DNA from: Undaria pinnatifida
Lineage: Eukaryota > Sar > Phaeophyceae > Laminariales > Alariaceae
DNA length: 64,000 nucleotides
NCBI GenBank assembly: GCA_012845835.1
Contig: JABAKD010000016.1
Coordinates: forward strand, 4,030,859-4,094,858
Direction: 5' to 3'
The notes beneath the pieces are model-generated. The model made no database searches, was not told the origin of the DNA, and was given only the letters and a program-made list of their open reading frames with translations. This document shows positions 1-64,000 of this stretch, one piece after another; position 1 is the first letter of the stretch; every line of letters begins with the position of its first letter. The position numbers and the translations under genes were made by a program.

Positions 1-239
1 GAATCTCCTGGAAGGAGTAGGAAGGTCGTCAAGCCCCATACGTGGCCCATGTGCGCGAAAATCGCAAAAGTCGGAAGAGGTGACCGGGAGCCCACCCAAG
101 GCATTACGTTCGGTGCGGGGCATTAGCGCAACCAAGCCGACACCCGGAATCGGAGAGGAAGGAGTGTGCAGCCCGCAAGCCCTTATGAGGTATATGCCAC
201 CATCCTCAACAGGGGTGAGACTCGTCGAACCAGTGCGGT

Positions 240-620
240 CATGTCCGGTGGCAGGCTCCGGTAAGCGAGACAGGAAGTCGGCGTTGCCGTTCGCGCTTCC
301 TTTCCGGTACTCGAGTGTGTAGTCAAACGCGGTGAGGAACTCGAGCCATCTTTGGACTCGGGCGTTGTGGCCCTGCACTTTACCTATGCTTTCCAGTGCC
401 TTGTGGTCAGAGAATATGCGGAACTTGGTCCCCCAAAGGTAGCCGCGGAGGCGTTTGAGAGTTCAAATGATGCTTCCAGCCTTCAAATCAAGAGGAGTCC
501 AATGCCTTTCCGAGTCTAGCGCAGTTCGGCTGATGTACGCGATGGGTTTTATGAAGTCGTCCGTCTGCTCCTGTTTGAGAGCGGCGCCGAACCCGTCGAT
601 GAAGACTTCGCAATACACGT
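240..620 (-). pseudogene. RNase H domain of the retrotransposon
   Basis: Pieced from minus-strand frames, the segment shows VFIDGFGAALKQEQ (first catalytic Asp with the GAAL strand), IAYISRTALDSERHWTPLDLK (the catalytic Glu helix), FRIFSDHKALESI (catalytic Asp) and the characteristic end EYRKGSANGNADFLSRLP. These are the standard Ty3/gypsy RNase H landmarks, in order and spacing. At least one stop (within AGSII before TLKRL) interrupts the domain. Downstream towards base 1 the sequence remains coding-like but ends before any HHCC integrase motif. Confidence 0.8.
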
Positions 621-849
621 GAAACGTGAAACGGGCGTAAGCCGTCGGTGACGGCGTCTCAAGAGGGGAAAACGAGGACCGGCGGGGTCGTGAGCTCCGC
701 CAATATTTCTCGCACCAACTTCTTCAAAGCAGGCGTCAATGAAAACTTAACCCCCTTCCGGAGGAGCGCGTTAATCTGACGAAATCTCTTCGACAAGTTG
801 GGCAAAAAATTGCGGTAATAGTTGACACCACCCTCATGAGTGCGCGCAC

Positions 850-1660
850 CTGATCAACGTCTGTGGGCATCGGCATATTGGTCAATGCCGACACTTTTTC
901 TGCGTTTGGGCGTAAGCCTGCTGGGGAAATGGAGTGGCCTAGAAAGTCGCATCGGTGGCACCCAATCGCGCCTTCAAGGGGAAAGCTTGATATTATGATT
1001 TAGGAGGCGCTCGAAGAGGGACCCAATCGTCCGAACATGCGCTACCGGATCGGAATCGAACACGATGGCATCGTCGAGGTATGCTTCCACCTGTTTCAAG
1101 TCCTGGATCACCTCATTGATGACCTTGACGAACCACCCAGGCAAGGCGCTGCTGTCCTGAGGCATAACGAGCCACTCGTAGAGGCCTGTGGGTGTGCATA
1201 ATGCTGTAAGGGGAACTGTGTCCTCGTGTGCCGTTATCTGGCGGAACGAGGAAATCAAGTCGAACAGGGAAAACACCCGACCTGAGCCTAAGGAGTCCAG
1301 AACCTGGTCCACGCGGGGAACCAGCAGTTGGCTAAGCTTGCTAATTTGGTTGAGCTTCTTGTAGTTTACCGTGATCTTCACGCCGCCAGATTTCTTTGGG
1401 ATGACCACCAGTGGGCTCGAATACGGTGAAGTCGAGTGCTGCATCAGCCCAGCCGCGAGGTACTGGTTGAGGATCGCGTCAACTTCTTCGGACAGTATAG
1501 AACTTATGCGATGGGGCCGTGAAGTGACCGGAGCGCTGCCCTCCAGACCGATATTTCGAAGGGCATCAAGGAGCAAGACCTACAATCCGTCTTCGAGATG
1601 GAGACCACGTCAGAAAAGTCACCGAGCACATCCCCCAGTTGCGCAATGGCCGGGGGGTCC
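850..1660 (-). pseudogene. Reverse transcriptase, Ty3/gypsy type, frameshifted
   Basis: The main frame is 1576-974. It contains the primer-grip side motif (SPYSSPLVVIPKK), the first catalytic Asp in FSLFDLISSF, the PQDSSALPGWF fingers/palm segment, and the catalytic AYLDDAIVF with the YxDD pair. The preceding frame (1893-1504) supplies the usual N-terminal FSDVVSISKTD lead. After 974 the thumb and connection continue in another frame (LGHSISPAGL, then NAEKVSALTNMP). At least two frameshifts therefore interrupt the domain. Catalytic residues are retained, so the damage is by indels rather than active-site substitution. Tentatively, the phrasing resembles brown-algal gypsy elements. Confidence 0.85.
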
Positions 1661-2388
1661 CAACCAGGGTCGTGTAAGTCGAACGAAATCTCCCGCAGGT
1701 GCGGCGGGAGTCGGGCCCAGATGCGTAGAAACGCAGAACGCTTGGTTGGGTTCAATCGTTCCATTAGCGCCGGCGAGGACAACGGCACGGTGGGAGCTGC
1801 CACCTCCGTGTCAGGCGAGCGCGCGACCGCAGAGACCTGACTTTCCAAAGTCTGGCCAGGGTGGGGCCCCGCAGCGTGGGTGGTGTGTTGCAAGGCACCC
1901 AGCGGACGCGTGAAATTGGGGTGTCGGCGACCCCGACGAGGTCGCCTGGCTCGAGGTCTTCGACACCTGTTAAGGGAAGCACCAGTCGCCCTGAAGCAAC
2001 GAAATGCTTCTGCCCCGAAAGAATGTCCGGCTGCGGCAGGGTGTCGACAGAGTAGTGTCCTGTGAGCGCAGGGGAGCCGTTACTGCGCACCAAGTTGACC
2101 GCGAGCAGCTGGGGCTCGTCCGACAAGGCGACACTTGTAGTGCTATCATAGAGGAGGTGGAAAGCACCGTTTGTAGCTGCGGGGTCGACGGCATAAGCCG
2201 CTACGCCTGTTGTGGCGTGGCGGGACAACGTCAGCTTGCCCAAAACCCCATTATCGAGGGGACGAGGGGGCAAGGCGCGGTACGAACGGGTATTGAAGCG
2301 CACCCAGCTGTCGCGGCTCAGCAAGACAGCGTGCTGCCATGACCGGTGGAGGGACCACGCATGCCCACACCGCGAGAGAGCACGTCGG

Positions 2389-2625
2389 TTATTTTTCGCG
2401 GAAAAAATGGACGCTCAGGCGGATGCGGGTCGCGGTCCGTGAAGGGGTGGATTCGCCAAAACCACCCCAGGAGCGAGGGCTGCTGGGCCTCCCGCACGCC
2501 GATGAAGCGGCGCCTACCAGTAGCATACGGTCCAACACGTCACGTCGGATGAAGGTTTGGGGGAAGCCAGTATCGAGGAGCGCCACACACCTGTAAGCCG
2601 CAATGATGTCCCCTCCGCTACGTAT
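2389..2625 (-). pseudogene. Retroviral-type aspartic protease region
   Basis: The minus-strand frame gives IIAAYRCVALLDTGFPQTFI. The ALLDTG motif, preceded by a hydrophobic strand and followed by a FI..DVL stretch, is the active-site loop of pepsin-like retroviral proteases; the catalytic Asp codon is near 2572-2574. The frame stops at 2389. Just upstream, the NADAR-linked frame ends at a TAG at 2618. Moving from that frame to the protease frame needs removal of one T from a short run near 2625. This is either a decay indel or, less likely, a programmed shift. The segment from 2389 down to about 1.9 kb continues in yet another frame (2324-1764) with no domain I can name. Confidence 0.7.
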
Positions 2626-2932
2626 TGCAATCTCGGTAGTGAAAGAAAACGTCTTCCAGCGTCACGGTACCCCCGGCGAGGCAGGGGCCGTGTTCTGGCA
2701 GCGCACGGCCTGAGACACCGTCAAAAGCTATCTCCAAAACCTGCGGACTTTGGTCGGCGGGTGTGCCCGAAAAATAGGCCGAAATACCCGAAGGAGGGCC
2801 TTGGCAAGCGCCGACCGCGGTCCCCGAGCGCGACGGCGGCGAGGACGAGATTTCGTATATTTCAGCATTCCCGATGGGGCTGCGGATCTGACGAGGGGAG
2901 GCCGGGTGTGGCGACCCGGCCTCGCTGTCGCA

Positions 2933-3386
2933 AATTGCTTCGCGAACGGCAGAAAGTGCGAGCAAATTTTTCCCTCTCCACTTGTGTGGGTTCTGGGCTC
3001 GGGGGTCGTCCGCCCGGAGACCAATACCCCGCACTGGGTCCAGGGGGCTGGTCTTGGCCAAAGGTTTGTTGCCAGTGCTCAAAAGGTGAAGTTTCATCGC
3101 TGGATTCTGCGTGAATTTGGCGTAGGTGCAAGATAACACGGCACTTTGCTTTTCCCTGTCCCAAACAGCGGAGTTAAAGTTGCGCACGCCTCGACCGACG
3201 CGTTTGTGTGTGCTTGGGTCAGGCGATGACATGATGCTCTCCACTGCGCGATGGTCTTTGAAAAATCTTGGCCTTTTCGGCCATCCTATACTGCTCCGCG
3301 CGAGAATATGATACGTCGCCCACGACGAATGACGAAGGGGACCACTTCGAAAAGTAGGACGGCCGTTGCCAGAACAACACCACGTT
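2933..3386 (-). pseudogene. NADAR (YbiA/DUF1768-like) domain inside the retrotransposon, frameshifted
   Basis: The frame from about 3386 to 3258 carries the domain's opening pattern: FW then SKWSPSSF, then SYSRAEQYRMAEKA, matching the conserved AEQY..KA signature. The frame from 3256 to 2933 continues with VWDREK, YAKFTQNPAMKLHLLSTG, a SPLD..RGIGL loop and HKWRGKNLL. The two halves are joined by a one-base insertion in an A run near 3257. The C-terminal GKNLL motif lacks about two residues compared with the usual GKNLLG form, and the Trp normally before GIGL is Arg. NADAR proteins hydrolyse N-glycosidic bonds, in riboflavin-intermediate clean-up or removal of ADP-ribose from guanine in DNA. 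Here the domain sits between gag and protease and is probably inactive in this copy. Confidence 0.8.
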
Positions 3387-4017
3387 GTCTGCGGAGTATT
3401 CGAGAGAAGGGTCAAAAGTCGACGGTGCCAACCCGTCGGAGGCCGTGTTAGAAATATGGGTCTGCAATGTCCCCGTCTGAGAACAGTAGTTCTCGGCACT
3501 TTGGGCCCGTAGCGTCCCCCTCTGGGAACGCTCGGCCTCGAGAGCACGACGAGTCCGAACCCACGGGTGCTCGCGTCGTGGTCTTGTCGCTCTTTGGCGT
3601 AAAACCGCAAGAAGCAGCTCTCGCTGCGCCCGAAGGGGCAGAGGGCTCGGAGCTGTTTCTGTTTGACGAGAGGCGCGATTCTTCCGTACTTCCACGGAAA
3701 TAGCGTCCAGCTGATCGGGCTGGAGGCCGTGGCGTCACCACTGGCCCGTTCCGCAGTGTCGGATCTCTTTCCTGTACCACTGGGGCAGACGTAGCCTGAT
3801 GCACGTGGGTTAGCGTGCCTAAAGACGAAGCAGGGCCAGTAGACCCTGTGGGCGTCTTCAAGAGCGGGCTTCGGGCAGCAGGTGGTAATATATTTCTTGC
3901 CCGAGGAGGCTTGTTTCCGTTAACCCTCTTGGAGAAAGGAGACGAGATAGCTAAGCTTGTCGACCCCTCCTTGATGGGAAAAAGGATAGAGCGCCCGCCA
4001 CTATCGGGAGGAATCAC
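3387..4017 (-). pseudogene. Gag-like N-terminal region of the retrotransposon
   Basis: An open minus-strand stretch of about 190 codons (4017-3448) precedes the NADAR domain. It is rich in Ser, Pro, Arg and Thr, as expected for a disordered gag or linker region. I see no CCHC zinc knuckle and no recognisable capsid fold. The call rests only on position upstream of the protease and RT. It overlaps another open frame (3695-3219) that carries the start of the NADAR domain, so frame changes have occurred here too. It could instead be untranslated leader or unrelated sequence. Confidence 0.35.
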
Positions 4018-5604
4018 CGGATCGAGCCTAAAAAAAAACTCGGTGTATCGATGTATCAGAGGGGCTGGCTTTTCCGCACCTCAAACCAACCGCCTCGTCG
4101 GGAAGAAGTAGAAGAGATGAACCCGCTCGCGTATGAGGGCGACGCGTCGTCACCGCAGCCTTTTTGCTGCGCGACGCGTGCCTGTTTTCTCTCGATATAA
4201 CATTTTGTGTTCGCTCTTTTTTGCTCATTAAAGATTGAACACGATATCACTTTAGTAAAAAGTACTACTACTACTGCTGTAGAACACTCACGCAGGCATG
4301 AAGTATTATTATTTGTGGTTCAACAGACCAAAAGTAGGAGACTAGTTCAGATTAGTCATTATTGTGGTTCGGCAGACAAAGTGGGAAACTACTTCAATAC
4401 CAAAACACCAAACGATACCACTTACAACAACAGCAGCAGCACTGTACATTATGTCGAGATTTTTCCGGTACAACTGCTACTACTCTGTAGTCGTAGTACA
4501 TGTCTGTGCTCGTAGTACATAAGACCTGGTACTTGATACCAGGGATGAAAAAATGAACAAGCTAATGCCTAGCCGTAGTATGTAACAAAGTGCAAAATCA
4601 ACTATTATTAATACCTACTGTAGATAGATTTACTACTACTACTACTACTGTTATAGTGTGCTGCTGTGTGTGTTGGTGTGGTGCTTAGTGATAGTATCAT
4701 AATTTTGGGTTTTAGTCGGTTTGGTTTGGGAAAAATAAAGGTTATTAAGCTCGCCACACTTTCACTCCCCCAACATATTATATTATATATTTCCGTGCCC
4801 ACCGCCGTGTGTTTCAATTTAACTCCTCCATTGTATTCGCATAATCAGACGTATCCCGCAGCTTGCTAAAATGGGTACCGACCCACTCTAAATTCATCAA
4901 CTCACAGCTGACAGCTGACGTGTTTGTTAGTAGATTTTTTTCCAAACATTAGTTAAATCCCCCCCTGTGAGAGAACCCCCAAGGAAGGAAGGGTGAATGA
5001 AGCTTCGATTCACAAACAAGAAGAGTACACAAGATACCTTTTTTGAGACGGTGGAGAGAATCCATGACATATCTGACGTCTATCTGATATTATTGTCATC
5101 GGGCGCATACAGTTACTACACAGTAGTCTGTTGCACAACAATGTATGTTGATGTGGAGGATCTGGGATCGATATTTTTGTTTGGATTGCTGCCTAGCAGA
5201 GGCGTTGGAGCTACCCAGGTGCATGCATTGCCCCCTTCATGTTTAGACTATTGAATAGTAGAGTATTTTATAACTAATTTTCAAGGACGTCAGCCGTGAG
5301 TTCGACGAATTTCAGGTCAATACTCATCTTTGCAAGCAAGCTGCGTTTATTATTCGGGTATCTTCGGTATCTTTTTTTTTCTTGCTGCACCTACAAGCAG
5401 TAGCAGTGGTAGCATATAGTCTTGATAAATATGTAGTAGTAGTCCAACATGAGGACAGACTAAACCTGAGGTATGTATGTCCAATAAGTTCCTTCCCCCC
5501 GCTTTTCTCCCCTCAGGGCCTGTGTGTGACATATTAGACTAGTAGTCTATATCTGTCTGTATAGACTAGATCTAGACTAAATAAAACGCAAATAAATGAA
5601 TCTG

Positions 5605-5636
<32 letters not shown>

Positions 5637-6111
5637 GGTGGTGGTGGTGTGGTGGTGGTGGTGATGTATGTCGACTATGCAGACAATGCACGTCGTTCTG
5701 TATCGACGCGAAAAAGCATTCATACTCCAGTGCTACCTGCCAGTGGGTGTTACCGACTCACGAGAAAATACAAGTTCTGCACGCACGGGAGAAGAAGTCT
5801 GGCCGAACCAATATGGGATCAACGTGCGTTCGTTGTTGTACGTATAGACCTAGTCATATACGTAGTCTAGACCACGTATAGAACAATTGGATATTATTGT
5901 AGCCTTGGCAATTGTTGTGACACACCTTTTGCCCAGCTCGCAGTTAGTTTTGCTGGCCTGCGTGCGAAGCACGTAGTCAATCAAGCAGAGTCAGCGCTAC
6001 AGGGTCAAGGTTTGATACAGCAGTTTGGATTTGTTGGGGCAGGGCTAGACTTGCTTCTTTGGAAGAAGTCGTACCCAAACCTAACTCCAGCTGCTGCTTG
6101 CTGCAGTAACA

Positions 6112-6282
6112 ATGCCACACCTTGTCGCAAAAGCCCAAAAAGCTGAAAATAAACCTGTCAACAGCTCACTGCCTGGAGACCTTGTTTTAGCGCTCAAGGA
6201 AGAAGACCAGGAAGAGTCAATCAAGGAACGGCTGAAAGGACCCACAAGACCATCCGATCACCGACCACCGAAAATGACTTAG
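6112..6282 (+). CDS. Small ORF of 56 residues, doubtful
   Basis: An ATG-initiated frame runs 56 codons to a TAG at 6280-6282. The product would be charged, with Lys and Glu clusters (KEEDQEESIKERLK) and a Pro-rich end. No family is recognised. There is no evident splice site or promoter. It could be a fragment of a mobile element or chance; the amino-acid mix is somewhat more protein-like than nearby frames, the only reason it is listed. Confidence 0.15.
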   Translation: MPHLVAKAQKAENKPVNSSLPGDLVLALKEEDQEESIKERLKGPTRPSDHRPPKMT

Positions 6283-7326
6283 AAAAACACCAAACGGCAG
6301 ATCTACGAACAAGAAAACCCCGGCTCTGGCAAGCTCTGATTAGAAACAAAAAGACAGCTCTACTCGTACTTGTACGTATTCTGAAACAGTCGCAGCTATC
6401 GCAAGCTCGACGCTTCGACTCTCGACGCTTTATTGAGGGCTCTTCGTAGGTCTAGTCGTCACTCGTGGCTGGTCTCGCGCTCATAAACATAGACTGCGCT
6501 GAGTGCACGAGGTGTATGCCTATGATGTACGACGCCTGGTAAATAGTACTACTATACTGGTGGTTGGTACGCATCAGTCCAGACTGCTGCTAAGTTGTTT
6601 TGTTTTTTGTTGTTGTGTATTCGAGGGTAGGGCGTCAATCTAGGCTGCATTGAGGGAGCCTGGTGTCGCCTCTCAATCCCTACTTGTTGACTTGTTGTGT
6701 ATTTTCGCGTGCACATAATTTTTCAGATACTACTCGTAGATTTCAGTTAGTCTACACGTAGGAGGCCAGCTCTATTTTAATTTCTTCGAAGGTCTGCCTC
6801 CCAAACGATACACTGACTATGGACTGAAATTTAAGGACCGTTTACAGTTTATACTACTAATAAAACTATCATTATACTCACGGACAGACTGTTTTTTTTT
6901 TTCGCCGCAAGTATATGATACAACCATGGTTGTTGCAAGTTGAAGATATTTCTTTTGCGGGGCAGGATTTTTCCCCATGATATGGCAGAACAAACAGCAA
7001 GATGCCACATGCATGACTACCGCGCGGGGAGTCCTCGTTCGCGATTCCCCGTTCATCCGCACCCGAGAGCTGTCCAGATGGGAGATAGGGAGATCGGCGG
7101 GAAGAGAGAGAACTCTATCAGTAAAATAGGCTCTACGTTTGTTTGTACCCCACACCACCATAGCCACATCACTCCACACCACCCCCACACCTCACACAAC
7201 GCCAAACCTCCTCCACATCAGATTCTCCAGACCAAAAATCAGCTCCACGCGGCTCTTCTTGCAGCAGGCGGCAAGCAGCAGCAGCTGCAGGCAGCAAGCA
7301 CCAGCGCGTTTCCACCGCAAGCACAG

Positions 7327-7347
7327 CAGCAGCAGCAGCAGCAGCAG
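7327..7347 (+). repeat. CAG/AGC microsatellite in the 5' leader
   Basis: About seven to eight CAG units lie immediately upstream of the start codon of the secreted-protein gene, within the presumed 5' UTR. Such a run is prone to length change and could influence leader structure. Its effect here is unknown. Confidence 0.7.
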
Positions 7348-7359
7348 AAAGAACAAACG

Positions 7360-10300
7360 ATGCCATCTTCTTCAACGATGTTCCGCCTGGCCACGGCAGC
7401 CGCGCTAGCCCTCTACCCGTCCCCGTTCTACACGGGCGTCAGGGCACAGGAGGAAGCCGAGCTCGATGACGAGGTCAGGCCGGCGCCTCCCTCCATCGGC
7501 GCCGACGTGCCGCTCGCCTACTTCGGTCCCGCCCCGTCCAGCATCGACAAACGCCTGGTAGGACCGGTGCAGCTGCTCCTTGCGGGCGTGATCGACGAAG
7601 ACTTGGCGACTATCCAGCTGCCGCTCTACACTGGGTACTACAAGGACGGTGAGTCGGGTGTTACACCGTGCCGGCGCGGCCGAAGTAAAGGGTGGGTGGG
7701 TGGGTGGGTGGGTGGGTGGGTGGGTGGGTAGGTAGCGGCTGCTACTACTGCTACTACTACTGCTACTACTGCTGTTGTGCTAGGTAGATAAAATGTCGGT
7801 ATCATATCTACTTCTTCTGTAGGTGTTCGTAGGTATGCGCGGCGGGTGGTGGGGCGCTGCGTGCCGGGTGCGTGGGCTGCGACAGGCTGGCTTTGCCGCG
7901 GGCTTTGGTTGTTTTGGATCCCAAGTTGATGTTCATGACCTCACCGAGATAGTGATCATGTCGAGGACCTCACCTGCTCTCTTGTGCGTACGGCTGCTGC
8001 TGCTGCTGTTATATCGGTTGGCTTTATAGCTGGTACCGTGGATATGTTGTTAACAGCGTACCAGCTATATCGCCAAATGTTAAAAACAATCATTTGGCCC
8101 ATGTTTTGTGTTGGTATGCCCGTTGACCGAGAGCTTCGCCGGCTCCGTGTGCTTCGTGTGATCTTCGTCCTTCCGACTTGCATGCATGCGTGTGCTGGTC
8201 CCGATTGCCGTATCTTCTACAGCACCCAGGCGACGACGAGTTGCAAAGAAAATCTCTCAAGAGAGAGCATATGCAACATGATGTATCAATAGCAGCAGCA
8301 GCTCTTTGCCGATGTACGAAGCGAGGCTTTGCTACGAAAAGCGATCAGTATGATCAGTATTTTTTATCTCTTCTCAAACACACCACGAACCAAAAACTCT
8401 TGTGTTTAGTCTAATACCTGGTACTTCGGAAGTATTTGTTGTAGGAAGCACCAGCCTCGCGCGCGAAACTATACAACAGCACTAACACGCCACACGCCCA
8501 CGCCCCAACAAAATGAATCCCAAGCCACAGCAGCAGCAATGGATATCGCACTCGCCCGCACATGAGAGATTGCCCCTCGCCAGCTTATTTCAGTGTTCTG
8601 CACACCGCACAGGATGCTTGCTGCCAGTATTCCTATACTATACCTACCTGGTACAGCCAAGAGTGTCGAATATATTTCAAAGTACAAACGCATGACATTA
8701 ATTTGTATGGCATAAATGATACGGCAATAAGAAGATACGAGCAAGCTGGCGATCCTCAATCGATTCAAGGCACAAAATAACGCGAAGACTACAAACAAAC
8801 ACACTTACTTGGCATTTGCTTGGAGTACCCAAAAAAAGCACTTGGGTTTATGTACCGGAAATTGCAAGATGTTCGCCAATGATTCTTCTGTTACTGCCCG
8901 CGTATCTTGGCAGTTCGTAGTCGGCGAATGTACGCCAGGCGGTGGACAACGTTTGAACCAACCACGCTCCGCCATAACGGCTCTAACGCATGCAAAGGAC
9001 ATATAATGGGAGGCGTGTACCCCCCCCCCCCCCCCCCACCCCGCCTTCGTGTCCGTGTGCGCATATCTTTTGTCTTTTTTCCCTGCAAAAGCATGCGCGC
9101 ACGGCACTTCTGCACCTACCCCAGGAAGAATGACAGATTAGTCTACACTACTAATGAATGGCACTTTGGTCCCATCAGACTATTAATATTATTCTATTCT
9201 GATACCATTTTATTTTTGAAGCCTTTTCATCCCCGACGTCATGGGCGCGGGGGGGGGGTGCAACGGGCGTATACCAGCAACATCAACAAAAATGCACTCC
9301 CTATTAATAGCTGCTGGATAGCTGGTTTACGTCCTTTTTAGAGTAACTAGGATGGGCAGATAGATACATGCTCGCGTGGTCATACGTTATTGCGTGGTCA
9401 TTAACTGACGCGGCGCTATATCGCCACCAATCAACTCGGTCGCTGTCGTTCGTCGGCCCCGCCGTCACTCTCTCGTTAGCCTGACGTATCATACTAGTCA
9501 CGTTGCGGAAGACAAAGCTAAGTTATACTTCGAACTGTGGACTATGTACGAGTATTAACAGTCAGATTTTACTGGCAGCAGGGAGGGGCTTTATACTGCT
9601 AAAAACATGTAACATCTGCACTGCACTCTAAATGTACGTAGTTTGGGTGGGTGCAGTTCTGGTGTTGGTCCCTGCTCAACTCATGTTCCCTCTCATACTC
9701 GTACTACCGGCAAATAACAACGTTTATTTCTATTCTAGTTTCCGAGTGTTAATAGTGTGACGCCGGAAACGGTCGGTGCAGCTATTGCAGTTTTTACTAC
9801 TGGCAGAAACCGTTTTTTTCTATTCTAATATGAAGTTGTTTGTCCCGAAAACGTGGGTGCGACGCTAATAATAAGCGGGAAAAGGCCAATCAACCTTCTT
9901 TCCAGCTCCAAACACGACGGGTACTCTTAATTCCAAGTGATTTTTTGTCCGTAAAAAGCCCCGGTCCAGCTAATAAAGCCTAGGGCGGTCAATGTGCTTT
10001 TTTTTCACCTCCCGCTATAAACTCCACCTCCCCGCTCGACGGATTCTAGCCGCTACTTAATCGTCGCCGACTATTCTGAATCATTTTCCAGCTTGCCAAA
10101 CGTTGCCATGTTGGCTACAACTTCCAAGTAGTAGTTGTCCTCAAGATCTTGGTTGCACTCCTTAAGAGTTAATCTCAACTCAACTCGTCGTGAATAAGCT
10201 CGTCTGCTTGCCCACCCAGCCACCAACCCGTCCCCTGTGAACCCACCCCATTCTCGTATTGTGCTCATAACACTCTTCCAGATCCAATCATGAAGCATTA

Positions 10301-13008
10301 TATATCGTGTTGTCTATCTCAAAATGAATTATATCCATCATGCTCGCCGACCCTTCCTTCCACCCTCTCTTTCTGGTTTGGCATGGTTCTAGCCCCACCA
10401 GTACTTCGTATACATCTTCCATAAGATTTTTTCCATCATAAAAGCGCTTACGACTTATACGAAGTAATACCGAACACATACACACGAACATAGTTTATTC
10501 TAAAAACAAACGTTTAACGCGTCAACCCGAAATGTACACAACGAAACATATTTTTTTCTAAAAACAAATGCCTCCACCCGCTCCTCTTTCCACCCTTCCA
10601 CGCGTTCATTTTCGGCAGGATCTAGCCACTACTACGTCTTGACCGACACCACCGACGAGGCTAACGCGGCACTTCTCGGCCTCAACCACTCGCCCAAGCT
10701 CGCGTTCTCCCGCGGTGGCGCCACGACCGCCTCCCTCGATTTCGAGAAGGTCATTCTCGTCGACCGCGAGGGCAAGGTGAATACCCCTTCAGTGCGGCAC
10801 TGATGCTGTGCGAGGTTCCTATTTATTGCTGTGCCTCAATGTGTTGTGGTGACAAGTACAGTCATGGTCCCTCTTTAGTGCGGTACCTTTTAGTGAGGGT
10901 CTCCAGTTTAGTGCGGTTAAAAGGTACAGTTGTGGTGCCGTTTTTGATGCGGTTACTTACCCTTTAGTGCGGGAGGGGGAAGAGGAGGCAGTTTTTGTCC
11001 TGTTGCATTGAAGCGCACGACTTGGTTTAGGGAAGGTCATCCTCATCGACCGCGAAAGGGCAAGGTGAGTACACGGCAAGGTAGCAAGGGTGGGGTAAGC
11101 AGGTTGCATGCTATTGTGCGTGCAACAGCTAACGAGAGTAGCAAGTTGTTGCGTACGGAGTAGCTGTTTTCGGTGTGTAGGGTGTTGATATTTACTAGTA
11201 AGACCGCGCGTGCTCGAGGCTTGTTTACTTGTGATGACACTGCCCCACCGCTAGCCGCCCCCCCCCCGTTCGCCACCCACGCAAAAATAAGCCTCTCTCT
11301 CCACCGTTGTTCTGCGCTATGATATAGTAAGACAAGCAGCACTGCTTGGTTCATCCTTCTCACACAATCTCCCTCCCCGCCCTCCCTCCCTCCCTCCCTC
11401 CCTCCCCCTCCCCCGCCTCAGGTTGACTTCTCCCCGGAGAACAACGTGGTCGCCGCAGAGGAGCCCAACCCCTTCCCTCCGGCGTCGTTCACCAACGGTG
11501 CCGTGGGCGACCAGTTCTACAGCCCCCTCGTGGTCGTGGAAAACATCGGCAACTCGGTGTGGAACGCTCCCATCGTGGCCAGCGATGTGACCACCGAGTA
11601 CCTGAACGGGTTCTGCGACATGGATGAAATCCCCGAGGATATGAGGGCGGAAGCTTACAAGTGAGAACGAAATACACACCTCTGGGGCTAAGAAGATTAT
11701 TTTTGCGAAGTTGTGCAAGGGGGAGGGGGGGGCGGGCGGGGGGGGGGCAGGCTTCAGCCCCGAAATTTTGTTCACTTTGCAATGGATGGGGAAGCGGGGG
11801 GGATTGGCAAGACACAGAGTTTTCAATTCGCTCAAAAAGTCCCAGTTCCTAAAATAAAAGCCACCGGGAAAAGGGAAGGGGGTGGGGGTACCTTGGAGCT
11901 GCGCGTGCGAAAAATGCGGAAGTAATCACTACACCTTGGGGGTTTCACGTGCGAAATATGTGTGCGATCCCTTGATGGCTTAGAGAAAAACTGACAGGTT
12001 AAAAAAGCGTGCACCGTCACCTAAGCCGCCACCTCACCGCACCGCCAACCCCATCCCTCACAGACATTACGGCCATGGGCAGTATTCGTGCACCCCTCAC
12101 GTCGCACACCCGCACAGACTTGGGCCATCCTCAACCCCCTCGCAGACTACGGCCATGCATGAAGCGCATCACAGTGGCTTACCGTTATTATTCTTGATAA
12201 CGTTGTGTTGATGTTTCCTGATCACAACAATTCACAGAAGTGATGGCTATTCAAAGGATGATACATTCGTAAAATCGAACGGGCGTGCTGTACCATGCAG
12301 CTAGCCAAATAATTTTGTCGGCCCTAAATCTATCGAGCTGTCACACCTGGCGTTTTCTAGAAAAATTGAATAAAATACACACCTCAACTCACCCGCCCCC
12401 ACCCCGACTCTCCCCTCCTGTCCCGTGATGAAACCCACAGGTACCTGCACCCGAAGGTGGTCACAATCTGCCCTCGCGACCAGACGGTGGTGCTCAGCCT
12501 CGTCCCCGGGTTCTCCTTCGCCAAGCCCATCCTCTACCTCACCATGGACTCCTCCGTCGACCTGGCCGCCGCCTTCGAGGACGTCACCTTCGCGCCTCGC
12601 CTCGCGGGGATCACCGTGGGCGGCGACGACAGCGCCTTCTCGGCCGTCGAACGCCTCTTCGCCACCGTCAACGGGTACTCCAACTCGGACATTCCTGTCG
12701 ACGCACCCGAGGGCACGGTGAACCACCCCCACCGCCAGGGATTCTTCAGCGTGCTCCGGGACGGCTCGGGACCGCTCAACGTGCTGGGTGGCATCCCTAC
12801 CGTTGCGACCGACTACTCTCCCCTCTGGGACCTCAACGTCGGCGAGTGGACCCAGCCGGCCGTGGATGGAGGTATCCGGACCCGCCTGTTCGATGAGTTC
12901 CAGATTCTGGGCCTCGTGTCGCAGGGGTGGATCACGGCGCCGGGTGGCGAGCCGTACGGCTCGAGCGGGATCATCGTGAACTGCCCCATCGCCATGCGCT
13001 TCCTGTAG
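7360..13008 (+). CDS. Secreted protein of unknown function, four exons, 417 aa
   Basis: Exons are 7360-7648, 10619-10776, 11422-11660 and 12441-13008. All three introns are GT-AG and phases match (G|GA, AAG|GTT, AA|G), giving 1,254 nt with a TAG stop. The start at 7360 is chosen over the in-frame ATG at 7378 because it is first and follows an A-rich context; either leaves a signal peptide. Residues 1-29 are a typical signal (hydrophobic ATAAALALYP core, cleavage expected after VRA), so the mature protein begins near QEE and is exported or enters the secretory pathway. The mature part has no membrane helix. The C-terminal third has a DYSPLWDLNVGEW segment and ends GIIVNCPIAMRFL. As I recall, this pattern occurs in uncharacterised secreted bacterial proteins; I cannot confirm it or name a domain. 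Introns are 2,970, 645 and 780 bp. Confidence 0.85.
7649..10618 (+). other. Intron 1 of the secreted-protein gene (2,970 bp)
   Basis: Begins GTGAGT and ends CGGCAG. Contains a GGGT tetranucleotide run (about 7691-7730), a CTACTG microsatellite just after it (7740-7772), a poly-C tract at 9018-9038, and otherwise anonymous AT-rich sequence. No ORF or known repeat family stands out. Confidence 0.75.
10777..11421 (+). other. Intron 2 of the secreted-protein gene (645 bp), with a duplicated exon end
   Basis: Donor GTGAAT, acceptor CCTCAG after a long CCTCCC tract. Around 11030-11070 lies a diverged copy of the last roughly 40 bp of exon 2 plus its donor, reading GGCAAG|GTGAGT, 288 bp downstream of the true donor. 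The copy has a one-base insertion in the exon part. Between the two lie three or four TTTAGTGCGGT motifs (10870-10975) like those found elsewhere in the window. Confidence 0.75.
11661..12440 (+). other. Intron 3 of the secreted-protein gene (780 bp)
   Basis: Donor GTGAGA, acceptor CCACAG. It contains G-rich stretches at about 11718-11748 and 11876-11888. No ORF or repeat family is recognised. Confidence 0.75.
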
Positions 13009-15800
13009 AAAAAAGTTTTTCGAAAATGATCGAGATGGCGCATATGCATAGGAGAAAGGAGGGAGGGGATCAGGAAGACAAGAAAGTGGCCCTTTAAGGC
13101 AACAGAAGGATAGATGGATGGATGACATGGGTGGACGATGGATGCATGGGTAGGTTGGTGCGGGATGAATGGTGGAGGGAAACTATGTAACTACTATATA
13201 CTACTGTAGACCATATAAATAATACTAAGGATGGCGACTATGTACCTCCCTTCTACGTACTGGAGTTATACACGAGTTCTTTCCAAGCAGAGACAGGGTG
13301 TTCCAGTTGCACCCCCCCCCCCCGACACCTCCCGTCACATCGTTTCCTTTCCTCTCGGGATTTGGTTACGTGCAATTTCTTGTCGAGCGATGCCTACCTG
13401 TTGTTCGGTAAGGTTCGAGGGGGGGGAGGGCGGGGGGGGGGGGGGGGGCTTACCACTGTCTCTGAGTGAGGTCGGTGTTTCTGGATACTGCACGGTCGAT
13501 GATTGATTTTTTGCAACCATTTTCCGTGCTGTTGCCATTGCCGCCACCCCTCCTTATGAGTAGGACCATCCGTTGGTCGGTCGGTCGGTCGGTCGGTCGG
13601 TCGGTCGGGCGTGTCCGTCTGTCTTGCCGGCTATCTATCCGGCTAACTTGTTCGTCTGGTTGTCTGGCTGTTTAGCCCGTCCGTAGGGCTGTCTGGCCGG
13701 CGGGCTGTTGGGTTGGCTGGCCATCTGGCTGGCCGTCTGTGGGTAGTGTTGGTATTAGCTTGTCTTGCCTTGTGCTTCTTGCCTCGTCTCGTGACCCTTT
13801 CAAGCTTTCCTAGAAGGTCTATTATCGTGTGCCCTTGGCGTACGCGAGCCGGCAAAACGCTCGTTCGAGCCTTGCCTTGGTGGGGGCTTATTTTCGTGTT
13901 ATCGAGAGGTGTATCGCATACTGCTCCGCGGGTGCTAACAGCAAAAGTACCACCAGCAGGAGGAGGAGCAATAGCAACCGCGTTTTGTTTTGTGTTATCG
14001 AGAGGTGTATCATACTGCCTCGCGGGTGCTAACAGCAACAGTACCCCATCAGCAGGAGAAGCAACAGCAACCGCAGTAGCATCCGTGTTTTTAGATTGGA
14101 GGCGATCACCGAGTGGTACTTTATTCGCGTACCATCATGTTGCATCATGCATGTCCTTGTCGTTGTTTTTCGGCCGGAAGATCCGGAGTCGCCCCTCTTC
14201 AGTTCGAATGCGCCCTTCTTTTCTTTTCAGCAGCTTCCGTGTTGTCGAAAGCAACCTTCACGCAGCGTGTACCTAGTTTTCCATCGGTCCCTGATAGAAA
14301 AAATGAGCAATCAATGAACTTTTTCCTTTTGTGGCGTGCGTACTTCGGTGCCGTCTGCAAAACACCACAAATTATCCTTGAGGGATGCGGGGGCGGGGGC
14401 CGGGATGCGGGGGCGGGGGCCGGGATGCGGGACGCACTCACTCTTGTTGCTTGCCTCAAGTCATTTGACCATGGCTCGTTCTCCGGTAGCCCCCCTCCCC
14501 AACTTTTCTTCACCGAAATCCCCGGTTTTGAAACCAGCTGCCGGCCGTATCTCCCGAAATACGGTGTAGCCTTAAAGCTTTGCCACCCCGACGTCATCGT
14601 TTGTAATGTACTTTGCAAAACAAGAAAACAAGTAAAAGGTTTGCGTTTTCGTAGAATCCTTCCTCGCGTCGAGCAGCCGTGTGAAACGTTGGTTAAAGAC
14701 AATCGCTGGTTTTGGGGGGAAGGCCATCGTGGAATCAGAGTCACGAAAGCCTTTTCGAGATGGGGTGCCGTTCGTTTCTACTCCTGTTATAGAGACATGC
14801 GGGGGAGGGGGGGCTCATTTCGTGCATGGCCGTTGACATGCGCGCGCGCGGGGGGGGGGGGGCGGTGTAAGGGTATATATTAGCGGTTGATTGGTGTCTA
14901 ATCTATCTGCGGCACGTTGTTTTTGCTGCTGGGTAAGGGGGGGTGAACAACTTTTCGTTGAACCCTTTGGTTAGTTGATTGGTTTGCTTTAGTTTGGTGC
15001 GTTCATAAACATGCATAATACGCAGTGCACGGTAGGCAGCGTTTGGGTATGTGTTCGCGTAGCCGAGGCATATGCACGGTGTGTAGTTTACGTAGCTCTG
15101 GACACACTTGAGGTAGCAGTTTACTTGGCTTTTCGTGGTAAACGTAATAAAAGGGAACATGAATGAGCATAACATTAATGACGTCATCCAAAACACATGA
15201 GATGGGTCGTCCCAACGGTTCGGCAAGCGTTTTACAACTTCGAATCATCAATGAACTCAAACTATTTTTCAAAGTACGAGAGGTTTCGAAGACAACACAC
15301 ACGTCACCCCAGCTGTGAGATCTGAACCTAAAAAACAAACGTAATATTGCCAATCTAACACCTAGTCGTGTGGATGATAAGTTATTACAACGTCATCTTG
15401 AGTTCTTTTAGGTCCTAGCTCATGAAACTCATTGAAGACGGGCGATCGATGTAGTAGTAAGCAGCTTGAAAATGTTTGTCAAGTGTCGACCCTAAATCCG
15501 TCGAACTCACGGCTGACGTCGTTATAATCACTTTACAACTTTTAGTAACACATACATGTATGTGTTAGCTCTTCCCCAAACTTCAGCTATACAGCAGGCC
15601 GCCGGTAACCTGCTGCTGTTTTCTAGCACTTCAAGTCATGCATGATAAGTATTGTAATACAATACCATCTAATTTCGGGTTCTGACTCATGAAAACTTAC
15701 TAAAACCCAGCGGGCGGCGTGTAGTACGCAGCTTGCAAATATGAGCATCGACCCCAATTTCGTCGAACTCACGGCTGACGTTGTCAGAATAATTTCATGA
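13009..15800. other. Intergenic, downstream of the secreted-protein gene
   Basis: Begins with the 3' flank of the gene. It contains C and G homopolymer tracts (13312-13323, 13420-13449, 14853-14862), a GGTC tetranucleotide run at 13575-13607, two near-identical units around 13890-13945 and 13990-14045 (ending in GGTGCTAACAGCAA), and a 20-bp GGGGGC-type tandem at 14388-14428. Two direct copies of the AACTCACGGCTGACGT repeat end occur at about 15462-15530 and 15725-15800. No gene is supported. Confidence 0.5.
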
Positions 15801-15809
15801 AATGAGATG

Positions 15810-16193
15810 TGTTAAGGCAATAGTGGGGGTATTGGTCCGTTCGACCACTTGCAAAAGGTGAACCAATAATAGCTTACCCAAACTAAGCCTTATAACACTC
15901 CCCCCCCCCTGAAACGGCGGGATAGCACAGGTCGGCCGGATATACGGGCGGGCCTCTGTCAATATCCAAGCGCGGTTTCATTTCCTGGGGATACCGGGGA
16001 GAGTATTTTTCAAGTTCGACATACATGGATGGGGAAAAGTCTAAAAAAGTTTATTGTTGTGGACGGTGAGATTCGAACCCACGACCCGAAAAACCCATGG
16101 TCCTGCCAACGACGCCATTTGTTAAGGTACGTATTATTAGTGGAATATTAGTCCGTTTGACCACTTGCTCAAAAGGTTAGCCAAGATAGCTTA
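15810..16193 (-). mobile_element. TRIM-like element, copy 1 (5' LTR truncated)
   Basis: Terminal repeats of about 90 bp flank a roughly 220-bp core. The left repeat is 15810-15897; the right starts at 16120 and breaks off near 16193. Polarity is minus: from the truncated repeat inward come AATGG, the tRNA-like module (about 16060-16118), then the core, then a G-rich polypurine tract, then the intact repeat. The tRNA-like module has a perfect GTTCGAATC B box. No coding capacity. No target duplication can be scored because one end is lost. Confidence 0.75.
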
Positions 16194-16507
16194 CAGCAGA
16201 TAGATGGGTAATCCCACATTTTTTTTCGTGTGCAGTGTTCTTCAACTCGCGAAGTCACAACGCGGCTTTCAAGAGTTTTTAACGGAGAAGAAAAAAAACT
16301 GCCACACGTCAGCAGCTAGCTGTGATATCTGAGAAGGCGGTCTCCATCGACGGAAAACAACCAACGTCTTCAATTGGTTTGAACTAATTGATTGGGGCGT
16401 TGCATCGTAGAGGTATACATGAACGTGGCGATCGAGGGGGCGGGTGTTTGCGGCAATGCACACGCCTAGAAAAAAGAAGGGACTGCCCATCTCATTTATT
16501 ACGCTCA

Positions 16508-16906
16508 TGTTATGGTATTAGTGGGGGTATTAGCCCGCTTGACCACGTGCAAAAGGTTAACCAATAACAAATTACCCAAACTAAGTGTTATATATAACAT
16601 TCTTCCCCAGTGAAACGCCGGGATAGTAGGTCGGCCGCGGATATACGCGCGGAACTGTCAATATTGAAGCGGTTTCATTTCCTGGGGACACCAGGGAGAG
16701 TATTTTTCAAATTCGACATGGTAGGGAAAGTCTGAAAAAGTTTATTACTGTATTGTGGATGGTGGGATTCGAACCCACAACCCCCCAAAAAACCATGGTC
16801 CTGTCGACGACGCCATTTGTTAAGGAATTAGTGGGTATTATTAGTCCGCTTGACCACTTGTTGCAAAAGGTTGACCGATAGCTTACCCAAACTAAGCCTT
16901 ATAACA
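16508..16906 (-). mobile_element. TRIM-like element, copy 2, complete with 4-bp target duplication
   Basis: Terminal repeats are 16508-16599 and 16818-16906 (92 and 89 bp). On the minus strand they begin TGTTATAAGG and end in TAACA, the TG...CA form of LTRs. CTCA flanks both ends (16504-16507 and 16907-16910), a 4-bp target duplication. On the minus strand the core starts AATGGCGTCG directly after the 5' repeat, where a primer-binding site belongs, and ends with a purine run (GGGGAAGAA) just before the 3' repeat. Within the core lies a tRNA-like T arm (GTGGGTTCGAATCCCAC, five-pair stem and seven-base loop). The element encodes nothing, so it would need enzymes supplied by an autonomous LTR element. 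Confidence 0.85.
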
Positions 16907-17340
16907 CTCAGATCTCACAGCTGGGGTGAGGTGTCACAACGTTTACGCCTTAAAAACAATAGCCATGGTGATTGCTGTCACCGCCGAAGATCAGCAGACA
17001 TGTCAAGTCAACGGAAAACGCGCGCTGTCAAGGTCGTTGGGCGGCGTGTTTCATACTAAATCCTAGTAGTCTGGAGTCAGTCAAGGGGTGTGACGCGATT
17101 TCGTCGGCGCCATCGAGTGTTGAATCCTTACGACGTATATTCACCGAACCTGATAACGTCAAAGGAGATGCGCACACACGTCTGTTTGTTTTTGGCGTGT
17201 GAGCCCTTGTCAAACGCACCGATTTACTCCGATTATAGCAAGCACCCTCTTGCATTATCATCCTGTTGGCTTGGTTAACATGTGTTTGGGCTTTTTGCAC
17301 ATGTGCACGTGCGATTGATGAGCGCCGATGTAAACCAATG

Positions 17341-17945
17341 GTACGCTGGGGGGAATGTTGTGATGTTGTTATGTTATGATGATGATGTTATGATGATGTT
17401 ATGATGATGTTATGATGATGTTATGATGATGTTATGATGATGTTATGATGATGTTATGGTGATGTTATTATTATGTTATTATGATGATGTTATGATGGTG
17501 TTATTGTGATGACGTTATTATGATGACGTTATGATGATGTTATGATGATGTTATGATGATGTTATGATGATGTTATGATGATGTTATGATGATGTTATGG
17601 TGATGTTATTATTATGTTATTATGATGATGTTATGATGGTGTTATTGTGATGACGTTATTATGATGACGTTATGATGATGTTATGATGATGTTATGATGA
17701 TGTTATGATGATGTTATGATGATGTTATGATGATGTTATGATGATGTTATGGTGATGTTATTATTATGTTATTATGATGATGTTATGATGGTGTTATTGT
17801 GATGACGTTATTATGATGACGTTATGATGATGTTATTATGATGACGATGTTATGATGATGTTATGATGATGTTATGATGATGTTATGATGATGTTATGAT
17901 GATGTTATGATGATGTTATGATGATGTTATGATGATGCTATGCTG
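17341..17945 (+). repeat. 11-bp minisatellite (GATGATGTTAT) with higher-order structure
   Basis: About 600 bp of an 11-bp unit. A variant block (GGTGATGTTATTATTATG...GTGATGACG) recurs at about 17451, 17592 and 17744, spaced 141 and 152 bp, that is, differing by exactly one 11-bp unit. The array lies between TRIM-like copies 2 and 3. Confidence 0.95.
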
Positions 17946-18419
17946 ATGTTAGCTACAACATACCCCCAATTTCACCGCACGACGAGTGATGAACCGTTTT
18001 CCCAAACGCCCACAAAAAAGAAATGACCTTTTTTGTGCCAATTTTTTTAGGCGCGCAGCGTGTGGCTTTTGTCTCGCGGGTATATATGATTGAAAAAATT
18101 AAGCACCTTAAGACTGCGAAGGAATAGGGGGGTTACTAGCGCCAGCGATCCCGAGCCACTACATACAGGAGGCCAGTGGTAAAGAAGGCTCCTAGAGTGA
18201 CTCCCCGCTACCATAGCCCGGATCCCAACTATTCCGTAATATAGGATATGAATTACCTTTCATGGTGATAGCGCCGACTACACTATGAATCAGGGCATTG
18301 GTTAGGATTGCGGCGTTAGTTGCGCGCGGTGCAACAGGAGCTGGAAGGCGTGTTGCACGCACAGCGCAACATGGGCGACAGGGATGCAAGCCTTCGCGCA
18401 GGGCCTCGGAAGGGCCGCC

Positions 18420-18612
18420 GGTGCCCCCCCCGTCCCTCCCCCCTCCCCCCTCCCCCCCGCCCCCTCCCCCCTCCCCCCCCCCCCTCCCCCCCCCCCTCCC
18501 CCCCCCCCTCCCCCCCCCTCCCCCCCCCCCCCTCCCCCCCCCCCTCCCCCCCCCCCCTCCCCCCCTCCCCCTCCCCCCTCCCTCCCCCCCTCTCTCCCCC
18601 CCCCCCCCCGAG
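18420..18612 (+). repeat. Pyrimidine tract, (C5-10)T type
   Basis: Nearly 190 bp of C runs broken by single T residues. The complementary strand is G-rich and could form G-quadruplexes or a triplex. Long open frames here merely translate the tract as poly-Pro or poly-Gly. Confidence 0.95.
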
Positions 18613-18724
18613 TAGGAGGCATCGAAGGCGTTTTTTAGACAATACCGTGAATATGAGTATTATTTATTGCTTTCACCATGAAAGCGTCGATTACATCTGG
18701 AAACCATCTATTAGAGCTGTGACG

Positions 18725-19111
18725 TGTTAAGGAATTAGTAGTGGGGTATTCGTCCGTGTGATCACGTGCAAAAGGTTAACCAACAGCTTACCCAAATAAA
18801 CTAAGCCTTATAACACTCTTCCCCCCTGAAACGGCGGGATAGCATGTCGGCCGGATATACGGGCGGACCTGTCAATATCCAAGCGGTTTCATTTCCTGGG
18901 GATACCGGGGAGATTATTTTTTTTATTTTTCAAGTTCGACATGGGGAAAGTCTGAAAAAGTTTATTATTGTGGATGGTGGGATTCGGACCCACGACCCAA
19001 AAACCCATGGTCTGTCGATTACGCCATTTGTTAAGGAGTTAGGGGGTATTAGTCCGTTTGACCACTTGCAAGAGGTTAACCAATAGCTTACCCAAACTAA
19101 GCCTTATATCA
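18725..19111 (-). mobile_element. TRIM-like element, copy 3, complete with 4-bp target duplication
   Basis: Terminal repeats are 18725-18815 and 19029-19111. GACG flanks both ends (18721-18724 and 19112-19115). The polypurine tract on the minus strand is AGGGGGGAAGAG, abutting TGTTATAAGG. The tRNA-like module in the core retains the A-box-like segment and the B-box arm with one change (TTCGAA to TCCGAA). Having a different target duplication from copy 2 shows independent insertion. Confidence 0.85.
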
Positions 19112-19115
19112 GACG

Positions 19116-20600
19116 CTCTGACATGACACATCACGCAGTTCATCAAAGAGAACTGACCTCGTGTCACGTCTGATATGTATCATATACCTCTACGGATATC
19201 ACTCCATAATATTAGCCCACCCTGAATCGTCGTAGATGCAGATCATACGACAACATAAGGATGTCAGCAAAACAATCCAGAAATTGGAAAGGGGATCGAA
19301 AATCAATCTATTCAAAACAAACGAAAATGAGGCTGCAGATCCCCCCACACCTCGTAAAGAGGCTAAGACGCCTCTTCTTGCAAATGAGTTGAAACCCCGT
19401 GACGTAGCTCACAACAGTCGGAGCTCGAGATCGGGTATGTCTGCACCTGCGACATACCAACAGCGATCGGGTTACAAAAGCGCGAAGGGCTGTAGACAAC
19501 CGAGCGCGAGGATGCGAAGGGAAACAAGGGAAAGGTACAGAGGCTGAAACAAAGTCAGAAGGTAAATAGGAAAAAGCATGTCACACCGCTGCAAAGGGGC
19601 AACAAACTGAGGCCTGCAACGTGATGCCTAAGGGGTGAGCGTGGGGCCATTTTGGTCGAAAGGCAAGAGAAAAGGCAGAGCACGCTGCAGAAACCAATGC
19701 CAGTGTCCCCACCGTGGACCCGGAAGGCTGACGTGGGGCCACTGATCGAAAGGCAAAACAAAAATAACCAGTTCGCTAAGAAGTAGTGGAAACGGGGGCC
19801 GTAATATGGGACCGGGGAGGCGAGCATAAGACCTTTGATCGAACTGTAAAACGGAAAACCGGGGCTACCAAGAAAAATCGCGAGAACACGGAAAAGGGAA
19901 ACACATAAACCCATTACCCGCTGACACTACGGTAAGTCTGTGGCGAAATTCCACACTTTACCGGGGTTCTCTGTGACAAAGAGTCCAGATCTGTCCGTCC
20001 GTCCGTCCGGTCACTCTTTGTACTAGAATAAACACTGCCAAGAAGATTCATTATCAAATTAACACACATTGTTAGCTCACAACGGTTGGCAGACGTAGCA
20101 GTCCGTCCGAGTGTCTGCTGGAACAAAACCCTCTCTCTGCCAGAGTTGGCCTTAAAAGAATGAATACCCTTCGTAGCTCTCAAAGGGTACCACCACTCGA
20201 GCTACACGCAGTACTACCATCTCACTATTATTGCTGCCGCTACTACCACGGCCAGCCGTGTGGTCCCTTGTTTTAGTGCACGGTCTTGCCATGTGACAAC
20301 AACTGCACCAAAGCGAGACCCAGACCTACTATCGCGGTTTAGTGACGAGGCATCCCTCTATAGTGCGGTGCGGCGTAGGGGCTTGTTGCATTTTTTTTAG
20401 TTTAAGGTGTCCCACTTTAAGAGTCCCTAAATCCCTTCCTATACAAACTTCAAGTAGATTTGTCCCCCCCCCAAAAAAAAAGGGTTTCCAGAACTTTTAA
20501 CCTTGCAAAGGCGTTCAGACCTCTCATTCTCCCAAAAATCGATTCCCTTGTGAACAAAAATGAAAAATTCCTCCTATACCGGAGACGTGAACAATCCCGT
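19116..20600. other. Intergenic, nothing recognised
   Basis: Anonymous sequence. A CGTC tetranucleotide patch (20000-20012) and one TATAGTGCGGTGCGG motif near 20360 are the only features noted. No splice-consistent coding stretch was found. Confidence 0.4.
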
Positions 20601-20627
20601 ATGGTGGCCTAGTAGATACACAACGAG

Positions 20628-20937
20628 ACTCATCATGAAAATAAAATAAAATACATAATCTCTAGATGTTTCCCACGAATTTGGGTCTAAAAGGGAGCCC
20701 CGTCATATCCAGAAACGTTTTCAGCCAAAAAAAGAGGTATGGACTATATATGCCTTAAGTAATACTTCTAGACTAGAGAATCATCATGAAAATAAAATAA
20801 AAGACATGATCTCTACCTGATAGATGTTTCCCACGAATTTGGGTCTAAAAGGGAGCCCCGTCATATCCAGAAACCGTTTCAGCCAAAAAAAGAGGTATAT
20901 ACTATATATGCCTCAAGTAATACCTCTAGACTATACA
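20628..20937 (+). repeat. Tandem duplication, about 151-158 bp x 2
   Basis: Two adjacent copies share CATCATGAAAATAAAATAAA, then GATGTTTCCCACGAATTTGG, then the GGGAGCCCCGTCATATCCAG block. They differ by a 7-bp insertion and a few substitutions. A diverged relative with GGAGCCCCGTCATTC sits in EFTUD2 intron 14 at about 38495-38640. Confidence 0.9.
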
Positions 20938-21390
20938 AGTATGCTGATGATGATTATTTTACGAGAGAGCATTTTCGTTTCAGGACTGCTACCAGGGGGC
21001 CCACAGAAAACGTTTGGTCGGGTTTGCGCGAAACGAACGCCTTCGAAGTCATGTTTCCTCAGGCGAGGTATAGCGAACGGAGCTCCTCATGTGTTATATA
21101 TATATAGGATCTCATCAGAAACTCTTTCTTCTCGCGCACCTCTTCCCTTCCGAGGGACGACTCGGAGGAGGTACTCTGTTATCAGGAGGCGCCACACGCG
21201 CGATTTACACCGCTCTAAACCGGAGCCCCGCACTACACAGCACCGCGCACTAGTCAACATAATAGCACGACCCCCCCGTATCCTACTTTTGACGCAAGAC
21301 TGAGCCTTGGCACGCACCCAGGGGTCGCGATTGCCAGTCCACACTCCCCCTTGCTTGTTGCAGTAGTAACAACATTGTTAGCAGTCACCC

Positions 21391-21660
21391 CAGGAGGTGG
21401 TGTTAGAGGTGCCTGGCGGTTATTTAGCTCGCAACCAGGAGGTGGTGTTAGAGGTGCCTCGCGGTTATTTAGCTCCCAACCAGGAGGTGGTGATAGAGGT
21501 GCCTGGCGGTTATCTAGCTCGCAACCAGGAGGTGGTGGTAGAGGTACCTGGCAGTTATTTAGCTCGCAACCAGGAGGTGGTGGTAGAGGTGCCTGGCGGT
21601 TATTTAGCTCGCAACCAGGAGGTGGTGGTAGAGGTGCCTGGCGGTTATTTAGCTCGCTCT
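21391..21660 (+). repeat. 45-bp minisatellite, six copies
   Basis: Units start at 21391, 21436, 21481, 21526, 21571 and 21616. The exact 45-bp period keeps frames open, so two plus-strand frames read as 15-residue repeats (one as EVPGGYLARNQEVVV-like). No start context, splice signals or flanking domain support a gene. Confidence 0.95.
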
Positions 21661-23540
21661 TGCAGGTTTGTTTCTTTCGTCTCTCGGCCGAGCCGATTTG
21701 TTTTCCATGGTATTTTGCTATGTATGTAGTGTCTCGACCATGCCAGCTGCCGGAGTACCTAACTTACGGTAGCTTGCGCGTTTCGTGTTTTTTCTTCTTG
21801 GCCGAGTCGACTTGTGAATTGGTGCTTTTTTTCCTGTCTGTTATAGAATCGACTGGTGAATTGGTGCATCATCCCGCCCCCCCCCCCCTCAGATATACAT
21901 TACCGAGTCAATAAACTTGTTTGTTTGTTTAGCCTATCTTTCCTCGATCAAGTCATCCCAGCGATCAAAGGGCTCGCAGGTACGTCCCAGATTAGAGCCG
22001 AGGCGGAGCGGTGCGTGCGTCACCCAGCGACTTGACAATTAGTTCGCTACTGTTGTTGTAGTACCACTTTTTTGGGTTATGCAGTCGTAGTCCCGTGCTA
22101 GTGCGGCAAAACCTTCTTGTGCGACCCCCCCAGCTGAGTGCGGTGAACATCGCTTTGTGTCACGACCTCTAGTCTATATACGTACTGCTGTAGTACGGGT
22201 TTAGCGCTACAACAATGCGTGGTTCCGCTTTGGTGCATTTGTTGTCACACTAGTAGATGAGGGACCACGACACTACTGTACAGTACCACTTTATATGCGA
22301 TGCCACTCACTGTTGTTGCTGTGATGCCACTGTTGCGGGAAGGGGGGGGGGGATGTCACTGTTGCTGTGAGATGTCACTGTCCCTGTGATGCCACTGTTT
22401 TGTGGGGGGGGGGGGGGGTGACCGACGGAAACGACACGACGATGACTTCAATTCACCTCGGAGCTTCCACGGATCATACAACAAAAAAAAAGAGAGACGA
22501 ATGGCACAGCAGACAGGGCGCAGCACCAACAAACAACTCAAACGACCTCAAGGAATCAAGAGCAAAAAAAAATGAGAGAAACAAAAACAAGAGGGGACGA
22601 AGATTCGTCGAACTCACAGCTGACGTTGTTAGAATATTTGTATATAAAAAAAGAGAAAATAGGTTTTTCTTTCGCGGCACCCCGCACTCTTTCTCCATAC
22701 ACACCCGCGCACCACCACATAATAAATAATACTCGAACAACAGTACAGTATACTGGTATTGTTTAGTACCAGCCTCGCCCCCCAGACGCGACCCACGGCA
22801 GCATCAATCGCCGAATCGGTGTTACTCGAGCTTGCGGCGAGTCAGCACAAGGAAAAAAAAACGCACCACCATTACATCGCCCGCTCAGTAGAGTCCGCAA
22901 GAAAGCCAATGAAAATCCGCGAGAAAGCCGGGTACAAAACCCAAACCACCCCACCCTTTCCCCACGCCCATAACCAGTCGATGATGGCGCATTCTTACCT
23001 CATCTCGGACGTACTACAACAGCAGCACACCTTACATGCGGCCGGCACGACACACTCTACACCGAGCGACGAAAAAAACTCCGATGGGGACACCTATCTA
23101 ATGCACGGCGGGATCACATAATATTGCAGGCGTCTTCGCCGTGCGTGATGGACTTTGCTGTCTGGTCTCCGATGACAGAGAACGGGCAGCTAAAAAACTG
23201 GAACACTATAGTGGGAACGTTTTCCGTTTCTTGAGTATCTTAAAGGGGGAGGGGGGGGGGCTTGTCTCCCCTAAAAGAAAAAACAACTACAATGTCGTCA
23301 GGACGCACACAACAACACAAAAAACATTGGTTGTGGACATCTCACATACGCCCCACTAGAAAAAAGAATCCCTCTCCCCCTTTGTCTCCTTCTGCCCCTT
23401 CTCAGAAGGTCGAACGCTAACCCACAGCCGAGGAGGCTCGGTAAGAACTCCTCAAGACACGCCAAGCGATCGTGATAATTACGCTTCTTTATCCCAACGC
23501 TATCTGATAACATGCCTGCCTGCTACATTGCAAGAAACCG
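21661..23540. other. Intergenic, low-complexity patches
   Basis: Contains G runs at 22340-22351 and 22404-22418, two GATGTCACTGTTGCTGTGA-type units near 22350-22400, TAGTGCGG-type motifs at about 22100-22150, and one AACTCACAGCTGACGTTG repeat end at 22609-22630. No gene is supported. Confidence 0.4.
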
Positions 23541-23553
23541 ATGCACCATACCA

Positions 23554-23779
23554 GCCCCCCCCCCCCCCCCTCCATTTTTTATCTCTCCTATCTCAACCCT
23601 GAGCTATGGCAGTTGAAGTTTTGCCCCCCCCCCCCCCCCGCCCCCCCGCCCCCCCCGCCCCCCCCCCCCCCCCCGCCCCCCCCGCCCCCCCCCCCCCCCC
23701 CCCCCCCCCCCCCGCGCCTTCGCTCTCCTACCCCCCCCCCCCTGAGCTAAGGCAGCTAGAGGTTTGCCCCCCCCCCCTC
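23554..23779 (+). repeat. Poly-C tracts with CG interruptions downstream of EFTUD2
   Basis: Homopolymer C tracts (up to about 30 bases) at 23554-23570, 23624-23713, 23730-23742 and 23767-23777. They lie within 110-330 bp of the EFTUD2 stop codon, in its 3' UTR or just beyond. They are G-rich on the sense strand of that gene. Confidence 0.9.
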
Positions 23780-23879
23780 TACCCCTCCTGAGTTAACGCG
23801 GCTAAGGTTTGCGTCGTAAGTGGTCCGTCCATCCATCCATCCATCCATTCAATCGTCCTATCCGTCCTATCTGGAGTGC

Positions 23880-26800
23880 CTACATCATACCCCCTGCCCC
23901 CGCCCCGATCTCCGCCTGCTGTCTGGCCAGCTCCATGAGCATGGGGTCGTCGAAGAACTTGTTGATGCTCACGTCCTCGCTCAGACCCTTTCGGCGTCGC
24001 GTCTTCACCTGTTGCACAACAAACAACAAAACAAAAAAAAGAAAAAGAAACAAAAACGCAAACAAAAAAGAAAATGAAGAAAAAAAAAATATGAAAAACG
24101 TGCCATAAAAAACAGTAGAGGTAAACGTACCCAGCGGCGAAAATAACCACGACTTTCCACGGGTCATGACCCGACCTGCGTGTATCTCGCGGGTCGAGTC
24201 GACCCGGGCCAGGAGGTGTCCGAAATTGCCACGGGTTGGGTCAGCTCGGGTCAGCTCGGGCTGGAAGGTTTCCAAATCTCACAGGACGGGTCGGGTCAGG
24301 TCGGGTCGGGCCAGGATCACCCTGGCCCGACCCGACCCGCGAGAAGTGATCCGACCAGCAAAAATACCTCGGAAAGACGACTACGGCATCGACCACATGA
24401 AGCCGGCCAGGCCGTTTGGTGGGGACGCGTTGTACGGCAAGAGGTATTAAGAGCTTTTTTTTTTTTCCGGCGGAAACAGGTCATTACTTGACCCAAAATT
24501 GGTCGGAAATTTTGTCATTCCTTCTTTTGCAGTATTATTTGTTTGTGTTTCTACATAAGGCCATGCATGGGGTTGTTCATCGCTCTGTATTTTCAACTTT
24601 TACTCAAAAATGAAGTGTTTTGGGAGCCATCACCCTCAGAAAAAAAAAATGATGCACCTGGAGCAGGGGAGGCATTTTTGGAACTGGGTTGCAGGGAGTA
24701 CGATAGTGTGGCACCGCGCGCGGCACGGTGGTGGTTCATTGTACAGCTATACGCTCTTCTCTAGCTGCTACTACGGCGGGACATATTTTAAAAACAAGAA
24801 AACGAGAAAATATATATCACTTGCAGCCGTGAGATAAATCAACCAAAATGGATTTTGAATCAAAACTCATCCTCTTGCAAGCTGCGTGTCATGCTTCGAT
24901 CGCAAGTGTTGCCGGGTGTGTACACCCTCGCCAAATATACAGGTCGATCGGTGACTCCCCTGCTGAATGCCAGGGCCAACAGGACTACCAGGTAAGACGT
25001 TCAGCCTTGTTCTACAAAATGTATTATAGTGCTCAAGATGGAATATGGCCTGCAAAATCAGGGGAAATAAATAGGTTTTAGTGTGTATATCGTGGGTTTT
25101 GACTGCTATGGCCATCCGTAATATTATTAGTAGGATAAAACAAGTCAAGAAAAGGACAGGGCTTTCCACGGGTCAGGTCGAGCCAGGGTACGGTAACCCG
25201 TCCCGACCCGACCCGTCCCGTGAGATATTTCAAAACACCTCCTGGTCGGATCCCACTCGACCCGCGAGACTCTGCTAACCTCCTGACACGATCGGCGGGT
25301 CGTGACATGACCCGTGAAAAGCCGTGAAAAAGGATTTTACTCCCCCTCGAGTACAACATCAACACATAGATCGTAGGTATTTATAGGTGAATAATCTATT
25401 ATTATACCAAGTATGTTTTACCAAATATGTAAAAGCGATGGTTACGGTGGACTAGTGAGTGCACATAACGTTTTCCCCTAGGCTCTACACCTCAATAAAA
25501 TAAAACAAGAAAAAAGTCTGAGTTTCCACCCCCATCAAAAAAAAAAAAAATCGATATATATATGAGGCTCCTCATCTCAACAAAGAAAAAGAAAAAAAAA
25601 GTCAAGTCGCTCCACACCTCCACACCTCACTAGAAAAAATAAACAAACTGCAACACCACACCGTCGTATTTTTATTAATTAATACTACATTTTTTATTTT
25701 TTTTTATTTTTCATCCTCCGGCGGATGGGGAAAAATAAATACTACATTTTTTTCTTTTTTACTGCAGACAGTCTGGTGTGCTGACTTGCATATTTTGTGT
25801 TTTTCGCCAAAAATCGTCTGTAAAACCAGAATCCCTTCCACGCCTCCACAAACACAACTTTACCACGTAAAGTTACATTTATTAATACTATATATTTTTC
25901 TTTTTTACTGCAGACAGTCTGGTGTGCTGACTTGCATATCTTGTGTTTTTCCCCCGCGTGCTCACTGCTGCAGTTGGCATTGCATGGCCTCATGACCTTA
26001 CTTGCATTGGCAACGCGTATTTATTGTCCCGCAGTTTGAGGCCACAGTAGCAGTAGAAGTAGCAGTAGTAGTATAGTAGAAGTAGTAGTAGTAGTAGCAG
26101 CAGTACTAGTACTACTACTAATAGTAGTAGTAGTAGTAGTAGTACTAGTAGTAGTAGTAGTAGCACTAGTAGTACTATTAATAGTAGTACTACTACTTTT
26201 AGTAGTAGTAGTAGTAGTAGAGCTCGTCTCTCTATGACGCCTCGGCACGGACAATGGTTGTGCTGGACGTCGATGGGTGGAAACATCATACATTACGGTG
26301 AAGAACACACACACCGCTCAAAAAACGTTTCTAAGGTTCCACACCTCGCTCCAAAAAAAAAAAAAAATGAGGCGCCACACACACCTTACTCAAAACCTTA
26401 ACTCAAAGAAAAAAAAGCTTACGTTCTCAAAAACTCGATGAATAAAACAATCTCATCGATTATTATCACAGGTACCGAACAAACACCATTGGAAAACCAC
26501 CACTGGCATTCCAACGATTTTTGCTATAGCCCCCCAGTTGCGGAGCCTTGTAAATCATGAAAAAAAACGTTAGTCTAGAACTATTGCTTTTGTTTTATCA
26601 TATTTTTAATAATCACTTTTACTCTCCAGCTCAACTCGTAAGCGGTTGTATGTCGTACCCTCAGCGACCTTCTGGACAAGCCTTGGTCACAGGTGTCTCC
26701 CCCTCCCCCCCCCCGGCACGTGTGCCTTCATTTTTATCGCGCATAATGGGGTTCATTCAGCATTCCCACCTTTTTCAGCTTTTCTATCCTCGTACGAGTA

Positions 26801-29800
26801 TGCTCGCCGATTCTTCATCGAATTTTTTGCTATCATATCTCAACACACACACTCGTGCTTTCCGCTCGTCAAGTTTTCCGCAAGAAAAAAAAAAACTACG
26901 AGCACGAGTGTATATGCACTCGGTGAGAATTGAACCCACAACCTTGACGATATCAGAAGTAGGGGCGACATTCACCTATTAATACTGCTGTAGTACTCCA
27001 TCGGGGACACCGACATGCAATATCCGCTACCGTAGCACCCGTGCAGCGCGCCCTACTATTAATAGCATCAACATACCCGGCGTATTACGGTGTTTGCGAA
27101 CTGCAGTATATTACGGTGTTTTTGCGAACTATTATACCAATTTTGGTTCGGTAGGGGCAGGGTAAGAAAACGTATCGAATGAAAAAAATACAGGGCAGAC
27201 GACAGAAAGCGGTATACCGCAGCCATTCCGCGCCACCGTGCGGTACAGCAGAATACACGAAGGAGTTTGACCCCGATCCGCGACGCTGATTGGTCAACTC
27301 AGCCTCGTACCGGTTTTTGACACCAACTCCTCGCGGCACATCGTACAGCCGGCTTTCAGCTCGGCCGTCACCGCTTTCTGGCGTGATCCATACCGCTTTC
27401 TGGCGGAAAATATACCCTGCGGACAGACTTTGCCCGAGGCTCTTCACGTTCCGCACCGTTTCAAATTCCGACCGAATCTCAACCATGGGCGCGCCACGTC
27501 ATGTAGACTGCATGGCTACAAGACCACATTTAGAAGGCCATGTAGAAGGCAACATGCAACATGATCCCGATCATTTCAAGGTCCACATTTCAACACTCGA
27601 AAAAAAAATTGTTTCGTACATAACCAGTAGTGTAGTGTACGACGACAGATCGCGCCATCACTTTAAGGATACCTTTTTTTCTGAGGCTCGGTTATTTTAT
27701 TATTTGTCAATGGGGCATCTTTTATGGGTTTTGGTGTGTATGGGTAGTGTCTTATAGGTTATTTTCCGGGAATCTCAAGTAAGCCCAAGTCTTCAACTAC
27801 CAAGTTCAAGTGGTGGCGTCCTCTCTCTGCGTGGATTTCAACAGAATGCGGTGTACGAATACGCAAGGCGGACGAGAGAGTGGTGCGTGCGCATCGTAAG
27901 GGCCGATGGTGGCGCCATCGATAGCGAGGATTTCAACAGAATGCGGTGTACGAACGCGCAAGGCGAACGCGAGGTGGTGCATGTATGGGCCAAGAGGGTC
28001 GTGCGCGTGTAGCGGGACTGTCACTCCCCCTTTGCCCTTTTGTCCTATCCTTTTCTCCGCCATTCATACATACATACGAGTACGTGGGGTGTGCGAGCTG
28101 TCTATGGTTGAGCAGCGGTTCGTGCTGTGGCGTTGCAATGATTATTCTGAAGGGATCCGAAACATGGCAGCGAGCAGTTCTATGCATGCTACATGACGTG
28201 GCGCCCATGGTTGAGATTCGGTCGGAATTTGAAAGGATGAGGGGCGTGAAGAGCCTCGGGCAAAGTCTGTCCGCATGGTAAATTTTCCGCCAGAAAGCGG
28301 TATGGTTCACGCCAGAAAGCGGTGACGGCCGAGCTGAAAACCCACTGTACGACGTACCGCAAGGAGTTGGTATCAAAAACCGGTACGAGGCTGAGTTGAC
28401 CAATCAGCGTCGCGGATCGGGGTCAAAAACCTAGGTGTATTCTGCTGTACCGCACGGTGGCGCGGAATGGCTGCGGTATACCGATTTCTGTGGTCTGCTC
28501 AAAAATAAAATACACTACTCCAGCTGTGAGATCGAAGATTTCGTCGAAACAAATACCAGGTAATTGCAAGCTGTGCGCGATACTCCGATCGCGCGTATTA
28601 CTGGGTGTGTGTCCTCATTAAGGATACAGGTCGGCGACTCCCCTTGGAACCACAGCGTAGCAGCTCGTACCAGGGTCAACAGGGTGACGTCAATCAATCT
28701 GTGCACAGAAACCATTAAACTCGTTTTTGAGGGAGACAATTCTGACGGCTGTGGAACGCACCAGTTTATTACGTAGGACGGAAAAAACATGTAATACCAC
28801 TAATAGTACTGAAACCGTCCAACGTCAAAAATCCAAGGCCAACCCAGCCCACCACGAAAAAACTCGAGCCAAAAGTCAGGTTAAAAACATGCCTTCCTCT
28901 TATTAATTTATCTTGGTATTTTCCAATCTAATTTCTTTTCGTGGGTAGGTGGGTCTTGGGTTTATTATGTTCGTCGCTTTCGGTATAATATTTCAGACTA
29001 TTAACAAGGGCAGACTAGACTGATGGTTTAGCACGAAAACAAGGCACACGACACCGTAGGCTACCTGACCCCTCCTCCTCTGACCCCCCCCCCCTCCTCC
29101 TCCCGGGCTCCCCCAATATCCATATAGTAGTTAGTCTCGGTTGGCACCGACGCTGTAAAACATTACCTGGTATACGTGTATTGGGGTTGGTATTGGTTGG
29201 CAACGATGCTGTAAAACATGCCGATCACCGCGTGAGCTAGACAACCAGGGTACCGTTTTTTTCTTCTTTTTTTGACGGTCACCATGATAGTTATCGAGTT
29301 ACATAGATCATATTGTGCGGGGTGGAGAACCCTAACTCCGCACAAGGGGAATTATCCCATTACGTAGTGTGAATATGGTAAGGCACCCACGATGCAGAGT
29401 TACATAGTAATACCCGCTGCTGTCTCTGGAGTGGCCACACCAGAAAACAAAGTGACTCATTGTCGCTGTCATCCAAAAGCAAGAAAGTAGGCAGAAGGTG
29501 CCGAAGTTCGTCCTTCGAGCGGTTCTTGGGAGGATGCAGTTCACCCTTTCTATGCGACTCGCTGAACACCTCACGGCACTTCGCGCTTGGTGCAAGCAAT
29601 GTCTGCCTGGTTGGTGAAAACCCGATGTGCTCCGTCCCGGCATAGTAGGGATGCGAGGGTCCATGGTCATACGATCACGGCCATGCACAAACTGAGCACA
29701 CTCACTCCGGGGAAATGGGCATTACCCTGACTCACCGTGAACTCTCACTGAGTACACCCACTCCGGGGAAATGGGCATTACCCTGACTCACCATGAACTC

Positions 29801-32800
29801 TCTGGCGAGGTGTTGCGGCGGGGACGGCTCCAGCGGGTGCAGGATAATGTTTCGGTCCAACGGGTCTCCAGGGACGATGCTCCAGTGGTCGAACACCTGC
29901 GTGCAGAACGCTTGGCCCTTCCCAAGACAACAAAAAGCACAGAAACCACACAAGAGGAGTAGAGAAATAAAACAGCACGAGAAGGAACGAAAAGCATTAG
30001 ACGCGAATCGTAAAACACACACAAACAAAAAAACAAAGAAAAAATGGAATTAACTAAATACAAGGCCCAGACAAGATGAGGAGAGGACAGAAACAGCATG
30101 TACAGTCGAACGAGCGTTGTTCAACTCATGCGTGTAACCTCTTCGATCTAATGCCAAACACGAAAACGAAATATTAATCGAGTGTTTGCGTTAAAATAAT
30201 TCAACCTAAAATTCCATTAAAAAAAACCGCCGAGCGAACTTTGAAAGAAGAATTTGCCCCCAAAGCGGCATGAAAATTCCGATTTGAGTGAACGATTTGG
30301 AGTGAACTTCCCTCAATGTCGACCAGCTCATACGATTGGCCTACAAATACCGAGCTTAACACCGTCGCTCTCCAGGCACAACGGCACAACAATCAGAGGG
30401 CACGAGGGCACAACCCACAAGGCAGCACACAGAAGACACTGCTCGCTGTGCGCTGTGCTTAGCAGCGGTAGACACAACCCAACCTCGATGCGGAGGCACC
30501 AAAGGGTAGCTGGGGAGGCATGGCGCGTACGCGCAACCTCAGGGGTAGGTGCTAGTGAGCCAGCGCTCCCGCGCTCTCTACGATGTGACCTCGTTCTCTG
30601 TGCTGCTGCGTGATGTCGTATTCGGTGCTGATTTTGTCAACCACCGTCGCTATACCACAACGCTGTCGCCGAAGCCTCCACCGCCACCGCCACCCACGTC
30701 GCACCGCCGCCGCCGCTACTGCTGCTGCTGCTGCTGCTGCTGCGCGGCGGCTGTTGTGCGGCGGCTGCGGTTGGTGTCTCCTGCGTTTTTTCCAAAACAA
30801 AAACAAAAAAAATGGCTGTTCTATTGTTGTGGTGATGATCGTGGTGATCGAGCCAGGCCGAGCTGCTGTGCCGCAACTAATTTGGCGGGGCCATTGCCAC
30901 CGCCACCTCCCCCCCCCGCCGCCGCTGCTGCTGCTGCTGCGGCTGCGGTTGCGGTGCTGCTACTGCGGTGCTGATGCTGTGCTGCTGTTCTCACTCTCTC
31001 GTACGCGTGTTCTAAAAGTGTGCTGCGTTCGATGTTGCGGGAGATCGATGTTGCGGGAGATCGATGCTGCTGTGCGTGGATTCTGTACACACCACCGGAT
31101 GATGGCACGTTTTTTATTTGCTCTTGCGTTTTTTTTGTGGAATTTGTCATCGCAAACTCAGCCAAAATGCATGCCGGAGTGAATCTGGCCTTTTTCAAGC
31201 CTGATGGAAGATTTTTTAGTGTTTTTTTTTAACGCAAAACACTCAAGTGTATCAGGAAATTAAGCTAACGCTTACCACACGCTATAGCTGTACGAAGACC
31301 TCCTCAATATGGCGCGGTCGGGGCATCCACCATTCTCCCACACCGCACCCCACTAGGCTTACATCCATTTTGACACCAGGTATCATTTTTCAAAAATATC
31401 TCCTCTTTTCTATAATGCTTAATGATTTCCTAGCTCTCCACCGGTAACAATACCTGCCATTCTCCTGTTAAAAGCCCAATTCTGATTCTGCATTTTTCAT
31501 GGCAATCGCCCAAGCATGCTATTCATAATCAACCTGTATGCTCAAATACATACATATGTTTTTTCCCTGCAATTTGTATGCCAAAACCTCCCCTACTATG
31601 CTACATCATGCTCTTGCATATAAAACCCAAGCATGCCGAATGCTATGCCAGCCTGACGAACATTAACCCTATAACCCCACCTGCGTGTAGGCGCGCAAGT
31701 CTGTCTCGAATCCGAAGGAGTCAATGGCGGGGACGAACGCCTTCACCGTGTAGAACGGAGCCCCGGGCTTGGGAGCATCCTGCGCAGCGTGGCGCGAGGT
31801 GCGAACGGGGAGCGAGAGGAGAGCGGGCGACGTCAACACAACCTAAAAAATAAATAAACAATAAAGGTCATGGCTGCTTTCCGCGGTAGTCTATTTTGAT
31901 GGATAACGAAAACACCGCACCGTATCAACAGCACGTAACATGATTACCAATGTCAGCAGCAGCGGTAACAGCAGCAACAGACGCAGCAGAGTCATAAGCA
32001 TAAGCAGCGCAGCAACAGCACAAGCAACAAGCACTAATATGGGTAACGTTGCTTTCCGCGCAAGTCTACAGAAACAAAACACCGCAGCAGCAGTAGCAGC
32101 CGTATCGCAAGCAGCAGCATCGGCAACAAGCAACACGCGCATCAGTGACAGCAGCAGTAGCGGTAGTAGTACTGCAGCACTAGCAGCATCGTAAGCAACG
32201 CAAGCACCGGTATTGAGTCATCCCTCTATAATGCGGTAGGGATCACACTTTTTGGGTTAACTGGTGTTTCTGACCTCTTATAGTGCGGTTCAGCTCCCCC
32301 AAGTGGGCAACTATCGGCTAGCATGATCATCTTACGAGTATGGTTGCTTTAGGACTGGCGCATAGAAATGTTGGTTGTGTTGCGCGAACGAATGTGTTTA
32401 AAGTCATGTTTCCGGTGAAGTATTGAGGTCCTTGCCTTAGGAGCTCAGAAACTTACGCTTCACACCTAGCGTGGGATGACTCTATCGGTGTCAGCATCAG
32501 CAACATGCATATCGGTGTCAGCAGTAGCGGCAGCAGCACCAGCAGCAGCAGCGTGCGCAGCGCAAGGATCAGTATCAGCATCAGCGGCAGCAGCGTGCGC
32601 AGCGCAAGGATCAGTATCAGCATCAGCAACAAGCAACATGGATATCGATGTCAACAGCAGTAAAGAGAGCCTCACAAGCAGAATGAGCACCCGTACAAGC
32701 TTTCAGCAGCAAGCAACATGCGTATCAATGTCAGCAGTTGCAGCAGCAGCATCATCAATAGCTCAAGCACCAGCACCAGCAACAAACAACAAGTGTACAC

Positions 32801-35800
32801 CCAAACAGCATCATCAGTAGTAGCAGCAGCAGAGCAGCAGCAGCAGCAATAGCAGCAGCAGTAGCAGCAGCATAAACAGCAACACGCAGCATGCAACAGT
32901 AGCAGTAGCAGCAGCAGTAGCAGCGCAAGCAGCAGCAGCAGCAGCATCATACATAGACAACTAACAGCAACATGTAGCAACATCACAAGGGGCGCAAGCA
33001 CAAGCATCAACATCAGCAACAGACAACTAACAGAGAGTCAGCACCCCTCTTGCCTGCACGACGTGCCCCCTCCTCTTCTGAAGGGCGGGGTAGATTGCGG
33101 ACACCACATCTGCCGGCGCCTGCACCTCCACCCTGAACACCGGCTCCATCAGACGCGGCGTGGCCATGAGGAACGCCGAGTACGCTACTCGCCTCGCCGT
33201 CGGAATCACCTGCAAAGATATACAAGAAACAATAAACACCAGGTATCAGACATTAATCAACAAATTAACAAAAACAAAGTGAATCGAAGTAAAACAAAAC
33301 GCCGAAAAAGGGAGTAGCTAGCCGACCGACAAACTCTAACCATTAACAACTAGTGTACGTGAGCAACCAACTGAAGAAAAAATAAAAAAAAAACGTGATA
33401 CCTGGTGGTATTTCAATACTCTCTGGTATGTACGATAAATAGCCCCCAACGGCTTCCCCAGTGAATGAGCCCCGCCGTTATGACAGGGGCCAGGATCTCA
33501 AACAGGGAAGAAAAAAAATATCTACGTATAGTCTTACCTTCCCCTTCATGAAAAAATATCGCTTCATTAAACAACTTCTCAACATTACGGAGGGCGGTTA
33601 ATAACGCCGCACGGGGCGAGGGGGCCGGGGACACACCTGCCCCCCTCCCCGATGGATGGGCTCGGCCGCGATCACAGCATCCAGGATCTTGAACTTGGCG
33701 TTCCGGATGGGCTCGTCGCACAACGGACCCTCGCGGCACCCCCACTGGAATCCCTGTACGATGCTCTCACGGCACGCGTTAAGACGGTTCTTGTCCACCT
33801 GGAGTGCCGAGGGGGGGTGGGGGGGAGAGGGGGGTTGGGTGGGGGGGTTGGTGTGTGGGGGGGGGCGTGGGTGGGGGGTGCTGTGGGTGTGTGGGTGGTT
33901 GCGTGTGTAGGGGCGGCGCGCGAGCCGAAGTGGTTAGGGGGAAGAAAAATCCGCAAAAACAACAACAAAAATAAAAAAGAGAGCAGACAAAGACACGAGA
34001 CACAAACATAGGAACTCAACAAACACAAACAACACACAAACTCACTCAAACGTAGACGGACACACAGGAACACAAACAGACCCACCAAGAGCCGGGGGGG
34101 GCGGGAGTAGGAGGAAGGGGAAGAGAGAGGGAGGTACGGAGGGAGGGAGGGAGGGAGGGTGGAAACAAAAGATGTGGAGGGAGGGAGGGAGGGAAGGAGG
34201 GAGGGAGAGAGGGAAAAAAATAGGGGGGGGGCGTCGTGAATCGCACGCACCTCGCTGGGAAGGGTGTCGTCGACGAGGATATTAGGCCCGTCGATCTCGG
34301 GCCCGAAGGCCCAGATCGATCGAGCCGCCAAGAGATCCCAGTCGTATTTCGCTTGAAAGAACTCTCCCAAGGTTTTCCGGTCCCACTCGATGCTCACCTG
34401 AGTGGGAGAGGAAGGCAGGCCGTGTGAGGGGGGGGGGGGAGAGCGGGGTAAGCCGGGGAGAGGGGGAGAGGGGAGAGGAGAGGCGATGCGGGGGGGGGGG
34501 GGGGGAGGGGTACCCATTTGCTGCTTGCCTAAGTCGTTTGATCATTGACCACGCATCCCCTACGGGGGGGAAGGGAGGTTGCCCGAGGAGGCTGGGGGGG
34601 GGGGGGGGGGGGGAGTCCCTCTGTCGTGCTTCGTTTCTCTCCACCGGCCGTGTAAACATATGGGATGTGTTTCCAACTCTCCTTCCCTTCCTAGCTCCTT
34701 CCCCCCGAAAACTCGACATGGGGACAAACGACTAGGACAGCAGTGTGGGATAATTTTTGCAGTAGGGCTAACTCCTTCCCCCCCTCTCTTGCCCCCCCCT
34801 CCCCCCGGACCTTCTCCGTCTCGGCATTATACGGATGCGAGTATATCTGGTCCTCGAACACGGCCATGCACGAGAGCGAGTACCCCCCTTCCTGCCCCCC
34901 TCCCTCCCTCCTCAACTCCCCTCCCGAACTCCCTTACCTCGCCCGACTCAATGTCGACCGCGAGGCCATTCTCGAGGGGCTCCGCGATCATGGTGAGCTT
35001 GTTCCTTTTGTTCGGCGTCTCGGAGAAGCACTTCAGGCTCGACGTCTCCACCACGGTCTCGCAAAACGCCGTAGACGGGTCTGCCACCTTGACCTGCGCA
35101 AAAGTAGTGTTTTGACTTTGCCTTAGAATTGGTGGCAAAGATGTCGGCTGACAGCACTCTTGACTTTCGACGTACAACCGTCAAAGAACGCTCCACACTA
35201 AAACCAGCATATTACGTCTCTTGACTTTTGACGGACAACCGTCAAGGACCTCTCCATACTAAAACCAGTATATTAGGTCTCTTGACTTTTGTCGGACAAC
35301 CGTCAAGGATCGCTCCATACTAAAACCAGTATATTACGTCTAAAAAGGTCTTGACGGGACTAACCTAAACCGTCAACCGACATTTTTGAGTGGTGGCGGT
35401 AGTTGTGGTGGTAGTTTCGTGGTGGCGGTTTGAGGGTGGTGGTGGTGGGGGTGGATGTGGTGGTTGTTGTCCTGATGTACACGGGACAACATAAACGGGA
35501 CATCGCGCACGGGACGACCCACACGAGACGACCCACACGGGACGACCCACACGGCACGAACCACACGGGACGACGCAAACGGGACGGCAAACACGGGATG
35601 GCGTACACGAGACGACCCAAACGGGACGGCAAACGGGACGGCGCACGCGGGCCGGAACACACGGGATATTAGACCCGGGAAAGCACACACAGGACGGCAA
35701 GCACTGGACGACCCAAACGGGACGGCCCGCCCACACGGGACTAACCACACGGGACGAGCGACACGGAACAACCGACACGGGACGACCCAAACGGGACCGC

Positions 35801-37847
35801 ACGCTCGGGAAGACCCAAACGGGACGGTACACACGGGACGGACTTGAGCGGCATACCTCGGCGTCGGCGTACATGACACGCAGGTCGTGCATCAGGCAGT
35901 CCATGTACAGCTCCCCTGTTCCCAACACCACGTGCTCGCCGGACTCCTCCACCTGCATACAGATTCAGAAGTACGGTTGGTTGGTTCGTGTGCTGGTTGG
36001 TTGGTGATAGGATTGTTTGATTGTTTGGCTGGGTGGTTGATCTAGAGGATAGGCTGGTTTACTGGTTGATCAGACGATTAAGCGCTGGCCAATCAGACAA
36101 AGCCAGCAAGCCTTTTCTTGACCGTTTCATCCAGTGTTGTTGTTCTCACATAATCAAGTCCGTGGTCACAGGACAGGCTCCAGTCACTCTGGAGCTGAGG
36201 AATACCCCAGGGCAAAAACACAAACAAACCAAAGGTGGTACACGCATATATCACAGCTGACGCAATGAATGCCCCCACCAGAAACATGTAAAAGTGAAAT
36301 CGGGAGTCAGCCTACGACGTGCCAGGTCCATACTGGTGCATACGTCTCACTACTCGCGCCTGGAAAAGCCGACTATACCGTTTGCCACCCAAGAAAGACT
36401 ACCACGACTATATTGCACGTAGTACCTATCACTAGGCATACGCACGACAGACGCAAGTTAATTAGAAAAAAAGAAACAAAGAAAAGAAAAGAAGATAAAA
36501 GAAAGAAAGCGAAAAACGAAAAAGGAAAGGAAATAAAAGAAAAGACAAGAAAGGCAAGAAAAGAGAAGACAAAAGGAAGCAAGGAAAGGAAAAAAGAAAA
36601 AACGTCATATTATTAATAGCAGACCCTAGGAACTGACTAAAGACGGCATTGGGCTCATAGAGGGTATCAAGTGCATCATCAATGGCACTGGGGAGAGAAC
36701 GCAACACGGCGAAGAAATCAGGGCGGCCTTACGCTATCTTGTGATGGCAATTGAAAGGCTTACAATTTTCAAGTACTAAGGTTGGCTCAAATTCCCTACA
36801 GCAGTAATACTACGAGTACTTTTTTTCGGCATTTTCCCTCACAGGCCCAAACCGCGAGAGCGTGAGATGGCAAAATCTGACGAAAATCGACAAGCAACAA
36901 AAAGCTGAAAAGTGGGAATGCTGAACCCTATGCGCAATAAAAATGAAGCCAAGTACCGGGGGGGGAGGGGGGGGGGAGAAGGGAAGACACCTGTGACCAC
37001 GGCTTGTCCTAGAAGCTCTTACAAGTTGGGCTGGAGTAGTAAAAGCGACAAAATAAAAAGAAAATGATTGGGTGGATGTTTGGTTCGCTGGTTGGCTGAT
37101 AGGCTGCTTGTTGATTCGTTGGGTCAACAGTTTCGGGGCCCGGGTATATCTTGATTATAGTATAGCGACCAAAAATACGACGATTGCGTTATTTTCAAGA
37201 GTCTGCTAGTAGTAGCGTGAGCGCGCAGCGGTACGAGTTGGGTCATGCCGCGCCCGTCCCCGCACGAGTCTTTGCATTGTTGTCGTTCGGATACCAACTT
37301 TCATCATCGCTAACCACAAGCAGTAGCCCATGCCGAAACTCGTCATTGTTCGTCGTTAATTTATCCCGCTCAAGTCTCAAAAGGGTTAACGAGTAAACGT
37401 CTGTTAGCTGGGTAAGGACTGGGTGGATAAGGACTGGTTTGCTCCCTGGTCGGTCTGCTCGGTTCGGCGAAAACCGCAACCGCCCAGCATGTTGACCCTT
37501 CAGAGCCACAATGACCACACATATACACCATAACACGGATCAGAAAACGAAAACAAAAAAAGTCCTGAGCCGTGGTGCAGTGCGGAGAGAGAATCACAAA
37601 CGCACAAAACAAAAATCTTCCCGTCCAGATCCAGGCCAAGCGTCACCACTCCCCCCCTCCCCCCCTCCCCCCCCGCCCGTCCCCCGCCCGTTATCACTGC
37701 AACGTGGTACCCCCTCCACTCGCCCCTTCCATGCACGGCAATCACCTTAGTGTGGGCCAGCGGGTAGCTCTTGCTGATTTTTCGAAGGCCCTCTACAAGC
37801 TTGGGAAGATCGGAAGGGTTTAGAGGCTCAACCGCGAGCTTGATCAC
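23880..37847 (-). CDS. EFTUD2: EFTUD2 exons 15-23: domains III-V and C-terminal tail
   Basis: Residues 601-990. Exon 15 starts domain III ([17 protein letters not shown]). Exon 16 has [17 protein letters not shown]. Exon 17 has [19 protein letters not shown] and [14 protein letters not shown]. Exons 18-19 have [17 protein letters not shown] and [19 protein letters not shown] (domain IV). Exon 20 has [20 protein letters not shown] and ends CAG|GCAAGA, a second GC donor. Exon 21 has [11 protein letters not shown]. Exon 22 has [13 protein letters not shown]. Exon 23 ends with [23 protein letters not shown] and a Gly/Ala/Met tail, TAG at 23880-23882. Intron 22 (5,783 bp) is by far the largest and is packed with transposons. 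Confidence 0.95.
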
Positions 37848-40800
37848 CTGACAAAGCACCAAAGGGGACATGTGTGTGTTGCCTTCGCATCAAACGGTCC
37901 TTTCTACCCAACGACATCATCAGTACACCCAGAGTCCGTGCTGATTCATCCTAGAGAGATACTCGTACAAAAACTATGTGGTCACAGACGACTGTGAACT
38001 ACGTGTGAAAAAAAAAAACATAAGAATCAATGTTTGTATACTCAATAATATTGGAAACACACGTTAACATTAAAAAATCACGAGAGGGGACACACGTTTT
38101 TCACCCCCCCCCTGTAATAAAAATAGTATATGTATGCTCAGTAACCATTGAACATACATTAAAAAACACGGGAGGGGCGTACGTATGTTGAAAAAAAATG
38201 CGAAATAATCAATATCTGTACACTCAATAATCATGGAAACACGCGCCAAAAACATTGCGAAGATGAGTTTCGACCGAATATCGCATCTTACTCACAGCTG
38301 AGGTTTCTTTTTAAAGCGTAATAAATGGGTCTGACGCGTGTGATACGATACGAGGTGCACCACTTTTTTTCTTCAAGGTTAAGGTTCCTCAATCTGGGAG
38401 CTTAAGACCTCTCTCTAAAACCGATTTGATCCCGGATGAAAAAGAAAACTGCTACCACCGGATGAAAAATCGCATGGCCTAGCTAGGCATACACGACGAG
38501 AATCATCATGCACACAAAATGTTTTTTTTCTTTTTTTTCCGGCGATTTTGGGTTAAGGAGCCCCGTCATTCGGAAAAGCAAAATCGGCAAAAAAAGGTAT
38601 ACCTTATCGTAGCCAAAAAATAGCCAAAAAAAGGTACACCTCTATCGTAGCTTGCGTCGTTCTATACATACAAAACACATTAATACAGTACTAACAGTGG
38701 TCCCTCTGTAGTGCCGATATGTGCACTATAGAGGGAAATACCGGCATTATAGCGGCAACCGGCACTACCCCGCATACTGCCATTATTAGCTGTTTCCATC
38801 TGGGCCAAGCGATTTCACAGGCACTATAGCGGGCAACCGGCACTACTCAACCGACACCAGAGAGGGACCTCCGCCATATTTATATAGTCAGTAATCAGTA
38901 TTCATGGGCATCGGGTTTTTGGTCGGTGATTCGTTGCAAGTGCGTTGGGGGGGGGTGTCTTGGTCATTGTTTGATAGACGATATTCATACGATAGGATAA
39001 TACATTTTACACGGCAGTCCACTAATACCATACCATACAAAAGACTCTGGACTACCATACACCAGAATAGCTACATATGATACCAGGCTACATAAAAAAC
39101 TACCGCACAAAAAAAAAACTGAAATACGAACATATAAAGTACCTGGTAATTATTTTATAAAACATGTTTCAACTACGTCAGCTGTGAGCTCGATCAATCT
39201 AAAAGGGACAACACTTACAATACTTATCTTTGCAAGCTGCGTGATACACCGGCCGCGCGTTTTTACACATGTGTTACTCATTAAAGATAAACGACCCCCA
39301 CGGATATTGCTATCAATACGGTGGACGGGGTACTTTTACAATGGCACTATGTAGTAGGTATTTAAACAAATAACGAACTCCACTGCCCGGCATGAAGGGC
39401 CGGGACGGACACTGGGGTGTGCGGGTGTCGCCGTGGGTAGAAAGAACGCATTAGTGTTGAGACAAAAACAACACACACGCCCCATCTCAGGCTCGAAAAG
39501 ACTCCTTCTCACACCAGGCAAGGTCGCTTTGTCGGCCTCAACCCCCCAAACATACTATTGCTAGATAAAACACACACAAAAATGGCGTAGACCCAACCCG
39601 ACCCAAACCCCAACCCCAACTCCAATTCCAACTCCAACTCCAACCCCAGGCTAAGGCTAAGGCTAAGGTTACGACCCTCCGCTCGCGCACTCCCTCACCG
39701 ATGTGGTTTTGAACGAGAGCGGTCTGAAGATTGCGGCCTCCTCTCCCCCTCCCAGGCCCCCGTCTTCCGCATCGCAGATAGTGGCCGTCTTGTGGATGGA
39801 CGCGTCCACCCCCTCCAGGAGGACCCAGTTACCGGCCTTGGCCATGTTGATGTCCATCACGGTCCTGGCCAAAATAAGGATGGGTAGACGACTAAATAAG
39901 TAAATACCCAAAAACTGGACGAAAAAAAAATAGTGTTAATAGTTTAGCTACCCTGGTAGTCTTAAGAAAACACAGAAAAAAAATCCTACTGTGTGTATGA
40001 TCACTGTCCATCCATGCTTACTGGCCATGCGTTATCTCCAACAGCATCATCATGATGATGGTCATCATCATCGCCGCAATGACCACCACAACCACCACCA
40101 TCAACCTCGATTACCACCAATCATCACATTCACAACCAATCCCCACCACCACCATCAACACCATCGTCATCACATCATCAACATCGTCATCACCATCACC
40201 ATCACCATCGTTACGACCACCATTGTCGCCATCATCGTTATTACCATCATCATCACCACCAGCACCATCAATCCGCATCACCGCCAATCACCACCACTAC
40301 CAATCAACTTTAAACATATCTCAAAAGCGGCAGTTTAGAGGTGTGACGAACGGCAAAGTTACAACAACAATGACGCGGCGGACGCTTACTAATACCATAA
40401 CTCCATAACTACTAGGGTTTAGTGTGGAAACTGCGTCCGTGGTAAGCCCGTGACCGATTGTCGTTTTTTCGTCACGGACCGTCAACAGACATGACGGACC
40501 GTCAACAGACATGATGGACCGTCAACAGACATGATGGACCGTCAACAGATGTCAACAGACATGGCGGACCGTCAACAGACATGAGGGACCGTCAACAGAC
40601 ATGACGGATCGTCAACAGACATGACGGACCGTCAACAGACATGACGGATCGTCAACAGACACGACGGACCGTCAACAGACATGACGGACCGTCAGCAGAC
40701 ATGACGGACCATCAACAGACATGACGGACCGTCAACAGACATGGCAGACCGTCAACAGACATATCGGAGCACCATCACAATCACCTTTAACCGTGACCTA

Positions 40801-43800
40801 CGACAGGATGACGATGCGAATCATAACTTTCCTGGTTGACGCTGATGGCCGCTACCCCCTAGACCATCGTTCTCATCGTCATCATCATCACCATCATCAT
40901 CAATTACCGTCACCGTGGCCTCATGACATATATGAAGGGTGATCACGTCAATCATACCTGCTCTGGCTGATGCTGGTGGCCGTTACTTCCTTCACCACCA
41001 ACATCATCACCATCATCACCATCACCACCCTCCAGCATCACCATCAAAACCCTACCACCACCAATCCCGCCCACCATCAATCACCGTCATCGCTGACTCA
41101 TGACATATTAGGAGGGTGACCACGTGAATCATACCTGCCCTGGCTGATGCTGATGGCCGTTACTTCCTTCACCGCCATGTCCTCCTCGTCGTGCGTAGAG
41201 TACGCCTCCCCAAGCACCTACAAAACATCACAATGCGCACCGAAAAAACCCCAAACCATCCAATCAAACAACATATCATAGAAAGTGTTGAGAAAGGATG
41301 AAACAATTAATCCACCCATCGCTTTTTGTGGAATCGATATAAAATTAATATTTGCCGGCTTAAACAGGGATCGAATTAAGTCACACGTTTATCGCTTGTG
41401 TGGGGAGGGAAGGGAGGGGGGGGGGAGCGTACTCATTTGTTGCTTGCCTCAGTCATTTGACCATTGACCATGCATCCGTTTCGAGACGGATCACCGGGGG
41501 GGGGGGGGAGGGTTTGAAATCCAACGCACATGTGCCCTCGAGGGAGCATGCAGACACGGCATCTCGCCAAGGCTCAAAACGCACTCTGCGTTCCGAACAT
41601 ACTGATATACTCGGAATTTCTACGCAGACAATGAACACAACCCCCCTCCCTGCCAATATCTACGGCCTCAAGACCACGGCCATGCATGATGTGAGTACCC
41701 CCCCGCCCCCCCCTCGCCCCCCAGCATACTGCCTGCCATCCCACCTTGACTCTCTGCCCCGTTCTTATAGCCCCGCTGTAAACCCTTCCCAAGGCCGTGA
41801 ACGCCTGCCCGTCCGGCGTGGAGTAGAGCTTGACCACGTTGATCATCAGGGGGCCCAGCGGGTCGCACTTGTTCATGGCGATGGCGATCGAGGAAGTTTG
41901 GTCGCCCGTGTACGTTCTCATCACCTGCATGAACGGTTTCCGACAAGCAGCAGCATCATCATCAGCATCGGGGAGCAGCGGGAGGAGCAGCCGCCGCCGC
42001 AGCAGCAGCAGTATCAACGGCATCAGAAGCAGCATCGCCAGCACAACCACCAAAAACAGCCCCCCACTGCTGCCTACCGTACCATACCACTCAATCCTAA
42101 AGTGCCCTTTTGTACCATATCGTAACCTGCTGCATCATACCACCGCGTCACCTTCTTCTGCGCGTTCGCCACCGGAGACGGGACGTGCTTCGCCACAACG
42201 TCCACAAAACCCGACGCAGACCCCAAAAACTTGGTGAAGATAAGCTTCAGCAGTGGCTTAGGGTCCAGGTAGAACTGGCACCGGGCGGTGCATGCGTCAG
42301 CGTGGGTAATGGTTGGAGATATTGGAGGGGGGGGGGGGGGGGGCGTTGAGGGTCAGAACTGCCACCGGATGGCGTTAGCGTTGGTAATGGTATTGGCGTT
42401 ATTGGGGGGGGCACGGTTGGGTGGCGACATTGGGGGAGAGGCGGAGGGGGTCGGTCACGGTTAGGGCCAGAAAGGCAGCGACGTAAAAACGACGTCGTAA
42501 AAATTCCTGACGGTTAGCATCGGTAGCGCAACGAAATAACAACAGTAGTAATGCCTAGCCAACAACTAACTAGTCAGAGACTTACAGTCAACCACTTCAC
42601 AGCCCGGACAAAAAACACAAAAACACAAAAAAGAAAGCCTAAATGACGAAAACACTAAAAACACACGTGCCCAAAAAACACCAAAACCACAAGAACACAC
42701 ATGCAAAACAAACCAAAATGACACAACCACAAACTCATAATCTAACAAAATCCCCAACGCACAACACCATATAAAACACAAAAAAAACAAATACTCACCT
42801 GATCCCGACCGATGCGCACGCCGATCTCGGCAAGCGTGTGCCTCAGCGTGTCCGCTTCTTCGCCCAGCACCTGCCAAAACGGTATATATATCCGGTAGCG
42901 AGGTTCGTCAAGACATAGAGGCATCGTCGTGGGGACACCACTATGAGCTATTCGAGAGAGGCTTCGAAAAAAGAGGCGTGTACACAAGGGACAATTTTTT
43001 TGACTGATTTTACATATGCACTGAGCGGGAGTTGCAAACGCTCAGGCTAGACGAAAAAATAGCGCAGAACGCGTTTATAACCAAGGAAGGAGGGAAGAGG
43101 GGCGGCGGTGAGAATCATCAACCTGCAACACAGAACGAAGCGAAAAGAAAATCGGTACCTGGTACTAGAAATTAACGACCAGAGACAACCGACCGACCGA
43201 CCGACGGATCGATCGAAAAACAAGCAACAAGCCGACTCAACGAGCGATGGCCGATCGATTCAAAACGACCGACCGGCAGACAGACAGGTCGACCGACTGA
43301 CTAACAACCAATGAATCAACCAATAGGCCGCACGACCAAACGTTACGACCGATCGACCGACTGATCAATCAATCGATCGAACGAACGAACTTACGACCGA
43401 CCAGACGGATCGCCTGATCGGCCGACCGACCGGCCGCTCGACCGAAAAAAATAAGCACTACATTAAAACCAGCGAGCGATTATCGATCGATCGAACTAAC
43501 GACCGGCAGACCGACAGACCAACCGACCGACCGACCAAACAACCAACACATCAACCAACAACCAACACATCAACCAAACCGATCGGAAGACCTAACAATC
43601 ACCAAAGACAACCGAACGAACGAGTAAACGGTTGATCGATCAATCAATCGACTGACCAACCAACTGACCGACCGACCGCACCGACCAACTGACCAACCGA
43701 CCGACCGACCGCACCGACCAACTGACTAACCGACCGACCGACCGCACCGACCAACTGACCGACAACCGACCGCACCGACCAACCGACCGACCGACCGACC

Positions 43801-46800
43801 GCACCGACCGACCGACCAATTGACCAACCGATTGACCATACATGATCGAACAATAAACGGAGCATCGACGACGATAGGTCAACCGACCGACCACCCAACC
43901 AACCAATCAGCCAACCAACCGACTGACAGAACGACCGACCGATCACAACCGGAAAACAAACAGATGAACGCGCAACCGACCGACCGACAGACCGACCGAC
44001 CGACTAACCGACCGACCGACCGACTAACTAACCGACCGACCGACGGACCGACCGACCGACAGACCGACCGACCGACAGACCGACCGACCGACCGACTAAC
44101 CGACTAACCGACCGACCGACCGACCGACCGACCGACCGACCGACCGACAGACAGACCGACCGAAATACAGAGCCAACCGCCAGCTTACCTGGGAGTAAAT
44201 CTTGTACATGGGCTCAAGGATGAACTGCACGAAGGACCTCTGGCAGTCCGGGGGCGGAAAACCCTTGCGGAACGCCTTCGTCGCAGGATCCACCCACACG
44301 TCCCCCCAAAGCCGCTTGCCCAGCTCCTTGGGGTTCATCTCTCCGTACATGTCGCAGTACACCTAAACACAACACGTCACGCAGCAGTATCAGCGTTCGA
44401 CGAGGGAAGAGCGGGAGCGGGAGGGGGGGGGGGGGGGGGGGGGGGGGGGCGGTGGGTCGGGAGGGCGGCGCGGATGTTTCATTCATCAACATTTTTTAAT
44501 CCTCGAAGCGACCCGGGTAAAAAAAAAACCATCCGTTTTCCACATTTGTGTTTGTCGGTATTTCTGGCGGACGGGGTTCCCCAACAAGCATACTACGAGG
44601 TATACCCGGCATCGACGAAACAATACTGGTAGCTTTTACGGTTGGCAGGAACGTTCGTGATGTATTAATACTAATATTACTGTGAATAGCATGGACTTTT
44701 TGATCGGGTTGCACGTTCTTGTTTTTGTTTTGTTTTTTTGGCTCAACGTCAATACTTGGGTGAAGCAGGGAGGAGCTCCTCCAAAACGGGGAGCCTAAGA
44801 AAATATCACTTTTTCTTTACATGGGTCGGGTCGGGTCGGGTCGGGTCGGGTCGGATCGGATCGGATCGGGTCAGGGTTTCGACCCGGCCCGTGAGATTCG
44901 AGGACCTCCTGCTCCGACCCGACCCGACCCGACCCGACCCGACCCGACCCGACCCAACCCGACCCAACCCGACCCGCGGGCCGGGTCATGCATAACCCGT
45001 TAAGACCCCCGGAAAAGCATAGAGGCGCACGCACCCCTGCAGTATAGCATGCGTCCTCCTTGCCTTGCCTTGCCGACAACGAGATACCTCCGCAAAAGGT
45101 TGTTCTTTCCGTTTACTTTGAGTTCCATGTATGCTTTGAGTTCCATGTACATTTTTTTTGTTGGGATGGGTTTAAACACGAAGCTAGTAAAAACGGTTTT
45201 AGAACTGAAAAAATAAATAAATAAAATGGTCCCACACCACCATACCCGCGAGCAAGTCCGGCTCCAGACACGCGGGTCAACTTCTAAAGAGAATACACTC
45301 CCCACGTATGCGTAGTGTGTCAATTTTAACTCAGTGGCACGCCAGCGCAAGCTACCGCGACCCCTCCGGCGACGCATGGCACGATTAGAGGTACAGTAGC
45401 ACCTATGGGCTGAAACGTTCTCTGAACGACTGGGCTCCTTAACCCCTTCATAGCTTCAATCCCTATACTAATCCCAAGTAATTTCCCCCGAAAAACGGGT
45501 TTCCAGTTGCAAACGCGTTACCCCAATGTCAAGGGATTGCCGTTTTTGTTTTGGGGTATTATACTATTCGTTCATTGCCTAAGGCCATGGGGATTATCCA
45601 TCGGGTTACACCTTTCACTTTTTCTCGATTTTTTACAGCTTGCGTAAGGAATAGAGCTACTCAAGTGATCACCCTAAGAAGGAAAAGGATGCACCCCTGC
45701 CTCAGCATGCATCCGGCGCCCAGTGGCGGCGGCAGCGCAACATGCCGCGACCTCCCTGCTCCCTCTCTCACCTTGGCAAACGAGCCCGTCGTGAAGGCCC
45801 AGCCGTGCTGTGCCGAGGCGAAGCACACGTTCCCCTTGGCGGGGTCGAGCCGCTGGGGAGGTCCCGTGACCTCCGTGCTGTTGGCCACGATCAAAGCGTT
45901 CACCTGTAACAAACGGCATAGTTCCACAACACTACATGAAAAAAAAAAGAGAGAAACCAACTAACCGACCTACAGCAGTCTTTACTCACAAACAACAACA
46001 CACGTTGAGCCACAAACGCGTCAGCCAGGTTCGAAGACGCAGAACTCCCTCCGCAAATCACCGAAACAAAACGAAAACTATTGAAATAGCCGTAACAATA
46101 CCCAGTCAACCAAAAACTATTGGTAGTCAATTAACGACCGATGCTCAGTGAACTCGCAGTCCCAGTTACTACAATATTCCCCTCTCGGGGTGTGGCTGGC
46201 TTCAATTGCAGGTGGGTATCGCAAGATGAAAAGGCGGAGCAAAAGCTACTGTGAAACTAAAGAAAAAAGTTATTAGCCAGCCGCAAAAGTAACACGTCAA
46301 GTCACACCGACCAGCTCAAACGAGTTTATAGCTTAGTCTATTCCTTACTTATTCTAGGCCTACAGCAGTATGGGTCCCCCGATAAGGCGGGATCCCCATA
46401 TAAGGCGGGATCCCGATATAAGGCGGTCCAAATCGCTTGGCGCGACTGTTACATTGCACTCATAACCCGAAATGAATAAGGCGGGTTCCCCCTACAAGGC
46501 GGTCATATTGCTCCGGCACATCACCGTCTTACTACCCCGCACACGACAGCGACCAGTCCCCCCTCCCCCATCCCCCTTATGCACCTGTGCTGATATGCTT
46601 TCAGCCATAGGACTACCAGTACAACAACGACCAATAGCTTGTTTGCGACGTACCAATTTTGGATGGGTAGGAGTTGGATCGGAAAACGTATTAAAAAAGT
46701 ATTAGTATTTGAAAACGTCACAATCCAAGGCGAACCAACCCAACCCACCAAAATAACAGCGAAACATTATAGCATAAAAAACAGGTTTTCCAGCCATTTT

Positions 46801-49800
46801 TTATACCAGGTATATTGTTTAACCTATTTTATTCGTGGGTTGGTTGAACTTTGGGATAAGTATGATGCTCGTCGGTTTCAATACTCGTACCATTATTAAA
46901 TTTGTTTCAACCGAACAGGTTGGAAATAAGATTTTCTCTAGTGCACCCCATTAATAAACCGTATTAATAATCTTTCCCTATCCTCTTGAATCAGCCTCCC
47001 CCCCCCCCGGAAACAAAAAAACACCAACTTACACATAAAACCCTTCACCAGGTTATAAACTCCATAGCATGCGTGATCGAAGTTTCACACGTGGCTGCCA
47101 AGGATGAGCTTCGACGAGCGAGAGGCGTCTTTCTATTATTCACACCAAAAAAAAGAAAAGACTCTTGGGACAAACCGGTCATCCATACTCGTTCGTGCTG
47201 GTACAGCATTTTCTACTCAGAGTTACTACTCGTGCAACAGTCTTTGCAGGGAATTCTTCTAGAAAATTTCTTGGACGCGACGCACCTCTTCCAGCGTGTG
47301 GACGAGCTTGAAGTACGCATCCGCCGGAGGCAGCTTCAGTTCAAGCAGGAGACGGTCCACCTGTCCTTGGCACAGTAAACAGAGTACGAAAAACGAAGCA
47401 TTTAATGTTACATAAAAAAATAGTAAACGTTACCCCGAGCGGACAACATTAGTGGGTGGAGATGGGAGTACGCAGGATGGGAAGGGGGAGGAGGGGCGGG
47501 GGGTGATCGTGGAGCCCAAAACCTAGCACTAAGCCCCGAACACCATCATCATCACCAGCACTACAGCCCATTATAACCACTACCACTAAGCCCAAGACTA
47601 GAGCAGTACACGCTTGCTGAGACACGCTTGCTAAGATAGGGGTTGCACTTTACGGTGGCATTTTCGGTGGCATTTTTAGGCCATTTTTTTCTGGCTGACA
47701 GGCATGACACTAGTCAACTAATCAAACTAACCAGTAATTAATAATAATAAACTGATCACTACACATCGAAAAAAAAAACGTTTTCCAAAAAAAAAAAAAG
47801 TAACACCTAGCTATTAGGCCATGGGCGTGTTCGTCGTCGTCGTTTTTTTTTCTTCACCCCATTTTTTATCCTCGCATTACTCTCGCGCTCCCTCCCAATA
47901 GTAGCTCAGATCCGGGGTCACATAGCGGGCCCTCCTCCCCCCTCCCCACTACATTACGTGCCTTCATTTTTATCGCGAGAATAATCCAGCATTTTCATCC
48001 CTCATCGACTCGCGTCGAATTGTGGTATACACTTTTAAGTTTTGTCTCTCGAAGTTAGTGTTCGGTAAGATATATAACTCCGCAAGTGACCACCCATAGA
48101 AGGAAAAAGAGGTTGGCGAACCTGTGTCGTAGCGTGCATAAGCAGAGGAAGTTACTTTTCGTCGCGCGAGCGGCCACCCTATATTCTCCGCAGTCTCAAG
48201 AAACGTTGTTCTAGCTCTTGTGAAAATTGGATTCGCGATAAGCACGGCCTTGATGAAACCGTTTGCTAGGTTGCATCACCAAGGTGTCCTCTACCCCTTG
48301 AGAAACTGAACTTACGCGGTTGGGGACAAACCACTTGAACTTAGTCTGGAATGTTATTGGAAGCTCTAGAATTAAGCCCGTATCTGATAAAAGGTACAGA
48401 GCCACTTAGCCGTAAAATTAAGCCCGTTTCTGATAAAAGGTACAAAGCCACTTGTTGTAAAAGTAAGCTCATTTCTGAAAAAGGTACAGAGCCACTTAGA
48501 TGTAAAAGTAAGCCCGTTTCTGATAAAAGGTACAGAGCCAATGGCGCGAGCGGTCCACAATCGGCAGTGGAAATGTGGGCGTAATATTAAAGTACAATAC
48601 CGCAACCTTGGTCATTTCCGATAAGGCTTATGTATTACTTGCCTTGTTGATGCAGAGGGTGATGGCAAGTCCCTCGTGTAGCGCGTGCTTGACGAGCGTC
48701 TCGGTGTGCATCATCACGCCTTCCACAGCGTCGACGACAAGCACGACACCGTCACACGCTCTGCAGGAAAAAGCCAACACACGGGACCGTTCAGGCGAGG
48801 AAAAAAAAACGTCGGTTGAACGCGACCAATCAGATTTGTTGGATGGATATGGATCAGACAGAAGTCTGACGGATCACTTGAACGAGGTGAGCGACATGGA
48901 TGAGACGAACGAGATGAATGAGATGAACGGAATGAATGAGATGAATGATATGCCTCGTACAGGTTTGAGATTCAGATTTCGGTGAGTTACCCAGTCAACA
49001 CGATAGGTTAATCGGTTGTGCCGAATGGATCGTATGCACATACCGGGAGGCTGTGGCTGTCGCCCCTCCCGTTGCGACACATACTACAACACCTACTGTT
49101 ACATCTACTGTTGCGTCTACTGTAACACCGTTCGCCATACCTACTGAAATTATCTACCGTAGCACCTACTGCGATATCTACTGTAACACCGACAACAATA
49201 CCGACTGCAACGCCTACTGTACCACCTACCGTAACACCTGTTGCACCACCTACTGCCACACCCACCGTACCATCCACTGCCATACCTATTGCGCCACCTA
49301 CTGCCACACATATTGTACCATCTATTGAAACACAACCGTCACCCTTACCTCATGGCGGCGACACTTTCGTCGACAAAGTTCACGTGCCCGGGGCAGTCAA
49401 TCAGGTTCAGCAGGTACGACTTTCCCGCCGTGCTCTCCAGCACCATCGACACCGGGCAGGACTTGACCGACAGCCCCCGCTGCTGCTCGTCCACGCGAGT
49501 GTCCGTGTATCGCACTTCTTTCTGAGGGTCGAACGGCTTAACCCTGCGCGTGAAAGAACACAAGAGTGCAGCAGTGTACATCATGTCAGTGCACAACAGT
49601 TGCTGTTGTTGCTGTCACAGTGAGCAGCAGTGTATTTCAGTGCACATCAATTGTTGTTTTCACATTAACTCATCGCCACAATATAGTCCGCGAAAACTCA
49701 AGACAAGCTCCAACAACTCTAGCGGGGAAGAAAAAACAAAACAAAACAAGCACACTCCACCTGGTTTGACAAAAAAAAGCAACACTCCCTACCTGCTCTG

Positions 49801-52800
49801 ACAAAAACAAACAACATTCCCCACCTGCTCTGACTAACACGATTAACGCTTCCCACCTGCTCTGCCCGACCAGGACGTCCATGAGGAGGGTCTTTCCGTG
49901 CCCAAGGTGGCCGACCACGGCCGCGTGCCGCACCAGAGTCGGGGTTTCCATCAAGGAGGCCATGAACTCAGGGGAGCAGCGAGTGTCCGGCAGCTGAAAT
50001 CGCCATCGGTAATTTGCGCGAGGACGGGCACGGAGGGCGGGGATAGGGGATGCATGATGGGCCACGTGACTGGAGAAGAATCGATTATTCGATCGACTGG
50101 ATCGTCTGCAGCCCTTTTACTTTTTAGCCACTGCAGTAAAATTTCGATTCTAAATCCAAGTAGTTTGTCCCGATTGAAATTGACCGCGTTTTTCAAGGAG
50201 TAAGAATACCCCCAACTTTGTTTGGAATAACCCTTAAAATAGCATAAAAAGGTAAAAAATACCATTCAGGAACAATATGCGCAGGAGTACCATAAGGATC
50301 AGCTTCTAAATAATTATCTGGGTCCCCTAAACTATTAGGAAAATAAAATATAACAATAGATAATAATGATAATAACACAAAAAAAGCAACTAAATCTTTT
50401 ACATAAATATAAGGATAAAAATTAATATTCGCTGTTTTAGTTTTTATACCCAAAGGATTATTAGAACCGTCTTTACGTCAAAAGTAAGTTAAACACCTGT
50501 TGGGTTGATGGGACCAACTCTTAACCGTTCGGATCGGTTGGATAAGTTGACGCCGGTCGGGCCGACTGGATACGCTCGATGCCCGAATCAGCCGGCCTAC
50601 TTGGTCGGTTGGTGCTTGGTCGGTTGGTGAATGCTAGTTATCGTGCGAGCGGCGACTGGGAGGCTGTTGACACCGAGAACACCTCTACAATGGGTCCCGA
50701 AGGGTGCGCCAGCTAGCGTTGGGCTGCGAAAGCAACTGAGTTAAATCGACACACGACGCGTATGAAAATACGTGGAAGTGTGGTGAGCTAAAGCTTTATT
50801 TTTCCCCATCCCCCGGAGGATAAAAAAAAGAATTAAAAAAAAAAACTTTAAGCGGAGGAGAGCACCAGCGCAAACCTATAAATAGCACAACCCAACACAA
50901 AACGAGCGAAGCAGCTACACGCAAAGAAACACAGAAACAAGCCCACACATAGGTCTGCCTTCATACACGGAGGAGATCTGACGGACCCCGTCCCCTTTTC
51001 CCTCCCTCCCCTCCCCTCCCTCGCCTACATCGCGCCCCTCTACCCCCCCCTCTTCCCCACCCCCTCAAGGCAGCGCGCACCTCCTTGTCGAGCTTGGAGA
51101 AAGTTTTCGACTTGACGGGTGCGATGATTGGCTCCTCCAGACCCTGCGCATCCTCGTCGGCGGTGACCGTTGCCGCCCCCTTGTAGACGTCCTCGGCGTC
51201 GGGGTAATACCTGCCAGGAAAAATATTCGATTTTTCCGCAGGTTAGAGCAGTAACGGCGGCAATTTTGGAACTGCAAAACATTATCCCACACCAATTCCA
51301 AGACAACTGTCCCCGAAAAAATCGGTGCGGTTTTAGAAAGAACAAGAGCGCGCTGTGAGGTTAAGCGCCAGCAATGTGCAGCGGTGATAATAAGGAAACC
51401 CTATAGGGATGTCTGGGGAGGGTGCGGGAGGGCTGGGGTCCGGGAAAGTACGAAACCCACGTTTGTTTTCTTTGGCCGACTCAGTTTATAACCTCTCAAG
51501 TGTTTAGCTCGTTCCTCGTGTCCTACCAAGCATTTGCGGGGGCTGCTATACAAGTAACCCTATGCCAGAAAAAGGGGGGACTGGAACATAAGAACACCAA
51601 CATCATCGATACCAAAACCAGAGGTAATAAAACGAGCAGCGCCGACATCATAAATCTCAACACCAATAGAAATAACACGAATAGAACGTAATATTTAATA
51701 CAATGCCAACACCAAGGGCACCAACACCACCAATACCGACATCAGCAGCACCAACACTAACAGCACCAACAAAATGACGAGCAGTCCATGTATCCATCCA
51801 TCCACCCAAGCACCCATCTACCCATCCGACTACACGTGGGCGAAAACACCCAAAATCATAAAATTACTGACTGCTTGTCTCACTTCTTGTCTTCGTGGAG
51901 GACGATCGCGTCGCCGCCGACAGCCCCGTCCACATCCATCCCGTCAGTCAACTCCCCCCGAACGCCTCCCTGGAGTTCCACACGAATCAGAAAACAACGT
52001 GGAGGAAAACGCGCACCGGGTGCAGAGCGACTTAGCTACGCAAACAGAAACACATGTATACATGTCTACAAAGCAGCTAACAGTGCGAGAAAAAAACAGA
52101 GTAGAGTACAGTGGAGCTAACCTTAAGAGTACGAGAGTAGGGCAGAGTAGGCTAGGGTGCCGGAAAGTAACGTCTCACGAATGTTAACAGGTCCTATACG
52201 CTACGATGTGTATAATAGTGAACAAAAGGAAGCTTTATGAGAGACAGCATACGGGGCCTCCTGTTTCACACGATCGGGGAGCGATGTGCTCTGATTCCAT
52301 GGTTCTATTACGCGTACGCGTACACATGATGTGATAGCACAAGTTCTGAGTTACAACCCGTACGATACAGGTTACCAAAGCTTTGTAATTAGACTGCATG
52401 AGGTAGGTATTAAACGTCACCAGCCCACGAGGTCGCCCCCCGAGACTGAAGCGGTGCGAGAATAGCCGCTGACCTATATACCATATTTCCACATTCCACT
52501 CGAGCAACTGGTGCCAACCAATCTCCCCTCTGGTAACAAGATGGCGCTATCATTTACTGGCAATACTTACAACACGGGCAGTGGGTCCTTTACCACTTAA
52601 AATACGTTTACCACGGTACCTGGGATGGCTCCATCCATGATGCTTGTGTCGTAGTAACCTATAGTCGTATTATGCCATCTCTCTACAGCAGTTCCTGCGG
52701 TCGGAGCTTGTCCACAACCTCTGTTCTCGTGGTACTATAGCTATCCAAAGCTTGCAAACCTGCTCGAAGGATATCGTATCGCATAAAACATCGAGCAAGA

Positions 52801-53759
52801 GTCCTATACCTTACAACTGCCTACCCGGTATCATACATATACCAGATGACAGCAGACATCCATAGCACACTTTGGGCGCTCTATAGGGTGGATGGACTTC
52901 AACGGGGAAACGTGCCGACAACAGGTGACTAAAACAGCATCGGTTATACCAAGAAACCCGGAGCTGCTGAGGATGGAGATGCACCCGAGCTACAACGCAA
53001 GGAGATATCCGACACGTGCCTGGCATAATAGTATTAACATGCCGTGTACTGCTTGCGAGCTCCCCTTAGTCTGTTGGCAAGGCCGTCTCTTGTATCTAGC
53101 CGATATTGGTTTGGTACACTTGGGTCCCATAAGGATTCATACTTTCACCATGTCGTCTAGACTGCCAGCGGTTAGGATTTGTGGTGTTAGTGGAGGCGTC
53201 GGCAGTGGGCGTCTTGCCCTTCCTCGTCCTTGCTCTGCTGAAAAGTCACGACAGAGGCAGCACCAGCAGCAGCATGTGCATCATTACCAGGTACGAGTGA
53301 CACACACAAAGCCCGCGAAAACATCGTCCAAAAATGTAGGCCGATGTCAAACAGCCTGGACTTGGAAATCCTACTCATAGACTTTCACACGTCCGACGAG
53401 GTGCAACGAGACACCACTGCTGCTAATTAACCCGTTTAGCACTGCACTCCCGCTGCGGGGACAAACCACGTGAAATTTGACTAGGATGATAGGAAATGGA
53501 AAAGGGTTTAAAATAACTTATAAAAGATAAAACAGGCCCGGCAAGGTGCCTGGCACCTCCCTTGCACCGTATTTCAAACACAGCACAAATCACCAACTCG
53601 TTTATGTAACAAACACATGAATACACGTACCTCTCCATCGGCGTCCTCTTCCTCCTCCTCCTCCTCCTCTTCCTCCTCCTCCGATTCCTCTTCGCTGCTG
53701 CTGTCTCCTAGGTCCGGGCCTATGTAGTTACCGAACTCATCATACAGGTTCTCGTCCAT
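23880..53759 (-). CDS. EFTUD2: EFTUD2 / Snu114, U5 snRNP GTPase, 990 aa, 23 exons
   Basis: This EF-2-like spliceosomal GTPase drives Brr2-dependent U4/U6 unwinding and disassembly in the nucleus. Coding exons, 5' to 3': 53759-53631, 51969-51884, 51210-51081, 49993-49857, 49543-49349, 48760-48643, 47360-47286, 45903-45772, 44362-44189, 42870-42799, 42274-42152, 41924-41745, 41217-41135, 39864-39699, 37847-37746, 35952-35857, 35093-34938, 34397-34251, 33798-33637, 33209-33054, 31779-31681, 29917-29792, 24008-23880. Exons sum to 2,973 nt with no frame break. Length (990) is close to the human protein (972). Introns are GT-AG except introns 6 and 20, which start with GC. The [15 protein letters not shown] start matches the family N-terminus almost exactly, fixing the ATG. 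Introns make up 90% of the gene. Confidence 0.97.
24148..24360. mobile_element. GGGTC-rich hAT-like fragment
   Basis: Starts CACGACTTTCCACGGGTCATG, matching the terminal repeat of the complete copy at 25157. It continues with GGGTC and GACCC arrays that fold back on each other (about 24280-24310 against 24320-24345). The right end has diverged, so no target duplication can be shown. Confidence 0.5.
25157..25326. mobile_element. hAT-like MITE, 170 bp, with 8-bp target duplication
   Basis: The left end is CAGGGCTTTCCACGGGTCAGG; the right end reversed is CACGGCTTTTCACGGGTCATG, with 17 of 21 positions equal. Flanks are GAAAAGGA (25149-25156) and AAAAAGGA (25327-25334), an 8-bp duplication with one mismatch. 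Eight-base duplications and CA-starting, GGGTC-rich ends are typical of hAT elements. Non-coding; it needs a transposase in trans. Confidence 0.8.
26041..26222 (+). repeat. TAG/AGT trinucleotide tract
   Basis: About 180 bp of imperfect AGT repeats with strand-switching blocks (ACT runs at 26104-26121 and 26185-26199), so parts are self-complementary. Confidence 0.9.
26625..26960 (-). mobile_element. Short retroposon-like element with tRNA-like head and shared tail
   Basis: The minus-strand head (about 26960-26915) has a TGGGTTCAATTCTCAC arm resembling a Pol III B box. Toward 26625 it holds the tail shared with copies at 36850-37040 (opposite strand), 47830-48000 and 63490-63690: a CTTCATTTTTATCGCG block, then a CAGCATT block, next to a C-rich run. 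Interpreted as a SINE; the tail may derive from a LINE that is not in the window. Confidence 0.5.
27193..28500. mobile_element. Mutator-like non-autonomous element with ~300-bp inverted ends and 9-bp target duplication
   Basis: Left arm is about 27193-27500, right arm about 28190-28500. The arms share GCAGAC.ACAGAAA.CGG, the GGTATACCGCAGCCATTCCG block, the ACCAATCAGCGTCGCGGATC block and a MATGGTTGAGATTCGGTCGG-type inner end. Flanks are AAAAATACA (27184-27192) and AAAAATAAA (28501-28509), 8 of 9 matching. Long inverted ends starting with G and a 9-bp duplication point to MULEs. The core (27500-28190) has a roughly 95-bp direct repeat (GGATTTCAACAGAATGCGGT at about 27833 and 27928) and no transposase. 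Confidence 0.8.
28515..28790 (+). repeat. Dispersed repeat, 0.28 kb, copy A
   Basis: Begins ACTCCAGCTGTGAGATCGAAG and ends near CAATTCTGACGGCTGTGGAA. An inverted, roughly 80% similar copy lies at 60060-60300. Shared blocks include GATACTCCGATCGCGCGTATTA and GGCGACTCCCCTTGG. A third, partial copy is at about 24825-24975. Confidence 0.85.
29150..29697 (-). repeat. Dispersed repeat, 0.55 kb, copy A, with conserved reading frame
   Basis: High similarity to 61476-62010, same orientation. On the minus strand both copies keep an open frame of about 90 codons starting around [15 protein letters not shown] and passing through [19 protein letters not shown] and [10 protein letters not shown]. Most differences between copies are conservative or synonymous in that frame. 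No known domain is recognised; it may be a transposon-borne exon. Confidence 0.75.
29705..29816 (-). repeat. 56-bp tandem duplication spanning the exon 22 donor
   Basis: CTCCGGGGAAATGGGCATTA occurs at 29705 and 29761. Each copy includes GAGAGTTCA[T/C]G followed by GTGAGTCAGGG, so the 5' splice site of exon 22 exists twice, 56 bp apart. Use of the distal donor would shift the frame. Confidence 0.95.
29918..31680 (-). other. EFTUD2 intron 21 (1,763 bp)
   Basis: Donor GTGGGG, acceptor GGGAAG. Contains GCT/CTG-rich microsatellite DNA (30700-30750 and 30918-30985) and a 15-bp duplication GATGTTGCGGGAGATC near 31030-31060. Nothing else recognised. Confidence 0.7.
31780..33053 (-). other. EFTUD2 intron 20 (1,274 bp), GC-AG, CAG-rich
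   Basis: Donor GCAAGA, acceptor GCGCAG. About 750 bp is CAG/AGC-type trinucleotide sequence (31940-32200 and 32480-33000), including a roughly 57-bp unit (GCGTGCGCAGCGCAAGGATC) repeated at about 32550 and 32595. TATAATGCGGT and TATAGTGCGGT motifs lie at 32226-32295. Confidence 0.8.
33210..34937 (-). other. EFTUD2 introns 17-19 (540, 452 and 427 bp)
   Basis: Intron 19 (33210-33636) is anonymous. Intron 18 (33799-34250) is G/T- then GGGA-rich (33808-33900, 34096-34235). Intron 17 (34398-34937) has G runs at 34430-34439, 34490-34507 and 34590-34612, and a TTGCTGCTTGCCTAAGTCGTTTGA-like block at 34509-34545, also present near 14443 and 41433. Exons 18 and 19 lie between. Confidence 0.75.
35157..35345 (+). 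repeat. 62-bp minisatellite x 3 in intron 16
   Basis: Unit begins CTTGACTTTTGACGGACAACC and ends in a CCAGTATATTA block. Each unit contains the short palindrome TTGACGGACAACCGTCAA, able to form a hairpin. Confidence 0.9.
35478..35838 (+). repeat. 15-bp minisatellite (GACGACCCACACGGG) in intron 16
   Basis: About 24 variable units; it runs to within 20 bp of the exon 16 donor at 35856. Intron 16 (35094-35856) consists almost wholly of this array and the 62-bp array. Confidence 0.95.
35953..37745 (-). other. EFTUD2 intron 15 (1,793 bp)
   Basis: Contains a purine tract (AAAGA/GAAAA type, 36457-36602), a plus-strand-inverted copy of the shared-tail element (about 36850-37040), C runs at 37649-37687 and a GGTT microsatellite near 35975-36035. 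No coding sequence. Confidence 0.75.
37848..39698 (-). other. EFTUD2 intron 14 (1,851 bp)
   Basis: Carries two or three similar AT-rich units ending GTATACTCAATAAT..TGGAAACAC (38030-38240), a GATGAGTTTCGACCGAA..CTCACAGCTGAGG repeat end (38262-38310), a relative of the 20.6 kb tandem (38495-38640), a pogo-like block (38696-38880), another dispersed repeat end (39175-39305) and CCAACC/GCTAAG low-complexity sequence (39590-39670). Confidence 0.7.
38696..38880. mobile_element. pogo/Tigger-like MITE candidate
   Basis: CAGTGGTCCCTCTGTAGTGCC at the left and, reversed, GGAGGTCCCTCTCTGGTGTCG at the right, with internal GCACTATAG.G..CCGGCA units in both orientations. The CAGTGGTCCCTCTATA.TGCGG style resembles pogo-group termini. 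TA dinucleotides flank loosely. Similar motifs occur at 10850-10975, 20265-20370, 22065-22330, 32215-32290 and 46370-46510. Confidence 0.4.
39699..45903 (-). CDS. EFTUD2: EFTUD2 exons 8-14: G-domain end and domain II
   Basis: Residues 291-600. Exon 8 ends [10 protein letters not shown]; exon 9 carries [18 protein letters not shown] and the [13 protein letters not shown] segment; exon 11 has [19 protein letters not shown] and HVPSP. Domain II spans exons 12-14 ([57 protein letters not shown]). Exon 14 has a Gly-rich GGLGGGEEA insertion a few residues longer than in the human protein. Phases are 0 except exon 13, which ends AG|G. Exon 13's 3' end is duplicated in intron 13. Confidence 0.95.
39865..41134 (-). 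other. EFTUD2 intron 13 (1,270 bp)
   Basis: Donor GTATGA. Contains ATC/ACC trinucleotide sequence (40040-40310), a 20-bp minisatellite (40480-40765) and two degenerate copies of the exon 13 end plus donor (about 40920-41000 and 40810-40860). Essentially the whole intron is simple or duplicated DNA. Confidence 0.85.
40480..40765 (+). repeat. 20-bp minisatellite (GACGGACCGTCAACAGACAT), about 14 copies
   Basis: Contiguous units with no spacers, a few with substitutions (GATGGACC, GGCGGACC) and one partial unit near 40550. Each unit contains GACGGACCGTC, an odd-centred palindrome. Confidence 0.95.
40810..41175 (-). repeat. Duplicated exon 13 end with 5' splice site, 177- and 132-bp offsets
   Basis: The exon 13 end (CATCAGCATCAGCCAGGGCAG|GTATGATTC) is echoed at about 40951 (CAGAGCAG|GTATGATTG, donor intact, offset 177 bp) and near 40820 (CAGGAAAG|TTATGATTC, donor lost). 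Similarity extends through ATATGTCATGAG and GATGACGGTGATTG in the intron. Confidence 0.9.
41218..42798 (-). other. EFTUD2 introns 10-12 (524, 227 and 527 bp)
   Basis: Intron 12 (41218-41744) has G runs at 41414-41425 and 41494-41508 and the TTGTTGCTTGCCTCAGTCAT block (41434-41454). Intron 11 (41925-42151) has a CAG-rich stretch. Intron 10 (42275-42798) has a G run (42328-42343), two GGCGTTAGCGTTGGTAATGG-like units, and an A/C-rich end. Exons 11 and 12 lie between. Confidence 0.75.
42871..44188 (-). other. EFTUD2 intron 9 (1,318 bp), mostly GACC/CCGA repeats
   Basis: From about 43180 to 44165 the sequence is a tetranucleotide GACC/GACA array with interruptions, nearly 1 kb long, ending 24 bp before the exon 9 donor. 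The first 300 bp (42871-43170) are anonymous. Confidence 0.9.
44363..45771 (-). other. EFTUD2 intron 8 (1,409 bp)
   Basis: Contains a poly-G tract (44422-44449), GGGTC/GACCC inverted arrays (44822-44990), and a block at 45575-45695 related to 24560-24665 (AAGGCCATG..G, then TGATCACCCTAAGAAGGAAAAGGATGCACC). No gene. Confidence 0.75.
44822..44990. repeat. Inverted GGGTC / GACCC pentanucleotide arrays
   Basis: About nine GGGTC/GGATC units (44824-44870) face about fourteen GACCC units (44914-44980), able to form a long hairpin. They match the inner parts of the hAT-like elements at 24.2 and 25.2 kb, so this is probably a diverged family member whose outer ends have decayed. Confidence 0.8.
47286..49993 (-). 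CDS. EFTUD2: EFTUD2 exons 4-7: GTP-binding core
   Basis: Residues 116-290. G1/P-loop is GHLGHGKT at 143-150; switch I has RGLSVKS (about 183-189); G3 is DCPGH at 210-214, with Cys where the human protein has Thr; G4 is NKVD at 264-267. Intron 6 cuts inside G4, between NK and VD. That intron starts GCAAGT, so the exon 6 end (AAG|GC) uses a GC donor; any GT alternative would break the frame. [19 protein letters not shown] in exon 7 is near-identical to other EFTUD2 proteins. All G motifs are intact, so GTP binding is expected. Confidence 0.95.
47830..48000 (-). mobile_element. Shared-tail element, headless copy in EFTUD2 intron 6
   Basis: Nearly the same sequence as 63490-63690 but without any tRNA-like head within 200 bp. 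Consistent with a 5'-truncated retroposon copy, or with the LINE-derived source of the tail. Confidence 0.6.
48371..48541 (+). repeat. ~46-bp minisatellite x 4 in intron 6
   Basis: Units start TAAGCCCGTTTCTGATAAAA at about 48373, 48419, 48464 (variant) and 48509, each followed by GGTACAGAGCCACTTAG. Open frames across it are a by-product of the repeat. Confidence 0.9.
48761..49348 (-). other. EFTUD2 intron 5 (588 bp) with 15-bp minisatellite next to the donor
   Basis: Donor GTAAGG. From about 49080 to 49325 the minus strand is built of 15-bp units of the type GGTACAGTAGGTGTT; most contain AGGT. A GAGATGAAT-type short array lies at 48897-48955. Confidence 0.8.
49544..49856 (-). other. EFTUD2 intron 4 (313 bp) with four tandem 5' splice sites
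   Basis: The true donor GT is at 49856-49855. Further CAG|GT[G/A]GG donors occur at 49824-49823, 49792-49791 and 49760-49759, exactly 32 bp apart each time. The unit reads GTCAGAGCAGGTGGGGAATG plus a T-rich 12 bases. The unit's first part copies the last 10 bases of exon 4. Confidence 0.95.
49994..53630 (-). other. EFTUD2 introns 1-3 (1,661, 673 and 1,087 bp)
   Basis: Intron 3 (49994-51080) contains a mitochondrial cob insertion (50199-50490), then anonymous sequence. Intron 2 (51211-51883) has a CACCAACAC-type simple region (51700-51775). Intron 1 (51970-53630) shows no repeat family; open frames inside it lack coding features. Exons 2 and 3 lie between. Confidence 0.8.
50199..50490 (-). 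pseudogene. cob: Nuclear insertion of mitochondrial DNA: cytochrome b (cob) fragment
   Basis: About 290 bp, markedly AT-rich against its surroundings. The minus-strand frame reads [12 protein letters not shown], then [14 protein letters not shown], then [20 protein letters not shown], then [16 protein letters not shown] and IPNKVGG. This is the segment of cytochrome b containing the quinol-site PEWY motif and the following helix. It is uninterrupted for about 90 codons, apart from a TGA near the upstream edge (about 50478), so the transfer is recent. It is truncated at both ends, lacks initiation and termination, and lies in the sense direction within intron 3, so it is not a functional gene. 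Confidence 0.93.
51081..53759 (-). CDS. EFTUD2: EFTUD2 exons 1-3: acidic N-terminal domain
   Basis: Residues 1-115. Exon 1 (43 codons, phase 0) has the family-defining start, then a run of Ser and at least 15 Glu. Exon 2 is only 86 nt and easily missed: it begins [10 protein letters not shown] and ends with IVLHEDKK, the strand preceding YYPDAEDVY in exon 3. The Lys codon is split AA|G, which proves the exon 2 to 3 junction. Exon 3 holds [19 protein letters not shown], equivalent to the Prp8-contacting EPII.PVK segment. Splice phases are 0, 2, 0. Confidence 0.95.
53631..53759 (-). other. GAA/GAG-rich codon run in EFTUD2 exon 1
   Basis: The acidic tract is encoded mainly by GAG codons (53640-53690), a near-perfect trinucleotide run within coding sequence. 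Its length may vary between individuals without breaking the frame. Confidence 0.8.
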
Positions 53760-54029
53760 ATTGCTCGCCGGCCCGCCCGCTCACTCGCCCCCGACTCAGC
53801 CGCCCCGACCAAGGGTCTGCTCCGAACTCCCCGTCCTTCCCGGGCAAGGTACTCTACTGCTGCTGACTGTCGCCGTAGGCTTCGTTTGCTTTGGATTCTC
53901 CGTCCAGTCAGTCGTCGGCGCAGGCAGTGCCGCACACGGTGAAATCAAAAACGAATACGTCCTTTACTTGGAATCGATCTGACGGCCTCGCCTCGTCGAG
54001 TTACCCGTGCGCTTGCTTCCCCCCGCCCA
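53760..54029 (-). promoter_or_regulatory. Presumed EFTUD2 promoter and 5' UTR
   Basis: The 270 bp upstream of the ATG are GC-rich. No TATA box or other element is convincingly placed; the assignment is purely positional. Confidence 0.3.
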
Positions 54030-54660
54030 CTGGGTACTGTCGGTACCCGTTCTTGATGACAACAGCAACAGCAACGACACTGCACTGCACCGCACCGCCG
54101 TCTTTTGTGTGTTGTCTGTACCGGCGCGTCTGCTTGCCGTGTTCGGGGAGTTGGGGGGTGCGACGGCGGTGTTGTTTCAACAACGAGGAAATTGGGATGG
54201 ACGGGTGAGGAAAGGGAGAAGGACGCGAATACGCTCAGAGGGGGTGCTGTCGGCACCCGTTCTCCATGACAAAAGCAACAACAACGGTATCGCACCACAC
54301 GACACCACCGTCTTGTGGCGTGTGCTGTCTGTGTTCTGTTCTGCCGGTTGCGCCGCGCGTATGTCTGTTTATCGTGTTCGGAGATGCGTCGTCGGCGTAA
54401 AAGTGAAAAACGAGGAGATTGGGGTGGCGGCTAAGGAGGGGAAAAGGGTGCGAGTAAGCTCAGAGGCGGTGCTGTCGGCGCCACTTCGACGACAGCAGCA
54501 ACGGGACCGCTCCGCACCAGACCACACCATCTTGTGTGTGATCACTGGGGTTTGCGTCGCGCATCTGCTTCTCGTGTTGGGGAGTGCTTGTCAAAAACGA
54601 GGGAATTGAGGTGCGTTGGCGAGGGAATGGTGAAAAGGGCGCCAGTAAGCTCAGAGGAGC
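54030..54660 (+). repeat. ~210-225 bp tandem repeat, three diverged copies, upstream of EFTUD2
   Basis: Units begin TACTGTCGGTACCCGTTCTTG (54034), TGCTGTCGGCACCCGTTCTC (about 54245) and TGCTGTCGGCGCCACTTCG (about 54470), and end with AAACGAGG.AATTG...AGGG.GAAAAGGG and AGCTCAGAG. A 200-codon open frame across it is a product of the repetition. Confidence 0.85.
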
Positions 54661-57340
54661 GAAACCTGCAGCACACTAGGCTGTGCTTGGTTTGGTTTGT
54701 TTTGCGGTCATGTGCTGCGTGCGCTGCGTTTGGCGGGAGATCGCCAGAAGCGCGCTCGGCTCGTGTGCAGATTGCTTCGTCGGCTCGGCCTCTGTGAAGC
54801 CTATCATACCATTGTGCTGTCATGACAAGTTACGTAGAGCAATGATCGCGCCGCTTGCTGCACAGCATCAGCAGCAACAGCTTCGAAACTTGACCAAAGC
54901 ACCAGGCTTGCTTAATACCAAACACCACAACCAACACTGCACCCATGGGATCACGAGGGCACGTAGTAACACGTATCCTATTGCTGGATCCTCGACCTAC
55001 TTACTGCCTGAAGCCAAGCCGCGGACAGCCAGATAGGGGGAAGTCTGCGCAAGTAGCGCCAGCCATAAGCCAAGCCGCACAAGTGGAGACAAAGGATCCC
55101 GGAGCTCGCCAAGCACAGATAACATTGCAGAATCTGAAAAACTAATATCCAGGTAATATTCACACGATGGCACTCGTGATGCTGGTACTCACATCGACTT
55201 GACGAGCGTGCAACGGCGAGCCTGTGCAGTGTGCAGCGCTGAGCTTTGGGTGCAATTTTCGAGATCGAAAATCTCAGGAGTTCCATAAAGATGGAAAGCG
55301 TTTTTGATAGTATTTTGCGTCCCCTGGGTCGGAGCCTGGCGCCTGGCACGTTTCCACCTCACTCCTCCCATCTGTGGACACACTCTAGTGGCGGCTTCGG
55401 AAGTCGGTGCTCAAAGAAACCTGATCAGAGGGCGCTGCTTAGAGCCAGCAGTGCCATCGAGTGCATACGTTGCAGGAAAAAGAACTTACAGAGGAAGCAG
55501 GGTTGGCAGGTGCAGTTTTTTTGGGTTTGCTGTGAGCGGCAGTCCTTCTGTCCGACACAACACCAGCAGCGGCAGAGGTTTGCAGAACAACTGCACACCG
55601 AAGTAAGAACACTCGCCGGGCAATCGAGCGGGGGACACGACGGTAACTCGACCGCCGACGGCGAGAGCAAGAGAGGGAAGGTACATCAGCTGTGTGCTCT
55701 AGAGGAGAGGAGAGCGGAGCAAGGCAAGTGGCACACATCAACCAAATGTCAACAATTGTGGCAGAAACGCACAGCACAGCTGTCGTTCAGTTTCATGGAG
55801 ACGAGAGGGAAATGCACCCGTTGATTCGAATAGCAGCACAACAAGTCGACACAACGCACGACAGGATCAGCTGCTGATGCTTCTACGCGGTCCTTGTTGG
55901 CTGTTTCTGATAGTATACTGCTTGTCGCTTGCCTAGTGCCCATCCCTCGAAACGCACGAACATTTTGCCCGAGATAACTACTGTAAGTCGGCAGACAACA
56001 CCTTGACAGCACCTACGTACAAGTATGTCCTTGGTACTGCACTGTAGGTTGCATCACGCCCAGCAAGAACTGGAAAGCATACATACTCTTTCGTGTCTAC
56101 GAGTACGGTTAAAATAGAGTGCTCGAACAGGGGCAATTCACGAGCTTCGTTTAGCTTTTCACCGCTGCGCACCATGCCAAGCCATCATGCCGAGCAGCAA
56201 ATCAGTATTTATAGTGCCAGTGGAAGATTGCGGACTGCAGCAGTTTCTGGTTGCACACGTGGTTCTCTCTCTGCATGGCGGGATCGGCTGTACAGCAGTA
56301 CCCGTACACCCAATTTTTTGTGTTGGGTTTTGTATCCCAGCCGGACGCCGGCAGCTCCTTGCAATCCTTGCAATCCTAGAACTGCTCTACGAAGCGTAGC
56401 ACGATTAATAGTTGCAAGCCACACGATTATGGTTCTCGCCCTTACGCGTTTACGGCCGCCGAGTGGGATCACGTACCGACCCAACCAGAAGCCTAAGCGC
56501 TAACCTAGCCCCAAAATGATGGGGGGTGGGATAAGGATGCGCGGTGGGATTCGGGTTGGCCAATCAAAGTGGAGGTTCCGCTTGTTGGGGTTGGTCCGAC
56601 AACGCCTTTCACCCTCAAAACACTGAAACCCTGATGCTTGCAATCTGGTGCTGCAGTTCTAGGATTGCAAGGAGGTGTCTTCATCTCTGCGGGAGATCTG
56701 GTGTTGCTCTCATCGCCTACTACGGGAGATACGGTGCTAAAACCTTCAGTTAGCTGAGTACCTGATACCCTGATACCGGTATATCATACCAGGTATCGTA
56801 CGTGGGTACCTGCCGCTATGCTTTTTTCAAGAAGAAATGGCTGAGTGCATGGCCAGTGACCAACACGGTATGAAGATTCTGTAGAGGATGGAAGATTGGC
56901 CATCACGTCCGACAAGCTCTCTGACCGTTGTCGCAAAATATTGTACAGGTCTGTGTCAGCCTTGATGCGCTCCGCTATATTCATATCACACCTGTACCTG
57001 GTACCTTGTATTCCCAGTGCCAGGTATGATCCACCCAACAAGTTTTGGCATATCATTCAATTTGATCTAAAACCCTTTTTGGTCGATCTCACAGCCGAAA
57101 TGTATTGTTCCATTTATAAATACCCTGGTGTACGACGTATCAGGTATCAGGGAAAGGAAGGAAGGGGGAGGGGAGGAGGGGAGGGAAGGAGGAGGGAGAG
57201 GAAGGGAGGGGGGGGGGGGGTGAAAGTGTGTGTGTGGGGGGGAGGGGTGGGAGGAAGACGGAAGGAGAGCGAGGGCTACGTGGTGCAGTGCTATTGGCGC
57301 TGCTGGTGCAACGGTTGATCGTCCCCCACAAACTGTTAAT
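54661..57340. other. Spacer between EFTUD2 and the foldback arrays
   Basis: No confident gene. Minus-strand fragments with splice-like borders occur (for example 55410-55190 ending AT|GTGAGTACC, and 56375-56202) but cannot be joined into a recognised protein. A 21-bp inverted repeat (GCAGTTCTAGGATTGCAAGGA) links 56364-56386 with 56655-56675. G-rich sequence lies at 57150-57245. Confidence 0.4.
56202..56375 (-). CDS. Exon-like fragment of unknown protein
   Basis: Preceded on the minus strand by TTCTAG, a possible acceptor, it reads 57 codons to TGA: DCKDCKELPASGW, then NWVYGYCC, then ENHVCNQKLLQ and FHWHYKY. The Cys/Trp/His content looks protein-like and may bind metal. No upstream exon or family is identified, and the same TTCTAG context occurs inverted at 56655, so this may be part of a repeat. 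Confidence 0.2.
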   Translation of the reverse strand, partial: DCKDCKELPASGWDTKPNTKNWVYGYCCTADPAMQRENHVCNQKLLQSAIFHWHYKY

Positions 57341-58500
57341 AGGGACCACACCCTGGACAATAGGTTCCAGGTCAATAAGCAATCGATAGGGTCCTATTCC
57401 AATAGGAGGCGTATTGTTTCTTGTGATGGGTATCGATTGGCACTTTTTGAAGATTTTTGTGGCCGGCAATAGGTATGTATTGACACCTTCATTGATCTAT
57501 TGTTCGGCGAGTGTCGTATTGACATGTAATATTTAACCTATTGTTGGAACAGATAGCTATCGATAGGAATTTCCAGAGCATTCCTGTTCGGGCGATATCT
57601 TATTTGGGACTGCGAGACAAACCTATTGTTTCGGAAAATAGGTATCGATATACCTTTCGGCAAATCTATTGTTTCGGAAAATAGGTATCGGTAAATCTTT
57701 CACATTTTTATTGTTTCAGGCGATAGGCATTGACGGACCTATTCACCATTCTCTTATTTCGGATGATGGGTATCGGTACGTAGACCTTTCGCCATTTTAT
57801 TGGTCCAGTGTTGGAGAGCAAACGCGCTCGAAGACAGCCCGTCTCTGTGCAATCAACTCTTGTTCGTCATTCATCATCCACGCCGCACGCCCCTCCAACC
57901 CAGCGGAGAATCCCCGAAAACGGCGCTTGCTATCCTTGTGCCCTAAGAATCTCAAGGTGGATGGTCTCAACAACAAGGTGGTGATTGCTGTGTGTTCGAT
58001 GCGAAGCTCAAGCATGCAGTGTTTTAGAGCGACCTGTTTGTGTGCCGTTCAGTTCCTTCTTATACCCTGGACAATACCCTATCGAATAGGCTATTGGGTC
58101 AACAATAGGTCGGCAGCTATGAGGATCGATACCTATCTCGGGGCACAATAGCTCGGCCTCGGGGTCTATCGATAGGTATTGTAAGCGACAATAGGGTAAG
58201 GGCATTGGCCACAATAGCCTATTGTGCGACCGATATTCCTGCGAAGGTGTATATCGATAGGTATCTTGGGCACCCATATAATTTGAAAGTTTCTCCCAAC
58301 AGGCTATCGTTCGAAGAATACCTTTCTATCGCCACCAATCAATACCTATTGGTTAAAGCGATAGGTGTGCGATGATATCGATCAATACCTATTGCTCAAT
58401 GTAATAGGTTTGCAAGTGTAATTATCGATGCCTTTTGTCCCATTTAATAGGTTCTCAAGAGTATCGATCGATACCTACCGACAATTTAAGAGATATACTA
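57340..58500. repeat. CAATAGG/ATCGAT palindromic subrepeat array, left block (foldback-like)
   Basis: Degenerate 45-60 bp units of the form CCTATTG - spacer - AATAGGTATCGAT. 57340-57800 runs in one orientation and 58070-58500 in the opposite, around a 270-bp unrelated centre (57800-58070). Both sub-arrays start with CCTGGACAATA (57349 and 58068). Confidence 0.8.
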
Positions 58501-59890
58501 CCAGGCAGTTGATATCACCTCATCACATTTTTAGCCATCCATGCCATAGCTCCAATTTATACCCCCCCCCCCAACGCCCCCTCCTTCCCCACCACCCGCA
58601 CCATCGCCTAGACTTGGCACCACGCGTATAACAAGCTCCTCACTGATGTACATCTATGCGACCTAAAGCTGTTGAAAATCCCCCTTTCGAACACTCCGCC
58701 CTCTCCTCACTGGTTATACGACTTACAGTATATACATGATAAACTGATGCAATCCTTCCACAACCCCCCTTAACCCTTCTGTGACTCCAACGGGGTTTTT
58801 ATGATGATAAAAAAATGGTCAATTCTCGTATTTTTCACCGGACAGACCGGTCTGTTCAGCCCGGGGATGAAAACAGACATCCCGAACTTGAACGCAGGGC
58901 TTTGTATAGCACAGCCACGCACGCACACACGCACACCTGGCAACACCCCTGGACTCGGCCTACAGGGGTACACGCCGGTAGGCGCATGAAGCCTGCACGC
59001 CGCCTGAGGTCCTCAGCTGTGAGATCTTACGCCTTCCCAAGCCCGCGGCTGTCTGCGGCGTCTTCAGAGAAGTACAGAAGTACGCTGTTCCCGCAGGGCA
59101 CTTCGACCCTGATTTAGTTATCATTTTTTGTGATCATTTTTGCATACTGAATTTTTACTGCTATCAGGGCGTGGGACCACCCGACCAGGGTGAAAATTAC
59201 ATCGAGCGAACAATAGCGGCGATGTCCTGAGGGCCGAGGGACCTTTGTAGTGTAAGGACAGACGTCCCCAGCGTGTTACCGGGAAGTGACACGGCCGCGG
59301 TGCGAGTTTAGCTGAGGGCTGAACTTCTACACAAAAAGTCCATTTTTGGGAGAAGAAACGCGCCGCGTCTGCTGTGCGGACCCAACTTTTTTTGTGACGT
59401 CTCGGCGCGCGCGCGGGCTGCTCGACTAGCGGGCTGCGAAGAGCCTAGTCCCAGCGGGGTTGAAAGATTTGTACTTTCCGCGCACAGATTGAGTTGTCCC
59501 GCCCGCACACCCACCCACCCCCCCCGCTTCATCTTGTTCGAGCGCCCCACCCACAATCAAAATCTACCAGAGTAATAAACAATACCAGGCAGTTGATATC
59601 ACCTCATTACCTTTCTAGCCATCCATACCATAGCTCCAACTCATCCCCCCCCCCCCCTTCCCCTCCCCCTCCCCCCAACGCCCCCTCCTTCCCCACCACC
59701 AGCACCATCTCCTAGACCTAGCGCCACGCGTATAGCAGGCTCCTAGCTGATACACATCTATGCGACCTAAAGCTGTTGGAAATCCCCCTCCCCCCCCCCC
59801 CCCTTCGAACGCTCCGCCCTCTCCTCACTGGTTGTACGACTTACAGGATATACATGATGAACTGATGCATTCATTCTACAACCGTCAGGT
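58498..59890 (+). repeat. Direct repeats of ~290 bp between the foldback blocks
   Basis: 58498-58770 and 59584-59882 share ACCAGGCAGTTGATATCACC, GCGACCTAAAGCTGTTG and CTCTCCTCACTGGTT blocks with C runs. A third partial copy is at 60003-60077. Between them (58790-59580) is anonymous sequence with one CTCAGCTGTGAGATCTTACG motif at 59013. Confidence 0.85.
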
Positions 59891-60039
59891 TTGTCCCTTG
59901 AAGGATTTATTGTTTTCGCGCTCAGATTGAGTTTCCCCGCCCGTTTCTTCCCCCCCCCCCCCCGCTCCCTCTTGTTCAAACCCAGGCCCCCACGCCCTTG
60001 AAAACTCCGCCCTCCTCTCACCGGTTATACAACTTACAG

Positions 60040-60310
60040 AATGCACTTGATAAACTGATACATTTCCTTCCACAGCTGTCAGATTTTGTCCCCCTCAACA
60101 ACGGGTTTATAGTTTCCGCGCACAGACTGGCTAACATCACCCTGTTGACCCTGGTACAAGCTACACTGTAGTCCCAAGGGGAGTCGCCGACCTACATCCT
60201 TATAATGAGGACACACAACCCGTAATACGCGCGATCGGAGTATCACACACAGCTTGCAAAGCTGAGTTTCGACAAAATCTTCGATCTCACAGCTGGAGTG
60301 TTTTTTTTTA
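60040..60310 (-). repeat. Dispersed repeat, 0.28 kb, copy B (inverted relative to 28515-28790)
   Basis: Reversed, it starts with ACTCCAGCTGTGAGATCGAAG and follows copy A through the GATACTCCGATCGCGCGTATTA and GGCGACTCCCCTTGG blocks to the GTGGAAGGAAATG edge. Confidence 0.85.
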
Positions 60311-60559
60311 TAATGTACTTGCAAGGGTTTCGATCGATATCTACTGCTTGTAAATTCATACCCTCGTTTTGCTTAGAACATATCTATACATACCGTATAC
60401 GCCAGGCTATTGTTTGAATGAATACCTTGGATGATAGCAATATGTACCTCGACCTAAATCTCACCGTTGTTTCAAAACAGCAGACTTATGATAGTGCCCG
60501 GTATTAAAATATCTTTTAATCGATATGTTTGTGAGGATTTGAATCGATAGCTGCTGCTG

Positions 60560-61190
60560 CTATTGAACAACAGAAACACCTATTGCTACTTTATTTTCAA
60601 GTTATCAATCATACCAATTCCTCTGGACCTATTGGGCAAATATATAGGTATCCATGGACAATTTCACCCTCCTATTGCAAGTTACAATACGTACCGATAT
60701 TTAATTAATCGATATTCGATACACCAACTTGTGGACAGACCAACAGGCGTACTCAATACTGTACATGGTAGTCTATTTCACAGGGCTTTATACCTATTGG
60801 TCATAGCAATAGATATCGATCGACAATTTCGCACACTTATTGGTTAAACAATAGGTATCGATCGACACTTTCACGTATCTATTGGTCACAGTAATAGGTA
60901 TCGATCGACAGTGTGACATACCTATTGTAAGAGCAATAGCCTATTGTGCCGATTTATAAGGACCTATTGGACGAAGAAATAGGTATCGATAGACAGATTC
61001 ACACACGCCTATCTTAAGAGCAATAGCCTATTGCACCAATTTATCTGGGCCTATTGGTCCAAGCAGTGTGTATCGATCGACAAGTTCGCATACCTATCGA
61101 AGATTTCAATAGGTATCGATTTGCAATACCCCAACCTATTGACATCCAATAGGCATTTTCAATAGGCTATTGTCCAGGATGTGATAGAGA
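60560..61190. repeat. CAATAGG/ATCGAT palindromic subrepeat array, right block
   Basis: About ten units, best preserved at 60790-60990, where AATAGGTATCGATCGACA recurs every 50-60 bp. It ends CTATTGTCCAGG at 61190, the reverse complement of the sub-array start at 58068, so 58068-61190 has inverted ends made of direct subrepeats. Confidence 0.85.
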
Positions 61191-61475
61191 CAGCCCTTGC
61201 TGCGAAAAAAAACACTTGCGGTGCAGTTTTGTCCAGTGCAGTGATGTGAGGTGCCGTGTGCAGCGCAAAGCGGTGCGGCGAGGTGCTGCGCAAGAGCATG
61301 AAATAGTGTGAGAATATGAATGCTTCCATCACAATGCCACAACATAGCTCCTGCCGTTCACGGCCGACGATCAAAGGCTACCACTCTTCTTGTCGTTGCT
61401 CCGCGCTAAAGGCAGGGAAGCACTGTATTTTGCACCTTTCTACAAAATATCCCCCCCCCCCCCCTCCTCCCTCCC

Positions 61476-62010
61476 CGCTGTAAAACATTACATGCATATT
61501 GGGGTTGGCGCTGGTTGGCAACGACGCTGTAAAACATGCAAACCACTGCGTGAGCTTGACAACCAGAGTACGTTTTTTTTTCTTCTTTTTTTGGCGATCA
61601 CCATGATGGTTATTGAGTTACACAGATCATATTGTGCGGGGTGAAGAACCCTAACTCCGCACAAGGGGAATGGTCCCATCATCGTAGTGTGAATATGGTA
61701 AGGCACCCTCGAGGCAGTTACATAGTAATACCTGTTGCTGTCTCTGGAGTGGCCACACCAGAAAATATACTAACTCATTGGCGCTGTCATCCAAAATCAA
61801 GAAAGTAGGCAGAAGGCGCCAAAGTTGGTCCTTCGAGCGGTTCTTGGAAGGATGCAGTTCACCCTTTTTATGCGACTCGCCGAGCACCTCACGGTACTTC
61901 GCGCTTGGTGCAAGCAATGTCTGCCTGGTTGGTGAAAACTCGATGTGCTCCGTCCCGGAATAGTAGGGATGCGAGGGTCTATGGTCATACGGTCATGCGC
62001 AAACCGAGTG
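61476..62010 (-). repeat. Dispersed repeat, 0.55 kb, copy B, with conserved reading frame
   Basis: Same orientation as 29150-29697. The minus-strand frame reads YDHRPSHPYYSGTEH, SAKYREVLGESHKKGELHP and [10 protein letters not shown], parallel to copy A over about 80 codons without a stop. Lies just upstream of the SEC22-like exon. Confidence 0.75.
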
Positions 62011-62299
62011 CACCCCCCCCCCCCCACTCCTCCCTCCCCCCTCGCCTCCATTTCTGGAAAACCCGTCCACCACTATTTTTTACAGTGCGTCGTATACACT
62101 CGTTGACTGTGGACTTTTTCAAAACCCCTGCGTAAATTGGTGCTGCGTTTTTGTTTGAAACAGGAGTTGAAAACCTGCTTTGGTCTGCGGCGGTTTGGTC
62201 TGCGGCGGGACTCGCTTGATTCTGCCTGTTCTGGGCGACAGGAGGGCAGGAAATACAAGGGCAGGGAGGCGATAGGGGACGTTTTTTTTTCTTCTCACC

Positions 62300-62347
62300 A
62301 TGCCCGTCCTTACGTTCGTTGCACGAGTAATGGACGGCCTCCTCCTG
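62300..62347 (+). CDS. SEC22: Putative first coding exon of a SEC22-type longin SNARE
   Basis: The ATG has a good context (TCACCATGC). Sixteen codons, MPVLTFVARVMDGLLL, are followed by GTGAGTGG, a strong donor. The family starts with M-x-L-T-x-[IV]-A-R-V-x-DGLPL, the first strand of the longin domain; only the usual Pro (Leu here) differs. SEC22 is an R-SNARE in ER-Golgi transport. No second exon (the region after DGLPL, before the QAK..LF helix) is found before the window ends, so the gene would continue to the right with an intron of more than 1.6 kb. The exon is too short for certainty. Confidence 0.5.
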
Positions 62348-62462
62348 GTGAGTGGTGTTGCGCGGCACACGATGATGCCAAACACGGGGATATTGCATAC
62401 ATCTGACAGATCACGATCTACTGTAGATCATACCAGGTATACGCAGATCATACAGGAGCTCC

Positions 62463-62494
62463 GCATGGGCGCCGGCATTCGCCGGCGCCCATGC
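62463..62494. repeat. Perfect 14-bp inverted repeat with 4-bp loop
   Basis: GCATGGGCGCCGGC, ATTC, then GCCGGCGCCCATGC. Eleven of fourteen stem pairs are G:C. It sits 116 bp after the putative SEC22 exon 1 donor. No T run follows, so it is not a Pol III or bacterial-type terminator. Confidence 0.95.
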
Positions 62495-63479
62495 TTCGGG
62501 TAGGGCAGGGCAGCACTTCAACAAGTAAAGGTGTAGTAGCTGTCCGAGTTGACATTCATTGAACTTTAAAGTAATGCCAAGAGTTTAATACGAACATGAT
62601 ATTATGAAGGTCATCATTTGACAGAAGAAAAACGTCTTATACAACGAAGAAGGCAAGGATAGGCGAAACACACTGTTGTTAAATACGCCGTCAAGTAAAA
62701 GTTGGCGTATATTTCGTATCAAACAAAAATACCGAAAAGAGTATTTAGAACCTGCTTCGCCTCTAGGCGAAACGAAAGAGGACTTGGCATCAATGAAGAG
62801 ACTGCACTGCTGTTCCCGTGGCGATGGAGGTTCGGTCTCGGCAGGATGCAAAGTCGGTTTGCATCAAGCGTTGACATGGGGCCATGTCACAGCCGGCGAG
62901 GTTTTGGAAGAGCTTTGTTTATTACCTGAAGGCTGTCGCTGGTCTGCGTGGTCACGGGCGAGGAGGAAAACGAAGAAGAGGAGAGCCATCTCTCGTTGCG
63001 GCGGCGTTGTCTAAGATAGATGCGGGGTGGCTTTCCTTGTACGGGAGGTTGGCGTAGCGCTTCTTCTCTGTTTTTTCGCGGGAAGGCGGGATATGTGTAT
63101 CTGCTGTCTTTGCTTCGCGTGTTCTTTCACGTTGTCGAAATCGGACGCGTCCCCTCAATAAATATTATCCGGAGTGTCTCTACCATGACGACTGCTGACA
63201 GTGCCGTGTGTATTTTTTACTTAGAGACTAAAATATTATTTACTGGTAGTATTTTTTCGTTTCGGACTATGCGCATAGCGGAAAAGGTCGATGTTTAGTA
63301 TTTTTCATTTCCGACTGAAAGTCCAACTTCAGAAAAAAAATAGGCGCAGACACTCCAGAATCTTCTTTCAGGATGTACTACTACTGCACCAAAAATAAGT
63401 AATCTATCAAAAGAAGAATGGACACATACAAATAAAAAAATCCAGGAAAAGGATAAGGGTGCTGTGTGTGGTAGTAATA

Positions 63480-63835
63480 TCATACCTTTGCAACATTTTT
63501 TTTTCTTCATCCCATTTATTATCCCCGCACCACTCTCGCGCTCCCTCCAAGTAGTAACTCAGATCCGGGGTCACATGGCGGGCCCTCCTCCTCCCTCCCC
63601 ACTTCGGCACGTGCTTTCATTTTTACCGCGAGGAGAATCCAGCATTTTCTTCCCTCGTCGACTCGCGTCGAATTGTACCTACCCACGCTGCTAAGCGCTC
63701 TCAGCAGTTGATCCCTTTTTTTTTTTGCATTTTTGCAAATAAAGTCAAATGTCATCGTGGTGGGTGTCGAACTCAAGGACAACCAAACGTTAGTAGTATT
63801 CGAGGGTAAAACCACTAGACCACGGGGGCGGCCGG
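63480..63835 (-). mobile_element. Short retroposon-like element with tRNA-like head and shared tail
   Basis: The minus-strand head (63832-63757) begins GCCCCCGTGGTCTAGTGG, a strong A box, and has GAGTTCGACACCC, a B-box-like arm, 46 bases later. The tail at 63490-63690 is closely similar to 47830-48000 (CTCTCGCGCTCCCTCC, then AGATCCGGGGTCACAT, then GACTCGCGTCGAATTGT). Interpreted as a tRNA-derived SINE rather than a tRNA gene, because acceptor-stem pairing is poor. Confidence 0.6.
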
Positions 63836-64000
63836 CTGACAATTGATCAAAACAAAACAGGATCTTTGCATAGAGATTACATTCCCTCCCCCACATTGTA
63901 TGATATTACGATGGTTGACGAGATATGTATAGAATAAAGCGCCAAATACCTAAATATCAGCGTACGCGGAGTTTTAGGTATCATGGATAACGAACGACCG

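Follow-up and report, generated by a model that had tools for sequence, protein, structure and literature searches.

A family of short TRIM elements with a tRNA-like T arm in the core

Three minus-strand copies of a small LTR element are found in the window, the whole 64-kb stretch of DNA analyzed here. The copies, c1 (385 bp), c2 (399 bp) and c3 (387 bp), share an LTR–core–LTR plan and are 79–81% identical in pairwise comparison (Table 1). The family is a TRIM whose core contains a tRNA-like piece, and we consider it probable that it is a non-autonomous element of about 390 bp that is transcribed from its LTR, mobilised in trans and carries a captured 3′ piece of a tRNA. The TRIM reading is based on two LTRs with TG...CA ends at less than 1 kb, a sequence led by TGG in the position of the primer-binding site (PBS), a polypurine tract (PPT) beside the 3′ LTR, and short target duplications of 4 bp. 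The initial annotation had likewise proposed three LTR–core–LTR copies, with terminal repeats of 83–92 bp, two different perfect duplications and a polypurine run beside the 3′ repeat, and had recognized a TRIM-type element with integrase-type target duplications. We confirm each of these features, except that c1 is incomplete, with a truncated 5′ LTR.

Table 1. Positions of the three TRIM copies and their parts in the window
Feature	Position	Strand	Remark
TRIM copy c1, 5′ LTR truncated at outer end, without target duplication	15810..16194	-	
TRIM copy c2, complete, 399 bp	16508..16906	-	
TRIM copy c3, complete, 387 bp	18725..19111	-	
c2 target duplication CTCA, left	16504..16507	.	
c2 target duplication CTCA, right	16907..16910	.	
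c3 target duplication GACG, left	18721..18724	.	
c3 target duplication GACG, right	19112..19115	.	
c1 5′ LTR (truncated)	16120..16194	-	
c1 3′ LTR	15810..15897	-	
c2 5′ LTR	16818..16906	-	
c2 3′ LTR	16508..16599	-	
c3 5′ LTR	19029..19111	-	
c3 3′ LTR	18725..18815	-	
c1 putative PBS TGGCGTCGTTGGCAGGAC, includes the A box of the initial annotation	16100..16117	-	complement has tRNA 3′-end form
c2 putative PBS	16798..16815	-	
c3 putative PBS, degenerate	19009..19026	-	
c1 tRNA T arm and B box, GTGGGTTCGAATCTCAC	16066..16082	-	
c2 tRNA T arm and B box, GTGGGTTCGAATCCCAC	16762..16778	-	
c3 tRNA T arm and B box, GTGGGTCCGAATCCCAC	18977..18993	-	
c1 polypurine tract	15898..15910	-	
c2 polypurine tract	16600..16608	-	
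c3 polypurine tract	18816..18827	-	

Five of the six LTRs are intact, measure 83–92 bp and have TG...CA ends, typically TGTTATAAGG...CCTTAACA. The sixth, the 5′ LTR of c1, has lost its outer end, so that c1 is incomplete and shows no target duplication. Both complete copies are flanked by perfect duplications, CTCA for c2 and GACG for c3, which are exactly 4 bp, with longer stretches of the flanks mismatching; by our own arithmetic, each has a chance probability of about 1 in 256, the ends being fixed beforehand by TG...CA. The polypurine run adjoins the 3′ LTR, and TGG begins 2 nt past the 5′ LTR, in all three copies. In both complete 5′ LTRs, TATAA is located at position 4; in the 3′ LTRs of all three copies, it is located at position 4 or 8. 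Each of the three cores contains AATAAA, which could cut a Pol II RNA short, and this is counted against the preferred explanation. The cores also hold a short minus-strand frame, of 14 codons in c1 (15978–16022; MSNLKNTLPGIPRK) and c2 (16675–16719) and of 17 codons in c3 (18889–18942), which may represent the beginning of a gag gene.

When the two flanks of c2 are joined, the resulting sequence aligns over the junction with 15335–15299 (37 bp, 89% identity, E = 2e-8). Judged from this alignment, 15335–15299 is perhaps a related unoccupied site, or the pre-insertion target in a related repeat, with a match that is mostly one-sided. The joined flanks of c1 and of c3 give no match across the junction, and the 200-base flanks of the three copies do not match each other except where they overlap. 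When only substitutions are counted, the LTRs within a copy are 87% (c1), 88% (c2) and 90% (c3) identical, which supplies the LTR-to-LTR divergence that the initial annotation had named as a check; between copies, they are 84–94% identical (12 pairs). Because these ranges overlap, the insertions appear to be similar in age, and the values fit old insertions.

The copies cluster within 3.3 kb (15810–19111) in the same orientation, and no other copy is present in the 64 kb. With a profile built from c1–c3, the sole other match listed is a 24-base piece at 26944–26921 (E = 0.5). That three copies are all that the 64-kb window offers is counted against the preferred explanation. Between c2 and c3, at about 17360–17950 and 18424–18612, there are a long GATGATGTTAT-type satellite and a nearly pure C/T tract. 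A second dispersed repeat is located at 15486–15533, 15748–15795, 5287–5337 and 22604–22639, and the core GTCGAACTCACGGCTGACGT is common to the copies read.

The sequence that follows the 5′ LTR had been annotated as a tRNA module, with a meaningful A box, replacing the PBS. In the 3′ direction, TAACA is followed by AA and then by TGGCGTCGTTGGCAGGAC in c1, TGGCGTCGTCGACAGGAC in c2 and a degenerate version in c3. The complement of the TGG-led stretch in c1 and c2 takes the form of the 3′ end of a tRNA, in which G is the discriminator, CRACGAC the acceptor and CCTGY the T-stem. A putative ordinary PBS is the simplest reading of this stretch and the more likely one, and a replacement of the PBS by a tRNA module is unsupported. 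The candidate primers are presumably tRNAs for Ser, Asp, Asn or Arg; the primer sites for Ser and Asp tRNAs in Ty3/gypsy elements of animals and plants are similar in appearance. A T loop together with the deduced tRNA end occurs in five prokaryote stretches, one of which makes up the 3′ end of a predicted tRNA-Asn from an archaeon; the other four lie outside any predicted tRNA, and this is counted against the reading. The deduced 3′ end is absent from the viral contigs scanned.

The A box of the initial annotation has one mismatch in c1, two in c2 and one in c3. When the region upstream of the T arm is shuffled, the best A-box-like match has 0–1 mismatch in 149 (c1), 203 (c2) and 186 (c3) of 500 shuffles. 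Since such matches appear in 30–41% of shuffles, the A box does not exceed chance, and we do not retain it. An A-box-like stretch, TGGTCRARCGGR, occurs with 0–1 mismatch in five of the six LTRs (the exception is the 3′ LTR of c3), which is also no better than chance. A PBS that starts TGGCGTCGTYGG can be mistaken for an A box.

The T arm fares differently. As annotated, a B box in sense orientation lies within a five-pair T arm 3′ of the 5′ LTR, in the core of all three copies; relative to the arm of c2, c1 and c3 each differ by one change. The strict form of the arm (Watson–Crick stem, G53–C61, loop opening with TT or TC), which was defined post hoc with the copies already seen and permits the loop C of c3, occurs 5 (c1), 8 (c2) and 5 (c3) times per 10,000 shuffles, and the loose form occurs 153, 147 and 142 times, respectively. 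c2 and c3 satisfy the strict form, whereas a G–T pair restricts c1 to the loose form. Elsewhere in the window, there are four loose T arms and no strict one. The T arm with its B box is thus present more than chance. The arm has two changes per 51 bases, which is not clearly fewer than in the remainder of the c1–c3 alignment and is counted against the preferred explanation. An otherwise ordinary TRIM in which the arm is a chance hairpin would differ from that explanation in the T arm only. This reading draws on the roughly 1.5% of shuffles with loose arms, on the loose form of c1, on the four loose arms elsewhere and on the many other motifs that might have drawn the reader's attention; however, the rarity of the strict form in shuffles and its confinement to the elements make it unlikely.

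The arm resembles those of real tRNAs. In the fetched viral loci, the 20-base sequence made up of the T arm and CAT is present at 122 or more places, and ARAGORN returns at least 82 tRNA calls, at least 42 of them Leu, on the viral stretches that contain them; it is this recurrence at tRNA-called places that shows the resemblance. A tRNA-Leu predicted in two viral contigs (L012 and L013) shares with the element an exact match of 25 bases that spans the T arm, the acceptor strand and the discriminator. This match is not specific: it shows only tRNA-likeness, since its 20-base part is so common and at least two of the places have that ending. A 17-base core pattern is found in six viral contigs, where further similarity is short at most, two 20-base element patterns match no viral contig, and a gapped core pattern has no match in prokaryote genomes. 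A short degenerate motif is below chance in the window. In Rfam, weak matches to tmRNA, of the tRNA/tmRNA clan, lie over the arm in c3 (E = 0.04, 12.7 bits) and c1 (E = 0.44, 10.3 bits), both falling far short of the gathering score (47), and no Rfam match in the window reaches its gathering score.

A complete tRNA is not observed. At its normal setting, ARAGORN finds no tRNA in the window, and none in the elements with introns allowed. When the threshold is relaxed to 80%, c2 and c3 each receive a sense-strand call and c1 an antisense one; in controls that keep the T arm and have everything upstream of it shuffled, sense tRNA calls that use the arm appear in 241 (c1), 360 (c2) and 247 (c3) of 400. 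A split tRNA gene, composed of an LTR part and the core T arm in c2 and c3 under relaxed ARAGORN, is rejected, as 60–90% of controls give such a call. The 5′ acceptor strand (GTGGATG or GTGGACG) is absent from all three copies, so that the tRNA, if real, is 5′-truncated. Of the annotated tRNA-like sequence after the 5′ repeat, therefore, the T arm stands and the tRNA is incomplete. No LTR contains a T arm, even with one mispair allowed.

A further stretch with a T arm, GTGGGTTCAATTCTCAC at 26939, lies on the minus strand at 26844–26988 and is perhaps a SINE or a tRNA pseudogene. It has a weak plus-strand match (E = 0.73) to the plastid ycf2 5′ UTR family, which we take to be tRNA-like, and a T11 run within a foldback, with a weak MIR530 match (E = 0.54).

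In the mechanism that we propose, Pol II would probably make an RNA that starts at the TATA-like sequence of the 5′ LTR. A host tRNA, with a 3′ end complementary to TGGCGTCGTYGRCAGG and ending CCTGYCRACGAC-G, would prime this RNA at the TGGCGTCGTYGRCAGGAC site, and an autonomous LTR element would supply in trans the enzymes for copying and integration. Nothing in our results pointed to priming by the element's own folded RNA, as the initial annotation had suggested might occur. No autonomous partner was found, which is counted against the explanation. The core 3′ of the PBS would correspond to the 3′ part of a tRNA gene, with the T arm, the position of the acceptor 3′ strand and a T run, and with no 5′ acceptor half. 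This piece most likely derives from the capture of a tRNA or SINE fragment, and it would be a passenger or at most a lone B box. LTR-type reverse transcription requires R at both ends of the RNA and hence a start in the LTR, a point that PMC10886601 also makes. T5–T6 runs lie on both sides of the B box in all three copies, in numbers not above those of shuffles. An RNA begun at the core boxes would have no 5′ R and would meet these runs, and so would probably be a poor transposition template. We therefore regard a mobile RNA made by Pol III as unlikely, and Pol III transcription of the whole element, given the T runs and the chance-level A box, is not our leading model.

Three other readings concern the role of the T arm. 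It could be a hairpin of the leader RNA between the PBS and a gag start, with a palindromic TTCGAA loop that resembles a dimer-initiation site, and its tRNA look would be convergence; the retroviral dimer-initiation hairpin is the model for this. The arm does sit between the PBS and the 14–17-codon frame in all three copies, and a consensus fold adds four pairs to it, GGGT with ATCC, one of them a wobble in c1. However, the folding z values of the hairpin are −0.1 (c1), −1.9 (c2) and −1.6 (c3), which at the usual limits do not set it apart from shuffles, and those of a longer region are 2.4, 0.3 and −0.7. The whole leader of c2 gives 0.5, c1 folded alone does not form the consensus stem, and the palindrome is broken in c3. 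The dimer hairpin is unsupported by folding energies, and we think it improbable. To the same degree we doubt a third design of TRIM bearing an RNA gene, in a stramenopile, in which the PBS would double as an A box and act with the core B box, TFIIIC would bind the element after integration, making it a promoter of short RNA or a boundary, and the mobile RNA would come from the LTR. Least probable is a TRIM/SINE chimera whose transcription by Pol III would use the core B box and an A box situated at the PBS or within the LTR: the B box starts 38 (c1), 40 (c2) and 36 (c3) bp beyond the PBS start, and the LTR stretch TGGTCRARCGGR makes a Pol III start within the LTR possible, but A-box matches and composite tRNA calls are as frequent in the shuffled controls as described above, the T5–T6 runs should stop Pol III, and a core-started RNA would have no 5′ R region for the first strand jump.

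In the surroundings of the elements, a reverse transcriptase frame (974–1576, minus strand) has 482 relatives, and the named ones among the best 120 of the 482 are all from Ectocarpus sp. CCAP 1310/34. Among the matches listed, the best identity to Ectocarpus sp. CCAP 1310/34 is 65%, and an ENA protein reaches 98% identity, with 72% of the query covered. The frame at 2618–3610 (minus strand) has a NADAR domain, and one Ectocarpus Gypsy lineage carries NADAR (PMC12477816). The two frames are perhaps one Ty3/gypsy element (974–3610, minus strand) like that lineage. Direct repeats of at least 40 bp are absent from 1–8000.

We compared the preferred TRIM with known systems. As in tRNA-derived SINEs, a sense B box is followed by a T run; in contrast, our elements have LTRs, a PPT and 4-bp duplications, and the complete tRNA head with A and B boxes that characterizes such SINEs is missing at the normal ARAGORN threshold, the relaxed calls being at chance level. 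Retrozymes have a hammerhead ribozyme in the LTR, and no hammerhead is among the five weak Rfam matches in 15000–19800. 5S rRNA, which Cassandra and Ajax have in the LTR, is not among these matches either, although a very short 5S piece might escape. According to PMC10886601, Cassandra is likewise a small LTR element carrying an RNA-gene-like sequence; however, its 5S sequence is in the LTR and its RNA runs from the 5′ LTR to the 3′ LTR. Cassandra had been named as the sole analogue, which is outdated, since Helenus and Ajax are described there as TRIMs with tRNA- or 5S-derived LTR sequence. TRIM/SMART elements, in the same source, share with our family a size below 1 kb, two LTRs, a PPT, a sequence in the PBS position, short duplications and no coding capacity found; our family differs in its host, probably a brown alga, and in the T arm of its core. 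Among the papers listed in searches of open literature, no brown-algal TRIM with a tRNA sequence appears.

The closest comparison is with Helenus (TRIMp3), a TRIM of similar size with tRNA-derived sequence and a separate PBS and PPT, of which the animal families also make 4-bp duplications (PMC10886601). Its hosts there are fungi, animals and one plant (Selaginella). In Helenus, the A and B boxes are in the LTRs, whereas here a sole T arm is in the core; with no T arm in the LTRs, we do not file the family under Helenus. For Helenus and Ajax, whose RNA-gene sequence is in the LTRs, the source (Kojima 2024, PMC10886601) reports that the tRNA-like part was not found to be complementary to the PBS. 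TRIMs other than Cassandra with pieces of Pol III genes were first described in 2024 (PMC10886601), and in these the LTR holds the RNA-gene sequence. A family with the tRNA piece in its core, from a lineage that belongs to neither fungi, animals nor plants, would shed light on how captures of this kind begin, and would also bear on whether a promoter must sit in the LTR to be useful.
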